Shown: one piece after another, positions 1 through 64,000 of the stretch
Layout: the number at the start of each line of letters is the position of its first letter
Numbering within the stretch: the stretch's first letter is position 1
Program-made: the position numbers and the translations under genes
Source of the DNA: Hamadaea flava
GTDB taxonomy: Bacteria; Actinomycetota; Actinomycetes; Mycobacteriales; Micromonosporaceae
Direction: 5' to 3'
Assembly: GCF_024172085.1 (NCBI RefSeq)
Contig: NZ_JAMZDZ010000001.1
Location: 1,674,001-1,738,000, forward strand
Length of the DNA: 64,000 nt
The notes under the pieces: model-generated
Told to the model about the DNA's origin: nothing
Seen by the model: the letters and a program-made list of their open reading frames with translations, nothing else
The model's database searches: none

Positions 1-483
1 CGTCCCAGCCGCCCCGTCGAATGTGTGCCGGAATCGTGCGGCCGAAGTATGCACACAGCCCGTCCCGGCCGGCAGCGGTGCGCAACCGGCCGGCAGCGGA
101 TGCACCCTGGTCAGAGTCAGTTTGGCCGTGCTGTCCACACGTTGGACCACGACGGTGATCCCGACGCGGGTGTCAGTCGCGGGCGCAGTCTGGACATACA
201 GCGCGTTGGGCAGCCAATCCACATAAGTGAAGATCGTCTTGGTCGGGGTGAGGGTGGCTCCGCTGACCGCGTCCCGCAGCGACACGACCTTCACGTCGAC
301 CGGGCTGAGGTCCACCAGGCTGTAGGTGATCTGCCATTGCCCGGCGGTGTCGCAGTAGGCGCTGCTCGCGATCGAGATCGCCGGCGCGGTGTCGGCCGTC
401 GCCGGCGACGAGGCGCTCAGCAGTGCTCCGCCGGCCAGCATCGCGACTGCCGCAAGCGCTCTGACGATTCTGGATGTGGCCAT
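1..483 (-). CDS. secreted protein of unknown function, C-terminus cut by window edge
   Basis: The frame stays open from an ATG at 483 to the window edge (161 codons), so the C-terminus is missing. The start is supported by a GGGGAGGG Shine-Dalgarno sequence about 7 bases upstream. The N-terminus is a clear Sec signal peptide: a short Arg-containing start, a hydrophobic Ala/Leu stretch at residues 7-22, then SPATA before the likely cleavage site at about residue 31. The mature part is beta-rich with Cys near residue 43 and three more Cys near the cut end, which suggests disulfides outside the cell. I do not recognise a family. It lies 71 bases downstream of the sigma/CAP fusion on the same strand and could be co-transcribed with it. 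Confidence 0.75.
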   Translation of the reverse strand, partial: MATSRIVRALAAVAMLAGGALLSASSPATADTAPAISIASSAYCDTAGQWQITYSLVDLSPVDVKVVSLRDAVSGATLTPTKTIFTYVDWLPNALYVQTAPATDTRVGITVVVQRVDSTAKLTLTRVHPLPAGCAPLPAGTGCVHTSAARFRHTFDGAAGT

Positions 484-554
484 GCGTCACCCTCCCCGTA
501 GCTGGCGCACAGTGTAGAGCTTCCGGCGGTGAAGCGACGGCCCGGCCGCAGGTG

Positions 555-1904
555 CTATCGCGACCCGAACAGCTGCGTCCAGTAGTACCGGTACGGGCCG
601 CCCTTGGCCATGCCGATGCCGACGGCCTTGTGCGAGCAGTTGAGGATGTTCGCCTTGTGCCCGGGCGAGTTCATGAACTGGTTCATCGTGCCCTTCGCCG
701 TGGCGTTCCCGGCTGCGATGTTCTCGGCGGAGGCGTACTGGTAGCCGGCCGCCCTCGCCCGGTCCCAGGGCGTACGCCCGTCGAGGGAGGTGTGCGAGAA
801 GTACTCGTTGGCGGCCATGTCGGCACTGTGCAGTTCGGCGGCCTTGGCCAGCTTGTCGTTGAACACGACCGCCTTGCAGCCGGCCTTGGCCCGTTCGGCG
901 TTGATGAGCGCCAGCATCTGCTTCTCCGGGGACAGCTTCGTCGGGCTGCTGCTCGGCGACGGCGTACGGCTGGCCGGGGCGGACGTCGACGGCACGGCCG
1001 ACGGTGCGACGGACGGGGCGGCCGAAGACTCCGCTGATGAGGACGCGCTGGGTGCGGCGTCGGGCGTCGGCGGGACGTCCGCGGCGTACGCGATGGTGCC
1101 GGCCGCGACGCTGGCCAGTACGACGCCGAGGGCCGCCTTCACCGCCAGCCACCGCAGCGGGCTGCCCGCCACTCGGGCCGTCGGCTTGCCGAGCAGCACC
1201 GCCAGCGTTCCGGCGTACGCGGGAACGGCCACGTCGACGCGCTTGCACTGCTCGCACCGGCGTACGTGGTGGTCGACGCTGGCCCGCTGCTTGGCCGACA
1301 GCGGCGGGCGGGCTCCTTGCAGCAACCGGGTCAGCGGCTGGCAACGGTCGCTTTGGCGTACCATCATGGTCGTCTTGATCGCGTGGCCGAGCGCGGAACG
1401 TGCGCGGTGGACGAGCACTGCCGCGTGCGCGCCGCGGACGCCGACCACCTCCCCGATCTCTTTGCTGGACAGGTCCCAGCGCAGGGCGAGTTCGAGGACC
1501 GCGCGCTGGCGCGGTTCGAGTCCCATGGCCGCGTCCCAGACGAGCTGACGGGTCTCGCGGCGTTCGGCCGCCGTCTCCGGACTGGCCAGCGGGTCCGGGT
1601 CGGCGATGTCGACGCCTTCGCCGAGCGGCACGAACGAGCGGCGGCGGGCCGAGCGCAGCGCGTGCCGGTACGCGATGGAGAACAGCCACGTCTTGATCGC
1701 GGCCGGATCCCGCAGCGAGCCGAGGTCGCGCCAGGCGATGAGGAAGCACTCCTGGACGATGTCCTCGGCCTGGTGATGGTCGCCGACCTGCCGGATGACC
1801 AGGCCGAGCAGGCTGGGCCGATAGCGGCGGTAGAGCTGTTCGAACGCGTCGCGGTCCCCGGCCGCGGCGGCCTGCGCCAGATACGCGTCGGACGTCATGT
1901 TCAC
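555..1904 (-). CDS. ECF sigma factor fused to zinc anti-sigma-like motif, TM helix and CAP domain
   Basis: One continuous 449-residue frame. Residues about 20-88 are sigma region 2 (ending in KTWLFSIAYRHALRSARR) and about 118-175 are sigma region 4 with a helix-turn-helix (SSKEIGEVVGV). Residues 213-220 carry HxxxCxxC (H213, C217, C220), the pattern of zinc anti-sigma (ZAS/zf-HC2) domains. Residues about 253-275 form a membrane helix, followed by a Pro/Ser/Ala-rich linker (277-322) and a CAP/SCP domain (325-449) with the motifs HTSLDGRTPWDRA, AENIA and SPGHKANIL. Predicted topology puts the sigma part inside and CAP outside. The start follows a GGGAG sequence by about 5 bases. Sigma factor, anti-sigma and an exported CAP protein are normally separate genes; their fusion is inferred from the unbroken frame. 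Confidence 0.9.
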   Translation of the reverse strand: MNMTSDAYLAQAAAAGDRDAFEQLYRRYRPSLLGLVIRQVGDHHQAEDIVQECFLIAWRDLGSLRDPAAIKTWLFSIAYRHALRSARRRSFVPLGEGVDIADPDPLASPETAAERRETRQLVWDAAMGLEPRQRAVLELALRWDLSSKEIGEVVGVRGAHAAVLVHRARSALGHAIKTTMMVRQSDRCQPLTRLLQGARPPLSAKQRASVDHHVRRCEQCKRVDVAVPAYAGTLAVLLGKPTARVAGSPLRWLAVKAALGVVLASVAAGTIAYAADVPPTPDAAPSASSSAESSAAPSVAPSAVPSTSAPASRTPSPSSSPTKLSPEKQMLALINAERAKAGCKAVVFNDKLAKAAELHSADMAANEYFSHTSLDGRTPWDRARAAGYQYASAENIAAGNATAKGTMNQFMNSPGHKANILNCSHKAVGIGMAKGGPYRYYWTQLFGSR

Positions 1905-1995
1905 TCCCGGGGTCGAGGGCTTGACCTTAGTAGGTGCCTGCGGCGATGGTCACCATTACGACCAGCGGGAGAATTTCTTCGGTTAGCATCGCCGA

Positions 1996-2664
1996 ATGTC
2001 TGACCTGCGGGAAACTGTCATCGCCTGGCAACTCGGCTGGGCCGCCAGCCGGGAGCTGCCCTCGGCACAGCCGGTCGACGGCGGCCTGCGCGTCGAATGC
2101 CGCCAGCCGTTGCGGGACGTGGAGATCTTCGCGCTGCACGCCGACGACGACCCGGACTCGGTGACGCGTCTCGCCGAGCTGCTGCCGGCGGAGACGGACA
2201 CCGCCTGGCTGACCGTGGCGACCCGCGAGCCCGACCGGGTCGCGGCCCTGCTGGAGGCGGCCGGGCTGGAGTTCTACTCCCGGGTCGAGGCGCTGATGAC
2301 GACGGATCTGCGGACGCAGCCGGTCCGCCCGGTGGCCGCGCCGTATCGGCTGCACACCGAGGTCACCGGTCCAGTGGTGCACGTCCGTGTCCTGGCCGAC
2401 GACGGCACCGAGGCGGCGCACGGGTACGCCGGACTCGCCGGCTCCTACGCGGTGATCGACCGGATCCTGACGGCGCCGGAGCATCGCCGGCGGTCGCTCG
2501 GCACCGCCGTGATGACCGCGCTCGCCGAGGCCGCGATCGCCGCGGGCGCTCCGCAGGGCCTGCTCGTCGGCAGTGTCGAGGGTCAGGCGCTGTACGGCTC
2601 GCTGGGCTGGTCGAAGGTCGCCGACGTACTGGTCGCGAAGCTGCCCGGCTCGCCTACTGCATGA
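1996..2664 (+). CDS. GNAT-family N-acetyltransferase
   Basis: A 222-residue protein. The C-terminal half is a GNAT fold: the acetyl-CoA-binding stretch APEHRRRSLGTAVMTALAEAA at about 160-180 carries the RxxGxA-type loop, and YGSLGW near residue 210 matches the end of motif B (here Y-x-x-L-G-W). The N-terminal half looks like a degenerate GNAT repeat. The family transfers acetyl from acetyl-CoA to amines; the substrate cannot be read from sequence. It is divergent from the sigma/CAP gene with 91 bases between them. The ATG has only a weak ribosome-binding site. Its stop codon lies inside the long palindrome at 2661-2714. Confidence 0.85.
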   Translation: MSDLRETVIAWQLGWAASRELPSAQPVDGGLRVECRQPLRDVEIFALHADDDPDSVTRLAELLPAETDTAWLTVATREPDRVAALLEAAGLEFYSRVEALMTTDLRTQPVRPVAAPYRLHTEVTGPVVHVRVLADDGTEAAHGYAGLAGSYAVIDRILTAPEHRRRSLGTAVMTALAEAAIAAGAPQGLLVGSVEGQALYGSLGWSKVADVLVAKLPGSPTA

Positions 2665-2714
2665 TCATGGTCGTTTCCGCGCTGCCATGGTGGCCCGGAA
2701 ATGACCATGATCAT
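2661..2714. repeat. long imperfect palindrome at the 3' end of the GNAT gene
   Basis: Arms at 2661-2678 and 2697-2714 are 18 bases each with one mismatch, starting ATGATCATGGTC and ending GACCATGATCAT; the centre is about 18 bases. It overlaps the stop codon of the upstream gene and lacks a U tract, so it is not a standard intrinsic terminator, although a hairpin could still act as one. It is much more AT-rich at its ends than the surrounding DNA. It could be a dispersed REP-like element; copy number cannot be judged from one window. Confidence 0.7.
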
Positions 2715-2749
2715 AGAGAATCATCGAACTGGTCGGGCTACAGTGGACG

Positions 2750-3604
2750 ATGCCTGATGAAGCCGAGCGGCCAATCGTCGTCACCTTCGACAGCCGATAC
2801 ACCCGCGCCGCCATGGCGATGCTGCACTCCTTATCAGCTGTCCGAACTGGACAGAAGACCACGGTCATCGCGCTCGCCGGCGAGCTGCCCCAGCGCCAGG
2901 CGTACGCCGTCACCAGCGCAGCCCACGCGGCTGGGCTCGACTTCGAGATCCGCGACATGACGGGCGCGTGCCTGGATCTGCCGTTCGACTCGCACGGCTC
3001 ACCCGCGGTCTACTACCGCCTGCACATCGCCGAGTTGCTCCCCGAGTACGACAGCGCGCTGTACGTCGACGCGGACACCATCTTCCTGCGCGATCCGGCG
3101 GAGCTGCTCACCCTGGACCTCGGACCGCACCCGCTCGCCGCGGTTCAGGACGTGTGCGTACCCACCCTCGGCTCCCCCGACTGCCTGCCCGGCGTGCCGC
3201 TCGACGAGGACGAGCGCGCGCTGCCGTACTTCAACTCCGGGCTCCTGGTCATCGACCTCGACCACTGGCGGCGGCTCGGCATCGGCTCGGCCGCGCTGCG
3301 CTTCGCCACCACGTCCGCGCAGCACGTGCGGTTCTGGGACCAGGACGCGCTCAACCACGTGGTACGCGGAGACTGGCGTCGGCTCGACCGGCGCTGGAAC
3401 GTCTTCCCGCTGGAGGACATCTGGCAGGCGGAGGAGTTCCCCTACTACGGCGAGGAATACGTTCCCCGCAGCGGGCTGGCCCGGTTGGCGCGGGAGGCGT
3501 ACCTCATCCATTTCGTCACCCGTCACAAGCCGTGGACGGACAGCTTTCCGGCGGGTCGTCTACGGGATCTGTGGTGGTCCTACGACGAACCAGCTGTGCG
3601 GTGA
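2750..3604 (+). CDS. family 8 glycosyltransferase
   Basis: A 284-residue protein with the GT8 layout (LgtC/glycogenin type): an N-terminal nucleotide-sugar fold beginning IVVTFDSRYTRAAMAMLHSL, a YYRLHIAELLP segment, and the metal-binding DxD motif at D107-A-D109 in YVDADTIFLRDP. The stretch YFNSGLLVIDLDHWR is the typical conserved GT8 acceptor-side motif. GT8 enzymes use UDP-sugars with retention of configuration; donor and acceptor are unknown. There is no signal peptide or membrane helix, so it is probably cytosolic. Its 3' end overlaps the convergent GT2 gene by 89 bases. Confidence 0.9.
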   Translation: MPDEAERPIVVTFDSRYTRAAMAMLHSLSAVRTGQKTTVIALAGELPQRQAYAVTSAAHAAGLDFEIRDMTGACLDLPFDSHGSPAVYYRLHIAELLPEYDSALYVDADTIFLRDPAELLTLDLGPHPLAAVQDVCVPTLGSPDCLPGVPLDEDERALPYFNSGLLVIDLDHWRRLGIGSAALRFATTSAQHVRFWDQDALNHVVRGDWRRLDRRWNVFPLEDIWQAEEFPYYGEEYVPRSGLARLAREAYLIHFVTRHKPWTDSFPAGRLRDLWWSYDEPAVR

Positions 3605-4448
3605 ACTGCGGAGCGAAGGTCGCCCCTCGACGCCCGCGCGCCAAGGCCACGAGATGCCGCCGCCACATGCCGCCGGCCAGGATCGCCGCGACGACGGTCG
3701 AGCGAAACGATCGGCCGAGGTAGCGGTGGGTCGACCGCGACCACAGGTTCGCGGTGTCGACCGTGGCCGCCGAGGACTGCGCGCCCGCGTGGTTCACGAG
3801 CAGTCGGGGATCGATCAGGACTCGCCATCCGTTGGCGCGCAGGCGATCGGACAGATCGAGGTCCTCGTTGTACAGGAACAGGTCGGGGCGGAAGCCACCG
3901 ATCGCGTCGAACGCCGTTCGGCGGACGAGGAGGCAGGCGCCGGACGCCCAGCCGACGGCGATCGGAACGCATGCCCGGGTCGCCGTAGCCCAGACGCAGC
4001 GGGAACCGAGCAGGACGTCGGGCAGCAGGAGATAGCCCAGCGCGGAGAGCAGGCCCGGTGTCGCGCCGCCGTAGATCTGCCGCCGGCCCAGCCGGGGCGC
4101 GCAGGCGGCCGCGTCCGGCCACTCCTCCAGCACCGAGATCAGGCCGTCGATCGTCGACGGGTCGGCTCGGCAGTCCGGGTTGAGGAACAACAGGTACGCC
4201 GAGGCACTCTCTCGCGCGCCGACGTTGCAGGCGTACCCGAAGCCGGCGTTGCGCCCGATCGCGATGTACCGGTGCCCAGCGCACACGCGCCGGGTATCGA
4301 CGTCGACGCGTTCGGCGTTGTCGACGACCGTCACCGGATACCGTCCGGACAGGCCGCCGAGCATCCCGGCCAGCTGGACCGAACTCCAGTAGGAGACGGT
4401 CACGACCTGCACGCTTCCCCGAGGTCCGATGTCGCGCCTCCTGTCCAC
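3516..4448 (-). CDS. family 2 glycosyltransferase (rhamnosyltransferase-like)
   Basis: A 310-residue GT-A fold protein. Recognisable parts are VQVVTVSYWSS at the start, NAGFGYACNVGAR in the donor-binding region, LFLNPDCRAD in the position of the DxD motif, and ACLLVRRTAFDAIGGFRPDLFLYNEDLDLSDRLRANGW, which matches the WbbL/rhamnosyltransferase-type acceptor region (FLYxEDxDLxxR). A role in cell-surface glycan assembly is inferred. It starts 18 bases after the stop of the NarL-type regulator on the same strand, so it may be read from the same transcript. Its last 30 codons overlap the opposing GT8 gene. Confidence 0.88.
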   Translation of the reverse strand: MDRRRDIGPRGSVQVVTVSYWSSVQLAGMLGGLSGRYPVTVVDNAERVDVDTRRVCAGHRYIAIGRNAGFGYACNVGARESASAYLLFLNPDCRADPSTIDGLISVLEEWPDAAACAPRLGRRQIYGGATPGLLSALGYLLLPDVLLGSRCVWATATRACVPIAVGWASGACLLVRRTAFDAIGGFRPDLFLYNEDLDLSDRLRANGWRVLIDPRLLVNHAGAQSSAATVDTANLWSRSTHRYLGRSFRSTVVAAILAGGMWRRHLVALARGRRGATFAPQFTAQLVRRRTTTDPVDDPPESCPSTACDG

Positions 4449-4466
4449 CAGGCGTACGCAGAGCGC

Positions 4467-5102
4467 TTACTGATTGAGGTACGCCAGAACCGCCAGCACG
4501 CGGCGGTGGCCGTCGGCCGACGGGGGCAGGCCGAGCTTGGCGAAGAGGGCGTTGATGTGGTTGCTGACCGACTTCTCGGTGATCGTCAGGTCGGCGGCGA
4601 TCGCGGCGTTCGACCGGCCCTCGGCCATCAGCCGCAGCACGTCCCGTTCGCGGGGGGTCAGCACGGCCAGGCTGCTGCGCTGCTGGAGCAGCTGGGAGAC
4701 CACCTCGGGGTCCATCACCGTCGCACCAGCGGCCACCTGGCGCAACGCGTCGATGAACTGCTGTACGTCGCCGATCCGGTCTTTCAGCAGGTAACCCACG
4801 CCACCCGCACGGTCGGAGAGCAGCTCCCTCGCGTACAGCTGCTCCACATACTGCGACAAGATCAGCACCGGGAGGCCGGGAACCTCGGTTCGGGCGGCGA
4901 TGACCGAGCGCAGGCCCTCGTCGGTGAAGCTCGGCGGGAGGCGTACGTCGATGACCGAGACGTCGGGACGGTGCTCCACCAGCGCCTCGGTCAGCTGCGA
5001 GCCGTCGTCGAGCGCGACCACCACCTCGAAGCCGTAGGCGGTCAGCATCCTGGTCAGGCCGTCGCGCAGCAGGGGCTGGTCCTCGGCGATCAAGACGCGC
5101 AC
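4467..5102 (-). CDS. NarL/LuxR-type response regulator
   Basis: A 211-residue regulator. The receiver domain has the acidic pair at E7-D8, phosphoacceptor D52 in VSVIDVRLPP and a conserved Lys in YLLKDRIGD. The C-terminal LuxR helix-turn-helix runs from about 148 to 205 (LTPRERDVLRLMAEGRSNAAIA). The ATG lies inside the end of the histidine kinase gene with a 13-base overlap, indicating translational coupling and a cognate pair. Targets are unknown; the hydrolase gene that starts beyond the kinase in the opposite direction is a plausible local candidate. Confidence 0.94.
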   Translation of the reverse strand: MRVLIAEDQPLLRDGLTRMLTAYGFEVVVALDDGSQLTEALVEHRPDVSVIDVRLPPSFTDEGLRSVIAARTEVPGLPVLILSQYVEQLYARELLSDRAGGVGYLLKDRIGDVQQFIDALRQVAAGATVMDPEVVSQLLQQRSSLAVLTPRERDVLRLMAEGRSNAAIAADLTITEKSVSNHINALFAKLGLPPSADGHRRVLAVLAYLNQ

Positions 5103-6331
5103 GGCAGCTCCATCTCCAGCGTGGTGGGGCCGCCCGTGGGGCTGCTGATCCGCAGGGAGCCGTCGAACGCCGACAGCCTTCGCTGGATCCCGCGCAGTCC
5201 CGTGCCTCGTCCGGCGTGGGCGCCGCCCCGGCCGTTGTCGTGCACGGCCAGACTCAGAAAGTGTCCATGATCGGCGACGGCGACCTGGATCAGGGTCGCG
5301 CCGCTGTGACGGATCGCGTTGACCATGGACTCGGCGAGGACGAAGTACGCCGCCGACTCCACGGGGGCGGTCAGTCGCCGGTCGAGCCGCAGGTCGAGCT
5401 CCACCGGGATGCTACTGGACAGTGCCAGCGCCTGCGCCGCGCCGGCCAGGCCACGGTCGGCCAGCATCGGCGGGTGGATGCCGCGTACCAGGTCGCGCAG
5501 CTCGGTCAGGGCAGAGCCGGCGCTCGCGCTCGCCTCGGCCATCAGCGCCCTCGCCGTGGCCGGGTCGGCGTCGAGCACGTCCTGTGCCATGCCGATGTTC
5601 ATGCGTACCGCAACGAGGCGCATCTGCGCGCCGTCGTGCAGATCCCGTTCGATCCGGCGCAGCTCCGCGGCGGAGGCGTCGACGGCCGCCGCCCTGGTCG
5701 CGGTGAGCCGGTCCACGCGAGCCGACAGCTGTGCCGCGGACGTGGGGCGGAGCAGCGCGGCCGCCAGCCGGGCCTGACCGCTGAGCAGATGCCGGGGCAG
5801 GCGGTACGCGAGGAGCGCCAGCCCTGCGCCGACCGGCACCAGCAGCCAGCCCAGCAGGGTCGACCGGCCGGTGAACTCGAGTACCGCCGGGTCGAACCCG
5901 GTCCGAGCCGGCAACAGCGCCCGCAGCAGCGGTGCGGTCAGGCATTCCACGGCGGCGAGCCACAGCCCGAGACCTGCCGCGAGGCCGGCGATGCCGAGCC
6001 CGAACTGCGACACCAGCCAGGCCAGGTCACGCCAGGTCGCCGTGTCGCTGACCACGGCGCGGGCTCTGGGGAGCAGTCCTTCGGGATGGTCCGCATAGGG
6101 CCGTTCGATCGGCCTGCCGAGCAGCGCGGCGGCCCGATCGCGCTGAACGTTCGCCAGCCGGCGCAGCAGTGTCCCGGCGACGCCGAACACCACGATGCCC
6201 AAGCCCGCGACGAGACTCGCCGGCACCGAGAGCAGAATCATGGCCAGCAGGAACGGCGCCGGCAGCCCGATGACCGCGCCGACGAGCAGCTGCCCTGACT
6301 CGCGAGCACCGCGGGCGAACCTCCACCCCAT
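5090..6331 (-). CDS. membrane sensor histidine kinase (HisKA_3 type)
   Basis: A 413-residue kinase. I place the start at the ATG at 6331 because GGGGAGGG lies about 8 bases upstream; an in-frame ATG at 6451 would add 40 residues of poor quality. Hydrophobic segments at about 12-57, 100-130 and 145-175 suggest four to five membrane spans with no large external sensor domain. The dimerisation domain has RRIERDLHDGAQ with H232 as the phosphoacceptor; the ATPase domain has NGRGG and GTGLRGIQRRL. It pairs with the overlapping NarL-type regulator. The signal sensed is unknown. Confidence 0.92.
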   Translation of the reverse strand: MGWRFARGARESGQLLVGAVIGLPAPFLLAMILLSVPASLVAGLGIVVFGVAGTLLRRLANVQRDRAAALLGRPIERPYADHPEGLLPRARAVVSDTATWRDLAWLVSQFGLGIAGLAAGLGLWLAAVECLTAPLLRALLPARTGFDPAVLEFTGRSTLLGWLLVPVGAGLALLAYRLPRHLLSGQARLAAALLRPTSAAQLSARVDRLTATRAAAVDASAAELRRIERDLHDGAQMRLVAVRMNIGMAQDVLDADPATARALMAEASASAGSALTELRDLVRGIHPPMLADRGLAGAAQALALSSSIPVELDLRLDRRLTAPVESAAYFVLAESMVNAIRHSGATLIQVAVADHGHFLSLAVHDNGRGGAHAGRGTGLRGIQRRLSAFDGSLRISSPTGGPTTLEMELPCAS

Positions 6332-6514
6332 GGTCACGTCCCTCCCCTGCGTCCGAGTGCCCGGCCGACCGCCGACCACAAGATCGAATCTAGGGAGTCG
6401 GACCGGGGGAGTCGACGGAGCAGGCCCCTCACTACGTCCAGGTGCCTGCACCCAGCCGACTTCAGGTGCGTCCGCCGTGGTCCCCGACCTGGTCGACGAG
6501 CGAGCCTGTTCGTC

Positions 6515-7903
6515 ATGAGAACGACGTGGAGATGGATTCTAGTGACGCTGCTCGCCCTGGGCGCCGGAGGCCCGTATGCGACGCCGGCGGCAGCTGCGCC
6601 CGGGGTGGACGTGGCCGCCACCGTGGTCTCCTTCGAGGGCGATGATGGCGTGGTGCTGCACGGGACCGTGGTGGCACCGGCGGCTTCGGCGGTGCGTCGG
6701 CCCGCGATGGTGATGCTCCAGGGCGCGGGTAATCGGGGTCAGCAGGCGCTGCGCGCCGACGCTGAGGCGTTCGCTCGGCAGGGCGTCGTGGTGCTCCTCT
6801 ACGACAAGCGCACGGACGGCTACTCCCTGCTGCAACGGGACTACTCGGTGCTCGCCGGGGACGCGCTCGCCGGTCTGCGAACGTTGCGCGCTCGGCACGA
6901 CGTCGACCCGGCCCGGCTGGGGTTGTGGGCCGCCTCGGAGGGCGCCTTCGTGGCGCCGCTCGCCGCCACCCGGTCGGCCGACGTGAAGTTCGTGATCACC
7001 GTCGGCGCCGTCGGCGTCGCGCCCGCCGTCCAGACCCGTTGGCAGTGGGGCCAATACCTCCACCACCGTGGGGTGTCGGGCTCGCTGGCGTACGCCATGC
7101 GGGAGCCCTCGTTTCAGACGATCATCGCCGCGGGAATGTTCCCCGAGGCCGGCTTCGATCCGGCGCCCGCGTGGCGCGGCGTACGCCAGCCCGTGCTCGC
7201 CGAGTGGGGCGAACTCGACTACGACGCCATGCCGGAGTTGAGCAGCCAGACGATCCAGCGGGCGCTGAGCAGCGGCGGCAACACCCACGTCACGGTCCGC
7301 AGGGTGCCGGGGGTGCGGCACACTCTGCACCTGACCGCCAACGGCGGCTTCGATCACCTCGACGCCCTTCCGGCCGACTACGGCCGGTACGAGGCGGCCT
7401 GGATCGACCGGATGCCGGAGACGACGACCGGCACAGATCAGGACCCCGACGTTCCCACTGTCGCACCGCTGCCCTGGTACGGGTCGACGTGGCTCCAGGC
7501 CGCCGGATTCTCGCTGCTCTTGGTGGGCTTCGCCGGCTATCCGCTGACCGCCGGCGTCCGTCGCTTCCGGGGCCGGCGTGGTGCCCCTCCGGTGCGCCGG
7601 CCCGCCCGCTGGCTGGCCGCTGCGGGCCTGGCCACCGCGCTCGCCGCGCCCGCGTACCTCTTCTTCATGATGGCCACCGCCGCGAACGTCATCGGACCGG
7701 TGATCCTCGGCCGTACGCTGCCGTGGCTGGTCCTGCACCTGCTCGCCGTCGGCACCGTCGCGGCGGCGGCGACGACCCTGGTCTCGTGGCGGCGACGGCG
7801 GACCGAGGTGGCACCGGCGGAGCGTGTCCGGCTCGGCCTGCTCGTCACCGCCGGCCTGACGTTCGTCCCGCTGGCCGTCTACTGGGGGCTGTTGCTGCCC
7901 TGA
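6515..7903 (+). CDS. exported alpha/beta hydrolase with C-terminal membrane helices
   Basis: A 462-residue protein. The first 28 residues form a signal sequence (hydrophobic LVTLLALGAGG, then ATPAAA). Residues about 35-300 are an alpha/beta hydrolase of the BAAT/serine aminopeptidase type: oxyanion-side MLQGAGNRG, nucleophile elbow LWAASEGA (A-x-S-x-G variant), and probable catalytic His in PGVRHTLH. Three hydrophobic segments follow at about 325-345, 370-400 and 440-462, so the hydrolase faces outward and is anchored at its C-terminus. It is divergent from the two-component genes, with 183 bases between. Substrate unknown; esterase or peptidase activity are both possible. Confidence 0.82.
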   Translation: MRTTWRWILVTLLALGAGGPYATPAAAAPGVDVAATVVSFEGDDGVVLHGTVVAPAASAVRRPAMVMLQGAGNRGQQALRADAEAFARQGVVVLLYDKRTDGYSLLQRDYSVLAGDALAGLRTLRARHDVDPARLGLWAASEGAFVAPLAATRSADVKFVITVGAVGVAPAVQTRWQWGQYLHHRGVSGSLAYAMREPSFQTIIAAGMFPEAGFDPAPAWRGVRQPVLAEWGELDYDAMPELSSQTIQRALSSGGNTHVTVRRVPGVRHTLHLTANGGFDHLDALPADYGRYEAAWIDRMPETTTGTDQDPDVPTVAPLPWYGSTWLQAAGFSLLLVGFAGYPLTAGVRRFRGRRGAPPVRRPARWLAAAGLATALAAPAYLFFMMATAANVIGPVILGRTLPWLVLHLLAVGTVAAAATTLVSWRRRRTEVAPAERVRLGLLVTAGLTFVPLAVYWGLLLP

Positions 7904-7988
7904 ACGCAGTGTCCATCCATTCTGGACTCCATCGACGGTTGACCGGTTCTTCGCGGGTTCTTCACAACGTCCCGCCTAGGCTGCCACG

Positions 7989-10900
7989 ATGATCTTGCAA
8001 CCTTTGATGTGGAGACGTCTGGCCGCACTGGCTTCGACGATCCCGTTAGGACTCGGCGTGGCCGCGGTGGCGGCGGATTCCACCGCCGGCTCCCTGCTTC
8101 CGGCCGCCGTGCTGGAGTCTGCGGAGGCCGGGACCGGCACCGTGACCCTGGTGACCGGGGACCGGGTGGAGCTTCCCGGCCCCGGTCGGCAGCCCCGGAT
8201 AACCCCGGCCGCCGGGCGCAGGTCCATGCCCTTCCAGGTACGCGCGAAGGCCGGCCATCTCCAGGTGATCCCCGGCGACGCCGCCGGACTGATCGCCGCC
8301 GGTCGGCTGGACGAGCGGCTGTTCGACGTGACGACGTTGCTGGCGTCCGGTTACGACGACTCACGTCGCGCCGAAGTGCCGGTCATCGTGCAGTCCAAGG
8401 ACGAGCAGCCGGTGTCGGCCTTCGGCGTTCAGGGCCGGGTGCTGCGCAGCATCGGCGCGACGGCGGTGTCCGTGCCGAAGCGTGGAGCGACCGCCTGGTG
8501 GAAGACGACGGCGACCGCGCCGGGCGTACGGAAGGTCTGGCTCAACGGCTTGCGGCGGGTGAGCCTGGACCGCAGCGCGGCGCAGATCAACGCACCGGCC
8601 GCGTGGGGACAGGGATTGACCGGAGCCGGGGTGACCGTGGCCGTCGTCGACAGCGGCATCGACGCCGGCCACCCGGACCTCGCGGGAAAGGTGGTGGCCT
8701 CGGCGAACTTCACCGCCGACCCGGCTGGTGACGGCCGCGGCCACGGTACGCATGTCGCCTCGACCATCGCCGGTACCGGTGCCGCGTCCAACGGCCGATA
8801 CCGGGGCATCGCCCCCGACGCACGCCTGCTCGACGCGAAGGTGTGCGACGCCGAAGGCATGTGCGCGGAGGATGCCATCCTGGCCGGGATGGAGTGGGCG
8901 GCGGTGACGCAGCACGCCCGCGTCGTGAACCTGAGCCTCGGCGGCGTCGACACCCCGGACGTCGATCCGCTGGAGCAGGCCGTGAACACGCTGTCGGCGC
9001 AGTATGGCACCCTGTTCGTCGTGGCCGCCGGCAACTCCGGCCCGAGTGACGGCACCGTGGAGTCGCCCGGCAGCGCCGAGGCGGCGTTGACCGTCGGCGC
9101 GGTCGACCGCCAGGACGCCGTCGCCGAGTTCTCCAGTCGTGGCCCCGTCCGCGGCACCGGTGGACTCAAGCCGGACCTGGCGGCTCCCGGGGTGGACATC
9201 GTCGCCGCGCTCGCCGCCGGCACGGAGTCCGGGGAGGTCGTGGACGACCGGTACGTGCGGCTGTCCGGCACCTCGATGGCGACGCCCCACGTCGCCGGGG
9301 CGGCGGCGATCCTGCTTCAGGCCCATCCGCAGTGGACGGGCGGCCAGCTGAAGTCGACCCTGATGGGCTCGGCTCACCTGACGCCGGACGCGCGGGTCGC
9401 CGATCAGGGAGCGGGCCGGGTCGACGTGGCGGCAGCGCTGAAGCTGCCCGTCACGGCTGCCCCGGCGAGCGTCGGCTTCGGCGTCGCCCGCTGGCCGCAC
9501 ACCGACGATCCGCTGCTGTCGACGACGATCACCTACACCAACACGGGCGATGGGGCGATCACCCTTGCCCTGGACTTGCGGGTGACGGGCGCGGACGGCG
9601 TACCGGCACCGGCGGGTTCGTTCACGGTCGGCTCCGACCACGTCGTGATCCCCGCCCACGGGTCCACATCGGTGACGGTCACCGCCGACACGAAGTCGGA
9701 CGTGCTGCCGGTCGGCCGGTACGCGGGCCGGCTGCTCGCCTCGGCCGACGGCGTACAGGTCAGCACGCCGGTCGGGGTGGAGAAGGAAAGCGAGCACTAC
9801 GACCTGAAGATCCGGCACATCGGCCGGGACGGCGCGGTGCCGGGCTCCTACGTCACCTTCGTCGACCGTGTCGGCGACTGCGGCACCGATCCGGCGTGTG
9901 GCGCGGTCGCCTTCGGTGCGGAGGGAGCATCGGCCGGCGTGTCGGTTCTCCGGTTGCCGCCGGGGCGCTACACGGTGGCCGAGTTCAGCACCACCGCCGG
10001 GACGAACGACACCAACCTGTTGATGCGCCCCGTTCTCGACCTGACCCGCGACGTCTCCTTGACGGTGGACGCCCGGCGAGCCAAACCGGTGGAGCTGACC
10101 GCTCCGCGAGCCTCGGCCCGGTTGATGCAGTGGGACCTGCACGCGGCGCGCGACATGGAGCGTCCCGGCGCGGTGTTCGACTATTCGGTGTCCGGCGACG
10201 CGTCCACGCCCCTCTACACCGGCGACCTCGGCGGCCCGCCAGCCTCCGGCGACCTCGTCGCCTTCGTCCAGGGCCGGCTGGCCGAACCCGGACCGGCCGG
10301 CGACTTCACCGGCAGCCCGTATGAATACCAACTGGCGTACACGAAGCTGGACAGGTTGTTCACCGGCTTGCGGCTGCGGCCCGCCCAACGCCAGTTCGCC
10401 ACGGTGTACGCCCAGTACGCCGCCGTGACCGGCGAACCCCGCGACGTGAAGACCGAGCACGGGGCCCGGCCCACCGTCGGACGGGCCGACCTGCTCCAAT
10501 TCGGACCCGTCTTCGCGACGAACCGCCTGATCGCCACCGCGCCCTTCACCCGCACCGAGTACTACCTGGCCGACGGGCTCGAGTGGAACACGATGATGAT
10601 GCAGGGCAGCCGGGAGACCGGCGCGACCGACTATCTGCTGTACGACGAGCAGCGGCACCGCTATGAACCGGGCCGGACCTATCGGCAGGGGTGGTCCTCC
10701 GGCGTCTTCGGGCCGCATTTCGTCGCGCCGAAGATGCAGCCCAACGGATTGGCGAACGGCGTGATGCGGCAAGGCGACCGGTTCGCCGCCTCGGTGGTGA
10801 TGTTCGCCGACTCCGACCCGAACCACGCGGGCGAACCCAAAGTGCAGGCCAGGACCGCACGAGCCCGGCTGTACCGCGACGGCGTCCTGCTCCAGGACTG

Positions 10901-11372
10901 GCAGCCCTTCGTCTACCTGAGTCGCACCCTGCCACCGGCGGAGTCGACCTACCGGCTGGAGGCCACCGTCACGCCGCCCGCCTCGGAGATCTCCACCAGT
11001 GTCACGACCGCGTGGACGTTCCGGTCGGCGCACGTGGACGGCGACCAGGCCGTCGCGCTGCCGCTGCTCGGCGTCCGCTATCGGCCCGACCTCGACGCGT
11101 ACAACCGCGCGGCGGCGGGCGCGTACACCGTTCCGGTCGAGGTGTTCCGGCAGCTGGGAGCGGGAACGCCCGACATCACCCAGATCACCGTGGAGTACTC
11201 GGTCGACGACGGTGGCACCTGGCGGTCCGCGCCGCTCACCCGCGACGGCAGCCGCTGGCTGGCAGCCGTGGACAACCCGGCGGGTGGGGCGGTCTCCCTG
11301 CGGATCACCGCCGCCGACGCCGACGGCAACCGGCTCGAACAGACCACCACGCACGCGTACCTGGTCCGCTGA
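7989..11372 (+). CDS. large secreted subtilisin-like (S8) serine protease
   Basis: A 1127-residue protein. A hydrophobic leader (residues 9-30) precedes a prodomain with VTLVTGDRV, typical of actinobacterial S8 prodomains. The catalytic triad is D221 (VAVVDSGID), H252 (GHGTHVAS) and S429 (GTSMATPHVAG), with the oxyanion Asn in VVAAGNSGP. The approximately 630 residues after the catalytic domain are beta-rich and repeat-like, including a Cys pair in DCGTDPACG, and resemble the long accessory region of other actinomycete subtilases. It is probably a broad extracellular protease. Transcription ends at the hairpin at 11378-11408. Confidence 0.94.
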   Translation: MILQPLMWRRLAALASTIPLGLGVAAVAADSTAGSLLPAAVLESAEAGTGTVTLVTGDRVELPGPGRQPRITPAAGRRSMPFQVRAKAGHLQVIPGDAAGLIAAGRLDERLFDVTTLLASGYDDSRRAEVPVIVQSKDEQPVSAFGVQGRVLRSIGATAVSVPKRGATAWWKTTATAPGVRKVWLNGLRRVSLDRSAAQINAPAAWGQGLTGAGVTVAVVDSGIDAGHPDLAGKVVASANFTADPAGDGRGHGTHVASTIAGTGAASNGRYRGIAPDARLLDAKVCDAEGMCAEDAILAGMEWAAVTQHARVVNLSLGGVDTPDVDPLEQAVNTLSAQYGTLFVVAAGNSGPSDGTVESPGSAEAALTVGAVDRQDAVAEFSSRGPVRGTGGLKPDLAAPGVDIVAALAAGTESGEVVDDRYVRLSGTSMATPHVAGAAAILLQAHPQWTGGQLKSTLMGSAHLTPDARVADQGAGRVDVAAALKLPVTAAPASVGFGVARWPHTDDPLLSTTITYTNTGDGAITLALDLRVTGADGVPAPAGSFTVGSDHVVIPAHGSTSVTVTADTKSDVLPVGRYAGRLLASADGVQVSTPVGVEKESEHYDLKIRHIGRDGAVPGSYVTFVDRVGDCGTDPACGAVAFGAEGASAGVSVLRLPPGRYTVAEFSTTAGTNDTNLLMRPVLDLTRDVSLTVDARRAKPVELTAPRASARLMQWDLHAARDMERPGAVFDYSVSGDASTPLYTGDLGGPPASGDLVAFVQGRLAEPGPAGDFTGSPYEYQLAYTKLDRLFTGLRLRPAQRQFATVYAQYAAVTGEPRDVKTEHGARPTVGRADLLQFGPVFATNRLIATAPFTRTEYYLADGLEWNTMMMQGSRETGATDYLLYDEQRHRYEPGRTYRQGWSSGVFGPHFVAPKMQPNGLANGVMRQGDRFAASVVMFADSDPNHAGEPKVQARTARARLYRDGVLLQDWQPFVYLSRTLPPAESTYRLEATVTPPASEISTSVTTAWTFRSAHVDGDQAVALPLLGVRYRPDLDAYNRAAAGAYTVPVEVFRQLGAGTPDITQITVEYSVDDGGTWRSAPLTRDGSRWLAAVDNPAGGAVSLRITAADADGNRLEQTTTHAYLVR

Positions 11373-11377
11373 GTTCG

Positions 11378-11408
11378 TCGGCCCGCCACGCCACCAGTGG
11401 CGGGCCGA
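11378..11408. terminator. hairpin terminator between convergent genes
   Basis: A perfect 12-base inverted repeat (TCGGCCCGCCAC at 11378-11389 and its complement at 11397-11408) with a 7-base loop, placed between the stops of the subtilase and mannosidase genes. There is no clear U tract, so it is a GC-rich actinomycete-type terminator, probably bidirectional. Confidence 0.8.
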
Positions 11409-11414
11409 CCAGAC

Positions 11415-14400
11415 TCAGGCCGACAGGCGGAGCGTGAGGATCTGGAACGGACGCAGGGCCACGACCGCCTCACGGTCACCGACGGCCACCTCCGCGACAT
11501 GCCGTTCGAGAAGATCCACAATGGTCGCCGCCCGCATCGGGAAGCCCGCCGTCAGCCGGGTCTCGGCCCGATCACCGCGAGCTTCGTAGAGCCGGACGAT
11601 CACGTCCCCGCTGCGGTCGTCGGCCAGTTTGACCGCCTCTACGATCACGCCCGAGTGCGAGGACGTCACCAGCGACGGGTACGCCGACTCCGCGGCCGTC
11701 ACGCGGAGCGGCAGGTTCAGCCGGTAGCCCTCGACGGTGGCGTCTCCGACGCCCGTCCCCGGCATCAGCGCGTACGCGAATCGGTGCACGTCCTGATCGG
11801 CCTGCGGATCCGGGCTGTGCGGCGCGCGTACCAGTGTGAGCCGGACTGTGGTGGCTCCGGGGCCGCGCGTGACGTCGTGACCGTACGTGGCGTCGTTGAG
11901 GACCGCGACGCCGTAGGACGGCTCGCCCACGTGGAGCCAGCGGTGGGCCCAGATCTCGAACCGGGCGTCGTCCCAGCTCGTGTTGGTGTGGATCGGGCGC
12001 CGCAGGTGTCCGAACTGGATCTCGGTCGTGGCCTGATCGGTGTGTACGCCGAGCGGGAACGCGGCCTTGAGTACTTTCTCCGACTCGCGCCAGTCGACGA
12101 CGGTCTCGACGTCGAGTCGCGGGGAACCGGCGGTGAGCCGGTAGGTCTGGGTGATCGTGGACGCGCCGAAGACGCGGACGACCTCGACCGCGGCGAACAG
12201 CGGCCCGTCGGCGACGACGGCGACCGACTGCGCCGCCGTCAGGTCGGTGACCGTGTTGCGGTAGTGCGGGTCGATGTCCCAGGCGTCCCAGTTGTTGGGG
12301 TGGTCGGGGTGCAGCTGGAGCAGGTTGCCGCGCTGCCCGGCGGCGATGGCGTCGCGCCCGGACCGGGCGTCCACAGCAGACGTGATCAGGCCGTCGCCGT
12401 CGATCACCACTCGCAGCACGCCGTTGTCCACAGTAGTCAGACCGTCGACGGAAGCCACCGTGACCGGCGGTCCCGAGTACGCGCCGAGCATGCCGATCCC
12501 GAGGGCGGGTGCGCTCGCCCAGGCGGCGTGCCGGCCGTCGGGCAACGCCTGCCCGTCCGCGAAGACGCCGACCACCACCTCGTCCCGGGCGTGCGGAGCG
12601 GCGTTCAAAACTGCGTTCGACGCTGACGGAGCGGACCCCCGCAACGCCGCGGCCGCCTCGGCGATCAGCTCCTCCAGCTCGGCCTGGAGGTGCTCGTACG
12701 CCTCCCGCGCCTCCCGGTTGACCCACGCGATCGAGCTGCCCGGCAGGATGTCGTGGAACTGGAGGGTGAGCACCTGCTGCCAGACGCGCTCCAGCCGCTC
12801 GTACGGGTAGGGCGATCCCCGGTGCAGTGCCGCGGTCGCCGCCCACAACTCCGCCTCGCGCAGCAGATGTTCGCTGCGCCGGTTGCCCGCCTTCGTCTTC
12901 GCCTGCGTCGTGTAGGTGGCGCGGTGCAGTTCGAGATACAGCTCGCCGACCCAGACGGGGGCGTCAGCGTACTCGGCTTGGGCGGCGGCGAAGAACTCCG
13001 CCGGGGACCGGATCGTCACGGCCGGGCTGCCGTCGAGGTCCCGCAGACGGCGAGCGCATTCGAGCATGTCGCGGTTGGGACCCCCGCCGCCGTCGCCGTA
13101 GCCGAACGGCACCAGCGACATCGTCGCCGGTCCGGCGTCGGCGAACTGCGTCTGCGCCCGGTTGAGCTCCGCCGCCGTCAGCTCGGCGTTGTATGTGTCG
13201 ACCGGCGGCATGTGGGTGAACACGCGGGTGCCGTCGATGCCCTCCCACCAGAACGTCGAGTGTGGAATGCGGTTCACCGCGTTCCAGGACAACTTCTGCG
13301 TCAGGAACCAGTCGTTGCCAGCCAGCCGGGCCAGTTGCGGCAGTGCCGGGCTGTAGCCGAACGAGTCCGGCAGCCACACCTCACGGGTCTCGACGCCGAA
13401 CGCCTCCAGGAAGAACCGCTTGCCGTGGATCAGCTGCCGTGCCAGTGCCTCGCCGCCGGGCAGGTTGGTGTCGGACTCCACCCACATCCCGCCGACCGGC
13501 ACGAAGGTCCCGTCGGCGACCGCCTTGGCGATCCGCTGCCACAGCTGCGGCCTGCGCTCGCGGATCCAGGCGTACTGCTGCGCCTGCGAAGCGGCGAAGA
13601 CCAGCTCGGGATATTCGGTCGCGAGCTGGGTCACCGTGGCGAACGTGCGGGTGGCCTTCCGGACCGTCTCCCGCAGCGGCCACAGCCACGCGGTGTCGAT
13701 ATGGGCATGGCCGACCGCGCTGATCCGGTGCGCGGACGCGTGGGCGGGCCGCGCCAGCACCGGCGCCAGCACCTCGCGGGCGGCCGGCGCGGTCGCGTTC
13801 ACGGCGTGCAGATCGAGGGCGTCCAGGGCGCGGCCGATCGCGTACCAGATCTCGGCTCGCCGCTGGCCCGGCGGCAGCTGGTCGCCGAGCTGGCTCAGCA
13901 CGTCCAGATCGTGGATCAGATGCCAGACCGCCTCGTCGCGCACCGCGAGGTCCGCGCCTTCGAACCGATACAGCGGCTCGGTCCCGGCTGTCGTCCGGTC
14001 GCCGAGCGGGCTCGGCGGCCAGGCCCGAAAACCCGGCATCGGCATCGGGTTCGCCGCCGCCTCCACGAACAGCTCGATCGGCTCGTTCCCGGCCGCGACG
14101 GCGGCGACGGGCACATGGTGGTTGCGCGGCGCGATGCCTTTCACTGGTACGCCGAGAGCGTCGAACGCCAGACCTTCGGCCTGGAATCCCGGCCAGGCGT
14201 CGGTGAACCCGAGATCGACCAGCACGTCGACGTGGCGACCGGCCCAGTCGGCGGGCACCGCACCGGTCAGATGCAGCCACATCGTCGACCACGGCGGGCC
14301 CCAGGGCGTACCGGGGTCGAAGGGTTCGTAGTCGGCGGCGAAGGCGTGCTCAACGGCCACCGGCTCGCCCGGCACGTGCCACGCGGTGACGGCCAGCGGC

Positions 14401-14486
14401 CGCCGCAGTGGATAGAGCGCCGGACGGATCCGTTGGGCCAGAACACGTTCGAGCCGGGCGGCGGTGTGACGTTCGCGGTCGTGCAC
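11415..14486 (-). CDS. GH38 alpha-mannosidase
   Basis: A 1023-residue, probably cytosolic enzyme (no signal peptide) of glycoside hydrolase family 38. The zinc site is in GHAHIDTAWLWP (H260, H262, D264), and the nucleophile is D374 in WLPDSFGYSPALPQ. The N-terminal 240 residues are the usual beta-domain before the catalytic barrel, followed by the three-helix region and C-terminal beta-sandwiches. The family cleaves terminal alpha-mannosides with retention. An operator-like inverted repeat (14538-14557) lies about 52 bases upstream of its ATG and resembles one in front of the neighbouring regulator, so control by that regulator is inferred. Confidence 0.95.
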   Translation of the reverse strand: MHDRERHTAARLERVLAQRIRPALYPLRRPLAVTAWHVPGEPVAVEHAFAADYEPFDPGTPWGPPWSTMWLHLTGAVPADWAGRHVDVLVDLGFTDAWPGFQAEGLAFDALGVPVKGIAPRNHHVPVAAVAAGNEPIELFVEAAANPMPMPGFRAWPPSPLGDRTTAGTEPLYRFEGADLAVRDEAVWHLIHDLDVLSQLGDQLPPGQRRAEIWYAIGRALDALDLHAVNATAPAAREVLAPVLARPAHASAHRISAVGHAHIDTAWLWPLRETVRKATRTFATVTQLATEYPELVFAASQAQQYAWIRERRPQLWQRIAKAVADGTFVPVGGMWVESDTNLPGGEALARQLIHGKRFFLEAFGVETREVWLPDSFGYSPALPQLARLAGNDWFLTQKLSWNAVNRIPHSTFWWEGIDGTRVFTHMPPVDTYNAELTAAELNRAQTQFADAGPATMSLVPFGYGDGGGGPNRDMLECARRLRDLDGSPAVTIRSPAEFFAAAQAEYADAPVWVGELYLELHRATYTTQAKTKAGNRRSEHLLREAELWAATAALHRGSPYPYERLERVWQQVLTLQFHDILPGSSIAWVNREAREAYEHLQAELEELIAEAAAALRGSAPSASNAVLNAAPHARDEVVVGVFADGQALPDGRHAAWASAPALGIGMLGAYSGPPVTVASVDGLTTVDNGVLRVVIDGDGLITSAVDARSGRDAIAAGQRGNLLQLHPDHPNNWDAWDIDPHYRNTVTDLTAAQSVAVVADGPLFAAVEVVRVFGASTITQTYRLTAGSPRLDVETVVDWRESEKVLKAAFPLGVHTDQATTEIQFGHLRRPIHTNTSWDDARFEIWAHRWLHVGEPSYGVAVLNDATYGHDVTRGPGATTVRLTLVRAPHSPDPQADQDVHRFAYALMPGTGVGDATVEGYRLNLPLRVTAAESAYPSLVTSSHSGVIVEAVKLADDRSGDVIVRLYEARGDRAETRLTAGFPMRAATIVDLLERHVAEVAVGDREAVVALRPFQILTLRLSA

Positions 14487-14537
14487 GGCTGCTCCTCGCG
14501 AGGGCGGGCGGGTAGGCGATTCGCCGTCATCCTGCGA

Positions 14538-14557
14538 TTAACACGTTAATGTGTCAA
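14538..14557. promoter_or_regulatory. operator-like inverted repeat upstream of the mannosidase gene
   Basis: TTAACAC-N6-GTGTCAA, 7-base arms with one mismatch. It overlaps the stop codon of the GntR-LacI type regulator (14546-14548) and lies about 52 bases before the mannosidase ATG. It shares TTRACACGTTAAYGYG with the site at 15727-15746. Binding by the adjacent regulator is inferred, not shown. Confidence 0.65.
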
Positions 14558-15667
14558 GATCTGGAGCTGGGCAACCGGCCGGGCGGCCGTCCGGATCTCG
14601 GCCGTGAGCACGATCCGCTGTGGATCGGCGTACGCGTCGCCGGCGTCGACCCGGTCCAGCAGCAGCTCGGCGGCCCGCTCCCCCATCACCCGCGACGGCA
14701 GCGCGGCGGCGACCGAGGTCAGCGGCAGGATGTCGTAGGGGCCGGCGTCGTCCAGTCCGGCGAGTTCGACCCGCCGTCGCCCGGTCAGGCTGAGCAGATC
14801 CCCGGCCACCGCCGCCACCACGTACGCGTTGGCGCACAACAGGGCCGTCGGCGGTTCGGCGGCGTCGAACAGCCGCGCGAGCGCGGCCCGCCGGACCGCC
14901 TCCGGTGCCGGGAAGTAGCTCGACAACGTGGTCAGTTCCGGGAGGATCGGCAATCCGTGCTCGCGCAACGCCTGCTGATGACCGGTGAGCCGATCGCGGA
15001 CGCTGGTGCTGCGGGTCTCGCTCCACAGTGTGCCGATGCGACGGTGGCCACGGGCGATCAGCTCGGCGGTCAGCCGATGGCCGAGCCCGAAGTCGTCGGT
15101 GACCACGGCGTCGGTGGCCAGATCGGTGCGATACCGGTCGACGAGCACGAGCGGAATGCCACTACGGCGTACCTCCTCCAGCAGGTCGGTGTTGGCCTCA
15201 CCGTCGACGGGATAGAGGATCACCCCGGCCGCCCCGGTCGCGATCGCCTGGCGCAGCGCGCGGGCCTCGCGGGCGGCGGTCCCGTCGGAGTCGGCCAGGA
15301 ACATGCGGAACCCGCGCTCGGACAGCACCGATTCGACGCCCTGCACGATGCCGGAGACATGCGGGCCGGGCAGCCCGTGGACGATGCAGGCGACTCCTTG
15401 CGCGACCTCCTGCTGGAGAACCTCTCGGTGGGAGGCTTCTCGCTGAGGTGCGACATAGGTTCCCTTGCCGCGCCGGCGGAGCAGGACGCCGTCGGTCACC
15501 AGGTCGGTGAGGGCGCGCACGGCGGTGGTGGTGCTGACCCCGTAGCGCTCGCACACCTCGCGCTGGGTGATGAACGGCTGATCGAGGCGGTAGTCGCCCC
15601 GGGCGACGGCTGCCAGCAGATCCTGCTTGATCTGTTGGTACAGCAGCGGTTCGGGCTGCTCGCTCAG
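14546..15667 (-). CDS. GntR-type HTH / LacI-type sensor transcriptional regulator
   Basis: About 373 residues: an N-terminal GntR winged helix (LLYQQIKQDLL ... RYGVSTTTAVRALTDLV ... RRRGKGTYV, about 10-75) and a C-terminal periplasmic-binding-protein-like sugar sensor (ILYPVDGEAN, IPLVLVDRY, VVTDDFGLGHRLTAELIARGHRRIG). I place the start at a CTG at 15667 because a perfect GAGGAGG lies 6 bases upstream. The upstream in-frame GTG codons (15733, 15703) have no ribosome-binding site, and the first falls inside the operator-like site at 15727-15746. If those starts are used the protein is 395 or 385 residues. It probably represses the mannosidase, itself and perhaps the divergent esterase operon until a sugar ligand binds. 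Confidence 0.88.
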   Translation of the reverse strand: MSEQPEPLLYQQIKQDLLAAVARGDYRLDQPFITQREVCERYGVSTTTAVRALTDLVTDGVLLRRRGKGTYVAPQREASHREVLQQEVAQGVACIVHGLPGPHVSGIVQGVESVLSERGFRMFLADSDGTAAREARALRQAIATGAAGVILYPVDGEANTDLLEEVRRSGIPLVLVDRYRTDLATDAVVTDDFGLGHRLTAELIARGHRRIGTLWSETRSTSVRDRLTGHQQALREHGLPILPELTTLSSYFPAPEAVRRAALARLFDAAEPPTALLCANAYVVAAVAGDLLSLTGRRRVELAGLDDAGPYDILPLTSVAAALPSRVMGERAAELLLDRVDAGDAYADPQRIVLTAEIRTAARPVAQLQILTH

Positions 15668-15726
15668 GGCGGGCCTCCTCAGCTCGGGGCGTCGGCAGGA
15701 CACGGTAACACCGCGTCGAGTCAAGA

Positions 15727-15746
15727 TTGACACGTTAACGCGGTGA
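15727..15746. promoter_or_regulatory. operator-like site between the regulator and the divergent esterase gene
   Basis: TTGACACGTTAACGCGGTGA; the first 16 bases match the 14538-14557 site at all but three positions, each a purine-purine or pyrimidine-pyrimidine change. It is centred on the palindrome GTTAAC and lies in the 57-base region between upstream in-frame start candidates of the regulator and the esterase ATG at 15790. This suggests autoregulation and control of both directions. Confidence 0.6.
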
Positions 15747-15789
15747 AGTTACCGTCGGGCGGCAGATCCGAAGGGGTGAGAGCACGCCG

Positions 15790-16584
15790 ATGACCCTCGC
15801 GTCAGCCGAAGTCCACCCGCTGTGGACAGATCCGCCGCGCAGTACCGGAACCGGGCCCGGCCACACCCCGACGCTGACCGCGTACCCGGCGGACACGGAA
15901 GACGGTCCGGCCATGATCGTCATCCCCGGCGGCCGGTACGCCCACATCTCCGAGCGCGAAGGCGAACCCGTCGCTCGGTGGCTCGCCGGAATCGGCGTCC
16001 ACGCCTTCGTCCTGCGCTACCGCGTCGACCCGTACCGGTATCCGATTCCGCTGCTCGACGCCGCTCGCGCGGTCCGGTTCGTGCGCCATCACGCCCGGCG
16101 GTTCCACCTGGATCCGGCGCGGGTCGGCGTACTCGGCTTCTCGGCCGGCGGGCATCTGGCCGGACTTCTCGCCACCGGCGCGGCCCCGCCGCCCACGGTC
16201 GGCGACGACGTCGACCGCGCCAGTCCCCATCCGGCCCTGGCCGTCCTCGGGTACCCGATCACCAGCCTGACCGACCACCCGCATCTGCCGGCGAACGGCC
16301 ATCTTCTCGGCCCGCACCCGGAGCCCGAACTGCTGGAAGAGTTGTCGCTGCCCCATCGCGTCGGCCCGGCCGGACCGCCCATGTTCCTCTGGCACACGTC
16401 GGACGACACCTCCGTGGACGTACGCCATAGCCTGCTGCTCGCGCGAGCGCTCGCCGAGCGTCATCGAGATTTCGAATTGCACGTCTATCCGCAGGGCGCC
16501 CATGGCCTGGGACTCGCCGAGGGCCGGCCGGCCGCGGCGTGGACCACGGCGTGCGCGGCGTACCTGCGTCGGCAAGGTTGGTGA
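15790..16584 (+). CDS. alpha/beta hydrolase, acetyl-esterase type (BD-FAE like)
   Basis: A 264-residue cytosolic esterase. The catalytic Ser is S118 in GVLGFSAGGHLAG, the Asp is probably in WHTSDDTSVDV and the His in GAHGLG. The oxyanion region is IPGGRYAHIS. The layout matches small esterases that deacylate xylo- or manno-oligosaccharides (BD-FAE/axe-like). It is divergent from the GntR-LacI type regulator and shares its operator region, which supports a role in removing acyl groups from imported plant-type oligosaccharides. Its TGA overlaps a possible GTG start of the ThuA-like gene, so the two form an operon. Confidence 0.88.
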   Translation: MTLASAEVHPLWTDPPRSTGTGPGHTPTLTAYPADTEDGPAMIVIPGGRYAHISEREGEPVARWLAGIGVHAFVLRYRVDPYRYPIPLLDAARAVRFVRHHARRFHLDPARVGVLGFSAGGHLAGLLATGAAPPPTVGDDVDRASPHPALAVLGYPITSLTDHPHLPANGHLLGPHPEPELLEELSLPHRVGPAGPPMFLWHTSDDTSVDVRHSLLLARALAERHRDFELHVYPQGAHGLGLAEGRPAAAWTTACAAYLRRQGW

Positions 16585-16592
16585 GGTTCGAC

Positions 16593-17330
16593 ATGTGGTA
16601 CGACAAGCGCGTTCTCGTTCTCGCTGGGCGAGGCCGGTATGAGGATCCCTGGCACGACCATGCGGCGACCTCGTACGCCGTGGCCGTCGAGCTGGAGTCG
16701 CTCGGCGTCGAGGTCCGGATCCGCAGCACCTTCGCGGCGGCGTTCGCCTTGTTGGACGAGGTCGACCTCCTGGTGGTGAACTGCGGACGGGGCCGGCCCG
16801 ATCCCGCCTTCGACGGCACCGACGAGCAGTGGCAGCAAGCCCATGCCGACGTCGACCGGTACGCCCGCAGCGGCCGGGCGATTCTCGGCCTGCATCAGGC
16901 GGCGAACACCTTCCCCGACAACCCGGGCTGGCGCTCCATCCTGGGTGGACGGTGGATCCCGGGGCACTCGATGCACCCGCCCCAGAGCGTCGCGACGTTC
17001 ACCCCGGCGGGGGTTCAGCCGGAAGGCGTTGATTCGGCGGGCATTCCTCCGGTGGCCGTTCATCCGGTGGTCGACGGGCTCGGCCCGGTGGTGGCCGACG
17101 ACGAGCGGTACTGCGCGCTGGACGTCGCCGAGACGTCGCAGATCCTGCTGACGACCCACCACGACGGCGTCGACCAGCCGGTCGCGTGGATCAGTGGCGG
17201 CGCGCGGGCGATCTACGACGGGCTCGGCCACGGCGTCGAGTCGTACGCCTCGGCCTCGCGGCGGCGGCTGCTGCGCCGCGAGGCGATGTGGTTGCTGGGT
17301 GCCCCGGACAGCGAGGTACGCGCCGCCTGA
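16593..17330 (+). CDS. ThuA-like (trehalose-utilisation type) domain protein
   Basis: A 245-residue ThuA-family protein with a class I glutamine-amidotransferase-like flavodoxin fold: VLVLAGRGRYEDPWHD at the start, DLLVVNCGRGRPD, GRAILGLHQAANTF and HPVVDGL. The family is common in sugar catabolic loci but its reaction is poorly defined. Two starts are possible: the ATG at 16593, or a GTG at 16581 that overlaps the esterase stop as GTGA. I prefer the ATG because GTGAGG lies 6-8 bases before it. Translational coupling with the esterase is likely either way. Confidence 0.85.
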   Translation: MWYDKRVLVLAGRGRYEDPWHDHAATSYAVAVELESLGVEVRIRSTFAAAFALLDEVDLLVVNCGRGRPDPAFDGTDEQWQQAHADVDRYARSGRAILGLHQAANTFPDNPGWRSILGGRWIPGHSMHPPQSVATFTPAGVQPEGVDSAGIPPVAVHPVVDGLGPVVADDERYCALDVAETSQILLTTHHDGVDQPVAWISGGARAIYDGLGHGVESYASASRRRLLRREAMWLLGAPDSEVRAA

Positions 17331-17344
17331 CAGCCGCCGTTGTC

Positions 17345-18187
17345 CTACGGGTCGCCGACCGCGAGCAGCGCACGGGCCAGGGGTTCCAGAACCGCTGGGG
17401 TGTAGGGCGGGCGCAGGTAGACGATGACCAGGTCGGCGCCGAGTACGCCGAGCGCGGCGGCGGCCGCGGCCGTGGCGTGCGGGTCGCCGTCGTGGCGTAC
17501 CTGGGCCGACACGGTGATCTCGGCAGGGTCGCGACCAAGCGCAGCGCAGTGCCCGTGCAGCACTGCGCGGGCGCGGGTGAACTGCGCCGGGGTCGGGGTG
17601 TCGAAGTTGGCGTGCTGGGCGTAGCGGGCAGCGGTCCGCAGCGTGCGTTTCTCGCCGGTGCCGCCGACGCACAGCGGCGGGTGCGGCCGCTGGACGGGTT
17701 TGGGCTCGCACAACGCGCCGCGTAGCTGGTAGTAGGCGCCGTCGAAGTCGAAGCGGGTCTGCGTGAACATCCCGATGAGCACTCGGCAGGCCTCTTCGAG
17801 GCGGTCGCTCCGCTGCGCGGCGGGGCCCATCGCGATGCCGTACGCGTCGGACTCGTCGGCGTTCCAGCCGGCTCCCAGGCCGACCTCGAGGCGGCCGCCG
17901 CTGACGATGTCGACCGCGGCGGCCATGTTGGCCAGGACGGCCGGATGCCGGTAGTGCACGCCGGTGACGAGGGTGCCCAGCCGCAGGCGCCGGGTGGCCT
18001 GCGCGAGTGCGGCCAGCGTCGTCCAGCCTTCCAGGCGTGGGGTCAGCGGGTCGGCGGCGTGGGTGGGGTGGAAGTGGTCCGACGTCCACCCGGACTCGAA
18101 CACGTCGACGTCGTCGGCGGCCTGCCACAGCCGCAGGAGGTCGGTCCAGGTGGTGTCCTGCGGCGAGGTCTTGAAGGCGAAGCGCAC
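17345..18187 (-). CDS. LLM-class F420-dependent oxidoreductase
   Basis: A 280-residue luciferase-like monooxygenase-type protein: WTSDHFHPTH near residue 34, LEGWTTLAALAQATRRLRLGTLV, HPAVLANMAAAVDIVSGGRLEVGLGAGWN, and CVGGTGEKRTLRTAARYAQHAN. This pattern is typical of mycobacterial and actinomycete F420-dependent enzymes; FMN use cannot be excluded. The start is a GTG at 18187 with a weak ribosome-binding site; the frame stays open upstream but the sequence there is not protein-like. It is convergent with the ThuA-like gene with only 14 bases between them. Substrate unknown. Confidence 0.9.
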   Translation of the reverse strand: MRFAFKTSPQDTTWTDLLRLWQAADDVDVFESGWTSDHFHPTHAADPLTPRLEGWTTLAALAQATRRLRLGTLVTGVHYRHPAVLANMAAAVDIVSGGRLEVGLGAGWNADESDAYGIAMGPAAQRSDRLEEACRVLIGMFTQTRFDFDGAYYQLRGALCEPKPVQRPHPPLCVGGTGEKRTLRTAARYAQHANFDTPTPAQFTRARAVLHGHCAALGRDPAEITVSAQVRHDGDPHATAAAAAALGVLGADLVIVYLRPPYTPAVLEPLARALLAVGDP

Positions 18188-18252
18188 CCGTCGAAGGCTA
18201 GTGGCCCGTCGTTCCCGCCGCCGGCTCGAATGGCGCGCTGAGGAACAGTTTC

Positions 18253-19521
18253 TCAGGGCGCGATGAGGCCGCCGTCGAGGCCGCGGACGCCGGCCGCCCA
18301 GGCGTCGTGGCCGCTCAACCCGGCGGGGAACCGGGCGGCGGCCTGCTCGTCCAGGTCGATGCCCCAGCCGGGTTGCTCGTTCGGCTTCAGCCAGCCGTCG
18401 ACGATGCGCAGGGTTCCCGGAAACACCTCGTGCACGGCGTCGGAGTAGACGTGGCCTTCCTGGATGCCGAACGCGGCCGAGGTGACGTCCAGTGCGACAT
18501 TGGCCGCCGCTCCGACGGGCGAGGTGTCGCCGGGCGCGTGCCACGCGGTCCGCACGCCGACGAGTTCGGCCGCTGCCGCGAGCTTGCGGGCCGGGCTCAG
18601 GCCGCCGATCGCCGACACGTGGCACCGGATCAGGTCCACTCCCCCGCCGAGCACCAGCCGCGTGGCATCGCTCAGTGACGTGGCCAGCTCGCCGACCGCG
18701 ATCGGCACCGGGGACGCCGCCCGCACGGCGGGGAGCGCGTCCCAGTGCTCCGGCGGCAGGACGTCCTCGAGGAAGAACAGCCGGTACGGTTCGACGGACC
18801 GGGCCAGCACGACCGCCTGTTTCGGGGTGAGCCGCGAGTGCACGTCGTGCAGCAGCTCGACGTCGTCGCCGAGCCGTTCGCGGGCGGCGGCGAACAACTG
18901 CGGGGTGGTACGCAGGTAGTGCCCGACGTTCCAGCCCCGGGCGTATGGGGCACCGGGCAGCGTGTCACGGTCGAGCGGCGGCGCTCCGTAGGCGCCCGTC
19001 CCTGGTTGCGAGACCTGGAGCCGGAGGTGCCGCCAGCCCGCGGCCAGGAACCGTTCGGCGTCGTCGAGCGCGCTGTCGATGTCGCGGCCGGCGGCATGGA
19101 TGTAGGTGTCGGCGGCGGCGCGTACCTTGCCGCCGAGGAGTTCGTGCACGGGACGGCCCGCCCGTTTGCCGGCGATGTCCCAGAGCGCCTGGTCCAGTCC
19201 GGAGATCGCGTTGTTGCCGACCGGCCCGTCTCGCCAGTACGCGGAGAACCGTGCGAGCCGCGTCAGATCCTCGATGTCGCCCGGATAGCGGCCGACGACC
19301 AGCCGGGCGAGGTGCTCCTCCACGAAGGCGACGACCGATCGCCAGCGTTGGGTGAACGTGGCGCAGCCGAGCCCGAACAGCCCGTCGTCGGAGGTGTCGA
19401 CGCGGACCACCACGAGCGGGATGCCCTCCGGCGCGGTGACGATCGCCCGCACCCCGGTGATGCGTACGCCGTCGGGCGCCGGCCAGGGCTGGGCGAATGC
19501 TGGTTCAGCGGGCACGGTCAC
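18253..19521 (-). CDS. enolase-superfamily sugar-acid dehydratase (ManD-like)
   Basis: A 422-residue protein of the enolase superfamily, mannonate-dehydratase subgroup. Residues about 20-135 form the capping domain ending in ALWDIAGKRAGRPVHELLGG. In the barrel, LLHDVHSRLTP and FFLEDVLPPEHW carry the second and third metal-binding acids; IAVGELATS and WHAPGDTSPVGAAANVALD match the ManD/RspA family. Such enzymes dehydrate D-mannonate or D-gluconate, while some members are nearly inactive, so exact activity is uncertain. The product fits the polysaccharide-use context. It lies 65 bases upstream of the LLM oxidoreductase on the same strand. Confidence 0.88.
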   Translation of the reverse strand: MTVPAEPAFAQPWPAPDGVRITGVRAIVTAPEGIPLVVVRVDTSDDGLFGLGCATFTQRWRSVVAFVEEHLARLVVGRYPGDIEDLTRLARFSAYWRDGPVGNNAISGLDQALWDIAGKRAGRPVHELLGGKVRAAADTYIHAAGRDIDSALDDAERFLAAGWRHLRLQVSQPGTGAYGAPPLDRDTLPGAPYARGWNVGHYLRTTPQLFAAARERLGDDVELLHDVHSRLTPKQAVVLARSVEPYRLFFLEDVLPPEHWDALPAVRAASPVPIAVGELATSLSDATRLVLGGGVDLIRCHVSAIGGLSPARKLAAAAELVGVRTAWHAPGDTSPVGAAANVALDVTSAAFGIQEGHVYSDAVHEVFPGTLRIVDGWLKPNEQPGWGIDLDEQAAARFPAGLSGHDAWAAGVRGLDGGLIAP

Positions 19522-19551
19522 GGTTGGCTCCTGCTCGGGGACTCGTCAGTA

Positions 19552-19591
19552 CGCCGGCACCGCCCTGGCCGAGGCGAGGACGGTGCCGGCG
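19552..19591 (-). terminator. hairpin terminator after the beta-propeller gene
   Basis: A perfect 11-base inverted repeat (CGCCGGCACCG at 19552-19562 and its complement at 19581-19591) with an 18-base loop, starting about 8 bases beyond the stop at 19600 on the minus strand. It separates the GH9/propeller operon from the dehydratase gene. Confidence 0.7.
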
Positions 19592-19599
19592 GTGGCAGT

Positions 19600-20907
19600 T
19601 CAGCAGCTTATGCCGCCGTACGGAACCGACCAGGTGTCCTCGTACGCGACGCCGTCGACCCGGGCGAACGCCTTGACGGTGACGGTTCCGGCGGCCAGGG
19701 ACGCCCCGGTCGAGGTGAGGGTCGGCGCGAACGTCGCACCCGCGGCGAGGCCGGTGACCTTGCGTTCGCCGATCGCCGTGGTGAGGCGTACGTCGGTCGG
19801 CGCGGTGGAGCCGTTGGTCGCCGCCACGGTGATCGTGGCGAGTCCCGCCGAGGTGCATCCGGTGGTCGCGACGGCGTCCACGTCGAGGGCGTACGCGGGC
19901 GGCGCGAGGGTCGCCTTGGCGTACGCGACGGTGGCGTTGAGCCGGTCACCCGCCTCGTAGAACTGGTACAGCGTGCCGTTGTCGGTGACCAGTTCGGGCG
20001 AGGCCACCCGGCCGACGTCGTCGCCGACGCCGCTGGCCTGGTACAGCACGACCGGGGCGCCGACCGTCGTCAGGGTGGGATCGATCGTGCGGGCGAAGAT
20101 CTTCTTCGACGAGGCGTGGTACACGATGTAGAGCTGCCCGTCGAACTCCCACAGGTTCGCCGCCGAGACGTTCCCGGCGTCCAGCGATCCGGGAGTGACG
20201 ATCGGGGTGGGCCGGACCGTCCAGGTACGCCCGTCCACCGACTCGGCGACCCGGATGCGGCGGCTGTTCGCCGTGGTGTTCTCCATGTAGAACATCCCGT
20301 AGTGGTACGCCGACGCCGGATCGGGGTGCCGGAAGACGCGCGCGTAGGACGTCTCGGTGGTGGTCGTGCCGCCCATGGCGTTGTCGACGGCGGTCCCGCC
20401 GTAGCTGAACGTGATGCCGTCGGTCGACGTCGCGTACCGGGTCTGGTCGTTGCCGCCGTGGTAGTAGAGGAACAGCTCGCCCGCTTCCTGGTTCCAGATC
20501 GCGTCCGGGCTCGACACGTGGTTGACGCTGTAATAGGGCGACCAGACGTTGGCGATCAGCGGGTTCGCGGCGTACTCGGTCCACGGGCCGTCGAGGGAGT
20601 CGGCGTACATGAGCGAGATGCCGCCGGGGTTCTCGTGCGGCGCGTAGTACAGGTACCACTCGGCCAGCGGGGCGACGAAGTACTCCGAGGCGTGCAGGAT
20701 GCTGGGGAAGATGAACTCGCCGGTCGGGTTGTACGACAACTCTTCGGCGACGGTCACCTCACCGGCGTACGCGAGGGTGGGCAGTGTGGTGTCCGCTGCC
20801 GCAGGGCGGGCGGCAAGGCCGCTGACGGCGATCAGCGCCGTCGCGGTGGCCAGAGCTGCTCGCCGTAGGCGCGAGCGCCGCGGTCTGGACGGCGATTGAG
20901 GGGCCAT
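19600..20907 (-). CDS. secreted five-bladed beta-propeller protein (GH43/GH117-like fold)
   Basis: A 435-residue exported protein. An Arg-rich n-region and hydrophobic segment (residues 8-35, ending AARPAAA) form a signal peptide. Residues about 40-335 contain repeated propeller motifs such as WYLYYAPHENPGG, ISLMYADSLDGPWTEY, SPDAIWNQEAGELFLYYHGG, IRVAESVDGRTW and YIVYHASS, typical of glycosidases of the GH43/GH117 clans. The C-terminal 90 residues look like an immunoglobulin-like domain with two Cys. I cannot assign the catalytic acids with certainty. The ATG follows AAGGAG by 7 bases. It begins 20 bases after the GH9 stop, so both are probably one transcript. Confidence 0.8.
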   Translation of the reverse strand: MAPQSPSRPRRSRLRRAALATATALIAVSGLAARPAAADTTLPTLAYAGEVTVAEELSYNPTGEFIFPSILHASEYFVAPLAEWYLYYAPHENPGGISLMYADSLDGPWTEYAANPLIANVWSPYYSVNHVSSPDAIWNQEAGELFLYYHGGNDQTRYATSTDGITFSYGGTAVDNAMGGTTTTETSYARVFRHPDPASAYHYGMFYMENTTANSRRIRVAESVDGRTWTVRPTPIVTPGSLDAGNVSAANLWEFDGQLYIVYHASSKKIFARTIDPTLTTVGAPVVLYQASGVGDDVGRVASPELVTDNGTLYQFYEAGDRLNATVAYAKATLAPPAYALDVDAVATTGCTSAGLATITVAATNGSTAPTDVRLTTAIGERKVTGLAAGATFAPTLTSTGASLAAGTVTVKAFARVDGVAYEDTWSVPYGGISC

Positions 20908-20927
20908 GCTTTCGCTCCTTCGGGTGG

Positions 20928-23783
20928 TCACGAAACCGTGGGGCCGGTCTGTTGTGGGGTCACTGTGGGCGAGGAGGTCGTGTCGCCGGCCCGGACATAC
21001 CAGGCGTGCGGGCCTTTGGGCAGGGTGAGGCTCAACTGGTAGCCGGCGCCGTCGGTGACGTTCGTGTCCGCCGGGTCGACGGCGGTCATCGGCCGCACCA
21101 CCCCGTCGACGACGAGCTGCACGGCGAACGGCAGCTGGCCGTCGACGTCGGTGTACTGCGCGGAGAAGGTGAAGGTCGTCGTCGTGGACCCGGTGGCGGA
21201 GGAGACCGCCAGCCCGCCGAGCGTGGGCGCGGTGCCGGACGCGGTGTTGGTGAAGCTGATCGAGTCCACGTACAGCTCGCCGTCGACGTCGGCGGTCTGT
21301 TGTTGCCAAAGCTCCAGCTTCGCGGCTGAGCGGTCGAGGCCGGGGAAGGCGTTGAGGTCGAACTGGTAGGTCGTCCACGCGTCCGGAACGGTGAGGAACG
21401 TGGTGCCGGAGACCCGATGGCTGGAGTCGGCGTCGGTCATCTGCAGCCACACCCGGTTGCCCGGCGACGGGCTCCGCATCACGACCGTGACGTAGCGATA
21501 GCCGGACAGATCCGCGACGTCGTGCCACGGCTGATATTTCGCCTGGGACGCCGCGGTGGCGGGGTTCTGCACGAATCGGCCGGCGGTACGCCCGTCGTAG
21601 ACGACCTTGCTCGCCGAGCCGACCCCGGCGTTGTTGTTCCACCAGTTCACCCAGGTAAATCCCTGTGCGCCGAACACGCCGTCGCCGCCGAAGCCATCGT
21701 AGAGCAGCGGGGTCTCGGGGCTCGGCAGGGGCGGCGCGATCGTGTAGTGCGTCGACCCGTAGCTGTACGCACCGCTGGCCTGGGCGCCGCGGACGTCCAC
21801 CCGGGTCGTGGTGTACGGCTGGAGGCCGCTGACGTCGACCACGGCGGTGGAGACGCCGCCGCCGGCGCTGGTCATCGGTTGCCAGTCGGGACCGATCCGG
21901 TGGTCGGTCAGCGAGGTCCCGCTCTGGGCGAACACCGTGACGTTGCCGGTGACGTAGTCGCCGATGAGCGGGGACGTGACCGACATGGCGGTGGGCGGCG
22001 TGCCGACGGTGGTCGGGGCGTCGTTGATGTCGGCCAGCCCGACGATCGAATACAGCAGACCGGCCTGGATGCTGATCGAGTACTCGTTGTACCGCCACTG
22101 CTGACCGCTGTCAGTCCACAAAGGTCGGTCTTCGTACCACGGGCTCGCGCTGCGGGCGTCGAGGGGGTCCTTCGCGTTGGGTCCGCTGACCAGCGCTCCC
22201 GGGATGACGACGCCGTCGCCGGTCTCGCTCTGCGCCTGCTCGTCCAGCCGGGTGTGGAGGAACTTGACGGAGTTCTGCCCGATGCCGGAGACCCAGCTGA
22301 TGTTCCAGGGGTTCGCGCCGAACAGCCAGTACGTCCCGCGCAGGACGGCCTTGAGTGCCCGCTGGTCGCCGAACAGCTCGTAGTAGCGCAGCGCGTCGGC
22401 CATGTAGGAGGCGTGCGGTTCGTTGACGCCGAAGTTCTTGAACTGGTTGACGACGCCGTACGGAGTGTCGTCGGTGGACGAGAGGATGTAGTCGAGCTGG
22501 TTCTTCAGGAAACGCTGGATGGTGGTCTTCCCCGTCGCCGTCGCGATCGGGTACAGCTCCGCCATCGACAGGGGTGCCATGTCCCAGTAGTTGGTCGAGG
22601 ACCGGACGCTGAAGGCGGTGGCGGCGATGGTCGTCTCGGCGGCGTCCCGCAGCGTCTGATCGCCGGTCAGCAGGGCGAGTTCCGCTTGGGCGAACAGCAG
22701 CGAGTTGGCGATGCCGTCGCGGGTGGAGTACGAGCCGATGGGGTCGGCCTGATGGGCGACCGCGTAGTTGTAGTACACCAAGGCGGTCTGCTCGCATTGG
22801 GCGGCGAAGGCTTGGTACGCCGCGACCTGTGCGGGGGCGATGTGCCCGCGCGTGACCGCGGTCTCGATCGCTCGGGCGGTCGCGGCCAGGGTGCCCGCGG
22901 CCTTGGCCGAGCCGCCGACGCCGAGCCCGGAGATCCGGCGGTCGTCGGCGGTGCCGATGACTCCGTCGGTCTGGGTCTCCGGGTGGGTGAACCCGCCGCT
23001 GCCCTTGATGTCGTACATGGCGCCGCCGAAGGCGACGGCGAACCGCAGCAGGTATTCGCTGCCGAACCGGGCCTCGTCGATCAGATCGGGTACGCCGTTG
23101 CCGTCGTTGTCGAACGCGACGGCGGGCGCCGCCGCGTGGCGCAGGTAGCTGATGGCGATCGAGCCGCCCACCCATTGGTTGCCGGCGTACTTGCCGTAGT
23201 CGCCGGCGTCGTACCACCCGCCGGTGAGCGCGTAGTGCTCGGTGCCGTCGGCGGACGCGGCGTCGTCGAGGTGCCCGGCCGCGTGGAAGATCTCCGGGCT
23301 CGGCGCGATGTCGCTGTATCCGGTCGGATACACGTCGGCGGTGGCCACGCCGGATCGCTGGATCCGGTAGAACGCCGTCATCTCGTCGAGGTAGCTCGTC
23401 CAGACGTCGGCCATGATCGCGAACCGGGGTGACGCGACGCCGCCCACCACCAGCGCGTAATCCCCGCCGGCGGTCGTCAGCCCGGCGAACTCCACCACGT
23501 ACACGTGGTTCCCCCAGGTCACGCCCCGGTCGAGCAGTACGCAACTCGGCACGACGACCGTCGAGCCTTGGACGATCTGGCAGGTCGTCGCGACCGGCAG
23601 CTTCGCGTCGGCGACCGCATAGCCGACCTTGTACGCGTTGGAGCTGTAGCCCGCCTGGCTCACGGCGACTTCGAGCACGGTGGCCGCGGCGGCGGGAGCC
23701 GCGGTCACTGTGACGGTGAGTGGGATGGCGGCCGCTACCGCTGCGGCGAACGCCCATCCTCGGATCCGGAATGTCTCGAACAT
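20928..23783 (-). CDS. secreted GH9 glycoside hydrolase (endoglucanase type)
   Basis: A 951-residue secreted enzyme. Residues 1-33 form a signal peptide. An N-terminal Ig-like domain (about 36-125, starting VSQAGYSSNAYKVG) precedes the GH9 barrel (about 130-590). The GH9 signature GGWYDAGDYGKY supplies the catalytic Asp pair D192/D195, and E567 in YNEYSISIQAGLL is the general acid. After it come an Ig/X2-like module and a beta-sandwich module (about 700-860, with LYDGFGG and RVWLQMTDADSS) that may bind carbohydrate, then a last Ig-like module. I chose the ATG at 23783 because GGGGAGG lies 5 bases upstream; an ATG at 23843 lacks this. It probably cleaves beta-1,4-glucan outside the cell. Confidence 0.93.
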   Translation of the reverse strand: MFETFRIRGWAFAAAVAAAIPLTVTVTAAPAAAATVLEVAVSQAGYSSNAYKVGYAVADAKLPVATTCQIVQGSTVVVPSCVLLDRGVTWGNHVYVVEFAGLTTAGGDYALVVGGVASPRFAIMADVWTSYLDEMTAFYRIQRSGVATADVYPTGYSDIAPSPEIFHAAGHLDDAASADGTEHYALTGGWYDAGDYGKYAGNQWVGGSIAISYLRHAAAPAVAFDNDGNGVPDLIDEARFGSEYLLRFAVAFGGAMYDIKGSGGFTHPETQTDGVIGTADDRRISGLGVGGSAKAAGTLAATARAIETAVTRGHIAPAQVAAYQAFAAQCEQTALVYYNYAVAHQADPIGSYSTRDGIANSLLFAQAELALLTGDQTLRDAAETTIAATAFSVRSSTNYWDMAPLSMAELYPIATATGKTTIQRFLKNQLDYILSSTDDTPYGVVNQFKNFGVNEPHASYMADALRYYELFGDQRALKAVLRGTYWLFGANPWNISWVSGIGQNSVKFLHTRLDEQAQSETGDGVVIPGALVSGPNAKDPLDARSASPWYEDRPLWTDSGQQWRYNEYSISIQAGLLYSIVGLADINDAPTTVGTPPTAMSVTSPLIGDYVTGNVTVFAQSGTSLTDHRIGPDWQPMTSAGGGVSTAVVDVSGLQPYTTTRVDVRGAQASGAYSYGSTHYTIAPPLPSPETPLLYDGFGGDGVFGAQGFTWVNWWNNNAGVGSASKVVYDGRTAGRFVQNPATAASQAKYQPWHDVADLSGYRYVTVVMRSPSPGNRVWLQMTDADSSHRVSGTTFLTVPDAWTTYQFDLNAFPGLDRSAAKLELWQQQTADVDGELYVDSISFTNTASGTAPTLGGLAVSSATGSTTTTFTFSAQYTDVDGQLPFAVQLVVDGVVRPMTAVDPADTNVTDGAGYQLSLTLPKGPHAWYVRAGDTTSSPTVTPQQTGPTVS

Positions 23784-23852
23784 GACATCCTCCCCACCCG
23801 GACGCCATCGCCCAGGTTGGATCAGTGTCACACCCGATCTCACATTAACACA

Positions 23853-23895
23853 AGGTTTCGAAACTCGACTGTCGAAACCTTTCAGAAACGAAACT
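23853..23895. promoter_or_regulatory. operator-like inverted repeat upstream of the GH9 operon
   Basis: A perfect 9-base inverted repeat (AGGTTTCGA at 23853-23861, TCGAAACCT at 23872-23880, 10-base spacer) followed by GAAACGAAAC at 23885-23894. It lies about 70 bases upstream of the GH9 start in a locally AT-rich 165-base region after the DeoR-LacI type regulator stop. A matching half-site GGTTTCGAA occurs at 25100-25108 upstream of that regulator. This is inferred to be its binding site. Confidence 0.65.
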
Positions 23896-23948
23896 TTTGG
23901 TTACCGCGCCACTTCCGGCTTCAGCCGGGCAGGGCAGGGCACGGCGTC

Positions 23949-25028
23949 TCAGCGCGCCGGGCTCGCCGTCGACGAGCGGACCACGAGACGGGGCTCGACC
24001 TCCATGTGCAGCGGTGCCGACGGCTCGTCACCGCGCTCGATGCTGTCGAGCAGCAACCGCGTCGCGAGCGAGCCGACCGTCTCCCGGTCCGGCGCGACCG
24101 CCGACAGCGGCGGGTCGGCGAAGACGGAGATCTCGTCGTCGTACGCGATGATCGACAGGTCGCCGGGAACGCTGAGACCGGTGCTCCGTGCCCGATGCAC
24201 CAGAGTGAGCAGCGAGTTCTCGTCGCCATGGCAGAACAGCGCCGTCGCGCCATGCTGCCGCAGCCGATCGAGCACCAGCTCGACGCCGTCGGGCTTCCAG
24301 GTCGGCTCCCCGCCCAGCACGTCGGCCCCGAGCAGGATCGCCTCCTTCTCCAGCCCGGCCTGCCCGATGGCTCGCCGCCACCCGGCTCGGACGAGGTCGG
24401 CGGTCTGGGTGCGACCACGGCTGATCATGGCGATCCGGCGATGCCCGAGCCCGACCAGGTGGCGTACCGCGCCGATCGCGCCCCGCTCGTGCGCGGTGCG
24501 GACAGTCGACGGCCCGCCGAGCCCGCCGGCCGGCAGCGTACGCTCCACCAGCACGATCGGGACGCCGGCCGATTCGAGGCGCTCCCGCAGCTGCCGGTCG
24601 TCGTCGTCCAGCTGGATCGACGGCGCGTACAGCACGCCGCCGACGCCGTCGCGGACGAACTCGCCGAGCAGGTGCAGTTCCCGGTCGAGGCTGTACTCCG
24701 ACACGACCAGCTGCATCTCGCCGCCGCGCCGGCGTACCGCCGCCGAGACGCCGGCCGCGATGTGCCGGTAGTAGTACGACGTCGGCACGATGAGGCCGAT
24801 CGTGCCACCGAACGACGGCTGCGACGACGCGGCGGCCGAGTCCGGGCGTACGCGGAGCATCGCTCCGCCGCGTACCTTGTCGAGCACGCGTTCGTCCACG
24901 AGGGCGTCGAGGTCCCGGCGGATCGTCACATGGGAGACGCCCAGCTCGGCGACGAGCCGGGTGACCTTGACCGACCCATCCTCCCGGGCACGCGCGAGGA
25001 TGTGTGCACGTCGTTCCGCGGCGAGCAT
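23949..25028 (-). CDS. DeoR-type HTH / LacI-type sensor transcriptional regulator
   Basis: A 359-residue regulator. Residues 5-55 are a DeoR-type winged helix (RRAHILARAREDGSVKV ... LGVSHVTIRRDLDALVDERVL). Residues about 75-359 are a LacI/PBP1-like sensor (IGLIVPTSYYYRHIAAGV, GVPIVLVERTLP, GLGHRRIAMIS, DLSIIAYDDE). This hybrid layout is seen in actinobacterial sugar regulators. Inverted or half-site GGTTTCGAA elements lie both upstream of the GH9 operon and upstream of this gene, which supports autoregulation and local control. The effector is probably an oligosaccharide or sugar acid, by context only. Confidence 0.9.
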   Translation of the reverse strand: MLAAERRAHILARAREDGSVKVTRLVAELGVSHVTIRRDLDALVDERVLDKVRGGAMLRVRPDSAAASSQPSFGGTIGLIVPTSYYYRHIAAGVSAAVRRRGGEMQLVVSEYSLDRELHLLGEFVRDGVGGVLYAPSIQLDDDDRQLRERLESAGVPIVLVERTLPAGGLGGPSTVRTAHERGAIGAVRHLVGLGHRRIAMISRGRTQTADLVRAGWRRAIGQAGLEKEAILLGADVLGGEPTWKPDGVELVLDRLRQHGATALFCHGDENSLLTLVHRARSTGLSVPGDLSIIAYDDEISVFADPPLSAVAPDRETVGSLATRLLLDSIERGDEPSAPLHMEVEPRLVVRSSTASPAR

Positions 25029-25099
25029 GGCGAGTCCTTCCGTGACGATCTTCCGTAGCTGACAGCGATGAGTCCGGCACTAATATTAGAGACCGCGGC

Positions 25100-25108
25100 G
25101 GTTTCGAA
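25100..25108. promoter_or_regulatory. half-site GGTTTCGAA upstream of the DeoR-LacI type regulator
   Basis: Nine bases matching eight bases of the GH9-operon arm plus one, located 72 bases upstream of the regulator ATG in an AT-richer stretch that also holds TAATATTAG at 25081-25089. It is a candidate autoregulatory site; a nine-base match alone is weak. Confidence 0.4.
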
Positions 25109-25149
25109 CTCTTACGGTCTCGTGCCTTCTTGCACCGGCGGTGGCCCGC

Positions 25150-26205
25150 TCAGGCGAGGGTGCTGAGGCCGGCGGCTTCGACCTGGTGCTCCAGCGGCCG
25201 GCGGTCGAGGAACCGCTCCAGCTCGTCGAGCGCCGAGTCGGCCAACCGGCGCGTCTCCCCGTGCATCGATCCCGCGATATGCGGAGTGAGCTGAACCGAC
25301 GGCAGCTCATACAGTGGCGAATCGGCCGGCAGCGGTTCGTCCTCGGTGACGTCGAGGATGGCCCGGATGTGCCCGGCACGGCAGGTGTCGATGAGGGCCG
25401 CGGTGTCGATCAACCCGCCGCGTGCGGTGTTGATGAGCACGGCGTCCTTCTTGAGCAGCGCGAGCCGGCGACGGTCGAGCAGATGACGAGTCTCCGGAAG
25501 TTCTGGGGCGTGCAGGCTGACGATGTCCGACGAGCGCAGGAGGTCGTCGAGGTCGGCCAGCGTCACGCCAAGCCGCGCCGCCTGGTCGCGGTCCACAATG
25601 GGGTCTGCCGCGAGCACGGTGAAGTCGAACGGCTGGAGCAGCTCGGCCACCCGGCGGCCCACCCGCGACAGCCCGACGAGTCCGACCACGGCGCCATGGT
25701 TCAGCGTCGGCGGAACGAGGTCCCGCCACGCACTGTCACCGTCGCGGTGTCGCCGGTACCCCTCCACGTAGCGCCAGGTCCGTCTGCCTTCGAGCAGGAT
25801 GCTGGCCAGGGTGAACTCGGCGACCGGCTTCGCGTTGGCCGCCGCCGCCGAGGTGACGACCAGTCCTCGCTGCCAGGCAGCCGGCGGGATGTTCGCCTTC
25901 ACCGACCCGGCCGCGTGGAAGACGGCGCGCAGGCGGGGTGCGGCGGCCAGGACCTCGTCGTCGAGCGGTGGACAGCCCCACCCGGTCAGGAGCACCTCGA
26001 CCTCGCCCAGCTCGGCTCGGACTCGCCCGTCGTGGAAGGAGCCGGCAGGTAGCGGCCCGCGTACGTCGCAGAGGTGGCGCAGCCGATGCAGGCGCGGGGC
26101 GTCGAACATGTCGCGGAAGTGTCGTTCTCCCATGACGACGAGGGTCCGTGGCCGGGAAGCGGGGGCCAGCCGGGCGATGCCGGCGTGGTCGTCGCTGGAA
26201 CTCAT
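25150..26205 (-). CDS. D-isomer-specific 2-hydroxyacid dehydrogenase
   Basis: A 351-residue NAD(P)-dependent dehydrogenase. The catalytic-domain half has LLTGWGCPPLDDEVLAAAP; the Rossmann half has the GLVGLSRVGRRVAELL nucleotide loop, then SLHAPELPETRHLLD, the catalytic Arg in INTARGG, the Glu in DVTEDEPL and the His in LTPHIAGS. It would reduce a 2-keto acid or oxidise a D-2-hydroxyacid; the physiological substrate is unknown but fits sugar-acid breakdown. The ATG at 26205 was chosen; a GTG at 26223 is an alternative and neither has a strong ribosome-binding site. It is divergent from the ABC operon. Confidence 0.9.
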   Translation of the reverse strand: MSSSDDHAGIARLAPASRPRTLVVMGERHFRDMFDAPRLHRLRHLCDVRGPLPAGSFHDGRVRAELGEVEVLLTGWGCPPLDDEVLAAAPRLRAVFHAAGSVKANIPPAAWQRGLVVTSAAAANAKPVAEFTLASILLEGRRTWRYVEGYRRHRDGDSAWRDLVPPTLNHGAVVGLVGLSRVGRRVAELLQPFDFTVLAADPIVDRDQAARLGVTLADLDDLLRSSDIVSLHAPELPETRHLLDRRRLALLKKDAVLINTARGGLIDTAALIDTCRAGHIRAILDVTEDEPLPADSPLYELPSVQLTPHIAGSMHGETRRLADSALDELERFLDRRPLEHQVEAAGLSTLA

Positions 26206-26223
26206 GCGGCGATTCGACCACAC

Positions 26224-26409
26224 CTGATCAACTTATCGCAACTATCAGAACGAAATGAGAACCTATCGACACATGGTCTTGCGTTTCTGGACTGTTTCTT
26301 TAATCATGGGGGCGTCACACGCCGTGGCGGCCCGTCCGCCGGCCCGAGACGTCCACGGTCGTGGCCCACCCGTCGCGCTGCACCGCGCAGCCGATCCCGA
26401 GGAGCCAAC
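26224..26409. promoter_or_regulatory. divergent AT-rich promoter region
   Basis: The 186 bases between the dehydrogenase and the ABC operon contain an AT-rich half (26224-26310), with two GTTTC pentamers at 26283-26287 and 26294-26298 that echo the GTTTC/GAAAC elements near the GH9 gene, and TTTAAT just after. No convincing -35/-10 pair can be fixed. Confidence 0.35.
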
Positions 26410-27777
26410 ATGCTGAGATCGCGCCATAGGCCACTGGCCGCCGCGACGGCAGTCCTCGCCGTCGCCGCCACCCTCGCCGCCTGTTCCGACAAGGACGCGA
26501 GCACCGACAAGGTCACCATCACCGTCATGGGCCAGCCGGCCGCCACCAACAAAGCCGCGCTCGCCCTGTTCCAGCAGCAGGTAGCGGAGTTCGAGGCGGC
26601 CAACCCGACCATCGACGTCGTCGGCAGCGACGTCCCGTGGGACGCGAAGACCTTCGCCGCCCGGCTGGCCGGCGGCAACGCGCCCGCCGTCATCCGGGTA
26701 CCCCTGACCGAGCCGCCGTCGCTGATCGAGCGCAAGCAGGTCGCCGACATCACCGCCGAGGCGTCTGAGCTGGCCAGCTTTGCCGAGCTGAACCCGCGGG
26801 TCATGGACTTCCTCGTCCGCGACAAGGTCGTATACGGGCTGCCGGAGAAGAGCTACGCGTTCGGCCTCGTCTACAACCGCGAGCTGTTCACCAAGGCCGG
26901 GCTCGACCCCGACCACCCGCCGACGACCTGGGACGAGGTCCGGACGGCCGCCAAGCAGATCAGCGAGAAGACCGGCAAGACCGGCTTCGGCGAGATCTCC
27001 ACCAACAACAGCGGCGGCTGGCACCTCACCGGGTACACGTACACCAACGGCGGCACGATGATCAAGCAGGGCGCCGACGGCAAGTACGTGGCGTCGTTCA
27101 ACGACGAGCCGACCCGCAAGGTCCTGCAATGGTGGAAGCAGGTCCGGTGGCAGGACGACTCCCTCGGCGACAACATGCTCGGCAAGCAGGAGGACCTGCT
27201 CGCGCAGTTCACCGCCGGCAACGTCGGCATGTGGGTCTCCGCACCACCGGACCTCTACCCGAACTACGTCGCCGCCGGCGGAGACCCCGCCAAGTACGGC
27301 GCGGCGGCCATGCCGCAGGGCGGCGCGAACGCGACGCTCGCCGGGGCGACCGTGCTCATGGTCAGTGCCAAGGCATCGGCCGCACAACGGGCCGCCGCGG
27401 TGAAGTGGATCGAGTTCCGGGCGCTGCGGCCCAACTACGATCCCGACGTCGCCGCCAAGTACGCCAAGGCGTCCGCCGCGGACGGCCTGCCGGTCGGCGT
27501 ACCGGTGTTGCCGATCTTCAGCCAGGAGCGGTACCAGAAGGTGCAGACCGCGATCTCGGCGTACGTGAACGTGCCCGTCAAGAACTTCGCGTCCTACGTC
27601 GACTCCTTGAACCGGTTCACCTACGTCGCAGAACCGGCGGTGTCCTCCCAGGAGATCTACGCCGCACTGGATCCGCTGGTGCAGAAGGTGCTCACCGACA
27701 AGAACGCCGACATCAACGCCCTGCTGTCCGACGCCGAGAAGCGCGTCAACACGATCCTGACTCAGGCGCAGCGGTGA
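26410..27777 (+). CDS. sugar ABC transporter substrate-binding lipoprotein
   Basis: A 455-residue extracellular solute-binding protein (family 1 type). The leader ends in a lipobox LAAC with C25 as the lipidated residue. The mature protein has the usual bilobal pattern: VTITVMGQPAATNKAAL, VYGLPEKSYAFGLVYNRELFTKAGLDPDHPPTTWDE, and GNVGMWVSAPPDL. It binds a sugar or oligosaccharide outside the membrane and delivers it to the two permeases. The ATG at 26410 follows GAGGAG by about 7 bases. Its stop overlaps the first permease start (GTGA). Confidence 0.94.
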   Translation: MLRSRHRPLAAATAVLAVAATLAACSDKDASTDKVTITVMGQPAATNKAALALFQQQVAEFEAANPTIDVVGSDVPWDAKTFAARLAGGNAPAVIRVPLTEPPSLIERKQVADITAEASELASFAELNPRVMDFLVRDKVVYGLPEKSYAFGLVYNRELFTKAGLDPDHPPTTWDEVRTAAKQISEKTGKTGFGEISTNNSGGWHLTGYTYTNGGTMIKQGADGKYVASFNDEPTRKVLQWWKQVRWQDDSLGDNMLGKQEDLLAQFTAGNVGMWVSAPPDLYPNYVAAGGDPAKYGAAAMPQGGANATLAGATVLMVSAKASAAQRAAAVKWIEFRALRPNYDPDVAAKYAKASAADGLPVGVPVLPIFSQERYQKVQTAISAYVNVPVKNFASYVDSLNRFTYVAEPAVSSQEIYAALDPLVQKVLTDKNADINALLSDAEKRVNTILTQAQR

Positions 27778-28718
27778 CATCCGTTCCCACCCGCGTACCG
27801 GTGACGGCACGTACGACGCCCGGCGGCACTGCCAGCCGCCGGGCGTCGGCCGCGCGCCGGTCGGCCTGGAGCGCGCTGGCCTTCCTGCTGCCGGCGATCT
27901 TCCTGTTCGGATACTTCGCCTGGTGGCCGATCGGCCGCAGCGTCGTGCTCGCCTTCCAGCAGACGAACCTGGTCGACGCCCCCGAGTGGGTCGGCTGGCA
28001 GAACTTCCAGGAGCTGTTCGCCGATCCGCTCCTGCCGCAGGCCGTGCTCAATACGCTGTGGTTCGCGGCCCTGTCGCTCGTGATCGGGCTGCCGCTGCCG
28101 CTGGCCGTGGCCGTGCTCACCTCCGAGCTGCGCCGCGGCGGCGCTCTCGCCCGCACGCTGGCCTACCTGCCGGTGGTGATCCCGCCGGTGGTCTCGGTGC
28201 TGCTCTGGAAGACCTTCTTCAATCCGGGCGAGGAAGGCGTGGTCAACGCCGTGCTCGACCTCGTCGGTCTCGGGCCTTATCCCTGGTTGCAGTCGCCCGA
28301 CCTCGCCATGCCGAGCCTGGTGATCGTGGCGACCTGGTCCGGCTCCGGCACCGCGATCCTCGTCTACCTCGCGGCGCTGACCGGCGTCAGCACCGAACTC
28401 TACGACGCCGCCGAACTCGACGGCGCCTCCGTGTGGCGGCGCGTCTGGCATGTGACGCTGCCGCAACTGCGCGGCGTCATCCTGGTGCTGTTGCTGCTTC
28501 AGATCATCGGCGCGCTCCAGGTCTTCACCGAGCCCTACGTCATGACCGACGGTGGGCCGGCGAACGCCACCGTGACCGTCCTGCTGATGATCTACCGGTA
28601 CGCGTTCCTGTTCGGCGACTACGGCGTCGCCACGGCTCTCAGCGTACTTCTCGCAGTGGCCTTGGTCGTCGTGTCCGCCGCGTATCTGCGCCTCACCCGA
28701 GCCTGGAGCACGTCGTGA
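27774..28718 (+). CDS. sugar ABC transporter permease (MalF type)
   Basis: A 314-residue inner-membrane permease with six predicted helices. The EAA loop that docks the ATPase is at YDAAELDGASVWRRVWHVTLPQLRG. The start is a GTG that overlaps the preceding TGA by 4 bases, removing a long non-coding-like extension upstream. It pairs with the next gene. No ATP-binding subunit is encoded nearby; actinobacteria often supply a shared MsiK-type ATPase from another locus, which is inferred here. Confidence 0.93.
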   Translation: MTSVPTRVPVTARTTPGGTASRRASAARRSAWSALAFLLPAIFLFGYFAWWPIGRSVVLAFQQTNLVDAPEWVGWQNFQELFADPLLPQAVLNTLWFAALSLVIGLPLPLAVAVLTSELRRGGALARTLAYLPVVIPPVVSVLLWKTFFNPGEEGVVNAVLDLVGLGPYPWLQSPDLAMPSLVIVATWSGSGTAILVYLAALTGVSTELYDAAELDGASVWRRVWHVTLPQLRGVILVLLLLQIIGALQVFTEPYVMTDGGPANATVTVLLMIYRYAFLFGDYGVATALSVLLAVALVVVSAAYLRLTRAWSTS

Positions 28719-29629
28719 CCGCCCCTGCCCTCGGCCGTGCCCGGCGCGCGGCCCCGGCGCCGCCGCGCCGCATTCTGTCCGAGCGAGACTGGAGCCGGCC
28801 CGCGACCAGGGCCGGCTGGCGCGGGATGCACACCGTCCTGTTCATCGGCCTGCTGCTCTTCGGCGCCGTGCCGCTGGTCTGGATGATCCGGGCCGCCGCG
28901 TCGACGACGACCGACCTGGTCCAGCGCCCGCTCGCCGTCTGGCCCGAACCGGCCAAGTGGTCGAACATCTCCGACGCGTGGAACCTGCTCGGCATCGACC
29001 ACTACCTCGTCAACACCCTCTGGCTCGTCGCCGGATCGTGGCTGGTGCAGCTGATCGTCGCGACCACCGCCGGCTTCGCCCTCGCCGTCATTAGGCCCTG
29101 GTACGGGCGCTACGTCTACGCGGCGTTGCTCGCGACGCTGTTCGTGCCCGGAACCGTCACCCTCGTCGCCCTCTACATGACCGTGCTCGATCTGCCCGGT
29201 CTCGGCGTCTCGATCGCCGACACGCCCTGGGCGATCTGGCTGCCCGCCGGCGCGCACGCCTTCAACATCCTGCTGGCGAAGCAGTTCTTCCAAGCCATCC
29301 CGGCCGAGATCTTCGAAGCCGCGCAGGTCGACGGCGCGGGCTGGTTCACCATCTTCCGCCGCATCGTGCTGCCCATGTCCCGTCCCGTATTGGCGGTGAT
29401 CTCCCTGTTGTCGATCATGACCGCGTGGAAAGACTTCCTCTGGCCCCTCATCGCGCTGTCCGACCCCGAGACGCAGCCGCTGGCGGTCGCGCTGCCCCGG
29501 CTCGCGCAGAACACCGATCCCGCCTATCTCGTCGCCGGGCTGCTCATCGCGAGCGTCCCGCCGATCGTGGTCTTCCTGCTGTTCCAGCGGCACATCGTCC
29601 GCGGCATCGGCTTCTCGGGGCTCAAGTGA
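28715..29629 (+). CDS. sugar ABC transporter permease (MalG type)
   Basis: A 304-residue second permease subunit. The N-terminal 45 residues are cytosolic and Arg/Pro-rich, followed by six hydrophobic helices. The EAA loop is FEAAQVDGAGWFTIFRRIVLPMSRP. The GTG start overlaps the first permease stop by 4 bases. It forms the heterodimeric channel with the MalF-type partner for uptake of the sugar bound by the upstream lipoprotein. Confidence 0.93.
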   Translation: MTAPALGRARRAAPAPPRRILSERDWSRPATRAGWRGMHTVLFIGLLLFGAVPLVWMIRAAASTTTDLVQRPLAVWPEPAKWSNISDAWNLLGIDHYLVNTLWLVAGSWLVQLIVATTAGFALAVIRPWYGRYVYAALLATLFVPGTVTLVALYMTVLDLPGLGVSIADTPWAIWLPAGAHAFNILLAKQFFQAIPAEIFEAAQVDGAGWFTIFRRIVLPMSRPVLAVISLLSIMTAWKDFLWPLIALSDPETQPLAVALPRLAQNTDPAYLVAGLLIASVPPIVVFLLFQRHIVRGIGFSGLK

Positions 29630-30387
29630 GCGCCCTGTCCGTGCAGCTGTACTCGGTTCGAGATAGTCTGCGGAAGGATCCCGCGGCCACCCTCGAACGG
29701 CTGGCCGCGGCAGGCTTCGACGAGGTCGAACCGTTCGACCTCGTCGAATGGGCGCCACGACTCGAAGAACCCTTGCGTACCACCGGTCTGCGGGCCCGGA
29801 CCGGGCACGCGTCGCTGCTGACCGCGCCGGACCTGCCGGTCATCTTCGACGCGGCGGCCCGGCTGGGCATCACCACCGTGATCGAACCGACCGTACGCGA
29901 CGGCTGGCAGGACCTTCGTGGCGTGGCGACCATCGCCGACAGCCTCAACCACTGTGCCGAGCGGGCGAGTTCCCACGGGCTGACCATCGGATACCACAAC
30001 CATTGGTGGGAGTTCACCCGTCTCGCCGGCACCACCGCACTGGAACAACTGGCGGGGATGCTGCACCCGCCGGTCGTACTCGAACTCGACGTCTACTGGG
30101 CCGCCGTCGGCGGAGCGGACGTCACGACGCTCGCCACCGGCTTGGCCGGTCAGATTCGGCACCTGCACGTCAAGGACGGCCCGATCGAGCAGGATCCCGC
30201 GTCGCAGGTGCCGGCCGGCACCGGACGAGTCGACCTCGCGGGCGTCCTCGCCGCCGTGCCGGGCGCGACCAGGGTGCTCGAATTCGACGCGTACGCCGGC
30301 GACGTCTTCGCCGCACTCGCCGAAGGCGCGGCCTGGGTACGCACCCAGACCGAACCCCCGGCCGACGCACAGACGGAGGAAGCGTGA
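29626..30387 (+). CDS. sugar phosphate isomerase/epimerase (xylose isomerase-like TIM barrel)
   Basis: A 253-residue protein of the AP endonuclease 2/xylose-isomerase-like family: SVQLYSVRDSLRKDPAATLERLAAAGFDEVEPF, GLTIGYHNHWWEF with metal-ligand His and Glu, LELDVYWAAVGGAD and HLHVKDGP. These residues match IolE/IolI-type isomerases. It starts at a GTG overlapping the permease stop (GTGA). It probably acts on the imported sugar or an oxidised derivative made with the next gene's product. Confidence 0.9.
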   Translation: MSALSVQLYSVRDSLRKDPAATLERLAAAGFDEVEPFDLVEWAPRLEEPLRTTGLRARTGHASLLTAPDLPVIFDAAARLGITTVIEPTVRDGWQDLRGVATIADSLNHCAERASSHGLTIGYHNHWWEFTRLAGTTALEQLAGMLHPPVVLELDVYWAAVGGADVTTLATGLAGQIRHLHVKDGPIEQDPASQVPAGTGRVDLAGVLAAVPGATRVLEFDAYAGDVFAALAEGAAWVRTQTEPPADAQTEEA

Positions 30388-31514
30388 ACGGCAGCGGCCG
30401 AGTCGGTGTCGGCGTCATCGGCGCCGGCGTGATCAGCGAGCAGTACCTGCGGAACCTGACCCGATTCCCCGACCTCGACGTACGCTTCGTCGCCGACCTC
30501 GACGTCGACCGGGCTCACGCCCAGGCCGCTCGGCACGGAGTGGCGCGCTCGGGGTCCGTCGGCGAACTGCTCCACGATCCGGCGATCGAACTCGTCGTCA
30601 ACCTCACCGTGCCCGCCGCCCACGTCGAGATCGGGCTGCAGGTCCTGGAGAGCGGACGGCATCTGTTCGCCGAGAAGCCCTTCGCGCTCGACCTGGCCGG
30701 CGGCAGCCGGCTGTTGGCCGCGGCGCAACGGCGCGGCCTGCGTACCGCCAGCGCACCGGACACCGTCCTGGGCGCCGGCCTGCAAACGGCCGCCCGCATC
30801 GTCGCCGACGGAACGATCGGGCAGCCGGTCACGGCGAACGCGCAGTTCCTGGCGGTCGGGCCGGAGTCGTGGCATCCGAACCCCGAGTTCCTCTTCGCGC
30901 CCGGCGCCGGGCCCCTGTTCGACATGGGCCCCTACTACCTCACGACGCTCGTCCAGCTCATGGGACCGGTCATGCGGGTGAGCGCGGCAGCCTCGACCGC
31001 GCGTACGACGCGGACCATCGGGTCCGGGCCCCGCAAGGGCGTCGAGTTCCCCGTGCTCGTCCCCACCTACCACGCGGCGTTGCTGGAGTTCCGCGACGGC
31101 GGCATCGGCCAGGTCGTCTTCAGCTTCCAGGCAGCCCGGTCGAACCGGCCGACGCTGGAGATCACCGGAACCCAGGGCACGATCACCCTGCCCGATCCGA
31201 ACAGTTTCACCGGAACCACGTCACTGTGGACCGACGACCCGAACACGCCGACCGAGATCGACGCCGGACCAGCCGAACACACCCGTGGCATCGGCGTACT
31301 CGAACTCGCCCGCGCCATCCGGGCCGGCGTACCTGAACGCGCGAGCGGCGACCTCGCGTACCACGTCCTGGACATCATGGTGGCCATCGCGTCGTCGGCC
31401 GCCTCCCGGCTGCCGGTCGACGTCACCAGCTCAGTCGAACCGGCGCCGCCGCTGCCGGTCGGCTGGGACCCCACTGAGTCCACACTCGACACCGCGCCGG
31501 TCACGGCCGGATAG
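30384..31514 (+). CDS. Gfo/Idh/MocA-family oxidoreductase
   Basis: A 376-residue NAD(P)-dependent sugar oxidoreductase. The N-terminal Rossmann fold starts VGVGVIGAGVISEQYL; the family motif AEKP is at HLFAEKPFALD; the C-terminal domain holds GAGPLFDMGPYYLTTLV with the conserved Asp. The GTG start has GGAGGA directly upstream and overlaps the isomerase stop by 4 bases. It is the last gene of the transport operon and is followed by a terminator. With the isomerase it suggests conversion of the imported sugar through a keto-sugar intermediate. Confidence 0.93.
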   Translation: MNGSGRVGVGVIGAGVISEQYLRNLTRFPDLDVRFVADLDVDRAHAQAARHGVARSGSVGELLHDPAIELVVNLTVPAAHVEIGLQVLESGRHLFAEKPFALDLAGGSRLLAAAQRRGLRTASAPDTVLGAGLQTAARIVADGTIGQPVTANAQFLAVGPESWHPNPEFLFAPGAGPLFDMGPYYLTTLVQLMGPVMRVSAAASTARTTRTIGSGPRKGVEFPVLVPTYHAALLEFRDGGIGQVVFSFQAARSNRPTLEITGTQGTITLPDPNSFTGTTSLWTDDPNTPTEIDAGPAEHTRGIGVLELARAIRAGVPERASGDLAYHVLDIMVAIASSAASRLPVDVTSSVEPAPPLPVGWDPTESTLDTAPVTAG

Positions 31515-31529
31515 AACATCCCCTGGTAC

Positions 31530-31562
31530 GGGCGGCGGGCCCAACGCTCGCCGCCCTTTCTT
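31530..31562 (+). terminator. intrinsic terminator of the sugar ABC operon
   Basis: An 8-base stem (GGGCGGCG at 31530-31537 and CGCCGCCC at 31549-31556) with an 11-base loop, followed by TTTCTT, 15 bases after the oxidoreductase stop. Confidence 0.85.
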
Positions 31563-31585
31563 GATACCGGCCGTCCTGCTGCGAA

Positions 31586-32692
31586 TCAGTCGCGGGCCAG
31601 ATCGTAGGCGGCTTGCGGATCCCGGGAGCCTCTGGCCTTGGCGGTGCCGAAGGACTGGTCGCCGCTGCCGGACCGGCCGCGCAGCTCCCGCGGTACGCCT
31701 CCAGTCCCGTCGACCGGCTGCTCGCCTCGGCGGGCCCGGCCGGTCGGCGAGGAGGCCGAGACCGGGCGCAGGGTGCCGTCGGCGGCCCTGGCCGCACCCG
31801 GCGGGACCATGGGCGGCGTCATCCCGGCCGCCGACGCCGAAGCTCCGGCCGCGGTCGCCGCGACGCTGAGTTCTGGGCCGACGCCGACGGCCCGTCGCCC
31901 GGCCAGCGTTCGAACGGCGGCCGGCAGGGTGGGCGTACCGACGGCGGCGCCGAGGGAGCCACCGGGCACGGACACCGTGGGCGCGGAGTCGACGCCGGGC
32001 AGCGAACCGCCGGGCAGATTGGGAATGAGGTCGGCACCGGACAGGGATAGCCCGTCGCCGGTCAGCCCGGAGAGGTCCGACAGGTTCGCTGAGACGCCGG
32101 CCGCGGAGACAAGGCCCTGCAGACTGGTCACGGCGCTCGTCACGGACTCGACCGCGGTGACGACGTCGTCGGTGGAGTTGCCCTCGCTGGCCGGTCCGAT
32201 GCTGACGTTCGGCGTCCGGATTCCGGCGGCCGAGCAGACCTGGAGCATGGTCGTGTCGAACAGGCCGCCGAGCGCGGTCATCTCAGCGCCGGAGGCCTGC
32301 TGGAATCCCAGGGCAGCCCAGGCGGTCAACGGGTTCGACAGGGCCGCCAGATAGCTCTGGTGCAGCCCGGACACGATCTGGAAGCTGGCGGGGACCGCGG
32401 CGGCGAGCGTACCGAGACCGGCGACGACCTGGGAGGCGTCGATCCGCTCGCCCCACATCTTCAGCTCGGCCAGCGTGCGCTGAGTCTCGCGTTCGAGTTC
32501 CCGACCGGCCTCGTCCGGCCAGTGCGGCAGCAGGTCGGCGGCGCGTACGTGCAACTCCACCTCGGCGGCCGCGATCCATTCGCGGACCTGGGTCCACATC
32601 CGGGCGGCGTCGGTGAGGGCGGCGACGTTGGCGTTCTGCGCGGTCACCATGGCGAGGTGGGTCTCGATCGGCAAGAAGTTGTACGGGACCAC
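31586..32692 (-). CDS. PPE-like type VII secretion substrate candidate
   Basis: A 368-residue protein. The first 175 residues are predicted helical (MVTAQNANVAALTDAARMWTQVREWIAAAEVELHV, then LPHWPDEAGRELERETQ), resembling the helical-hairpin domain of ESX/PPE-type proteins. The remainder is low-complexity (Gly/Ser/Ala/Pro) with a C-terminal tail containing TPPMVPPGAARAA, GEQPVDG and VPRELRGRSG. Very similar tail motifs occur in the 449-residue protein encoded two genes upstream. It is the last gene of the eccC transcript, 10 bases after the preceding gene. Function as a secreted or ESX-chaperoned protein is inferred from context. Confidence 0.75.
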   Translation of the reverse strand: MVPYNFLPIETHLAMVTAQNANVAALTDAARMWTQVREWIAAAEVELHVRAADLLPHWPDEAGRELERETQRTLAELKMWGERIDASQVVAGLGTLAAAVPASFQIVSGLHQSYLAALSNPLTAWAALGFQQASGAEMTALGGLFDTTMLQVCSAAGIRTPNVSIGPASEGNSTDDVVTAVESVTSAVTSLQGLVSAAGVSANLSDLSGLTGDGLSLSGADLIPNLPGGSLPGVDSAPTVSVPGGSLGAAVGTPTLPAAVRTLAGRRAVGVGPELSVAATAAGASASAAGMTPPMVPPGAARAADGTLRPVSASSPTGRARRGEQPVDGTGGVPRELRGRSGSGDQSFGTAKARGSRDPQAAYDLARD

Positions 32693-32702
32693 GGTGCGCT
32701 CC

Positions 32703-33146
32703 TCAGGCTTGCTGCTGCGGGTCGGTGGAGTGGGCAGCGTCCGTCTTCGCAGCCCCGGACTCGTCCTTGTCGTCCGTGTCGTCCTTATCGGCGCTGTCCG
32801 ACGAGGTCGAGCCGCTCAGCGACTGGGCCATGCTCACGCCCGCCGTGGCGAGCTTCGCCGTCGCGGCGACGAGTTTGGCCGCGCTCGAGACCTCGGCGGC
32901 CGAGTAGGTCACCGCGATCGTGTTGACCTTCGCGGTGTAGGTCAGCAGCTCGTCGGTCACCTGCGTCAGATACGCGGCCGCGGCGACCGTGGCGGCTTTG
33001 TCCAGTAAGGACATCGCGATGCCCTCGATCAGCCCGGTCAGGTTCGGCGGTACGCTCGCCCGGCTCATCGAGTCCGGGATCGGCGGGACGGTGAGCTGCT
33101 TGGAGAACGCCGCCATCGCGGTGGGGTCGCCGTGGACTTCGTACAT
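32703..33146 (-). CDS. ESX-associated helical protein of unknown function
   Basis: A 147-residue, Ala/Thr-rich helical protein: MYEVHGDPTAMAAFSKQL, then a long helical stretch (about 45-110) and an acidic, disordered tail (DSADKDDTDDKDESG). The size and helical character fit an ESX substrate or partner, but I see no WXG motif. The ATG shares one base with the upstream gene's stop (TGATG) and has AAGAGG about 6 bases upstream; upstream in-frame codons belong to a different gene's shadow. It sits between two PPE-like genes. Confidence 0.75.
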   Translation of the reverse strand: MYEVHGDPTAMAAFSKQLTVPPIPDSMSRASVPPNLTGLIEGIAMSLLDKAATVAAAAYLTQVTDELLTYTAKVNTIAVTYSAAEVSSAAKLVAATAKLATAGVSMAQSLSGSTSSDSADKDDTDDKDESGAAKTDAAHSTDPQQQA

Positions 33147-34495
33147 CAGCTGCCTCTTCTCGGGGTCCGGCCTTCGGCCACGTCGTCGTGCTGATCGACC
33201 TGCCACATCTCCTCGTCGAGGAGGCGGATGGTGTCGTCCTCGGCGTCCCATCGCCGCTGCGCGGCCGGGGCGGGCTTGGTCGCGCCGCTGCGCCGGCCAC
33301 GCAGAGCCACACCGGGCACACCGGCGGCTCCGGGTGCTGCGGCGGCTCTGCGGTCCCGGGGGCGGCCGGAAACGGGCTGTTCGCTAGTGCCCGGCTTGAT
33401 CCCACCCGATCGCTTCGCGGCGGCGGCCGCCGCGTGGGGCGGATACATCGGCGGATACCCGCCGGTCGCGGCGGTGGCGGCGGTCAGCCCGGTCGGCAGC
33501 GGCGTGACGGCGGGCCCGGCGGTCGTCGTGGGGACCGCCGCCCGCGCCACCGCATCGGCCACGACGCCGCCCTCCACGGCCGATCCGACGCCGGCCAGTC
33601 CCGGCAGCCCCGAGGCGACGCCGGGCACGGTGTCCGGGTTGATCACGTCGCCCAGGTCGGTCGGCAGCGGGCTGGTGACCGGATCGGGTGTGGTGCCGCT
33701 GCCGGTCAGGGCCTCGGCGAGGTCGCTCAGCGCGCTCGCGACGTCGGACGCGTCCTTCGTCGGATCGGTGGACTCGGTCGGCGTCGTCTCCGGCGTCGTG
33801 GCCGGATTCGGCGTCTCCTGCGGGGACTCCGGGGCCGACTCGGGGTCAGGCGTACCGGCTGGACCGTTCGCCGATCCGGCGTCCGGACTCACGCCTCCGT
33901 CGGGACCGAGCGTCGTCTCCGACTCACCCGCGCGGGGACCCGGCCAGAGCAGGCCACCGACGGCCAGGGTCATGGCCTTCGCCGCGTTCGCGTACGCCTG
34001 CCCCAGCTCGTTCATGGCTCGTACCGAGTCCGCGGTCGCGGTGACCAGTTCCTCGGTCATCTGGGGAGTGCTCAGTTTGCTGACATGGGGATCTGGCCTG
34101 GAGCCGGCGGACAGCACGTCGGTGTACCGGTAGCCGCGCAGCGCCCAGTCACGTCGCTGTTTCGCGAACTCGACCTTGCTGTATGTCGTGCTGATCAGGT
34201 TCGGGAGATCGGTGAGCTGCTGCACGACTCCCGAGTCCTTGATCTGCGTGACCCACGCCCCCAGCGCGTCGCGGGATCGAACCAGGCGACCGTCGACCTC
34301 GGTATGCGCGCCGTCGGTCCAGCCGTCGCCCACGGGCTCGCGCCGATTCTCGATTTCGGCCTGCGCCAGGCCGAGCCAGGTGGAGAACCCCTGCCACATG
34401 CTCAGCGCCTGCTGAAGCTGCTCGCGATGACCGAGTTCCGCCTTGACCGCCGCGAGGTGCTGGTCGATCGTCCACGCCTGGTAGTCGAAGGTCAT
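33146..34495 (-). CDS. PPE-like type VII secretion substrate candidate with conserved acidic tail
   Basis: A 449-residue protein. Residues 1-190 are helical and rich in Trp and Gln (FDYQAWTIDQHLAAVKAEL, MWQGFSTWLGLAQAEIE, GDGWTDGAHTEV), fitting an ESX/PPE-type helical domain. Residues 195-330 are Pro/Thr/Ser/Glu-rich linker. The tail has GGYPPMYPPHAAAA, TSEQPVSG and VPGVALRGRRSG, then an acidic, Trp-containing segment (RRWDAEDDTIRLLDEEMWQVD). Start is fixed by a 4-base ATGA overlap with the upstream gene. Probably exported or exposed through the EccC-containing channel. Confidence 0.78.
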   Translation of the reverse strand: MTFDYQAWTIDQHLAAVKAELGHREQLQQALSMWQGFSTWLGLAQAEIENRREPVGDGWTDGAHTEVDGRLVRSRDALGAWVTQIKDSGVVQQLTDLPNLISTTYSKVEFAKQRRDWALRGYRYTDVLSAGSRPDPHVSKLSTPQMTEELVTATADSVRAMNELGQAYANAAKAMTLAVGGLLWPGPRAGESETTLGPDGGVSPDAGSANGPAGTPDPESAPESPQETPNPATTPETTPTESTDPTKDASDVASALSDLAEALTGSGTTPDPVTSPLPTDLGDVINPDTVPGVASGLPGLAGVGSAVEGGVVADAVARAAVPTTTAGPAVTPLPTGLTAATAATGGYPPMYPPHAAAAAAKRSGGIKPGTSEQPVSGRPRDRRAAAAPGAAGVPGVALRGRRSGATKPAPAAQRRWDAEDDTIRLLDEEMWQVDQHDDVAEGRTPRRGS

Positions 34496-34857
34496 GGCTT
34501 GGCTCCCGTCGGAGCGTCGAACCGAGGCTCTCGGTCGGGCAGCCCGTCGGCGGGGGGACGGTTGACGATCGAGTTCAGTTCGTCCTGGCTCATCCCGGCC
34601 CCATTCGCGTAGAGATCCGCGCAGTCGGTGATCATCGCCTGGAACCCGGCGAAGCCCTGGCGTACGTAGGTGATGAGCTCCTGAACCTTCTTCGTGCTGT
34701 CCACATCGCAGCCGAACAGGCCGGTGCAGTCGGGCATGCCGCCTTCGCAGGCGTGGGTCGGGTGACGGACGAGATCGTCGCCGTAGGACGGAGCGGTGAG
34801 CCGGCCGGCCGCCTCCCGCATCTTCTCCGGCTCGCCGTCGGTGAACTCCTTCGCCAT
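34492..34857 (-). CDS. small Cys-containing protein in the eccC operon
   Basis: A 121-residue protein without a recognised domain. It begins MAKEFTDGEPEKMREAAGRL and has four Cys, three of them clustered (HACEGGMPDCTGLFGCD), followed by a helical stretch (KKVQELITYVRQGFAGFQAMI) and a Pro-rich end. The ATG at 34857 has AAGGGAGGG directly upstream; an ATG at 34935 would add 26 less plausible residues. It may be an ESX-type substrate or partner. The Cys cluster could form a disulfide or bind metal. Confidence 0.7.
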   Translation of the reverse strand: MAKEFTDGEPEKMREAAGRLTAPSYGDDLVRHPTHACEGGMPDCTGLFGCDVDSTKKVQELITYVRQGFAGFQAMITDCADLYANGAGMSQDELNSIVNRPPADGLPDREPRFDAPTGAKP

Positions 34858-34938
34858 GCTCCCTCCCTTGTGGACGTAATCGACAGCCAAGCAGTCCAGC
34901 CGGACCGGGTGCGGCAGGCGGCAGGTTCCGGCCATGGC

Positions 34939-37900
34939 TCACTCCTTGGGCGGCAGCCAGCCGAGCTGGACGAGTCCCTTGTGGCCGCGCCGGTCCACCA
35001 GCCAGCCCCGACCCGGGGGCAGCACCCGCGCCCGCATGCCGCCCAGCAGCGGACCTTCGTCCCGGTCGCCGGACATCATCAAGCCGGGCGTGCCGACCTC
35101 GCGCAGCCGCGCCAGGAAGGGCTCGAACAGTCCCCGGCCCGCGCCGCCCGTACGCCGGGTCAGGATCACGTGCAGCCCGATGTCGCCGGCCTGCGCGGCC
35201 AGGGGCAGCAACGGCATCAGCGGATGGTTCTGATGGGTCGCCACCATGTCGTAGTCGTCGACCAGCACGAAGATCTCCGGCCCACGCCACCAGTTGCGGG
35301 CCCGCAACTGCTCCGGCGTGACATCCGCGCCCGGCAGGCGCTTGGACATCGCGGCCGCCACCTCGGCGAGCAGGCCCCGGCTGTGCTCGTCGTTGGTGCC
35401 GTAGCCGAGCAGATGTTCCGGGCCGACCTCGCCGAGCAGGCTGCGGCGGTAGTCGAGCAAGACGATCCGGGCCTCGTCCGGCTGGTAGGCCTGGGTGATG
35501 CGGCGGGCCAGCAGCCGCAGGAACGACGTCTTTCCGCACTGGGTGTCGGCGAGGAGGAAGAAGTGCGGGTCGGCGGCGAAGTTCAGCCGCATCGGGGACA
35601 GATCCTTCTCGTGTACGCCCACCGCCAGTCCCGCCTCGGCACCGGTGAGTTCGTCGGTCGGCGGCAGCTCGTCATGCGGGTGCATGCCCGGCAGGAGGCG
35701 TACCGACGGGGCAGGCCGGCCCGGCCACGCCGCCGCGACCGCCTCGACCATGCCGCATACGCCGTCGGCGAGGTCGTCCACGCCGGTTCTGCCGTCGATC
35801 CGGGGCAGAGCGGCCAGGACCTGGTGTCCGCTCATCGAGATGCCCCGGCCCGGCGCCCCCGCCGGTACGCTCATCGCGGCCCGCCGGTCGATGAACGAGT
35901 CGATCGGGTCGCCGATCTTGAGCTCGACCCGGCTGGCGAACAGGTCCCGGACGTTCATCCGCAGATCGAACGAGCGGGTGCAGCTGGCCGCGAGGTGGAT
36001 GCCGTAGGACAGGCCACGGGCGGCGATGTCGGCGACGATCTCCTCCATGTCCTCGAAGTCGCCGCGCAGGGTCTGCCAGCCGTCGATCACGAGGAACACG
36101 TCGCCGTGCGGGCTGTCGGCGAATCGGCCTTCGGCCCGCAGCCGGCGGTAGGTCGCGATGCCGTCGATGCCGTGCTCGGCGAAGAGCGCCTCCCGCTGGG
36201 CGAGCAGGGTGGCGACCTCGGCGACGGTACGCCGGACCGCCCCGGTGTCGAGCCGGCCGTAGACCCCGCCGACGTGCGGCAGGCCCGCGATGGACGCCAG
36301 CGTGCCACCGCCGAAGTCCAGGGCGTAGAACTGCACCTCGCGGGGGGTGTGGGTGAGCGCGAGACTGGCGATCAATGTCCTCAGCACGGTGCTCTTGCCC
36401 GTCTGCGGGGCGCCGATCACGAGCATGTGCCCCGCCGCGCCCGACAGGTCCAGGTCCAGCGGATCGCGGCGCTGCTCGAACGGGCGGTCCACCAGGCCGA
36501 GCACGGCGCGCAGCGGCCGGGCGGCGGGAACCGTCAGGCCGCGTACCGGGTCGGCGGCCAGCCCGGGGAGCAGCTCGTCCAGGCTCGGCGGGTCCGACAG
36601 CGGCGGCAGCCACACCTGATGCGCCGGTGCGCCGCGCCCGGCCAGCCGATCGACGAGCACGTCCAGCAGGGTCTCGCCGACAGCGGTGTCTTCGTCGGCC
36701 GGCTCAGGGGTCTCGTCGATCGCGAGGTCGGCGGCGACGTAGGAGGTCGTGTACTCCCGCAGCGACAGCCACTCGGTGGCGGCGGCGGGGGCCGGCAGGC
36801 CGGTGGGGCGCTGCCGCACGCCGGACACGTACGCCGACCGGAACCGGATCATCTGCTCGGTGCCGACCTTGAGGAAACCGTGGCCGGGCGCGCGGGGCAG
36901 CTGGAACGCGTCGGTCACCCCGAGGACGGCCCGGCTCTCCATCTCGGAGAACGTCCGCAGCCCGATCCGATACGACAGGTGCGTCTCCAGGCCGCGCAGT
37001 CGCCCCTCGTCGAGCCGCTGCGACGCGAGCAGCAGGTGTACGCCCAACGACCGGCCGACCCGTCCGATCTGGACGAACATGTCGATGAAATCTGGCTTGG
37101 CCGACAGCAGCTCGGAGAACTCGTCGCAGATCACCAGCAGGGTCGGCACCTCGGGCAGCGGGGCTCCGGCGGCCCGGGCCTTCTCGTAGTCCCGCAGCGA
37201 GGAGAAGTGCCCGGCGGCCCGCAGCAATTCCTGCCGGCGGATCAGCTCGCCGTTGATCGCGTCGGTCATCCGGTCGACGAGGTGTAGTTCCTCGGCGAGG
37301 TTGGTGATGACCGCGCTGGTGTGCGGCAGCGAGTCCAGCCGCGTGAACGTCGCGCCGCCCTTGAAGTCGATCAGGGCGAAGTTCAAGGCGTTCGGCGGGT
37401 GGGTGACGGCCAGCGCCAGCACCAGCGTCCGCAGCAGCTCCGACTTGCCGGAGCCGGTCGCCCCGATCAGCAGGCCGTGCGGGCCCATGCCGTCCTGGGC
37501 CGACTCCTTCAGGTCGATCTCGATCGGGGTGCCGTCGGCCTGGATGCCGAACCTGACCCGGAGCCGGTCGCGATGCGGTCGGGGCACCCAGGTGTCGTCC
37601 GGGTCCAGCAGGTACGGGTCGTCCAGTTCCAGCAGCTCGGCCAGGCCCAGTTCGGTGGTCATCGGTGCGTCGCCGTGCAGGCCGGCGCTGAGCCGCAGCG
37701 GCGCCAGCTGCCGGGCCAGCCCTTCGGCGGCGACCAGGCCGAGAGAGTCCGCGTGCCCCAGGTGCACGGTGCCGTCGACGGTCTCGCTGATGAGGTCACC
37801 GGCGGCGTCGACGTCCAGCACGACCGCCGTGCGGTCCAGTACGCGCGGCGGCGGCGAGCTGAGGTCGACGACGGTGACCCCCTCGACGCCGCCGCCGGTC

Positions 37901-38895
37901 ATCAGATGGCTCGACCCGGCGACCGCGCCGCCGTCGAGGACCACGACCAGGAGCGGGCCGGGCGTCCGCGTGTCGACCTCCGGGTCGAACCGGGGTCGCT
38001 TGGTCAGCTCCTCCTCCAGCATCGACTCCAGCGCCGGGATCGTCGGCGCGACCAGCCGGAGCGGGCCGAGCGCGTCGGTCCGCTCCGGGTGCAGCGCGTG
38101 CGGCAGCCACTTGGTCCACTCCCAGTCGACGCGGCTGACGTCCTGGGCGCAGACCGCGACCCGCAGGTCGTCCGGCGGGTGCAGGGTGACGAGCTGGGCA
38201 AGCATCGCGCGCAGCATGCCCAGCGCCGCCGTCCGATCGCCGCGAAGGTAGATGCGGCTGAAGCCGTTGGTCGCGATCGCCAGCGGCAGCCGCTCGATGG
38301 TGGCGTAGGTCGTGATGAACCGGCGCAACGCGAGCGCGGACAACGGCTCCAGTTCTTCGAGCGCCTTGGTCTCCGGGGCGACGATCGTCAACGCAGGACG
38401 CTGCGCGCCGCGGCCGATGCGGGCGGTGCCGAAGTCAGGGTCGTCCTTGCGGCGTTCCCAGAGGCGGTAACTCGCCGCGAGCGACCACAACGTGGCCGGG
38501 TCCGGATGCAGGTACTCCATCACGTCGCGCTGGCGGCGTACGGCGCGGCGCAGGCGCAGGCGGTGCTGGGCGAGGTGCCGCAGGTACTTGCGCCGGGCGT
38601 GGCCCATCTCCCGCTTGCTCGGGCCGCCACCCTGCAACAGACCGGCGATGAGGGTGCCGAGCATGCCGACGCCCATGAGGCCGTAGATCACGTAGCGGAC
38701 GGAGCCGCCGAGAGCGCCGGAGTACATCAGCATCATCGCGACGGTCATCGCGATCATCGGCAGCACCATCAGCAGCTGGGTCCACTGCATCGCCGCCGGG
38801 GGCGGGATCTCCGGCGGGGCCTGCAGGATCAGCTCCCCGGACGGCATCTCCGGCGCCGGCCGGCGAGCTGGTCTCTTCACCACGACAGTCGCCAC
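34939..38895 (-). CDS. eccC: type VII secretion FtsK/SpoIIIE ATPase EccC (EccCa-EccCb fused)
   Basis: A 1318-residue membrane ATPase. Two membrane helices lie at about 40-88 (MVLPMIAMTVAMMLMYSG and VIYGLMGVGMLGTLIAGLL). Three FtsK-type ATPase domains follow, with Walker A Lys residues K484 (GATGSGKSE), K834 (GAPQTGKST) and K1122 (ADTQCGKTS); the first has a Walker B in TLLVICDEFSELL. This is the single-chain form of EccC, the motor that recognises C-terminal signals of ESX substrates. It heads a transcript of four candidate substrate genes and is divergent from two small ESX-sized genes. The locus also has mycosin, EccB, EccD and an EccA-like ATPase. Confidence 0.97.
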   Translation of the reverse strand: MATVVVKRPARRPAPEMPSGELILQAPPEIPPPAAMQWTQLLMVLPMIAMTVAMMLMYSGALGGSVRYVIYGLMGVGMLGTLIAGLLQGGGPSKREMGHARRKYLRHLAQHRLRLRRAVRRQRDVMEYLHPDPATLWSLAASYRLWERRKDDPDFGTARIGRGAQRPALTIVAPETKALEELEPLSALALRRFITTYATIERLPLAIATNGFSRIYLRGDRTAALGMLRAMLAQLVTLHPPDDLRVAVCAQDVSRVDWEWTKWLPHALHPERTDALGPLRLVAPTIPALESMLEEELTKRPRFDPEVDTRTPGPLLVVVLDGGAVAGSSHLMTGGGVEGVTVVDLSSPPPRVLDRTAVVLDVDAAGDLISETVDGTVHLGHADSLGLVAAEGLARQLAPLRLSAGLHGDAPMTTELGLAELLELDDPYLLDPDDTWVPRPHRDRLRVRFGIQADGTPIEIDLKESAQDGMGPHGLLIGATGSGKSELLRTLVLALAVTHPPNALNFALIDFKGGATFTRLDSLPHTSAVITNLAEELHLVDRMTDAINGELIRRQELLRAAGHFSSLRDYEKARAAGAPLPEVPTLLVICDEFSELLSAKPDFIDMFVQIGRVGRSLGVHLLLASQRLDEGRLRGLETHLSYRIGLRTFSEMESRAVLGVTDAFQLPRAPGHGFLKVGTEQMIRFRSAYVSGVRQRPTGLPAPAAATEWLSLREYTTSYVAADLAIDETPEPADEDTAVGETLLDVLVDRLAGRGAPAHQVWLPPLSDPPSLDELLPGLAADPVRGLTVPAARPLRAVLGLVDRPFEQRRDPLDLDLSGAAGHMLVIGAPQTGKSTVLRTLIASLALTHTPREVQFYALDFGGGTLASIAGLPHVGGVYGRLDTGAVRRTVAEVATLLAQREALFAEHGIDGIATYRRLRAEGRFADSPHGDVFLVIDGWQTLRGDFEDMEEIVADIAARGLSYGIHLAASCTRSFDLRMNVRDLFASRVELKIGDPIDSFIDRRAAMSVPAGAPGRGISMSGHQVLAALPRIDGRTGVDDLADGVCGMVEAVAAAWPGRPAPSVRLLPGMHPHDELPPTDELTGAEAGLAVGVHEKDLSPMRLNFAADPHFFLLADTQCGKTSFLRLLARRITQAYQPDEARIVLLDYRRSLLGEVGPEHLLGYGTNDEHSRGLLAEVAAAMSKRLPGADVTPEQLRARNWWRGPEIFVLVDDYDMVATHQNHPLMPLLPLAAQAGDIGLHVILTRRTGGAGRGLFEPFLARLREVGTPGLMMSGDRDEGPLLGGMRARVLPPGRGWLVDRRGHKGLVQLGWLPPKE

Positions 38896-39020
38896 GGACG
38901 CGATCGTGCGCCAGGGCCGGCGGTGGTTGGGCGACGTGGCAGGAACGTGCCGCTCCAGTTCGGGCGGCGGCGGGGCTCCCTAGCGTTGCCCGCAGAGGAA
39001 CCCGAGCACTGGGAGGACGC

Positions 39021-39362
39021 GTGCAAGGCGGAGACACTTCACGAATCGACATGACCTACGCGGACGCCGCGTACGCCATCAAGGTCCACGAGGACCGGAG
39101 CGACGAGCAGGACCGGGCCACCCGGGCCAACGACGCGCGCAGCAGCCAGACGATCGCCCAGCGGCTGGGCGGCACGGTCCAGGCCCGGGCCTATGACGCG
39201 GGCCGGGCGAGCGTCGCCGACTTCACCCGGGTCTACCGGAACGGCCAGGAGACCAACGACAACAACCGGTTGGCGATGAACACGGTCCAGGGCGGGGACG
39301 CGCAGACCGTCCACGCGCTGGGCTCGTTCGACTACGGCACGACCGCCGTCATCAACGGCTGA
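39021..39362 (+). CDS. ESX-sized helical protein without WXG motif
   Basis: A 113-residue helical, charged protein (EDRSDEQDRATRANDARSSQTIAQRL ... GRASVADFTRVYRNGQ). It has no Trp and so lacks WXG. The size, position opposite eccC and pairing with a second small gene 13 bases downstream match ESX substrate pairs, so this is inferred. The start is a GTG at 39021 with GGGAGGA upstream; an ATG at 39051 would give 103 residues. Confidence 0.7.
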   Translation: MQGGDTSRIDMTYADAAYAIKVHEDRSDEQDRATRANDARSSQTIAQRLGGTVQARAYDAGRASVADFTRVYRNGQETNDNNRLAMNTVQGGDAQTVHALGSFDYGTTAVING

Positions 39363-39375
39363 GAGGGGCTTGCAG

Positions 39376-39672
39376 ATGACCGACTCCAACCGCTACTTCG
39401 TCGGCATTCCCGACATGTACGCCGAGGGCAGCGACTACTTCCAGCACGCGACGTTCATCCGCGAGACCGCGGAGGACAAGTTCCACGTCGTGGCCCGGTT
39501 GGCTTCCGGTGACGCCCTGTCCGAACAGCAGGTCGTCGAGGCTCAGTACGAGATGAAGATGGCCGACGATCACTCCGGCGGCCTGGAGCAGCACGGCACG
39601 GTCTTCAACAACGTCGGCGACATCGCCGCGCAGACGTTGAGCACCGCGCTGCGGATCGTCACCCAGCACTGA
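39376..39672 (+). CDS. ESX-sized helical protein, second of a pair
   Basis: A 98-residue protein of typical WXG100 length. It is predicted helical after residue 20 (ATFIRETAEDKFHVVARL, LSEQQVVEAQYEMKMADD, VFNNVGDIAAQTLSTALRIV), with no Trp. The helix-loop-helix pattern fits an EsxA/B-like partner of the preceding gene. ATG at 39376 follows GAGGGG by about 8 bases; an in-frame TTG at 39370 is less likely. A terminator follows. Confidence 0.75.
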   Translation: MTDSNRYFVGIPDMYAEGSDYFQHATFIRETAEDKFHVVARLASGDALSEQQVVEAQYEMKMADDHSGGLEQHGTVFNNVGDIAAQTLSTALRIVTQH

Positions 39673-39688
39673 ACGGACGCGGTCCGTG

Positions 39689-39720
39689 AAGGCCCCTCCC
39701 CGCGGGGAAGGGGCCTTCTT
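39689..39720. terminator. terminator between the ESX pair and the mycosin gene
   Basis: AAGGCCCCT...GGGGCCTT hairpin with a GC-rich inner stem and one bulged base, followed on the plus strand by CTTCTT. It lies between convergent genes, directly against the mycosin stop (39720), and may serve both. Confidence 0.8.
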
Positions 39721-40988
39721 CAGATCAAGAACGTCTGCTCCGGCGGCTCGACGATCTCCGGCTCGACCGGCGATGGCGCCGCCCACCCCGCCTGCCAGCG
39801 GCGACGGCGTCCGCGGGGCAGCACCAGCGCGGCCACGAAGGCCAGCCCGACGCCGCCGACAGCTGCGCCGGTCAACCACTTGGCCACTGTGGCCACCCGA
39901 TGCTGCCGGGCCGCCTCGGCGATCCGGGCCTCGTCCGGCGGGTCGGGCACGAACGCGGGCAGCTCTCCAGGGCCGCGAAGATCGAGTCCGTCGGTCACCG
40001 CCCGGTAGGGGTCGACCAGTCCGGCACCGTATCGCGTGCTGTGCAGACCGCCCCGGGCCGGGTTCGCCGTCGCGATCAGCCGCTGCGCCACCTGCGCGGC
40101 GGTCAGGGCCGGCCAGGCGGCGCGGACCAGGGCGGCGGTACCGGCCACGAACGGCGCCGCGAAGCTGGTGCCGTCGACATAGGCATGCCCGGTCACCCGC
40201 GTCGGCGCGAGAACCTTGACCCCGGGGGCCACGATGTCGACGTACTGGCCGGTCCGCGAACCCGACATCAAAGCTCCGTCGATGTCTATCGCCCCCACGC
40301 CGAGCACACCGTCGTACGCCGCCGGGAACGAGGGCCACTCGGCGCCGCCGCTCTGCTGACCGTTTCCGGCTGCGGCCACCACCAGCACGTCTTTAGCCAC
40401 CGCGTACGCGACGGCCGCTCGCACGGCTGGGTAGTCGTCGTAGCCGGCCAGCGACAGGTTCAGCACCTTGGCACCGGCGTCGGCGGCGTACCGGATGCCG
40501 TTGGCGAGGATCTGCGGGTCGATCCGCAACGTCTCGCCACGGTCGTCGACGTCGCGGTCGCTGATCCGGACCGGCAGGATCGCCGCGTCCGGCGCGACTC
40601 CGTGGAACCCGACGCCCGGCACCTGCGCGGCGGCGACGATGCCCGCCACGGCGGTGCCGTGCGACACGCAGTCGAACGTCGCCGGTCGATTCCGCGTGGT
40701 GAAGAAATCCTTGCCGGCCCGCACGCGGCCACGCAGTTGCGGATGATCAGCGTCCACACCGGAATCGACGACGGCGACGAGCACCCCCGCTCCCCTGCTG
40801 AACGGCCACACCCGTTGCGGATCCAGCAGCTTCTGCGCCCACGGCAGTTCCCGGACCGGAGCCCGTCCCGGATCGGGATCATGGCAGGCACCGGCCGGTG
40901 GAACCGCTCGCGCGGGCGCGACGCCGATCAGCTGGACGGCGGTCAGGGCCGTCACGGCCAGCACGACAGCTGCGAGCCTTGCTTTCAC
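39720..40988 (-). CDS. mycP: mycosin, type VII secretion-associated subtilisin-like protease
   Basis: A 422-residue membrane-anchored S8 protease. It has a signal peptide (residues 1-27), a catalytic Asp in VAVVDSGVD, His in SHGTAVAG and Ser in GTSFAAPFVAG, and a C-terminal membrane helix (about 368-392) followed by a short basic and then acidic cytosolic tail. This layout is that of MycP, which stabilises and processes ESX systems. The GTG start at 40988 has GAGAGGAG upstream; the frame extends further but without a signal peptide. It is divergent from the YbaB-WXG-giant module. Confidence 0.95.
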   Translation of the reverse strand: MKARLAAVVLAVTALTAVQLIGVAPARAVPPAGACHDPDPGRAPVRELPWAQKLLDPQRVWPFSRGAGVLVAVVDSGVDADHPQLRGRVRAGKDFFTTRNRPATFDCVSHGTAVAGIVAAAQVPGVGFHGVAPDAAILPVRISDRDVDDRGETLRIDPQILANGIRYAADAGAKVLNLSLAGYDDYPAVRAAVAYAVAKDVLVVAAAGNGQQSGGAEWPSFPAAYDGVLGVGAIDIDGALMSGSRTGQYVDIVAPGVKVLAPTRVTGHAYVDGTSFAAPFVAGTAALVRAAWPALTAAQVAQRLIATANPARGGLHSTRYGAGLVDPYRAVTDGLDLRGPGELPAFVPDPPDEARIAEAARQHRVATVAKWLTGAAVGGVGLAFVAALVLPRGRRRRWQAGWAAPSPVEPEIVEPPEQTFLI

Positions 40989-41099
40989 CGCTCTCCTCTC
41001 GTCCCGGTGATCGTGCCGCCGGGCCCGGAATCGGCGGCCCACACGGCAGTAACCGGCCACCGGACGATCTCCACGGCGCTCCCGTCGGACACTGGGCCC

Positions 41100-41450
41100 A
41101 TGTTCACCGACTACGAGCTACTGGCTGAGGAGATCCGGGCGGTGCAGCGCGACCTGGCCGGGATCCGCGCCACGTACGACTCCCCCGACGGGCTGGTCAG
41201 CGCGACCGTCGGCGGGGCCGGGGAACTGATCGAGCTGTGGCTGGATCCGCGGGTCTTCCGGAACCCCGATTCTGTCCTGCTCGCCCGGACCGTCACCGAG
41301 ACCATCCACGGCGCGGCCGAACTCGCCCAGCGTCAGGGCCTGGCGATCGCGGCCGCCTACCTGCCGCCCGGTGTCGAGTCCGCCGACCTGCGGTTCGACC
41401 CGTTGTTGACCGCGCTCGACCAGCAGACCGGCGGAGGTGGCCGGCGATGA
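41100..41450 (+). CDS. YbaB/EbfC-like protein in a type VII effector module
   Basis: A 116-residue protein with the YbaB/EbfC pattern: an N-terminal helix (YELLAEEIRAVQRDLAGIRATYDSPDGLVSATVGGAGELIELWLDPRVF) followed by a beta-strand and a C-terminal helix. In actinobacterial ESX loci these small proteins often precede WXG and toxin-like genes and are thought to act as partners rather than nucleoid proteins. It overlaps the next gene by 4 bases (ATGA). Confidence 0.85.
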   Translation: MFTDYELLAEEIRAVQRDLAGIRATYDSPDGLVSATVGGAGELIELWLDPRVFRNPDSVLLARTVTETIHGAAELAQRQGLAIAAAYLPPGVESADLRFDPLLTALDQQTGGGGRR

Positions 41451-41773
41451 CCGTCGACCGCGACGGCGACGGATTCGTCGACATGTACCCCGAGGAGACC
41501 ACGACCCAGTTGGCCCGGGTGCACACCGTCGGCGCGGACTTCGGCCGGTCCTGGGCCAAGGCGCTCGACCGGATCAACAGCCCCGGCAAGATCGGCAACG
41601 GCGGCATGGGCCAGTCGTTCATGGCCGGTTACGCCGCGGACAAGGAGACCCTCGTGACCGCGGCCGGCAACGTCCGCGGGGTCTACCAGGCGCTGGCGAA
41701 CAACGGCTATCAGGGTGTGCAGCTCTACCAGGGCGCGGCGATCGAGTCCACCAAGCTCTTCCCGCCTGAGTAG
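41447..41773 (+). CDS. WXG100-like protein upstream of the giant protein
   Basis: A 108-residue helical protein (TTTQLARVHTVGADFGRSWAKALDRIN ... AGYAADKETLVTAAGNVRGVYQALANNGYQG). A Trp lies near the helix turn (GRSWAKAL) and size and position fit an ESX partner of the giant product. A short Asp-rich start (DRDGDGFVD) looks like a calcium-type loop. It overlaps the YbaB-like gene and ends 3 bases before the giant gene, so all three are probably co-translated. Confidence 0.82.
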   Translation: MTVDRDGDGFVDMYPEETTTQLARVHTVGADFGRSWAKALDRINSPGKIGNGGMGQSFMAGYAADKETLVTAAGNVRGVYQALANNGYQGVQLYQGAAIESTKLFPPE

Positions 41774-41776
41774 CCG

Positions 41777-44700
41777 ATGAGCGACGTCCTCGAGCCCGTC
41801 GGCCGCCTGTGGGACGCCGTCCTGCGCTACGGCGGCAAAGCCAAGGACGCCATCTGGCCGCCGGACAGCGAATCCGACGTCATCGCCCTCGCCGAGGCCT
41901 GGGAGGCGGCGGCCGACGCGCTGCAACAGGCGATCGACACATCGGAAGCGGCCGCCGTCCAGCTCCTCGAAACCTGGCTCGACGGGGCGGGTTTCGAGAT
42001 GTACTACACGTTGCACAGCCTGAACCAGGGCGCCGGCGATTCCGTGGGGCTCACCCAGCTGGTCGCGGACCTGCGGCAGATCGCCACCAAGTGCCGCAAC
42101 TACGCCCGGGACCTCGCCGACACCAAGAACCAGGTCCGGGCGGAGATCGCGCTGAACGCCGCGCTGTTCGCGCTGGCCTGCCTCGGCGGTCCGGCCGGCA
42201 TATCACTGTTCGCGTCGCGGATGGCCAGTCAGATCGCGGCCCGGGTGGCGCTGATGGCCCTGCGGGTGGCCACCGCCGCCAGCAAGATGGGCAAGGTCTC
42301 GAAGTTCGCCCTCGGGGTGGCGAAGGAGGGGTTCGAAGAGGTCGGGATCGACTGGACCGGCCAGAAGCTGAGCCAGATGCAGGGATACCGCACCACCATC
42401 GACCTCAAGCAGACGGCCACCGCCGGGCTCGCCGGTGCGATCGGCGGGCCGTTGAGCGAAGGTCTGCGCGAGGTCCCCGGCCTCAAGCAGCTCACCCACA
42501 AGCCCGGACAAGCCGCCACCGCGGCCAGCTCCTTCATCACGAACGGGGTGACGTCCCCCGTCGCCGGGCACGTCGCGCAGAACGTCATGGACGGCAACCT
42601 CGCCGCGATCGGCGACGTCGGCGCGTACGCCAAAGCCGTCCGGGACAACGGATTCGCGGCGGGCGCGATGGCCGTCGGCCGGTCGAACACTGAGTTGGCC
42701 GGGCGGCAGATCCACTCCGCGGTCACCGGCGGGCCGAGCACCTGGAGCCAGGTGGCGACAGAGCTGGGTCACGGATCGGGGCCGCCGAACGGGAACCCGC
42801 CTACGCCGCTCGCGCCGGACAGCGCCGGGGCGGGAGCCGGGAACGGGGCGGGTGCAGCCAGCGGAAGCGCCGCGGGAGCCGGGGCGGCTGGGGGAAGCGG
42901 GGCCGGCGGATCATCCAGCGCGTCAGCGTCAGGCGGCTCGACCTCGGGCAGCGGCACGCCGGGTTCGGGTAGCTCCGGAGGCTCGGGCAGCTCGGGCTCC
43001 GGCAGCGGCACGTCCGGCGCGGGCGGATCATCCGGCGCGTCGACCTCGGGTGGCACGTCTAGTTCGGCCGGCACGTCGGGGTCGGGCAGTGGGTCGGGGT
43101 CGGGCGGCTCCGCTGGCTCCTCGGGGTCAGGCGGGCCTTCAGGCTCCGGTGACGTGGGTGACGGCGTGGGCGCGGGCGCACCCGACGCCACGACCGACGT
43201 CCCGTCCGGTCCGGACGAGAACGGAGCGGATCACCAGACTGCGCAGGAGTCCACACCCGACGGTGCGGACCAGGACCAGGCTTCACCGGAAGCCGGGAAC
43301 GTGGCTGACCCGACCGGCGGGCAGAATCTCGGCGCGGACGGCTCCGCGACGCAGCAATCCGGCCTGCCGCCAGCCGAATCCACCGAATCCGCTTCGGTCG
43401 ATCCAGCCGTCACGGGTCCGGTCGCTGCCGCGCCCGCCACCGCTACCAGACCGGCGGCGACCCGTCACACGACGATCGGCGCCACGCCGGCCGCCTCCAA
43501 CCGATCGGCAACCAACGGGCAGAACCAGAGCGGGACCGACTCGGAGGAGTCCGGCGCAGACGGTCGTGGCGAGAGCACGACTGAGGAGCAGGCCGGCCTC
43601 GACCAGGCTCCGGCGTCAGCTCCGACCGGTGCTTCCGCGGAGTCCGAGGTGGTTCCCGAGTCGGCCACCGCCTCGGAGAACTCGCCGACCGGGACGCCCG
43701 ATTCCACTCGCCCGGACAACCTGCCATCAGAGGTCGACGCTGTGTGGGACGCACTGCCGGCAGGCGCGCGACAGGCGGTCGCCGACCTAGCCGCCGCCAA
43801 TCAGGCCGCCGCCGACCGCCGGAGCGCCGGGCTCAGCGATCTGGTCACCGCGATGGCTGCCAGCGTGACCGGAGAGTCCGGCCTGTCGCTCGCCGAAACG
43901 CTCGACCGGATGAGCGAGGCACAGCGCCGGGCATTCGCCGAGCGGATCGCGGCGTACACCGGACTGGCCAGCCCCACCGCCGCGGATGCCGCAGCCGTCG
44001 CCCGGCCGGACGGCCTGCCCCACGACCTGGCCGCGACGTGGGACGCCCTGCCGCCCGCCGTACGCCACGTCGTCAGCCGGCTGGCCGCCGCCCATCCGAA
44101 AGCCGCCGCACGGGAGCAGAAAGCACTGGCTAATGCGTTGCTGGGCGCGGCGAAGAGCGTCGTCTCCGGCCGCCGCGACCGGCCGCTTGCCGAGCTGGTC
44201 GCCGGCATGACCGAGGCCGAGCGGCAGACCTTCGCCGACCGGATGGCCCGCAAGGTCACCAGCCTCACGACGCAGCAGGCCGCGAAGGACCAGTCCACGG
44301 CGACTCAGCGAGAATTGGCTCGCCTCGGCGCTCAGCCTGGCAAGGGCATGGTGCTTGAGGCCGCCGACATCCAAGCGAAGCTCGATCGGCTCGCCGCGCT
44401 GGGCGTCGACATCGCCCACGCCGAGGCGACCCTGCGCGACTACCTCAAGAACGCGCGGTCGGTGCAGGCGGGCGACCAGATCAATGCGACCACACTGGAC
44501 GGTGATGCCACCAACGTCGTGGGTCTGCTCGCGGCGATCGACGCCGCGCTTGCGCTGGCCGAGCTGCCGCCGGAGCTGCTGGCGCAGCTGGGCACGCCCG
44601 GACTGACGATCGAAGGACTGCAGGTACCGGTCGCGGATCAGACCGACATCGACATCCTCGGCCGGTTGCCGGACGGCACCGAGGTCCGGTTCGAGGTCAA

Positions 44701-47700
44701 GGACTACGGGGAGTTCGGTCTCGTCCAGGACCGCGCCAAGATCCTCCAGCAGCTCGGAACGCAGCGCCGGCTGGCCGACGAGGCGTACCAGCGCGGACAA
44801 GAGGCGGGTGAGCCGTCGGGGCGGCCGCCGCTCGTCATCGGCCTCTACACCAATCAACTGACCAACGCTCTCCTCGCGCAGCTGCTGGCCAACGGCGCCG
44901 ACGCGGTCTGGCACTACCACGGTTTCCAGCTCTTCACCTCCGCTGTCGTGCACGAGGGCAGGGGGCAGCGGCCGGCGGCTACCGATCCGAATCCGCCCAC
45001 TGCCCCGACCGTGCCGAGGGGGAACACCGACGCGGTGGACGTCGTCACCCAGCTGCTCACGTCTGGCTTTCAGGTCGGCGACCCGGTCACCGTCACCACC
45101 GATCCCGAGGGCGTCGACGTCGTCTTCGGTGAGAACACCCAGCGCCGGGTGCTGGTCGACCGCGCAGCCCTCCCCCCGGGTACGCAGGTGCGGCTGGGCT
45201 ACGACCCCGACGCCGGCGCGTTCCGGCTGACCGTCGGCCAGGACGTCGACGTCAACGATCCCGGCGTCCGGGTCGAGCTGGCCCAGGCGTTGGGCCGGGT
45301 CGTGCTCGGGCCCTCCGAGTTCCGCGCTGACGACCGCAGTTCCGAGGACATGTTCCTCGACGTGCTCCAGGCGTACAGCTATATGGGCATTTCGGATGTC
45401 GGTCACGCGCTGGCGATGAGCCGGCCGGCCGGGCAGACCGGCCGCGAGGCGGACGTGGCCGCAGCGGTACGCCTGACGCAGCAGGCGCGGGCCGACGAGC
45501 AGCGCGTCATGCGGGTGTTGCGGGCGGCGCTGGCGGTCGATCCGAGCTTGGCCGACGTCATCGTCCGTTTGACGGCCATCGACGCGACCGTGAGCGGCCA
45601 CCCGGCCCGTCGGCTCGCGCGGCTGGTGGGCCGGCTCGACGCCCCGGCCAGCGACAGCGCCCCGGCCGGCGACAGCGCGCAGGACGTGCGGCGGCGGGCC
45701 GAGGTCGGCCGGATCATGGCCGCGACCCTGGCGGCCACCCGTGGGCAGCTCGATCAGCGGATGTCGGGGTCGGTGGACGTGGCGGACCTGTCGACGATCG
45801 CCGACGAGGCAGTGAATCATGCGCTGACTGTCCTCGGCACCGCGCAGGCGAACGGCGATCCGCTCCAGGCGATCGGACCGGACGGCGCTTTCACGTCGGA
45901 GACGTCCACAGCAGCGCAGGTTACCGCCGCGGAGTTCCAGTCCGAACTGGACAGCCGGACGGCGCGCGACGGGCAGACCGAGCGGCAGCGTGTGGCGTTG
46001 CGGCCACTTGCCGGTGGACCCGCGCGGCTGGACGTCTCGCTGCGAGCCGCGCTGCGCTCAGTCGCCGCGACGCTCGGCTTCGCCACGCCCAGCGAGGAGG
46101 TGGCGATGCTGGCCCGCTGGGGCGAGGCGCTGCACGGCCTCGCCGGCGAGGGCACGCCGGAGTCGGCTGCGGCCATCGTGGACACCGCGCGCGATGTGAT
46201 CCGGCGGACGATCGCGAACCCGGATCGGATGTCCATTCGCGACACTGATCGTGGCGACGCGTACGTGGTGTTTCAGCGTCTCCTGCCGAACGGGCAGGTC
46301 GTCGCGGTCACCGTCCAGGTGCACCGGTTCCTGGCCGATCGGGAGGCGATCGTCACCGACGTCGAGGTCCGGCCGGACCTGCGTACCGACGCCGGGCGGC
46401 CGATGGCGGGGGCGATGCCGCACCGGGTTCGGCTGGCACCGCGGCGTGGACCGATGCGGAACGACTTCGTGAACGACCTTGGCATGGGCACGCCGTACAC
46501 CTCGGCCACGGCGATCCGGGCCGCCATGGGAAGGGTGGCGGACGCGCTGGGCTTGACCGTGACCGAGGACGGCGGTCGCACCACGTATGACCTCGGTTGG
46601 CGGGACGGCGAGGGCCCTGCGCGGGTCCGCGTCCGGATCGCCGGGGTGGGGGGCGGGCGCGGCGTCGAGGTGCGCCCGCCCCGGCCCGGCCGGGGAGAGC
46701 GGGTCTGGGAGTTGCGCGTCGATCCGCGCCAGCTCAACCGCGTCGGGCTGCCGCTCGACATCGCCGAAGCGCTCGGGCTCGCGTACGCGACCCACGCGGA
46801 ACATGTCGACGGGTGGGTCCGGCCGTCCGCCGACGTGACGCCGCAGGCTGCCCGGCTAGCCGCCATCGCTGCGGTGATGACGGTTCCGCAGCCCGCCTCG
46901 GCGACCCCGGCGGGACGGCGGCTGGCGGCCGAAGCGCAGGCGCTCATCGAGAACCTGGGTCTGCGGCTCGACCAGCCCGAGCACGGTCAGCGCCGGGCCG
47001 AGCTGGCTTCGACGATCGCGACCTTGTTCGGCGCGGACGCGGCGACCGCGGTCGACACCCTGCTCGCCGACCAGGGTGTCGCGGCGGCCGACCTCAGCAA
47101 CGCCGAGACCAGGAAGTTCGCGGAGAAGGCTCGCGAGCAGGCCGCCGCGCGTGACCGCGCCCGGACGGTCACCGACCTCCTCCTCGACCAGCAGCCGGGC
47201 CAGGCGACGACGCAGACCCCGGAGATCGCCGAGCTTCGCGGGATAGGCCCGACGCTGACGGCGACCGAGATCGCCGAGCAGCTGGCGACCGTGCTGCCGG
47301 AAGTGGCGCTGAGCCGTGGTCTGACGCTCACCGCAGTACGCCGGGACGGCTTGGACACCGTGGCCACGGTCACCCACCCCAGCCTCGCGGGCCCGGTGAC
47401 CGTACGCCTCCGGACCGGATCACCGGCCACCGGCACCTCGGCGCACACGACGATCGACTTCGCCGACCGCTCGGTGACCATCACGGTCGCTCACGGGCAG
47501 TCCGCGGACCTCGTCTCGCTGCACCTGGTCGGAGCGCTGACCCAGGCTTTGGAGACCGTTGGGCGTACCGACGACGGCAGACCGGGCCAGCCGGCGGACG
47601 CGCTGGGCCATCATCAGCTCAGCTATCGCCAGCGACACGACATCCACGGGGCCAGTCCCGCCGACGTCGCGCTCGCCGCCCAGATTCAATGGCAGGCGGA

Positions 47701-49480
47701 ACGGATGGGCGTCGACCATCGTGCCGCCACGGTCGCCAACCTGATCGTCCTGCTGCATCAGGCCGGCGTACGCGACGGGCAGGTGCATTCCACCTTGCGC
47801 CGCCGGTTGCTGGTCCGGCTCATGCCGGCTCCGATCGCGTTCCGGGTGAAGGCGCTGCTGGAGATGGAAAGCGTGCTGGATCCGGCGATCCGGTCCGCGG
47901 TGCCGACCATGACGACCGCACCGTCGCGGACGGTCTCGCGGGGGCGACGGCGGTTCACGGTGAACCTGCCGGTGTCGCTGGAGTCGACGGGCTCGCTGAG
48001 CACCCCGCCGCATCAGCCACTGCTGCCGTTCGTACGCCGGATCGGCCCTCGCCGGGCGGACCGGTTGGAACGGCGGATCGCCGCACGGCGGTTCCAGATC
48101 AGCCGCATGGGCTCGGACTGGGTCGCAGCGCGGCGTACGCCGACGACCGCCGCTCTGGCGCGTAGCGCGCTGTGGCCGGTGAAGTTCCTCCGAGCGAGGC
48201 CGTTGGCGCTGCTCACCGGCAAGCTCCGCTACCAGCGCCCGTGGCGGGTCAGCGCGTTCAGCAACCGGACCGGCTTCACCCGGTTGCTGCTGCCCGACGG
48301 CTCGCACAAGTGGGTGGCCTACACGAAAACCGCGGCGACCCGGACGATCAACCGGCTCGGCGGGTTGCGGTTCTCCACGTATACGCCGTGGAACGACAAC
48401 GCCGCTCCCGATCAGGGTCACGGCAACCGATACGGCCCCACCGGTACGCCACCGGCGTGGTTGTTCCCGCTCACGGGCCACGCCGTGATCGACCTGATCG
48501 CCGGGATCGTCGGGCACCTCCCCGTCACGGTCAGCACCAAGGACGGCAGTGGCATCGGCACGCCTCTCCCGTTCGGCAACAAGGAGAGCGAGACGCGGCC
48601 GACCACGATCCGGGCGATCGGCGACTTCGGCGACGGCACCCGGATCGCGATCGCGCGCATGACGCCGTCGCCGGATCTGACGAACACTCACACCTTCACG
48701 GCGTACGTGTTCATCGGGACGTTCCTCGACGTCAAGATCGCCGGGGTGACGAGCTTCTACATCTGGGTCGGCGGCCAAGGCGTCTCGGTCACCGGCAGCC
48801 AGGACTACGACGAGCTGGTCCGCAATCTCGCCGAGATCACCGACGAGCATCGGCGCCTGATCGCGGAGGGACACCGCGTGCGGGCCTGGTGGCACCGGCG
48901 CAAGGCGGTCAGCACGTACTTCGGTTCGTTCAAGGGCGGTGGCGAGATGCAGCCGCTCGTCTTCGAGATCGGCTACTCCCACCGCTACACGCCTTACCTG
49001 GACACCTTCGACCGGCTGGGCTGGGACGTCAGCCAGGTTCACGACATCGCGAGCACGCCGGAGCACGAGCACGCCGACAATTTCCACGACCCGTTCACGC
49101 AGGGGAACGACCGCGCGGGCCTGCAGATCAATCCCAACATCTCGATCCTCGCCGGAGCCTTCGACCCGTTCACCGCGAGCCGCCGGTTGCGTACTGTTCT
49201 CAATCCCGTCAATTGGGCCCGGGCCTGGTTCCAGCGGCCTGATGTCGCCGAGGCGCTGGGCTTCAGGGACGCTGCCCCCACGCTCGTGCCCGGGACTCCC
49301 GGCGAGTCGCACCTGCCCAGCGGCGACCGTACGCCGGGCCTGATCGAGTCGGTGATCAATCCGCCGTCCGACGGCACTCCTGCCCAGCCCTACCGATCGC
49401 CGTACAACTTCGACGGACCGGGGGACGATGATGACGACGAGACGCCGGGCCCGATAGTTTGGACTCCGCCGCGAGGGTGA
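41777..49480 (+). CDS. giant type VII secretion-linked multidomain protein (2567 aa)
   Basis: The N-terminal 330 residues are a CpnT/WXG-like helical domain with a hydrophobic stretch at about 120-170. A Gly/Ser/Ala-rich linker follows (about 345-465), then a Thr/Glu/Ser-rich region. Two tandem modules of about 98 residues start at R645 and R743 (RPDNLPSEVDAVWDALP, RPDGLPHDLAATWDALP). Residues 957-975 have TDIDILGRLPDGTEVRFEVKDY, a PD-(D/E)XK-like pattern (D959, E973, K975). The middle (about 1090-1800) has beta-rich repeats with DVDVNDPGVRVELAQALGRVV and DPRQLNRVGLPLDIAEALGLAYATHAEHVDGW. The C-terminal 500 residues are unfamiliar but well-ordered, with a His cluster (H2430, H2432, H2437). 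Export through the adjacent ESX system and a toxin or processing role are inferred. Confidence 0.85.
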   Translation: MSDVLEPVGRLWDAVLRYGGKAKDAIWPPDSESDVIALAEAWEAAADALQQAIDTSEAAAVQLLETWLDGAGFEMYYTLHSLNQGAGDSVGLTQLVADLRQIATKCRNYARDLADTKNQVRAEIALNAALFALACLGGPAGISLFASRMASQIAARVALMALRVATAASKMGKVSKFALGVAKEGFEEVGIDWTGQKLSQMQGYRTTIDLKQTATAGLAGAIGGPLSEGLREVPGLKQLTHKPGQAATAASSFITNGVTSPVAGHVAQNVMDGNLAAIGDVGAYAKAVRDNGFAAGAMAVGRSNTELAGRQIHSAVTGGPSTWSQVATELGHGSGPPNGNPPTPLAPDSAGAGAGNGAGAASGSAAGAGAAGGSGAGGSSSASASGGSTSGSGTPGSGSSGGSGSSGSGSGTSGAGGSSGASTSGGTSSSAGTSGSGSGSGSGGSAGSSGSGGPSGSGDVGDGVGAGAPDATTDVPSGPDENGADHQTAQESTPDGADQDQASPEAGNVADPTGGQNLGADGSATQQSGLPPAESTESASVDPAVTGPVAAAPATATRPAATRHTTIGATPAASNRSATNGQNQSGTDSEESGADGRGESTTEEQAGLDQAPASAPTGASAESEVVPESATASENSPTGTPDSTRPDNLPSEVDAVWDALPAGARQAVADLAAANQAAADRRSAGLSDLVTAMAASVTGESGLSLAETLDRMSEAQRRAFAERIAAYTGLASPTAADAAAVARPDGLPHDLAATWDALPPAVRHVVSRLAAAHPKAAAREQKALANALLGAAKSVVSGRRDRPLAELVAGMTEAERQTFADRMARKVTSLTTQQAAKDQSTATQRELARLGAQPGKGMVLEAADIQAKLDRLAALGVDIAHAEATLRDYLKNARSVQAGDQINATTLDGDATNVVGLLAAIDAALALAELPPELLAQLGTPGLTIEGLQVPVADQTDIDILGRLPDGTEVRFEVKDYGEFGLVQDRAKILQQLGTQRRLADEAYQRGQEAGEPSGRPPLVIGLYTNQLTNALLAQLLANGADAVWHYHGFQLFTSAVVHEGRGQRPAATDPNPPTAPTVPRGNTDAVDVVTQLLTSGFQVGDPVTVTTDPEGVDVVFGENTQRRVLVDRAALPPGTQVRLGYDPDAGAFRLTVGQDVDVNDPGVRVELAQALGRVVLGPSEFRADDRSSEDMFLDVLQAYSYMGISDVGHALAMSRPAGQTGREADVAAAVRLTQQARADEQRVMRVLRAALAVDPSLADVIVRLTAIDATVSGHPARRLARLVGRLDAPASDSAPAGDSAQDVRRRAEVGRIMAATLAATRGQLDQRMSGSVDVADLSTIADEAVNHALTVLGTAQANGDPLQAIGPDGAFTSETSTAAQVTAAEFQSELDSRTARDGQTERQRVALRPLAGGPARLDVSLRAALRSVAATLGFATPSEEVAMLARWGEALHGLAGEGTPESAAAIVDTARDVIRRTIANPDRMSIRDTDRGDAYVVFQRLLPNGQVVAVTVQVHRFLADREAIVTDVEVRPDLRTDAGRPMAGAMPHRVRLAPRRGPMRNDFVNDLGMGTPYTSATAIRAAMGRVADALGLTVTEDGGRTTYDLGWRDGEGPARVRVRIAGVGGGRGVEVRPPRPGRGERVWELRVDPRQLNRVGLPLDIAEALGLAYATHAEHVDGWVRPSADVTPQAARLAAIAAVMTVPQPASATPAGRRLAAEAQALIENLGLRLDQPEHGQRRAELASTIATLFGADAATAVDTLLADQGVAAADLSNAETRKFAEKAREQAAARDRARTVTDLLLDQQPGQATTQTPEIAELRGIGPTLTATEIAEQLATVLPEVALSRGLTLTAVRRDGLDTVATVTHPSLAGPVTVRLRTGSPATGTSAHTTIDFADRSVTITVAHGQSADLVSLHLVGALTQALETVGRTDDGRPGQPADALGHHQLSYRQRHDIHGASPADVALAAQIQWQAERMGVDHRAATVANLIVLLHQAGVRDGQVHSTLRRRLLVRLMPAPIAFRVKALLEMESVLDPAIRSAVPTMTTAPSRTVSRGRRRFTVNLPVSLESTGSLSTPPHQPLLPFVRRIGPRRADRLERRIAARRFQISRMGSDWVAARRTPTTAALARSALWPVKFLRARPLALLTGKLRYQRPWRVSAFSNRTGFTRLLLPDGSHKWVAYTKTAATRTINRLGGLRFSTYTPWNDNAAPDQGHGNRYGPTGTPPAWLFPLTGHAVIDLIAGIVGHLPVTVSTKDGSGIGTPLPFGNKESETRPTTIRAIGDFGDGTRIAIARMTPSPDLTNTHTFTAYVFIGTFLDVKIAGVTSFYIWVGGQGVSVTGSQDYDELVRNLAEITDEHRRLIAEGHRVRAWWHRRKAVSTYFGSFKGGGEMQPLVFEIGYSHRYTPYLDTFDRLGWDVSQVHDIASTPEHEHADNFHDPFTQGNDRAGLQINPNISILAGAFDPFTASRRLRTVLNPVNWARAWFQRPDVAEALGFRDAAPTLVPGTPGESHLPSGDRTPGLIESVINPPSDGTPAQPYRSPYNFDGPGDDDDDETPGPIVWTPPRG
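42828..43155 (+). repeat. Gly/Ser/Ala low-complexity coding repeat
   Basis: Degenerate runs of GGC/TCG/GGG codons within the giant gene, coding for about 110 residues of almost only Gly, Ser, Ala and Thr. It separates the helical export domain from the rest and is the kind of sequence prone to slippage and length change. Confidence 0.8.
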
Positions 49481-49530
49481 TCGGCCCGCCTCGCCGCGTA
49501 CGGACCTGGCCGACGACGGCAGGAGCCCAC

Positions 49531-49956
49531 GTGCGTCCAAAATGGATCTACGCGGCTCTCGCCGTGCTCGGCGTGCTCGCCGTCGTGCTCGGGCTGTCCT
49601 GGTGGCGCGGGCCGGCGCTCATCCCGCTCGATCCGCCGACCGGTCAGGTGACCATCGCGGGCCAGCTCGTCCTCGATCCGGCCGAGCCCGCGTCCGGCGG
49701 CCTGGTCACCGCCCGCGCCACCCTCAGCGCCGAACGGGACGTCGTCCTGAGCGCGTTGACCGTGAAGGTACGCGACGAAGCCGGCGCGTTCCATGACTTC
49801 CCGACGCTGGTCGACGCCGAGCTGAGCCCGGAGCCTCGGGTGTTCGAGACGCAGCGGGAACTCCCAGCGCCCGGCACCTACACCTACTACCTGGCGTACC
49901 AGTTGCACGGGACCTGGGTCAGTCTGCCGCCCTGGCAGCGGGTCACGGTGCGCTGA
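49531..49956 (+). CDS. small membrane-anchored protein after the giant gene
   Basis: A 141-residue protein: a short n-region, one hydrophobic helix (residues 5-25, ALAVLGVLAVVLGLSWW), then an exported beta-rich domain (VTIAGQLVLDPAEPASGGLVTARATLSAERDVVLSALTVKVRDEAG) ending in APGTYTYYLAYQLHGTWVSLPPW, which resembles an immunoglobulin-like sandwich. The GTG start has AGGAG 6 bases upstream. It begins 50 bases after the giant gene and could serve as its membrane partner or immunity protein; nothing in its sequence proves this. It overlaps the opposing histidine kinase by 14 bases. Confidence 0.75.
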   Translation: MRPKWIYAALAVLGVLAVVLGLSWWRGPALIPLDPPTGQVTIAGQLVLDPAEPASGGLVTARATLSAERDVVLSALTVKVRDEAGAFHDFPTLVDAELSPEPRVFETQRELPAPGTYTYYLAYQLHGTWVSLPPWQRVTVR

Positions 49957-51193
49957 CCGGCAGGCGCAGCTCGAAGATCGCGCCGCCCTCGTCGGCGTTG
50001 TAGACCGTCAGAGTGCCCCGGTGCGCCTGGGCGACCCAGCGGACGATCGACAGCCCGAGGCCGGAGGAGCCGCCGGTGCTGGAGAACCGGTCGAACGCCT
50101 CGTCGGCGAGCGCCGCGTCGATGCCGGGACCGTGATCGGCGACGGTGACGACGCCGCCGGCCACGGTGATGTGCACGATCGCCGACGCGCCCGGCCGACG
50201 TCCATATCGGATCGCGTTGTCGAGCAGATTGCCGATCGCGCGCTGGATCAGGATCGGGTCGGCGTTGACCTTGGTGGGCGCGGCGGTGACGGTGATCTGC
50301 GCACCTTCCGGGGCGGTGTCCTCGACGACGGCCGTCACGAGCTGGTCGAGCCACATCGGCTGGATGGCCAGCTTCTCCACGCCCGCGGCGAGCCGAGCCC
50401 GGACGAGCAGACCGTCGATGATCCGGCCCATCCGGCCGGCCAGGCGTACGGTGCGCGACAGCAGGTCGGCCTGTCGCTCGGGGTTGTCCAGGGCGGTCTC
50501 GGCGAGGGCACGCAACGCCGCGACCGGCGTACGCAGATCGTGTGCGGTCTCGGCGAGCAGCACCTCCTGCTGGTGCAGGGCCGCCGCCACCGGCCGGATC
50601 GCCCGGCCCGACAGCGCGTGCGCCGCCGCGCCCAGGCCGGCGAAGAGCACCACGCAGCCGCCGATGACCAGCGCCGTCAGCTTGTTGTGGCGCTTCTGCT
50701 CGGCTGCGGTGTCGGCGACGGCGACCACCGCGCCGACGTAGTCGTGTTTGCGGTCGAGCAGCGGCTCGACGCGTACGCGGACCAGCTCGCCGCCGCTGCC
50801 CCGCTGGTAGCCGACGACCGCCCCACCGGTCCGGATCGCGGTGGCGGTCAGTCCGCTGAGCACGGCGTTGTCCATCGGTACGCAGAGCTGCCGCGAGATG
50901 TGCGCCTGGAAGGTCAGCGCGCCGCCGGGCATGATCGCGAACTGGGGGCAGCGGTCGTTGAGCTCGTCGGTGTTGACGAGGCTGAAGTCGATGGCGTCGT
51001 CCAGGATGATCAGCCGGCTGACCGACGAGGTGACCCGATGCAGTTCGGCGTCGAGCCGGGCCTGCCCCTGCCGGCCGTCGGTGCGGACGATCCACCAGGC
51101 CAGGCCCACGATCGCGAGCATGTTGGCGGCGGTGACCAGGGCGGTGAGCACCCAGCGCAGTCGGCGCAGCCGCTCGGTGGCCGACGACGTCAT
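49943..51193 (-). CDS. sensor histidine kinase (HisKA type)
   Basis: A 416-residue kinase with two membrane helices (about 14-37 and 171-192) flanking an extracellular sensor domain of about 130 residues with Cys82 and Cys104. A short HAMP-like linker leads to the phosphoacceptor H218 in LAETAHDLRTP, then N, G1 and G2 boxes (NLLDNAIRYG, VADHGPGID, GGSSGLGLSIVRWVAQAHRG). It overlaps the OmpR-type regulator by 4 bases (ATGA). A second orphan regulator sits downstream in the next operon. A role in sensing envelope or secretion state is inferred from location only. Confidence 0.94.
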   Translation of the reverse strand: MTSSATERLRRLRWVLTALVTAANMLAIVGLAWWIVRTDGRQGQARLDAELHRVTSSVSRLIILDDAIDFSLVNTDELNDRCPQFAIMPGGALTFQAHISRQLCVPMDNAVLSGLTATAIRTGGAVVGYQRGSGGELVRVRVEPLLDRKHDYVGAVVAVADTAAEQKRHNKLTALVIGGCVVLFAGLGAAAHALSGRAIRPVAAALHQQEVLLAETAHDLRTPVAALRALAETALDNPERQADLLSRTVRLAGRMGRIIDGLLVRARLAAGVEKLAIQPMWLDQLVTAVVEDTAPEGAQITVTAAPTKVNADPILIQRAIGNLLDNAIRYGRRPGASAIVHITVAGGVVTVADHGPGIDAALADEAFDRFSSTGGSSGLGLSIVRWVAQAHRGTLTVYNADEGGAIFELRLPVSAP

Positions 51194-51849
51194 GCGATGC
51201 CCAGCAGGTAGCCCCGGCCCCGGACGGTGTGGATGAGCTGCGGCTCGTGCAGCTTTCGGCGCAGGCGCTTGACCACCACGTCGACCACATTAGACATCGG
51301 GTCGGTGCCGGAGTCCCAGCAGTGCTCGATCACCTCGGCCCGCTCGACGATCTGATCGGCCCTGGTCAGGAGGTATTCCAGCACCGCGTACTCCTTGACC
51401 GAGCAGGTGATCAGGACGCCGGCGCGGCGGACCTCCCGGCGTGCGCAGTCTAGCTCCAGATCGGCGTGGCGTAACACCGACGGCCGTCCCGTGCGGCGGC
51501 ACAGGTTCTCCACCCGGGCGCTGAGTTCGGCGACGGAGAACGGCTTGACCAGGTAGTCGTCGCCGCCGTGCTCGAATCCGGCGACCCGGTCGGCCAACGC
51601 GTCGCGGGCGGTGAGGAACAGGACGGGCACGGCCCAGCCCTGCCGGCGGCGGGTGTGCACGTAGCCGATCGAGTCGCCGTCGGGCAGCATCCGGTCGAAC
51701 ACCACGCAGTCGAACTCTTGGCCGCTCAGGGCTTCGTCCGCGGACGCGATGTCCCGGGCGGTGTCGACGAGCAGTCCGTCGGCGCTCAGTTTCGCGGCCA
51801 CCGCCACGCGAAGATCCTCATCGTCCTCGACGACCAGCACTCGTGTCAT
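51190..51849 (-). CDS. OmpR-type response regulator
   Basis: A 219-residue regulator with receiver (acid pair E8-D9-D10, phosphoacceptor D52 in VVFDRMLPDGD, Lys in YLVKPFS) and a C-terminal winged helix (VKEYAVLEYLLTRADQIVERAEVIEHCWD ... IHTVRGRGYLLG). ATG at 51849 follows GAGG by 5 bases; a TTG at 51852 is an alternative. It is the cognate partner of the overlapping kinase. It resembles the second regulator at 54161 closely. Confidence 0.95.
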   Translation of the reverse strand: MTRVLVVEDDEDLRVAVAAKLSADGLLVDTARDIASADEALSGQEFDCVVFDRMLPDGDSIGYVHTRRRQGWAVPVLFLTARDALADRVAGFEHGGDDYLVKPFSVAELSARVENLCRRTGRPSVLRHADLELDCARREVRRAGVLITCSVKEYAVLEYLLTRADQIVERAEVIEHCWDSGTDPMSNVVDVVVKRLRRKLHEPQLIHTVRGRGYLLGIA

Positions 51850-51924
51850 CAAAACCTCATGTACGCCGATAGATCGTGTCTGTACCGCAGGTTAGCCGAC
51901 CTATCCGATGAGGAGGATGCCGTC

Positions 51925-52530
51925 GTGAACACCTCAGAGCCCGGCGGGATCGAGGCGATCCTGGCCTCGGCGGTCAGCGAGGTCCTGGTCATGAGCACGG
52001 GATCCGCGCCGATCGGCCAGTACCGCGCCGTCGACCGGGAGAACCTCGCCCGCGGCGTACGCTATCGCGTCCTGTTCCCCGATTCGATGCGGCTGACCAC
52101 CAAACTCAGCCGGATGGCGCTGGCCGGCGCCGCTGTGCGTACCAATGTAGAGATCCCGGTGGAAGCGATCGTGATCGACGGCACGACGGCCCTGCTGCCC
52201 AATCATCCGACCGGCGTGGCCGCGTTCCGGCTGCCGGGCGTGGTGACCGCGACGCTGGAGCTGTTCGGGTGGATCTGGTCTTCCGCGGTGCCGCTGACCC
52301 CGGTGGAGGAGGCCGGCGACGACGGCCCGCTGACCTGGCGGGAGCGGGACCTCATGACCCTGCTGTACACCGGGCACACCGACGAGTCGGCGGCGATGAA
52401 GCTGGGCATCTCGGTGCGGACCGTGCGGCGGATGGTCGCCGACATCATGAACCGGCTCGGTGCGCGCAGCCGGTTCCAGGCCGGGGCGAAGGCCGCGGGG
52501 CAGGGTTGGTTGATGGCGAGGGCGAGCTGA
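51925..52530 (+). CDS. LuxR-type transcriptional regulator with N-terminal sensor-like domain
   Basis: A 201-residue protein. Residues 1-125 form an alpha/beta domain (IEAILASAVSEVLVMSTGSAPIG ... YRVLFPDSMRL ... VRTNVEIPVEAIVIDGTTALLPNHP) resembling the effector domain of TrmB-like/LuxR hybrids. The C-terminal LuxR helix-turn-helix runs from about 135 to 195 (LTWRERDLMTLLYTGHTDESAAMKLGISVRTVRRMVADIMNRLGAR). The GTG start has AGGAGG 8 bases upstream. It is divergent from the two-component pair and coupled to the AAA gene by TGATG. It probably regulates this secretion operon. Confidence 0.9.
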   Translation: MNTSEPGGIEAILASAVSEVLVMSTGSAPIGQYRAVDRENLARGVRYRVLFPDSMRLTTKLSRMALAGAAVRTNVEIPVEAIVIDGTTALLPNHPTGVAAFRLPGVVTATLELFGWIWSSAVPLTPVEEAGDDGPLTWRERDLMTLLYTGHTDESAAMKLGISVRTVRRMVADIMNRLGARSRFQAGAKAAGQGWLMARAS

Positions 52531-54155
52531 TGTCGCGGACCTTGCTGGTCTCGGGACAGCCCGGCGCCTACCCGACGATCGGGCATGCCCTCGCGGACGC
52601 GCCGCCCGATGCGTTGATCTCCATCGCGGCGGGCACCTACCTGGAGACCCTGGAACTGGTGGACGTCACCGTGACCCTGGCCGCCCTGGCCGGGGCGAAG
52701 GTGGTGATCGACGGGACGGGCGCGGACCGGCCGGCGTTGCGGGCCAAGAACGGCGCGGTGAGCCTGCACGGGATCGAGGTACGCGCCGGGATCTCGGTCG
52801 ACGACTCGGCGCTGACCCTGCGGCACTGCACGGTCACCGGCGGCCGCCGGCCGGCGATCAGCATCCGGGGATCGGCCGGCTTCGCCGTGACCGACTGCAC
52901 CGTCAGCCAGGCTGAGCAGGGCATCGTGGTCGACGGCGCGTCCGGTCGTCTGGAGGGGACCACGATCTCCGACGTCACCGGCGACGGCATCATCATCGGC
53001 ATGGGCGCGGACCCGGCGATCCGCAACTGCGCCGTCACCGGCGCCGGCCTGCGTGGAATCTACATCTACCAGTACGGCCGCCCGGTCATCGAGGGCTGTG
53101 AGGTGTCGCGTACCGGGGCCGAGGGGATCTCGGTCGCGCAGCACAGCACGCCAGTGATCCGGAACTGCTCGGTGACCGACGCGCGCGGGGTCGGGATCGC
53201 CGTCGCCGCCGATTGCGCGGGCACTCTGGAGTCCTGCCGAGTCGAGAACACCGCCCAGCCGGGCGTCGCCCTCGCCGACGGTGCCACCACGACGGTGATC
53301 GCCGGAGCCGCTTCCGGTGGCGGTCCGGCCGGTCAGGGGCTGGAGGCGCTGCTCGGCGAACTCGACGCCATGACCGGGTTGGCCGAGGTGAAAGCCGAGG
53401 TGCGGGCGCTGGTCGACGAGCTGCAGGTGAACGAGTGGCGACGCCGGGCCGGGCTGCCGGTCGGCGCGGCCAGCCATCACCTGATCTTCGCCGGGGCTCC
53501 CGGCACCGGGAAGACCACGGTGGCCCGGATCTACGGCCGGCTCCTCAAGGCGCTCGGCGTCCTGCCGCACGGCAAGTTCCGGGAGGTCACGCGGCGGGAT
53601 CTGGTCGGCCAGTACATCGGGCACACCGCGGAGAAGACGTCGCTGGTGTTCGAGGAGGCCGTCGGCGGTGTGCTGTTCATCGACGAGGCCTACACGCTGT
53701 CCCGGGCGGGGGCTTCGGGCGGCGACTTCGGCCAGGAGGCGATCGACACCCTGGTCAAGCTGATGGAGGATCATCGGGACGAGGTCGCGGTGATCGTCGC
53801 CGGCTACACCGGGGAGATGGCCGACTTCCTGTCCGCCAACCCCGGCCTCGCCTCACGGTTCGGCAAGACCGTCGAGTTCGGCGACTACACCCCGGACGAG
53901 CTGCTCGACATCATCGGCCGGATGGTGTCGGCCGGCGAGTACGAACTCGACCCGGCGGCCGCTCCCGTGCTGATCCGGTACTTCGCCCGCATCTCCGGTG
54001 GCCCGAACTTCGGCAACGCTCGCGATGCCCGGCGGCTGTTCGAAGGCGTACGCAAGGCGCAGTCGCAGCGGCTGCGGCAGATCGACCGGCTGCCGACGGT
54101 CGACCAGTTGCGCGCCATGCTTGTCGACGATGTCCTGGTGGCCACGGCAGACTAG
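52530..54155 (+). CDS. EccA-like AAA ATPase with N-terminal right-handed beta-helix
   Basis: A 541-residue protein. Residues 1-255 are a parallel beta-helix of pectin lyase/NosD type with repeated strands such as AISIRGSAGFAVTDCTVS, GIVVDGASGRLEGTTIS and GISVAQHSTPVIRNCSV. Residues 280-541 are a CbxX/CfqX-type AAA ATPase with K328 (GAPGTGKTT), Walker B VLFIDEAYTL and an Arg-finger region (NPGLASRFGKTVEF). The AAA part matches EccA, the cytosolic ESX chaperone-ATPase. Here its usual TPR-type N-terminus is replaced by the beta-helix. It starts on the LuxR gene's stop (TGATG) and precedes the OmpR regulator by 5 bases. Confidence 0.9.
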   Translation: MSRTLLVSGQPGAYPTIGHALADAPPDALISIAAGTYLETLELVDVTVTLAALAGAKVVIDGTGADRPALRAKNGAVSLHGIEVRAGISVDDSALTLRHCTVTGGRRPAISIRGSAGFAVTDCTVSQAEQGIVVDGASGRLEGTTISDVTGDGIIIGMGADPAIRNCAVTGAGLRGIYIYQYGRPVIEGCEVSRTGAEGISVAQHSTPVIRNCSVTDARGVGIAVAADCAGTLESCRVENTAQPGVALADGATTTVIAGAASGGGPAGQGLEALLGELDAMTGLAEVKAEVRALVDELQVNEWRRRAGLPVGAASHHLIFAGAPGTGKTTVARIYGRLLKALGVLPHGKFREVTRRDLVGQYIGHTAEKTSLVFEEAVGGVLFIDEAYTLSRAGASGGDFGQEAIDTLVKLMEDHRDEVAVIVAGYTGEMADFLSANPGLASRFGKTVEFGDYTPDELLDIIGRMVSAGEYELDPAAAPVLIRYFARISGGPNFGNARDARRLFEGVRKAQSQRLRQIDRLPTVDQLRAMLVDDVLVATAD

Positions 54156-54160
54156 GTGCC

Positions 54161-54820
54161 GTGCGGGTGCTGATCACTGAGGACGACGGCAATCTCCGGC
54201 TCGCCCTCGAGGTGGCGCTGCGGGGTGCCGGATTCGCGGTGGACAGCGCGGCCGACCTGCCCGCCGCCGACGAGGCGTTGTTCGTGAACACCTATGACTG
54301 CGCGGTCTTCGACCGGATGCTGCCGGGCGGGGACGCGCTGACCTATGTCCATCGCCGTCGGGGCGAGGGCTGGCAGTTGCCGGTGCTGTTCCTGACCGCC
54401 CGCGACAGCGAGGCCGACCGCATCGACGGGCTGCGCCTCGGCGGCGACGACTACCTGGTCAAGCCGTTCGCGATGGCGGAACTGGTCGCCCGCGTACGCA
54501 GTCTGTGCCGGCGCAGCACGTCCGGACGGCCGGCGGTGCTGCGCTGCGGCGATGTGGAGCTGGACGGAAGCCGGCATCGGGTGACCCGGGACGGCGTACT
54601 GCTGACCTTGGCCCGCAAGGAATTCCTGATCCTGGAACGGCTGATGGCCGGACCGGGACAGCCCGTTTCGCGGCAGGAGCTGGTCGCGTACGCCTGGGAC
54701 GAGATGGCGGACCCGGCGTCGAACGTCCTGGACGTGGTGATCGGCCAGCTGCGGCACAAGCTGCGGGAACCCACGGTGATCCATACGGTGCGCGGATTCG
54801 GCTATCTGATCGCACCCTGA
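54161..54820 (+). CDS. orphan OmpR-type response regulator in the type VII locus
   Basis: A 219-residue regulator with receiver phosphoacceptor D51 (CAVFDRMLPGGD), Lys in YLVKPFA and a C-terminal winged helix (RKEFLILERLMAGPGQPVSRQELVAYAWDE ... IHTVRGFGYLI). The stretch around D51 is strikingly close to the regulator at 51190 (FDRMLPxGD..YVHxRRxxGW..PVLFLTARD), so the two are probably recent paralogues. It has no adjacent kinase of its own and may share the one at 49943. It is the last gene of the LuxR-AAA operon. GTG at 54161, weak ribosome-binding site. Confidence 0.93.
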   Translation: MRVLITEDDGNLRLALEVALRGAGFAVDSAADLPAADEALFVNTYDCAVFDRMLPGGDALTYVHRRRGEGWQLPVLFLTARDSEADRIDGLRLGGDDYLVKPFAMAELVARVRSLCRRSTSGRPAVLRCGDVELDGSRHRVTRDGVLLTLARKEFLILERLMAGPGQPVSRQELVAYAWDEMADPASNVLDVVIGQLRHKLREPTVIHTVRGFGYLIAP

Positions 54821-54855
54821 CCGCGCCGTGATCGCACCCGCATAGCACCGTGATG

Positions 54856-56277
54856 TCAGCCGCTCAGCGACTGCCGCCGGGCGGCCTCCGGGTCGAGTCC
54901 CGGCCCGTCGGGCAGTCTCGCCACCAGGCTGGCCGGGAGGCGTACCGCCCGGTCGGCCCGGTAGCCGAGCATGCCGAGCACCTCCGGGCCGGCCACCGGA
55001 TATCGGCGGCCCAGATCGGTGACCACCGTGAGCGTTCCGGCCGGCGCCTGCGGGGACGGCATCGCCTCCACGACGGCGGCCCAGCCCGGCGGCACGTAGA
55101 CCCGGTCGGCCAGCGGGGTTCCGGTGCTGGTCCGGCGGATCGTGACGGACATCGGGTCGGCCGGCGGCAACGCCGGGTCCACCGTCAACCGGGGAACCGC
55201 TTCGCCCGGCGCGAACGTGGTGCAGACCGTCGCCTCCCGGCCGGGCAGCTGAGCGATCTCCGGCCGCGCTGGAGGAGCGGGGTCGGTGACCGGGCTCGGC
55301 TGCGGCGCGGCCGCGGCCGACGACGGCGCCAGGTCGATCGCGTACGGCTCGGCACCGGGGTAGGCGGCCAGCGTCGGCGGGTACGCGCGCTGAATGTCGT
55401 ACTGCAGCTCGGTGATCGGCCGCAAGGTGTCCCGTTCGGCCAGGTAGTACTGCTTGCCACCGGAGGCTTGCACGACCAGCAGCGCCCCGATCCGCAGATC
55501 TGTCCGGCCCGCGACCGCGGTGGACGGCCGGCCCGCGTCGGGTGTCGCGATCGGCTCGATCGGGGCGCCCGACGGCACGACGTCCAGCCACGCCTGGCCG
55601 ACGCGTACCCAGGGCAGTGTGGTCAGGGCGAGACCGGCGCCGACCGTGGCGTAGTCGTTGATGGGATGCCGGTGGCCGCGCCAGATCAGGAATCGCTCGC
55701 CGGAGGGGGCGAGCTGCACCGGCAGGGCCTGGTCGCCGAGACTCCAGCCGCCTGTGGGCGCGGTGCCGACGAGCAGCACGGACTCGTCGACCCGGCCGCC
55801 GGTCACGTCGGTCGCGGGCGACGAGCACAGCGACCAGGCTCCGGTGAGGAGCCGATCTGCTCCGGGCAGCGCGTCGGGCGCATCGGGTATGCCGAGCCGC
55901 GGACCACGGGGAACGCCGACCAGCGAGTCACGAGACACCCGCTCGGTCTTGCCGTGCGTGCCGACCAGCAGCAGCGCGGAGGCGTAGTTGGTGACCGGAT
56001 GCAGCCGCCCCTGGGTCCAGACGTAGCGGGTGCCGGTCTCCTTCTCGACGATGACGACGTTGTCCTGCCGCCAGGTGTTCGCCCCACCGGGCACGATCAT
56101 GCCGTAGACGCCGAAGCAGGCCAGCACGATGATCGCCAGCGCGACACCGGCGTACGAGGCGGCGGCCGGGCGGCGGAACGGAAGCTGCTCGGGATCGGTC
56201 TCCCGGAGCACCAGCGCCGAGGTGGCCCGCTGGATCAGGAACTGGTACGCCTGCAGCTGGTCGCGTTTGGACGCCAT
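54856..56277 (-). CDS. eccB: type VII secretion core membrane protein EccB
   Basis: A 473-residue protein. The EccB N-terminal signature MASKRDQLQAYQFLIQRATSAL is intact, followed by RRPAAASYAGVALA and a single membrane helix (about 41-64). The external part has the EccB repeats (WTQGRLHPVTNYASALLL, GIPDAPDALPGADRLLTGAWSLC) with conserved Cys, ending in a Pro-rich segment. EccB forms the periplasm-facing part of the ESX channel. The start is fixed by the family signature and lies 5 bases after the eccD stop. Confidence 0.96.
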   Translation of the reverse strand: MASKRDQLQAYQFLIQRATSALVLRETDPEQLPFRRPAAASYAGVALAIIVLACFGVYGMIVPGGANTWRQDNVVIVEKETGTRYVWTQGRLHPVTNYASALLLVGTHGKTERVSRDSLVGVPRGPRLGIPDAPDALPGADRLLTGAWSLCSSPATDVTGGRVDESVLLVGTAPTGGWSLGDQALPVQLAPSGERFLIWRGHRHPINDYATVGAGLALTTLPWVRVGQAWLDVVPSGAPIEPIATPDAGRPSTAVAGRTDLRIGALLVVQASGGKQYYLAERDTLRPITELQYDIQRAYPPTLAAYPGAEPYAIDLAPSSAAAAPQPSPVTDPAPPARPEIAQLPGREATVCTTFAPGEAVPRLTVDPALPPADPMSVTIRRTSTGTPLADRVYVPPGWAAVVEAMPSPQAPAGTLTVVTDLGRRYPVAGPEVLGMLGYRADRAVRLPASLVARLPDGPGLDPEAARRQSLSG

Positions 56278-56282
56278 CAGCC

Positions 56283-57653
56283 TCAGCCCCCCAGCCCACG
56301 CACGTACGCGTACAGGCCGAGCACCGCACAGGTGACCGGCACGATCGCGGCCATCACCAGCATGTCGGCGTACTCGGCGAAGCGGCTCAGGTAGGGACTG
56401 TGTTTGCGGGCGACCCCGGTGGCGATCACGGTCGCCCCGAGTGCGAGGACGACCGGTCCGGCGACGGCGAGCAAGGTCGTCCGGTCGCCCATCAGCGGAC
56501 CGGCGACCAGGCAGCCCAGTCCGAGCACAGCGGCGATCAGCATCGGGATCCGCTGATGCAGGATCGGATACAGCCGAGCCCGGAGCAGCAGCCCGACGCC
56601 GACGAGGGCGGCCAGCACCACCCCGGCGGTGCTGCCGCTGCGTACCAGGATGATCTGGCAGGCCACCAGGACCGCACTCGAACCGGCCAGCATCCCGGTG
56701 AGCAGGGCGTCGGCGCGTACGACGGCGGCGTGCACGAGTTCCAGGGACGGCTGCGGATCGTCGCGGATCAGGTCGGCGGCCGACCGGGGCAGCATCGGCA
56801 TGGGCACCCGGCCGAGCCGCAGCGACAGCGGCGCGTACGCCGTCGACAGGGCGAGCACGATCGCGGCCAGGACTGCGGCCGCCTCGGCCGTGGTGAGGGT
56901 CTCGGTGCCGGCCAGCCAGGCCCCGGCCACGGTGAGCAGCCCGAGCACGGCCGCCCCGGCGAAGACCGGCGCGGCGGCGGCCACCCCGAGATAGCCGACC
57001 AGCGCGGCGAGCAGCAATGCCGCGCCCGCCAGCAGCAGATGCCCGGCGGACAACCCGGTCATCGGGGTGGCCCCGGCGAGCACCAGGCCGCCGCCGGCGA
57101 ACGCGTACGGCAACGCGGTCGCCGCCAGGACCGCACCCACCCCCGCGTCGCCGACGGCCCGGGCCAGCACGACGGCGGCGGCCAGCAGGATCGCGGCGAC
57201 CCCGAGCGCCCACAGCGCGGGCGGCGTCCACGGCGATCCGGCGCGTACCACCGCGACGAGGCCGGTCAGCAGTGCCGCCGCGCCGATCGTCAACGCGGCG
57301 TGCCGGGTGTGCCGGGGTCCCCACGCGCGGCCGGTGCCCTGCGATCCGGTGGCGATGGCGTCGACGAGATCGTCGTACTCCAGCTCGGGCCACTCGGTCT
57401 GGCTGGGCGTCAGCTGCAGGATCTCACCGTCGCGGATCCGATGGGCCGCAAGGGTTCGGTCCAGTTCGCACACCGTGCCGTCGGCCCGTCGCAGCAGCCA
57501 GCCGCCGGGCACCCCGTCGTCGGCCAGCCCCTCACCGGCCCGGGCCAGCAGGCCGGGCAGGATCTCACTGATCGCGGCCTGCTCGGGCAACGCCATGTCC
57601 AGGCGGCGTCGGGGCGCCGCGATGGTGACCTTGACCAGGCCGGTGGTCTGCAT
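56283..57653 (-). CDS. eccD: type VII secretion core membrane protein EccD
   Basis: A 456-residue protein. Residues 1-85 are the ubiquitin-like YukD domain (VKVTIAAPRRRLDMALPEQAAISEILPGLL) typical of EccD, then about eleven membrane helices from residue 120 to the end. EccD forms the dimeric membrane vestibule of the ESX pore. It is in an operon with eccB and divergent from the kinase-like gene. No eccE follows. Confidence 0.95.
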   Translation of the reverse strand: MQTTGLVKVTIAAPRRRLDMALPEQAAISEILPGLLARAGEGLADDGVPGGWLLRRADGTVCELDRTLAAHRIRDGEILQLTPSQTEWPELEYDDLVDAIATGSQGTGRAWGPRHTRHAALTIGAAALLTGLVAVVRAGSPWTPPALWALGVAAILLAAAVVLARAVGDAGVGAVLAATALPYAFAGGGLVLAGATPMTGLSAGHLLLAGAALLLAALVGYLGVAAAAPVFAGAAVLGLLTVAGAWLAGTETLTTAEAAAVLAAIVLALSTAYAPLSLRLGRVPMPMLPRSAADLIRDDPQPSLELVHAAVVRADALLTGMLAGSSAVLVACQIILVRSGSTAGVVLAALVGVGLLLRARLYPILHQRIPMLIAAVLGLGCLVAGPLMGDRTTLLAVAGPVVLALGATVIATGVARKHSPYLSRFAEYADMLVMAAIVPVTCAVLGLYAYVRGLGG

Positions 57654-57780
57654 GCGAGCTAGCTTCGACGGTGCCGCCCGGTGCGCGGGCCTCCTGGCAG
57701 CAAGCTGCCGCCCCGCGCCCGCGACTTCGCAGGGGGCCTACGGTCGGCGCGTGGCAGTGCCAACGGTGGAGTATGGACTC

Positions 57781-59229
57781 ATGGACATCGGCTCCGTCAT
57801 CGCCCCGCGTGTGCTGGCTACCGGGCCGGTCGCCACGGTCTACGCGGGCCATTTGGCGGGCGCGGAGGTCGCCGTCAAGGTCTTCGCCGACCGGTTCGAC
57901 CGGGACACCGCCGCTCGGTTCGACCGGGAGCGACGGGCGCTGGACAGTCTACGGTGCCGGGCGATCCTGGGCGTCGACGACGTAGTCGAGACGTCCGATG
58001 GCCGGTCCGGCGTACGCATGGAGCTGTGCTCGGGCTCCCTGGCGGGCACGCTGGGCTCGCTGAGCCTGGCCGACATCGTCGACGCCGGCTCGGCGATCGC
58101 CGACGCGCTCGGCGCCGCCCACCGGGTGGGGATCACGCACGGCGCGGTCACCCCGCACAACGTGCTCTATCGGCGCTCCGGCGAGATCGTCGTCGGCGAC
58201 TTCGGAGTGGTGCTGCGCGACCGGTTCCCGCGCGATCCGGTGCACGCCCTGGAATACACCGCTCCCGAGACGCTTCGCGAGAATCTACGCTCGCCCGCGT
58301 CCGATCTGTACGGCCTGGGTGCTGTGCTGTACGCGATGCTGACGGGCGCGCCACCGTTTCCGCGGCGTACCGGGCAGGCGACGAGCGAGCGGATCCTGCA
58401 GGTGCTGCGGGAACCGCCGCCGGTCGTGCACGACGCTCCGGGCGTGCTCGCCGAACTGGTCGGGCGGCTGCTGGCCAAGAACCCGGCGGACCGGCCCGCG
58501 AACGCGGCCGAGGTGGCCGCGGTGCTGCACGGGTTGCAGGTCCGGCCGGCCGTCCCGGACGACGACTTCGACTTCGACGACTTCGCCGGAAGCACTCCCA
58601 CCGCGGCGCACCTGAGCCCGGCCGTCCTCACCGCCCCTGCCGTCGCCGTGCCCGCCGTCCCGATCCCCGCCGTCCCGATCCCCGCCGTCCCGATCCCCGC
58701 CGTCGCCGTCTCCGACGTCGTCGTCCCCACCGAAGCAGCTCCCCCGCCCATGGTCGGCGGCCGCACGCTCATCCACACCACCGCCGAGCCCCGGACACCA
58801 CGGCGGCGGTTCAAGCCCCAGCACGGCCTGCTCGTCGGGCTCGGTGCGGTGGCGGTCGGCCTCGTCACCGTCCTGCCGATGGTGCTGGACGATCAGCAGT
58901 CGCCCTCGCAGGCGAACCCGTCCACCGTCGCCGCCGGCAGCTCTCCCCAGGTCTCGCCGTCGGCCGCGCCGCGAGTCGTGCTCGCTCCGCCGGCCGATCT
59001 GGGCCGCAAGGTGCGGCTGACCTGGAGCGCCGAAGGCGACCTGGATTTCGCGGTGGTGGTCGCGGGTGAGCAGATCGACACGATGGTCCTCGTCGCCCGC
59101 CGCGACCGTACGCTGACGGTGCCGGTCGATCCGGATCGCAAATACTGCTTCCAGGTGCGGGCCACCGACGGACGGCAGATCTGGACCAGCGAGGCTCTCC
59201 CGATCCGTGGCGCGCGCTGCAAACTCTGA
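57781..59229 (+). CDS. protein kinase-like membrane protein, probable pseudokinase
   Basis: A 482-residue protein with a Hanks-type kinase fold (about 1-260), a Pro/Ala/Val linker, one membrane helix (about 355-380) and an extracellular beta-sandwich (about 400-482). The ATP Lys is K33 (VAVKVF) and DFG is intact (D140-F141-G142), with APETL and the helix F region present. The HRD motif reads H120-G-A122 and the next residues VTPHN keep the Asn; the catalytic Asp is missing. The Gly-rich loop is also poor (LATGPVATVYAG). Activity is therefore doubtful. The ATG at 57781 has GGTGGAG upstream; a GTG at 57751 is possible. It is divergent from eccD. Confidence 0.85.
   Translation: MDIGSVIAPRVLATGPVATVYAGHLAGAEVAVKVFADRFDRDTAARFDRERRALDSLRCRAILGVDDVVETSDGRSGVRMELCSGSLAGTLGSLSLADIVDAGSAIADALGAAHRVGITHGAVTPHNVLYRRSGEIVVGDFGVVLRDRFPRDPVHALEYTAPETLRENLRSPASDLYGLGAVLYAMLTGAPPFPRRTGQATSERILQVLREPPPVVHDAPGVLAELVGRLLAKNPADRPANAAEVAAVLHGLQVRPAVPDDDFDFDDFAGSTPTAAHLSPAVLTAPAVAVPAVPIPAVPIPAVPIPAVAVSDVVVPTEAAPPPMVGGRTLIHTTAEPRTPRRRFKPQHGLLVGLGAVAVGLVTVLPMVLDDQQSPSQANPSTVAAGSSPQVSPSAAPRVVLAPPADLGRKVRLTWSAEGDLDFAVVVAGEQIDTMVLVARRDRTLTVPVDPDRKYCFQVRATDGRQIWTSEALPIRGARCKL
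58651..58710 (+). repeat. 15-base tandem repeat in the kinase-like gene
   Basis: Three perfect copies of CCCGCCGTCCCGATC (58651-58695) and a diverged fourth (to 58710), coding for PAVPI repeats in the linker. Such repeats can vary in number between strains. Confidence 0.9.
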
Positions 59230-59233
59230 CGCG

Positions 59234-61261
59234 TCACCGGCGCGCAAGCGTACGCGGATCGAGCGCCGCGCGCAGGCGTGCCCGCAGGCTGCGGTGCGCC
59301 AGTCCCCGGCGGACGAGGTCGACGGACTCCCAGGCGCTCTTCGCGTCGGCGTGGGGGTCCGGCGACCACAGTGTCCGGTCCATGATGACGCCCAGTCGGC
59401 GGACGTGCTGAGCGATGTCTTCATCGGACACTTCGGCGGCCAGGTCGCGGGGTGTCATCCCGGCGCGATAGGGCACTCGGTGTTCGGCCAGGCGGTCGCG
59501 TACCTCCGCCCAGGCGGCGAGCACTCCTGCCGCACCCGTCCGGCGACGGCGCAGCCAGGTGCGGACGCGCTTCGTTGTGCGTACCACCAGAATCCACAGT
59601 AGAGCCAGGCCGGGCGGCAAAGCCGTGAGCAGCCGCCAGCTCCGCCCTTGATCCTGGACCGGGACCGGCGGTGTCTCCACTGTCTCTTGGGCCGCAGGCA
59701 GCTCGTCCTCGGCCGGAAGCTGATCGCGGGCCTTGGCCGCGGCGGCCGCGAGTCCCCCGCTGGACGACGCGGCGGTGGCGCGCGCGGTCGGATCGAGCGG
59801 CACCCAGCCGACGCCCTCGACCGCCACCTCCGGCCAGGCCAGCACATCGCCGTTGCGAACGACGTGGAGGCCGCCGCCGGCGTCGACGCCGCCGCGGTAG
59901 CCGACGACGAGCCGGGCGGGGATGCCGCTCATCCGGGCCAGCACGACGAAGGCGGCGGCGAACTGCTCGCTCGTGCCGCGCCTGCTGTCGAGCAGGAAGT
60001 TCCGCAGTTGGGGCCAGCCGTGCCCGGTCGGCAGGTCGGTACCGGCGGCCAGCTGATAGTTCGCGCTCAAGTAGCGCTCCAGTTGCAGCGCGGCCTGCAG
60101 GGTCGGACGCATGCTCCGCGTCGCCACCTGGGCCTGCTGGTCGATGCCGGCCGGCACGACGCCGAGCCCGCCGAACCCGCCGGCGGCCTGCGTGTCCAGT
60201 GTGCCCGCGCCGAGCGAGACCGGCTCCGACCAGGTCAACCGGTAGGTGACCGGCCCGGCTCGGTCGAGCAGCAGCGTGCCGGCGGTCTGATCGACCAGCG
60301 GGGCGAGCCCGTCCACCCCGCGCGGGATCGCCTGGCTCGGCAGCCACGGCCCGGACAGTCCGCTCACCCGCACGTCGGCGCTTCGGGTGAGATCGCCGTC
60401 GGGTGCGCCCCGCGGGGCGCCCATCCGCAGCATCCGCGCGGTCGCGTACCAGTTCGCGCCGTCGAATCCGTCCAGCACCACGAGCCGCCACCGGTCGACC
60501 GGCCCGTCGGACCGGTAGCGGAACACCTCCCGATCGGGATCGGCGAGCCGCTGCGCGATCTCGCTCAGCGGGTTGGCCACGCGGGTCGGCGGCGGCGCTA
60601 CGGCCTGACCTTCCTTCAACTGGTACGCATCACGCCCGGCCGGATCCAGGACACCGAATCCCACCGCGCCGAACAGCATGGCGACCACGGCTGCCCCGAT
60701 GACGACGGGTGGCGGGCGTCCGGTCCAGAACACGAGGGCGGCCGGCGCGGCGTAGCAGACGACGGCCAGCGCCGCCGATCCGCCGTCGAGCGACTGGTAC
60801 GCCTGCGCGAGCACGACCAGGGCCAGCCCGGGCAGCACTGCCGCGGTAGGCCCGATGCGCAGCAGGATCTCCACGCCCAGGAGTCCGGCCAGCAACACGG
60901 CCAGTGGCACGAACATGAGCAGCTCGGCGTCCGGCCGAGCCGGCCAGGTGGACTCCAGGGTGAGTCGCCAGCTGTCAGTGACGCCGTGGCGCAGTGTCTG
61001 CAACGGCGTACTGGACGGCGACACGGTCGCCCACGCCACCAGCCCGCCGGCCGTCATGAGGAGCAGCGGCCGCACCGCCGCCAGCTTCGGCCGGCGCAGA
61101 GTGAGCTCGACGCCGCCATAACACACCAGGACCACCGCGAACACCGGCGCTATCAAGGCTCGCAGCCCGAACACCGGCGCGAACAACAGCCCAGCGGTAG
61201 CCGTGGACCCCAGCAGTCCCACCAGTGCGAGCTGTGTCGGCCGACCGGACGCTCCGGTCAT
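59234..61261 (-). CDS. transglutaminase-like membrane protein with degenerate active site
   Basis: A 675-residue protein: about seven N-terminal membrane helices, an extracellular domain with a transglutaminase-like core (about 440-535), a further helix near 575-590 and a cytosolic C-terminus. In active members the core reads GxCExF ... HAWxE ... D. Here it reads GTSEQFA, DVLAWPEV and VPLDPT, so the Cys is Ser and the His is Leu. The surrounding fold (RMSGIPARLVVGYRGG) is well kept. The start at 61261 overlaps the DUF58 stop (ATGA). Usual neighbours MoxR and DUF58 are present, so it probably acts in an envelope-related complex as a non-catalytic scaffold. Confidence 0.88.
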   Translation of the reverse strand: MTGASGRPTQLALVGLLGSTATAGLLFAPVFGLRALIAPVFAVVLVCYGGVELTLRRPKLAAVRPLLLMTAGGLVAWATVSPSSTPLQTLRHGVTDSWRLTLESTWPARPDAELLMFVPLAVLLAGLLGVEILLRIGPTAAVLPGLALVVLAQAYQSLDGGSAALAVVCYAAPAALVFWTGRPPPVVIGAAVVAMLFGAVGFGVLDPAGRDAYQLKEGQAVAPPPTRVANPLSEIAQRLADPDREVFRYRSDGPVDRWRLVVLDGFDGANWYATARMLRMGAPRGAPDGDLTRSADVRVSGLSGPWLPSQAIPRGVDGLAPLVDQTAGTLLLDRAGPVTYRLTWSEPVSLGAGTLDTQAAGGFGGLGVVPAGIDQQAQVATRSMRPTLQAALQLERYLSANYQLAAGTDLPTGHGWPQLRNFLLDSRRGTSEQFAAAFVVLARMSGIPARLVVGYRGGVDAGGGLHVVRNGDVLAWPEVAVEGVGWVPLDPTARATAASSSGGLAAAAAKARDQLPAEDELPAAQETVETPPVPVQDQGRSWRLLTALPPGLALLWILVVRTTKRVRTWLRRRRTGAAGVLAAWAEVRDRLAEHRVPYRAGMTPRDLAAEVSDEDIAQHVRRLGVIMDRTLWSPDPHADAKSAWESVDLVRRGLAHRSLRARLRAALDPRTLARR

Positions 61262-62358
61262 CCGATCCCCGCGTTCCATCGCGCAACGGCGTCGGCGGCA
61301 TCCGTCGCCGCGATCACCCCGGCGGCCGGCTCGGTGCCGCTGAACCGGATCACGGTGTCCGGTCGCCACCGCTCGACGACGTCGTCCGGCCCGCCGATCA
61401 CGACGAGCGCGCCGCCCGGGCGCGTGGCGCCGAGCCGCTCGGGGACCAGCGGTGCGGAGTCCGGTGCGTCCTGATCGGCCAGACACAACGGATCCAGCAA
61501 CAGCCGGGCTTGACGGAGTCCACCGTCCACAACGGAGTCCACTCCGGAGGAGGTGACCAGGCGGCAGGGTTGGCCGGCGGTCAGGGTCGCGTACACGAGG
61601 GACGCGGCGACCTCGACGGCCTCCTCGAACTGCCCAGCGCTCAGCACGCCGGCGCGCGTGTCGAGCAACACCGTCAACCGCGCCTCGACGGGGTCGGCGT
61701 ACTCGCGGACCATCAGGCGGCCGGTCCGGGCGCTCGCCTTCCAATGCAGGTGGCGTACCTCGTCACCGACCACATACTCCCGGACCGCGCGCAGGTCCAC
61801 CGATCCGCGTACGAGGCGATCGGCGGCCGGGCCGTCGTGATGGTGCCGCGGATGTCCGGACCGGCCGGCCCGGACCCGATGCCGCCGCGGATCGACCCAC
61901 AGCTCCGCGTCACCGCCGAGCCGGTGCGCGGCCCGGACCAGGCCGAACGGGTCACTCGAGGAAAAGCTCAGCGGGCCCAGCTCATGACGACCACGCACGC
62001 CGGTCGGCAATTCATAGTGGTACGCCGCCAGCGCCCCCGGAGCCAGCGACCTGACCTGGATCCGGCGCGTCTCGGCGCCCACGCGGTCCTCGACGGTGAA
62101 CGCGGCCAGCCACCGGTGCGCTGGGTTGCGTACGACGAGCGACGCCAACGCGGGCCGCCCCCGCTCGACCCGCTCGGGATCGACGGTCCTGCTGAGCTGG
62201 ACCGCCGGGCGGAATCGCGCGAGCAGCAACGCCAGCGACACCGCGCCGACGGCGGCACCGCCGATCATCCGCACCACGGCGAACCCTGCGTACTCGCCCA
62301 GCAGGTAGCAGCCGATCCCACCGGCGAGCAGGGCCACGCCACGACGCGTGAGCCGCAC
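61258..62358 (-). CDS. DUF58 (von Willebrand-like) membrane protein
   Basis: A 366-residue protein with two N-terminal membrane helices (about 8-48) and a DUF58 core with VDLRAVREYVVGDEVRHLHWKASARTGRLMVREY, the family signature. DUF58 proteins are regularly linked to MoxR ATPases. GTG start; 2 bases after the MoxR stop and overlapping the transglutaminase-like start. Confidence 0.94.
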   Translation of the reverse strand: MRLTRRGVALLAGGIGCYLLGEYAGFAVVRMIGGAAVGAVSLALLLARFRPAVQLSRTVDPERVERGRPALASLVVRNPAHRWLAAFTVEDRVGAETRRIQVRSLAPGALAAYHYELPTGVRGRHELGPLSFSSSDPFGLVRAAHRLGGDAELWVDPRRHRVRAGRSGHPRHHHDGPAADRLVRGSVDLRAVREYVVGDEVRHLHWKASARTGRLMVREYADPVEARLTVLLDTRAGVLSAGQFEEAVEVAASLVYATLTAGQPCRLVTSSGVDSVVDGGLRQARLLLDPLCLADQDAPDSAPLVPERLGATRPGGALVVIGGPDDVVERWRPDTVIRFSGTEPAAGVIAATDAADAVARWNAGIG

Positions 62359-62360
62359 GG

Positions 62361-63311
62361 CTACCGGCCGGCCAGGGCCGTCGGCACCGCCGTGTCGGCC
62401 AGCAGTTCGGCCACGATGTCGTCGGCCTGCCGCTGCCGCAGCTCCGCCTCCGGGGTGAGCACCAGCCGATGGTGCAGCACCGGCCGGGCCATGTCCTTCA
62501 CGTCGTCCGGGGTCACGAAGTCGCGCCCGTGCGTGGCGGCGAACGCCTGCGCGGCCCGGATCAGCGCGATGCTTCCCCGGGGACTGGCGCCGTACCGCAC
62601 ATGCGGGTGCTCCCGGCTCGCCGCGGCCAGCCGGACCGCGTACGAGACGACCTCGGGGTCGACGTGACCGGCCCGCACGGTGGTGATCACCTGTTGAAGT
62701 TCGTCGAGGGAGAGCACCGGCTCCAGCCGGTGGGGCGAGATCCCGGCTCGGTCGCCCTGGACGGCCCGGGTCTCGGCGTCATGATCGGGGTAGCCGATGG
62801 ACAGTCGCATCAGGAATCGGTCGAGCTGGGCCTCCGGCAGCCGATAGGTGCCTTCCATCTCGATCGGGTTCTGCGTCGCCACGACCATGAAGGGGCGCGG
62901 GACGTCGTGGCCCACCGAGTCGACCGTCACCCGGTTCTCCGCCATCACCTCCAGCAGCGCGGCCTGGGTCTTCGGCGTACCGCGGTTGATCTCGTCGGCC
63001 AGCACCACGTGAGCGAAGATCCCGCCCGGGTGGAACTGGAACTGCTCGGTGCTCTGGTGATACACCATCACGCCGGTGATGTCGCTGGGCAGCAGATCCG
63101 GGGTGAACTGGATCCGGTTCCACGCGCCGCCGACACTGGCGGCCAGGCACCGGGCGAGCGTGGTCTTGCCGACGCCGGGCACGTCCTCGATGAGCAGGTG
63201 GCCCTCGGCGAACAGCGTCGTCACGGCCAGCCGCACCGCGTCCGGCTTGCCGTGCAGCACCTGCTGCACGTTGCCGGCGATCAGGTTGTACGCGTCACCG
63301 GGGGCCGTCAT
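62361..63311 (-). CDS. MoxR-type AAA ATPase
   Basis: A 316-residue AAA+ protein: Walker A DVPGVGKTT, Walker B VVLADEINRGTPKTQAALLEVMAE, sensor 1 in VATQNPIEMEGTYRLPEAQLDRF and the C-terminal sensor 2 Arg in GASPRGS. MoxR ATPases act as chaperones on von Willebrand or DUF58 partners, here the next gene. It overlaps the fibronectin-type gene by 4 bases (ATGA). Confidence 0.95.
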   Translation of the reverse strand: MTAPGDAYNLIAGNVQQVLHGKPDAVRLAVTTLFAEGHLLIEDVPGVGKTTLARCLAASVGGAWNRIQFTPDLLPSDITGVMVYHQSTEQFQFHPGGIFAHVVLADEINRGTPKTQAALLEVMAENRVTVDSVGHDVPRPFMVVATQNPIEMEGTYRLPEAQLDRFLMRLSIGYPDHDAETRAVQGDRAGISPHRLEPVLSLDELQQVITTVRAGHVDPEVVSYAVRLAAASREHPHVRYGASPRGSIALIRAAQAFAATHGRDFVTPDDVKDMARPVLHHRLVLTPEAELRQRQADDIVAELLADTAVPTALAGR

Positions 63312-64000
63312 GGCATCGGCACGACGGCGGGGATCAGCGCGCTGCCGGTCCCGCCCTTGATCTGCGACCCGGATCCGTAGCGCGTCACCGCGTACACCGT
63401 GACCGTGATGGCCGCCGTGGTGTTGAAGATGTTGGCGTAGGCGGCCTTCTCGGTCGTCACCGTCTGATCGGGCTGGTCGGGCACCTTCACAACGTAGTGC
63501 ACCAGGGTGGCTCCGTGCAGGGCCGGACGGGCCCAGACCACGGTGATCGGCCGGGTTCCGAACCACACGCTGGGCACCTGCACGGTGATCACCGGCTTCC
63601 CGGCGGCCGGCGAGGGCATCGCGACTCGGACGCCGGTGCCGGGACCGCGGCCGGACCCGTTCTCCGCGGTCACCGTGATGACGTGGGTCGTCCCGTTGGC
63701 CAGGCCGGTCACCGTGGCGGACGTGGCCGAGCCGCCGACCCGGGTCGACCCGCCCGGCCAGGACAGCCGGTACGCCGTCACCGGCGAGCCGTTCGAGGCG
63801 GGCGGCGACCATCGGACGGTCGCGGTACGGTCCCCGGCCGTGGCGGTCACGTTGCGAGGCGCGCCCGGCACGGAGGGCCCGCCGGGTTGGCCCGGCGCGG
63901 TGGTGGTCCCGGTGGTCGGGGTCTGCCTGGGCGGCGTCGACGTCGTGGTCGGGTGTGGCGACGTGCCGCCCACCGCCACCTTGGTCACGACGCCGTTCTC
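63308..64000 (-). CDS. fibronectin type III protein, N-terminus cut by window edge
   Basis: The C-terminal 230 codons of a larger gene; the frame stays open to base 64000, so its start lies outside. After a Pro/Thr-rich linker, residues form two fibronectin-III-like modules (APRNVTATAGDRTATVRWSPP ... and PVITVQVPSVWFGTRPITVVWARP ...). Such proteins at the head of MoxR-DUF58-transglutaminase-like operons are usually membrane-anchored and extracellular. It overlaps moxR by 4 bases. Confidence 0.85.
   Translation of the reverse strand, partial: ENGVVTKVAVGGTSPHPTTTSTPPRQTPTTGTTTAPGQPGGPSVPGAPRNVTATAGDRTATVRWSPPASNGSPVTAYRLSWPGGSTRVGGSATSATVTGLANGTTHVITVTAENGSGRGPGTGVRVAMPSPAAGKPVITVQVPSVWFGTRPITVVWARPALHGATLVHYVVKVPDQPDQTVTTEKAAYANIFNTTAAITVTVYAVTRYGSGSQIKGGTGSALIPAVVPMP

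What the first reader, a model, noticed from the sequence alone, without database searches (positions are those of the whole stretch)
555..1904. Sigma factor, anti-sigma-like motif, membrane helix and CAP domain in one protein
The sequence shows one unbroken 449-codon frame containing ECF sigma regions 2 and 4, an HxxxCxxC zinc motif (H213, C217, C220), a membrane helix, a Ser/Pro linker and a CAP/SCP domain. ECF factors are normally released from a separate membrane anti-sigma factor. Here the sigma factor could be tethered to the membrane with an external CAP sensor and might be freed by proteolysis. I know of ECF groups with soluble C-terminal extensions but not a named group with this full set.
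Basis: partly seen in the sequence, partly recalled or inferred. Interest (0 to 1): 0.78.

Follow-up and report, generated by a model that had tools for sequence, protein, structure and literature searches.

The report
Membrane-tethered sigma factor with CAP domain
A soil bacterium makes one protein that joins a gene-switching factor, its probable built-in brake, a membrane anchor and an outside domain of the CAP family; such one-piece switches are known, but this outer part seems to have been attached to them at least twice and, in relatives, the switch appears to control other CAP proteins.

Summary
Confirmed: 555-1904 (minus strand) is one intact gene encoding ECF sigma regions 2 and 4, a Cys/His anti-sigma-like zinc motif, one membrane helix, a Ser/Pro linker and a CAP domain. 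It is no frameshift: 14 of 51 genomes searched keep it in one frame, with all four zinc ligands, and CAP is as conserved as sigma-2. The kind is known: ECF48/52/53 fuse sigma, zinc finger and membrane helix, and ECF52 (SCO4117) ends in a carbohydrate-binding domain. What differs is the CAP module. Sigma and CAP trees both reject one clade of sigma-CAP proteins, so CAP probably joined this chassis at least twice: in the window's lineage A, and in lineage B (12 proteins, mostly Streptomycetaceae plasmid records), whose relatives carry AbfB, beta-helix or glycosidase domains. All 14 lineage A genes share a promoter-like footprint nearly confined to them, suggesting autoregulation. In lineage B another motif precedes 11 of 12 sigma-CAP genes and several separate CAP genes, adjacent and unlinked: the outer domain resembles the predicted product, as with clostridial RsgI6. 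That CAP regulon was not found for the window's own lineage. Proteolytic release and the signal remain inference.

The parts
555..1904 (-). Gene for the sigma-zinc-TM-linker-CAP protein, stop codon included; probable start ATG at 1896-1898 (447 aa)
1635..1835 (-). Sigma-70 region 2 (residues 24-90 from GTG)
   Evidence: Pfam PF04542 1.6e-14
1389..1547 (-). Sigma-70 region 4 (residues 120-172)
   Evidence: Pfam PF08281 1e-4, below its own cut-off; NCBIfam sigma70-ECF covers 19-172 above cut-off
1239..1343 (-). Anti-sigma-like zinc motif, C188 - H213 - C217 - C220
   Evidence: all four residues in 14 of 14 orthologues; Pfam zf-HC2 only below cut-off in orthologue L005, not hit in the window protein
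1092..1148 (-). Single predicted membrane helix (residues 253-271); more Lys/Arg before it than after it
   Evidence: hydropathy scan of 14 orthologues
930..1079 (-). Ser/Ala/Pro-rich linker, weakly conserved
567..914 (-). CAP domain (residues 331-446), with His359, His371, Glu394, His416 and Cys343/Cys423 (from GTG) kept in 14 of 14
   Evidence: Pfam PF00188 4.6e-25
1929..1960 (-). Promoter-like footprint CGTAATGG-N17-ACCTACT upstream of the gene
   Evidence: conserved upstream of 14 of 14 orthologues

Best explanation
The gene encodes a one-piece ECF sigma factor. The cytoplasmic sigma domain is held inactive by a fused Cys/His zinc domain of the class I anti-sigma type, anchored by one membrane helix; the C-terminal CAP domain stands outside on a flexible Ser/Pro stalk and senses an envelope or extracellular ligand. 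On a signal, cleavage outside and then within the membrane would free the sigma part, which transcribes its own gene from the conserved upstream footprint. Shown: one frame, domain order, conservation, orthologues, footprint, no conserved neighbouring anti-sigma gene, separate origins of the sigma-CAP pairing. Inferred: topology, inhibition by the zinc domain, CAP as sensor, proteolysis, autoregulation, and the ligand (peptidoglycan-related is my guess).
For: 14 of 14 orthologues in three genera keep the full order and the four Cys/His positions; CAP conservation 0.85 equals sigma-2 0.85, sigma-4 0.90, linker 0.61; purifying selection on CAP. Neighbourhoods of four orthologues share no gene apart from this one, so no separate conserved anti-sigma gene was seen. 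The same chassis carries other outer domains in related proteins: AbfB, beta-helix, glycosidase, NPCBM. The footprint lies upstream of 14 of 14 orthologues, with 3 further matches in the same 14 genomes and 0 control matches. The published model for ECF48/52/53 is the same (PMC8999054 section read; PMC5826349 passages). In lineage B a shared motif links sigma-CAP genes to separate CAP genes.
Against: No experiment and no usable structure: the AlphaFold model has mean pLDDT 49.6. zf-HC2 is not hit in the window protein. The strict footprint in the window's genome gave one match and so did its control, so the count in one genome proves nothing; GTAAT could instead be the -10 of a housekeeping promoter. 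No further target was found: the 3 extra matches are not in front of a recognisable gene, and the window genome's other CAP gene lacks the footprint. The lineage B regulon therefore does not carry over to the window's protein.
Confidence: 0.6

Rival explanations
1. The full-length protein works without proteolysis: ligand binding or a change at the zinc site is passed on as a conformational change and the tethered sigma factor works from the membrane.
For: The zinc ligands are invariant, which suits a redox or metal switch; nothing here shows a cleavage site or a dedicated protease gene nearby in four neighbourhoods.
Against: The linker and helix are weakly conserved (0.61-0.62), which speaks for tether rather than signal relay; related fused and separate systems use proteolysis (PMC8999054, section read).
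Confidence: 0.2
2. It is a two-in-one precursor: CAP is cut off constitutively and secreted like the ordinary separate CAP proteins, and sigma is freed as a by-product.
For: The window copy and two orthologues (L004, L005) have an Ala-Tyr-Ala-Ala-Asp stretch after the helix that resembles a signal peptidase site.
Against: The 11 orthologues of genus g17 lack that stretch; a constitutive cut would leave the sigma factor always on.
Confidence: 0.1
3. CAP is only an anchor or cell-wall effector and carries no signal; the sensing is done in the cytoplasm.
For: CAP-type domains are often secreted effectors or binding proteins (recalled); a DalA-type lipoprotein binds peptidoglycan (PMC10470522, abstract and passages).
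Against: In sister proteins the same place holds quite different domains (AbfB, beta-helix, glycosidase, NPCBM), as expected of a changeable sensor; three of four annotated AbfB loci lie near an arabinofuranosidase gene (not L082).
Confidence: 0.07
4. An assembly error, frameshift or recent chance fusion joined two ordinary genes.
For: Separate CAP genes and separate ECF genes are common in these genomes.
Against: 14 of 14 orthologues are single frames in separate assemblies and CAP is under purifying selection.
Confidence: 0.02

Closest known systems
ECF52 sigma factors (SCO4117 of Streptomyces coelicolor)
   Same: Sigma domain, zinc finger, membrane region, proline-rich stretch and outer domain in one protein; proteolytic release proposed (PMC5826349, abstract and passages)
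   Different: Outer domain is a carbohydrate-binding NPCBM-type domain, not CAP; sigma sequence of the window's lineage forms its own clade, though a joint clade with the ECF52-like set is not rejected (p 0.093)
ECF53 and ECF48 sigma factors
   Same: C-terminal zinc finger and one or two membrane helices fused to sigma (PMC8999054, section read); some ECF52/53 with glycosyl hydrolase or carbohydrate-binding domains (PMC10766802, passages), which resembles lineage B here
   Different: No reference sequence or model was at hand to test membership; CAP was not mentioned in the passages seen
Sigma-I / RsgI of Clostridium thermocellum
   Same: Outer sensor domain can resemble the product of the regulon: RsgI6 GH10 is 57% identical to Xyn10D, whose promoter sigma-I6 recognises (PMC4711584, passages). 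Lineage B shows the same pattern with CAP
   Different: Sigma and anti-sigma are two proteins there; the sigma family is different; no such mirrored target was found for the window's own lineage
IutY (ECF243) of Pseudomonas putida
   Same: Fused sigma/anti-sigma shown to be activated by regulated proteolysis (PMC8999054, section read)
   Different: Gram-negative cell-surface signalling with a siderophore; no CAP domain
YkwD/DalA-type CAP proteins
   Same: The outer domain aligns to spore_YkwD (1.3e-32) and DalA (3.1e-16), both below the curated cut-off
   Different: Those are free secreted proteins or lipoproteins without a sigma domain

Membership tests
ECF sigma factor | Regions 2 and 4 without regions 1 and 3 | tested here: met
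   region 4 alone is below Pfam's cut-off
Class I (zinc) anti-sigma domain | Hx3Cx2C with an upstream Cys or His ligand | tested here: met
   C-x24-H-x3-C-x2-C in 14 of 14
Class I (zinc) anti-sigma domain | Match to the curated zf-HC2 model | tested here: not met
   no hit in the window protein; 0.0097, below cut-off, in L005
Class I (zinc) anti-sigma domain | Packs against and inhibits the sigma domain | not testable with these tools
   AlphaFold model unusable, mean pLDDT 49.6
ECF52 | Sigma, zinc motif, membrane helix and Pro-rich stretch in one chain | tested here: met
ECF52 | C-terminal carbohydrate-binding (NPCBM-type) domain | tested here: not met
   only CAP found there
ECF52 | Sigma sequence groups with ECF52-like proteins | tested here: inconclusive
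   own clade 100/100; joint clade with L102, L106, L058, L064 not rejected, p 0.093; a narrower test without L058/L064 gave p 6e-5 but leaves out their close kin
ECF48 / ECF53 | Match to the group's profile | not testable with these tools
   classification papers not held; no group models available
RsgI/sigma-I | Separate sigma and anti-sigma genes | tested here: not met
   one frame
CAP superfamily | PF00188 above cut-off with the conserved His/Glu residues | tested here: met
   4.6e-25; residues kept in 14 of 14; that these are the cavity residues is recalled

The most novel reading that the evidence does not exclude
CAP is a genuine sensor module, captured at least twice by one-piece ECF sigma factors, and in lineage B the switch drives the genes of secreted CAP proteins, so that free and tethered CAP could compete for one envelope ligand: a product-mirroring feedback circuit like RsgI6, but in a single polypeptide. 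If so, the long unclear role of bacterial CAP proteins becomes testable through a reporter.
Probability: 0.3. Interest if true: 0.75.

Novelty: new variant of a known kind. Interest (0 to 1): 0.57.

Why it matters
Bacterial CAP/YkwD proteins are common and their ligand is poorly known (recalled). A CAP domain wired to a sigma factor offers a direct read-out of what CAP binds: grow reporter strains with the predicted promoter and screen envelope signals. The repeated swap of outer domains on one chassis (CAP, AbfB, beta-helix, glycosidase, NPCBM) also shows how actinobacteria build new one-protein envelope sensors, and gives predicted promoters for two lineages.

Tried and rejected
A scan of viral contigs with the lineage alignment gave 3 loci with ECF-like matches only (25-29%), not followed.

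Frameshift or split-gene artefact: rejected. A single origin of sigma-CAP proteins: rejected by the sigma tree (p-AU 7e-4, 2.8e-6, and 4.5e-4 with four odd rows removed) and by the CAP tree (4e-5). Wider placement of lineage A is unresolved: A with all of lineage B (p 0.28) and A with the ECF52-like set of four (p 0.093) are not rejected; A with the Ig-like set p 0.010. Trees cannot tell gain from loss.

'Neighbour carries the same domain' as a general rule: not supported. One search found it only for CAP; arabinofuranosidase genes near AbfB sigma genes do not themselves hold AbfB. The published ECF52 motif is too degenerate to compare with the lineage A footprint. First lineage A pattern for 14 genomes was too narrow and missed the g17 genus; repeated with a corrected one. 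An exploratory single-genome count gave one match and one control match.

Paper searches for a sigma-CAP fusion returned 0 papers; the library lacks the main ECF classification papers and supplements were not open, so this is weak evidence of absence.

Full report
WHAT IS THERE. The reported stretch holds one minus-strand gene, 558-1904 plus stop. From the N terminus it encodes ECF sigma regions 2 and 4, a Cys/His motif, one hydrophobic helix, a Ser/Ala/Pro-rich stretch and a CAP domain. Region 4 is below Pfam's own cut-off but the general ECF model passes. The likely start is the ATG at 1896-1898. The window lies in an 8.86 Mb genome; its closest named relative is a Hamadaea MAG.

IT IS A REAL, CONSERVED GENE. 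Across 51 distinct genomes 14 have the full-length protein: 2 of 4 in the window's genus, 11 of 11 in genus g17, 1 of 1 in Catelliglobosispora, 0 of 35 in the rest. All 14 are single frames of 438-480 aa. Identity to the window protein is 89, 65 and 56% for three of them. Mean frequency of the commonest residue is 0.85 for sigma-2, 0.90 for sigma-4, 0.76 for the zinc region, 0.62 for the helix, 0.61 for the linker and 0.85 for CAP; four putative zinc ligands and the checked CAP residues are invariant. dN/dS for window and L004 is low in CAP and sigma-4 and highest in the linker. The four neighbourhoods compared share no gene apart from this one.

THE CHASSIS IS KNOWN. ECF48, ECF52 and ECF53 are described as sigma factors fused to a zinc finger and one or two membrane helices, expected to be activated by proteolysis (PMC8999054, section 3.5.3 read). 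ECF52 adds a proline-rich stretch and a carbohydrate-binding domain; a truncated SCO4117 had a milder phenotype than a deletion (PMC5826349, abstract and passages). I found two unnamed-genome proteins of that design by searching NPCBM (6 of 40 genomes with any NPCBM, two of the matches in a sigma-bearing frame).

CAP WAS PROBABLY JOINED AT LEAST TWICE. Eleven sigma-CAP proteins of a second lineage (B) were found first: ten in plasmid records of Streptomyces, Kitasatospora, Embleya and Streptantibioticus, one in G010; a twelfth turned up later (L149). Lineage B also holds AbfB (8), beta-helix (6), glycosidase-core (2) and GH99-like (1) members among the 29 in the tree. In the sigma tree lineage A is a clade (100/100) and lineage B another (100/99); holding all sigma-CAP proteins together is rejected (p-AU 6.9e-4, 2.8e-6, 4.5e-4). 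The CAP domains tell the same (4.1e-5), with two long CAP branches (L078, L023) as a caution. Where A sits more deeply is open: A with all of B (p 0.28) and A with the ECF52-like set (p 0.093) are not rejected.

PROMOTERS. Lineage A: BGTAATGR-N16/17-ACYTAYY occurs 17 times in the 14 genomes, 14 of these just upstream of the sigma-CAP gene, one per genome, with 0 control matches. The other 3 are not in front of a recognisable gene. A stricter form in the window's genome alone gave 1 match and 1 control match, so the argument rests on position and conservation. The g17 sequences also allow GTAAT to be read as the -10 box of an ordinary promoter. Lineage B: YGTTATC-N16/17-GTCTCC is found upstream of sigma-CAP genes with 0-1 mismatch in 9 of 12, 2 mismatches in 2 (L042, L077) and not within 2 in 1 (L073). 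In a scan of six plasmid records and G010 (about 14.4 Mb; four records left out for size) a looser form had 19 matches and 0 control matches; the 8 that fit the strict form all precede a CAP-bearing gene. Six of the 8 had been in view when the motif was drawn up; two were new and both proved to be CAP genes: a second Embleya sigma-CAP and an unlinked Kitasatospora CAP lipoprotein (CAP 2.3e-14).

SEPARATE CAP GENES. A separate CAP gene adjoins 4 of the first 11 lineage B sigma-CAP genes (L072, L073, L076, L077: one subclade) and the twelfth (L149): 5 of 12. It was seen beside 0 of 18 lineage B loci with other or unknown outer domains (flanks differ) and 0 of 3 lineage A loci. Six separate CAP genes form one group in the CAP tree (support 90/88): L043, L065, L072, L073, L076, L077. 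Of these five have the motif with 0-1 mismatch and one (L073) with 2; L065 and L043 are not adjacent to the sigma gene (one search's stretch missed the L076 site that searches show). The other 20 distinct CAP genes have at best 2 (L013), 3 (L011) or 4-5 mismatches. Of five more, L121, L149 and L150 have it (0, 1, 1; in L150 it lies 418 bases before the annotated start), L151 and L152 do not. Caution: the motif is not special to CAP. It also precedes sigma genes with glycosidase or beta-helix domains and a secreted metalloprotease-like gene (L060, L067, L083, L075), so it marks lineage B as a whole.

MECHANISM. The best-supported picture is an autoregulated, membrane-tethered sigma factor with built-in zinc anti-sigma domain and outer CAP sensor, released by proteolysis. 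In lineage B it predicts that secreted CAP proteins are made when the tethered CAP senses its ligand. The RsgI6 case, whose GH10 sensor is 57% identical to the regulated Xyn10D (PMC4711584, passages), is a precedent for such mirroring. For the window's own lineage no target beyond its own gene was found, and its genome's other CAP gene lacks the footprint. The ligand is unknown; a link to peptidoglycan is suggested only by distant similarity to DalA.

VERDICT. Observation confirmed; interpretation partly right. A new variant of a known kind, made more interesting by repeated capture of CAP and by the predicted CAP regulon in lineage B.

Noticed in passing
L040 (NC_011961.1, Thermomicrobium roseum plasmid) 2908-4218: A one-piece ECF protein with sigma domain, Cys/His motif and hydrophobic stretch outside Actinomycetota; its outer part matches no Pfam family.
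   Followed up: partly
L149 about 2531-4092 (Embleya sp. NBC_00896): Second sigma-CAP gene with the lineage B motif; its zinc-motif stretch reads as Arg-rich sequence unlike all relatives, perhaps a frame change or sequence error; a CAP lipoprotein gene with the motif (1 mismatch) follows it. Described only.
   Followed up: partly
L056, L055, L058 (own genome, near 0.62, 1.18 and 4.19 Mb): The window's genome has further one-piece sigma proteins: one with a Pel9A-like beta-helix, one of 476 aa and one of 832 aa with no recognised outer domain.
   Followed up: partly
L024-L026, L029-L031: A separate clade of six one-piece sigma proteins in Micromonosporaceae-type genomes with a shared, unnamed C-terminal domain of about 100 residues (labelled Ig-like by eye, no Pfam hit).
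   Followed up: partly
L087, L088, L089: Sigma-AbfB genes lie near alpha-L-arabinofuranosidase genes in three of four annotated AbfB loci (not L082): substrate-binding sensor beside the matching enzyme.
   Followed up: partly
L075 4812-4840: Lineage B motif (1 mismatch) 50 bases before a predicted secreted metalloprotease-like gene beside an Embleya sigma-CAP gene.
   Followed up: no
window 4467-6451: Response regulator and histidine kinase genes on the minus strand, and a large subtilase-like gene at 7989-11372 (plus strand), as read by eye from the frames.
   Followed up: no
window 1-483: A probable secreted protein gene on the minus strand, cut by the window edge, downstream of the sigma-CAP gene.
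   Followed up: no
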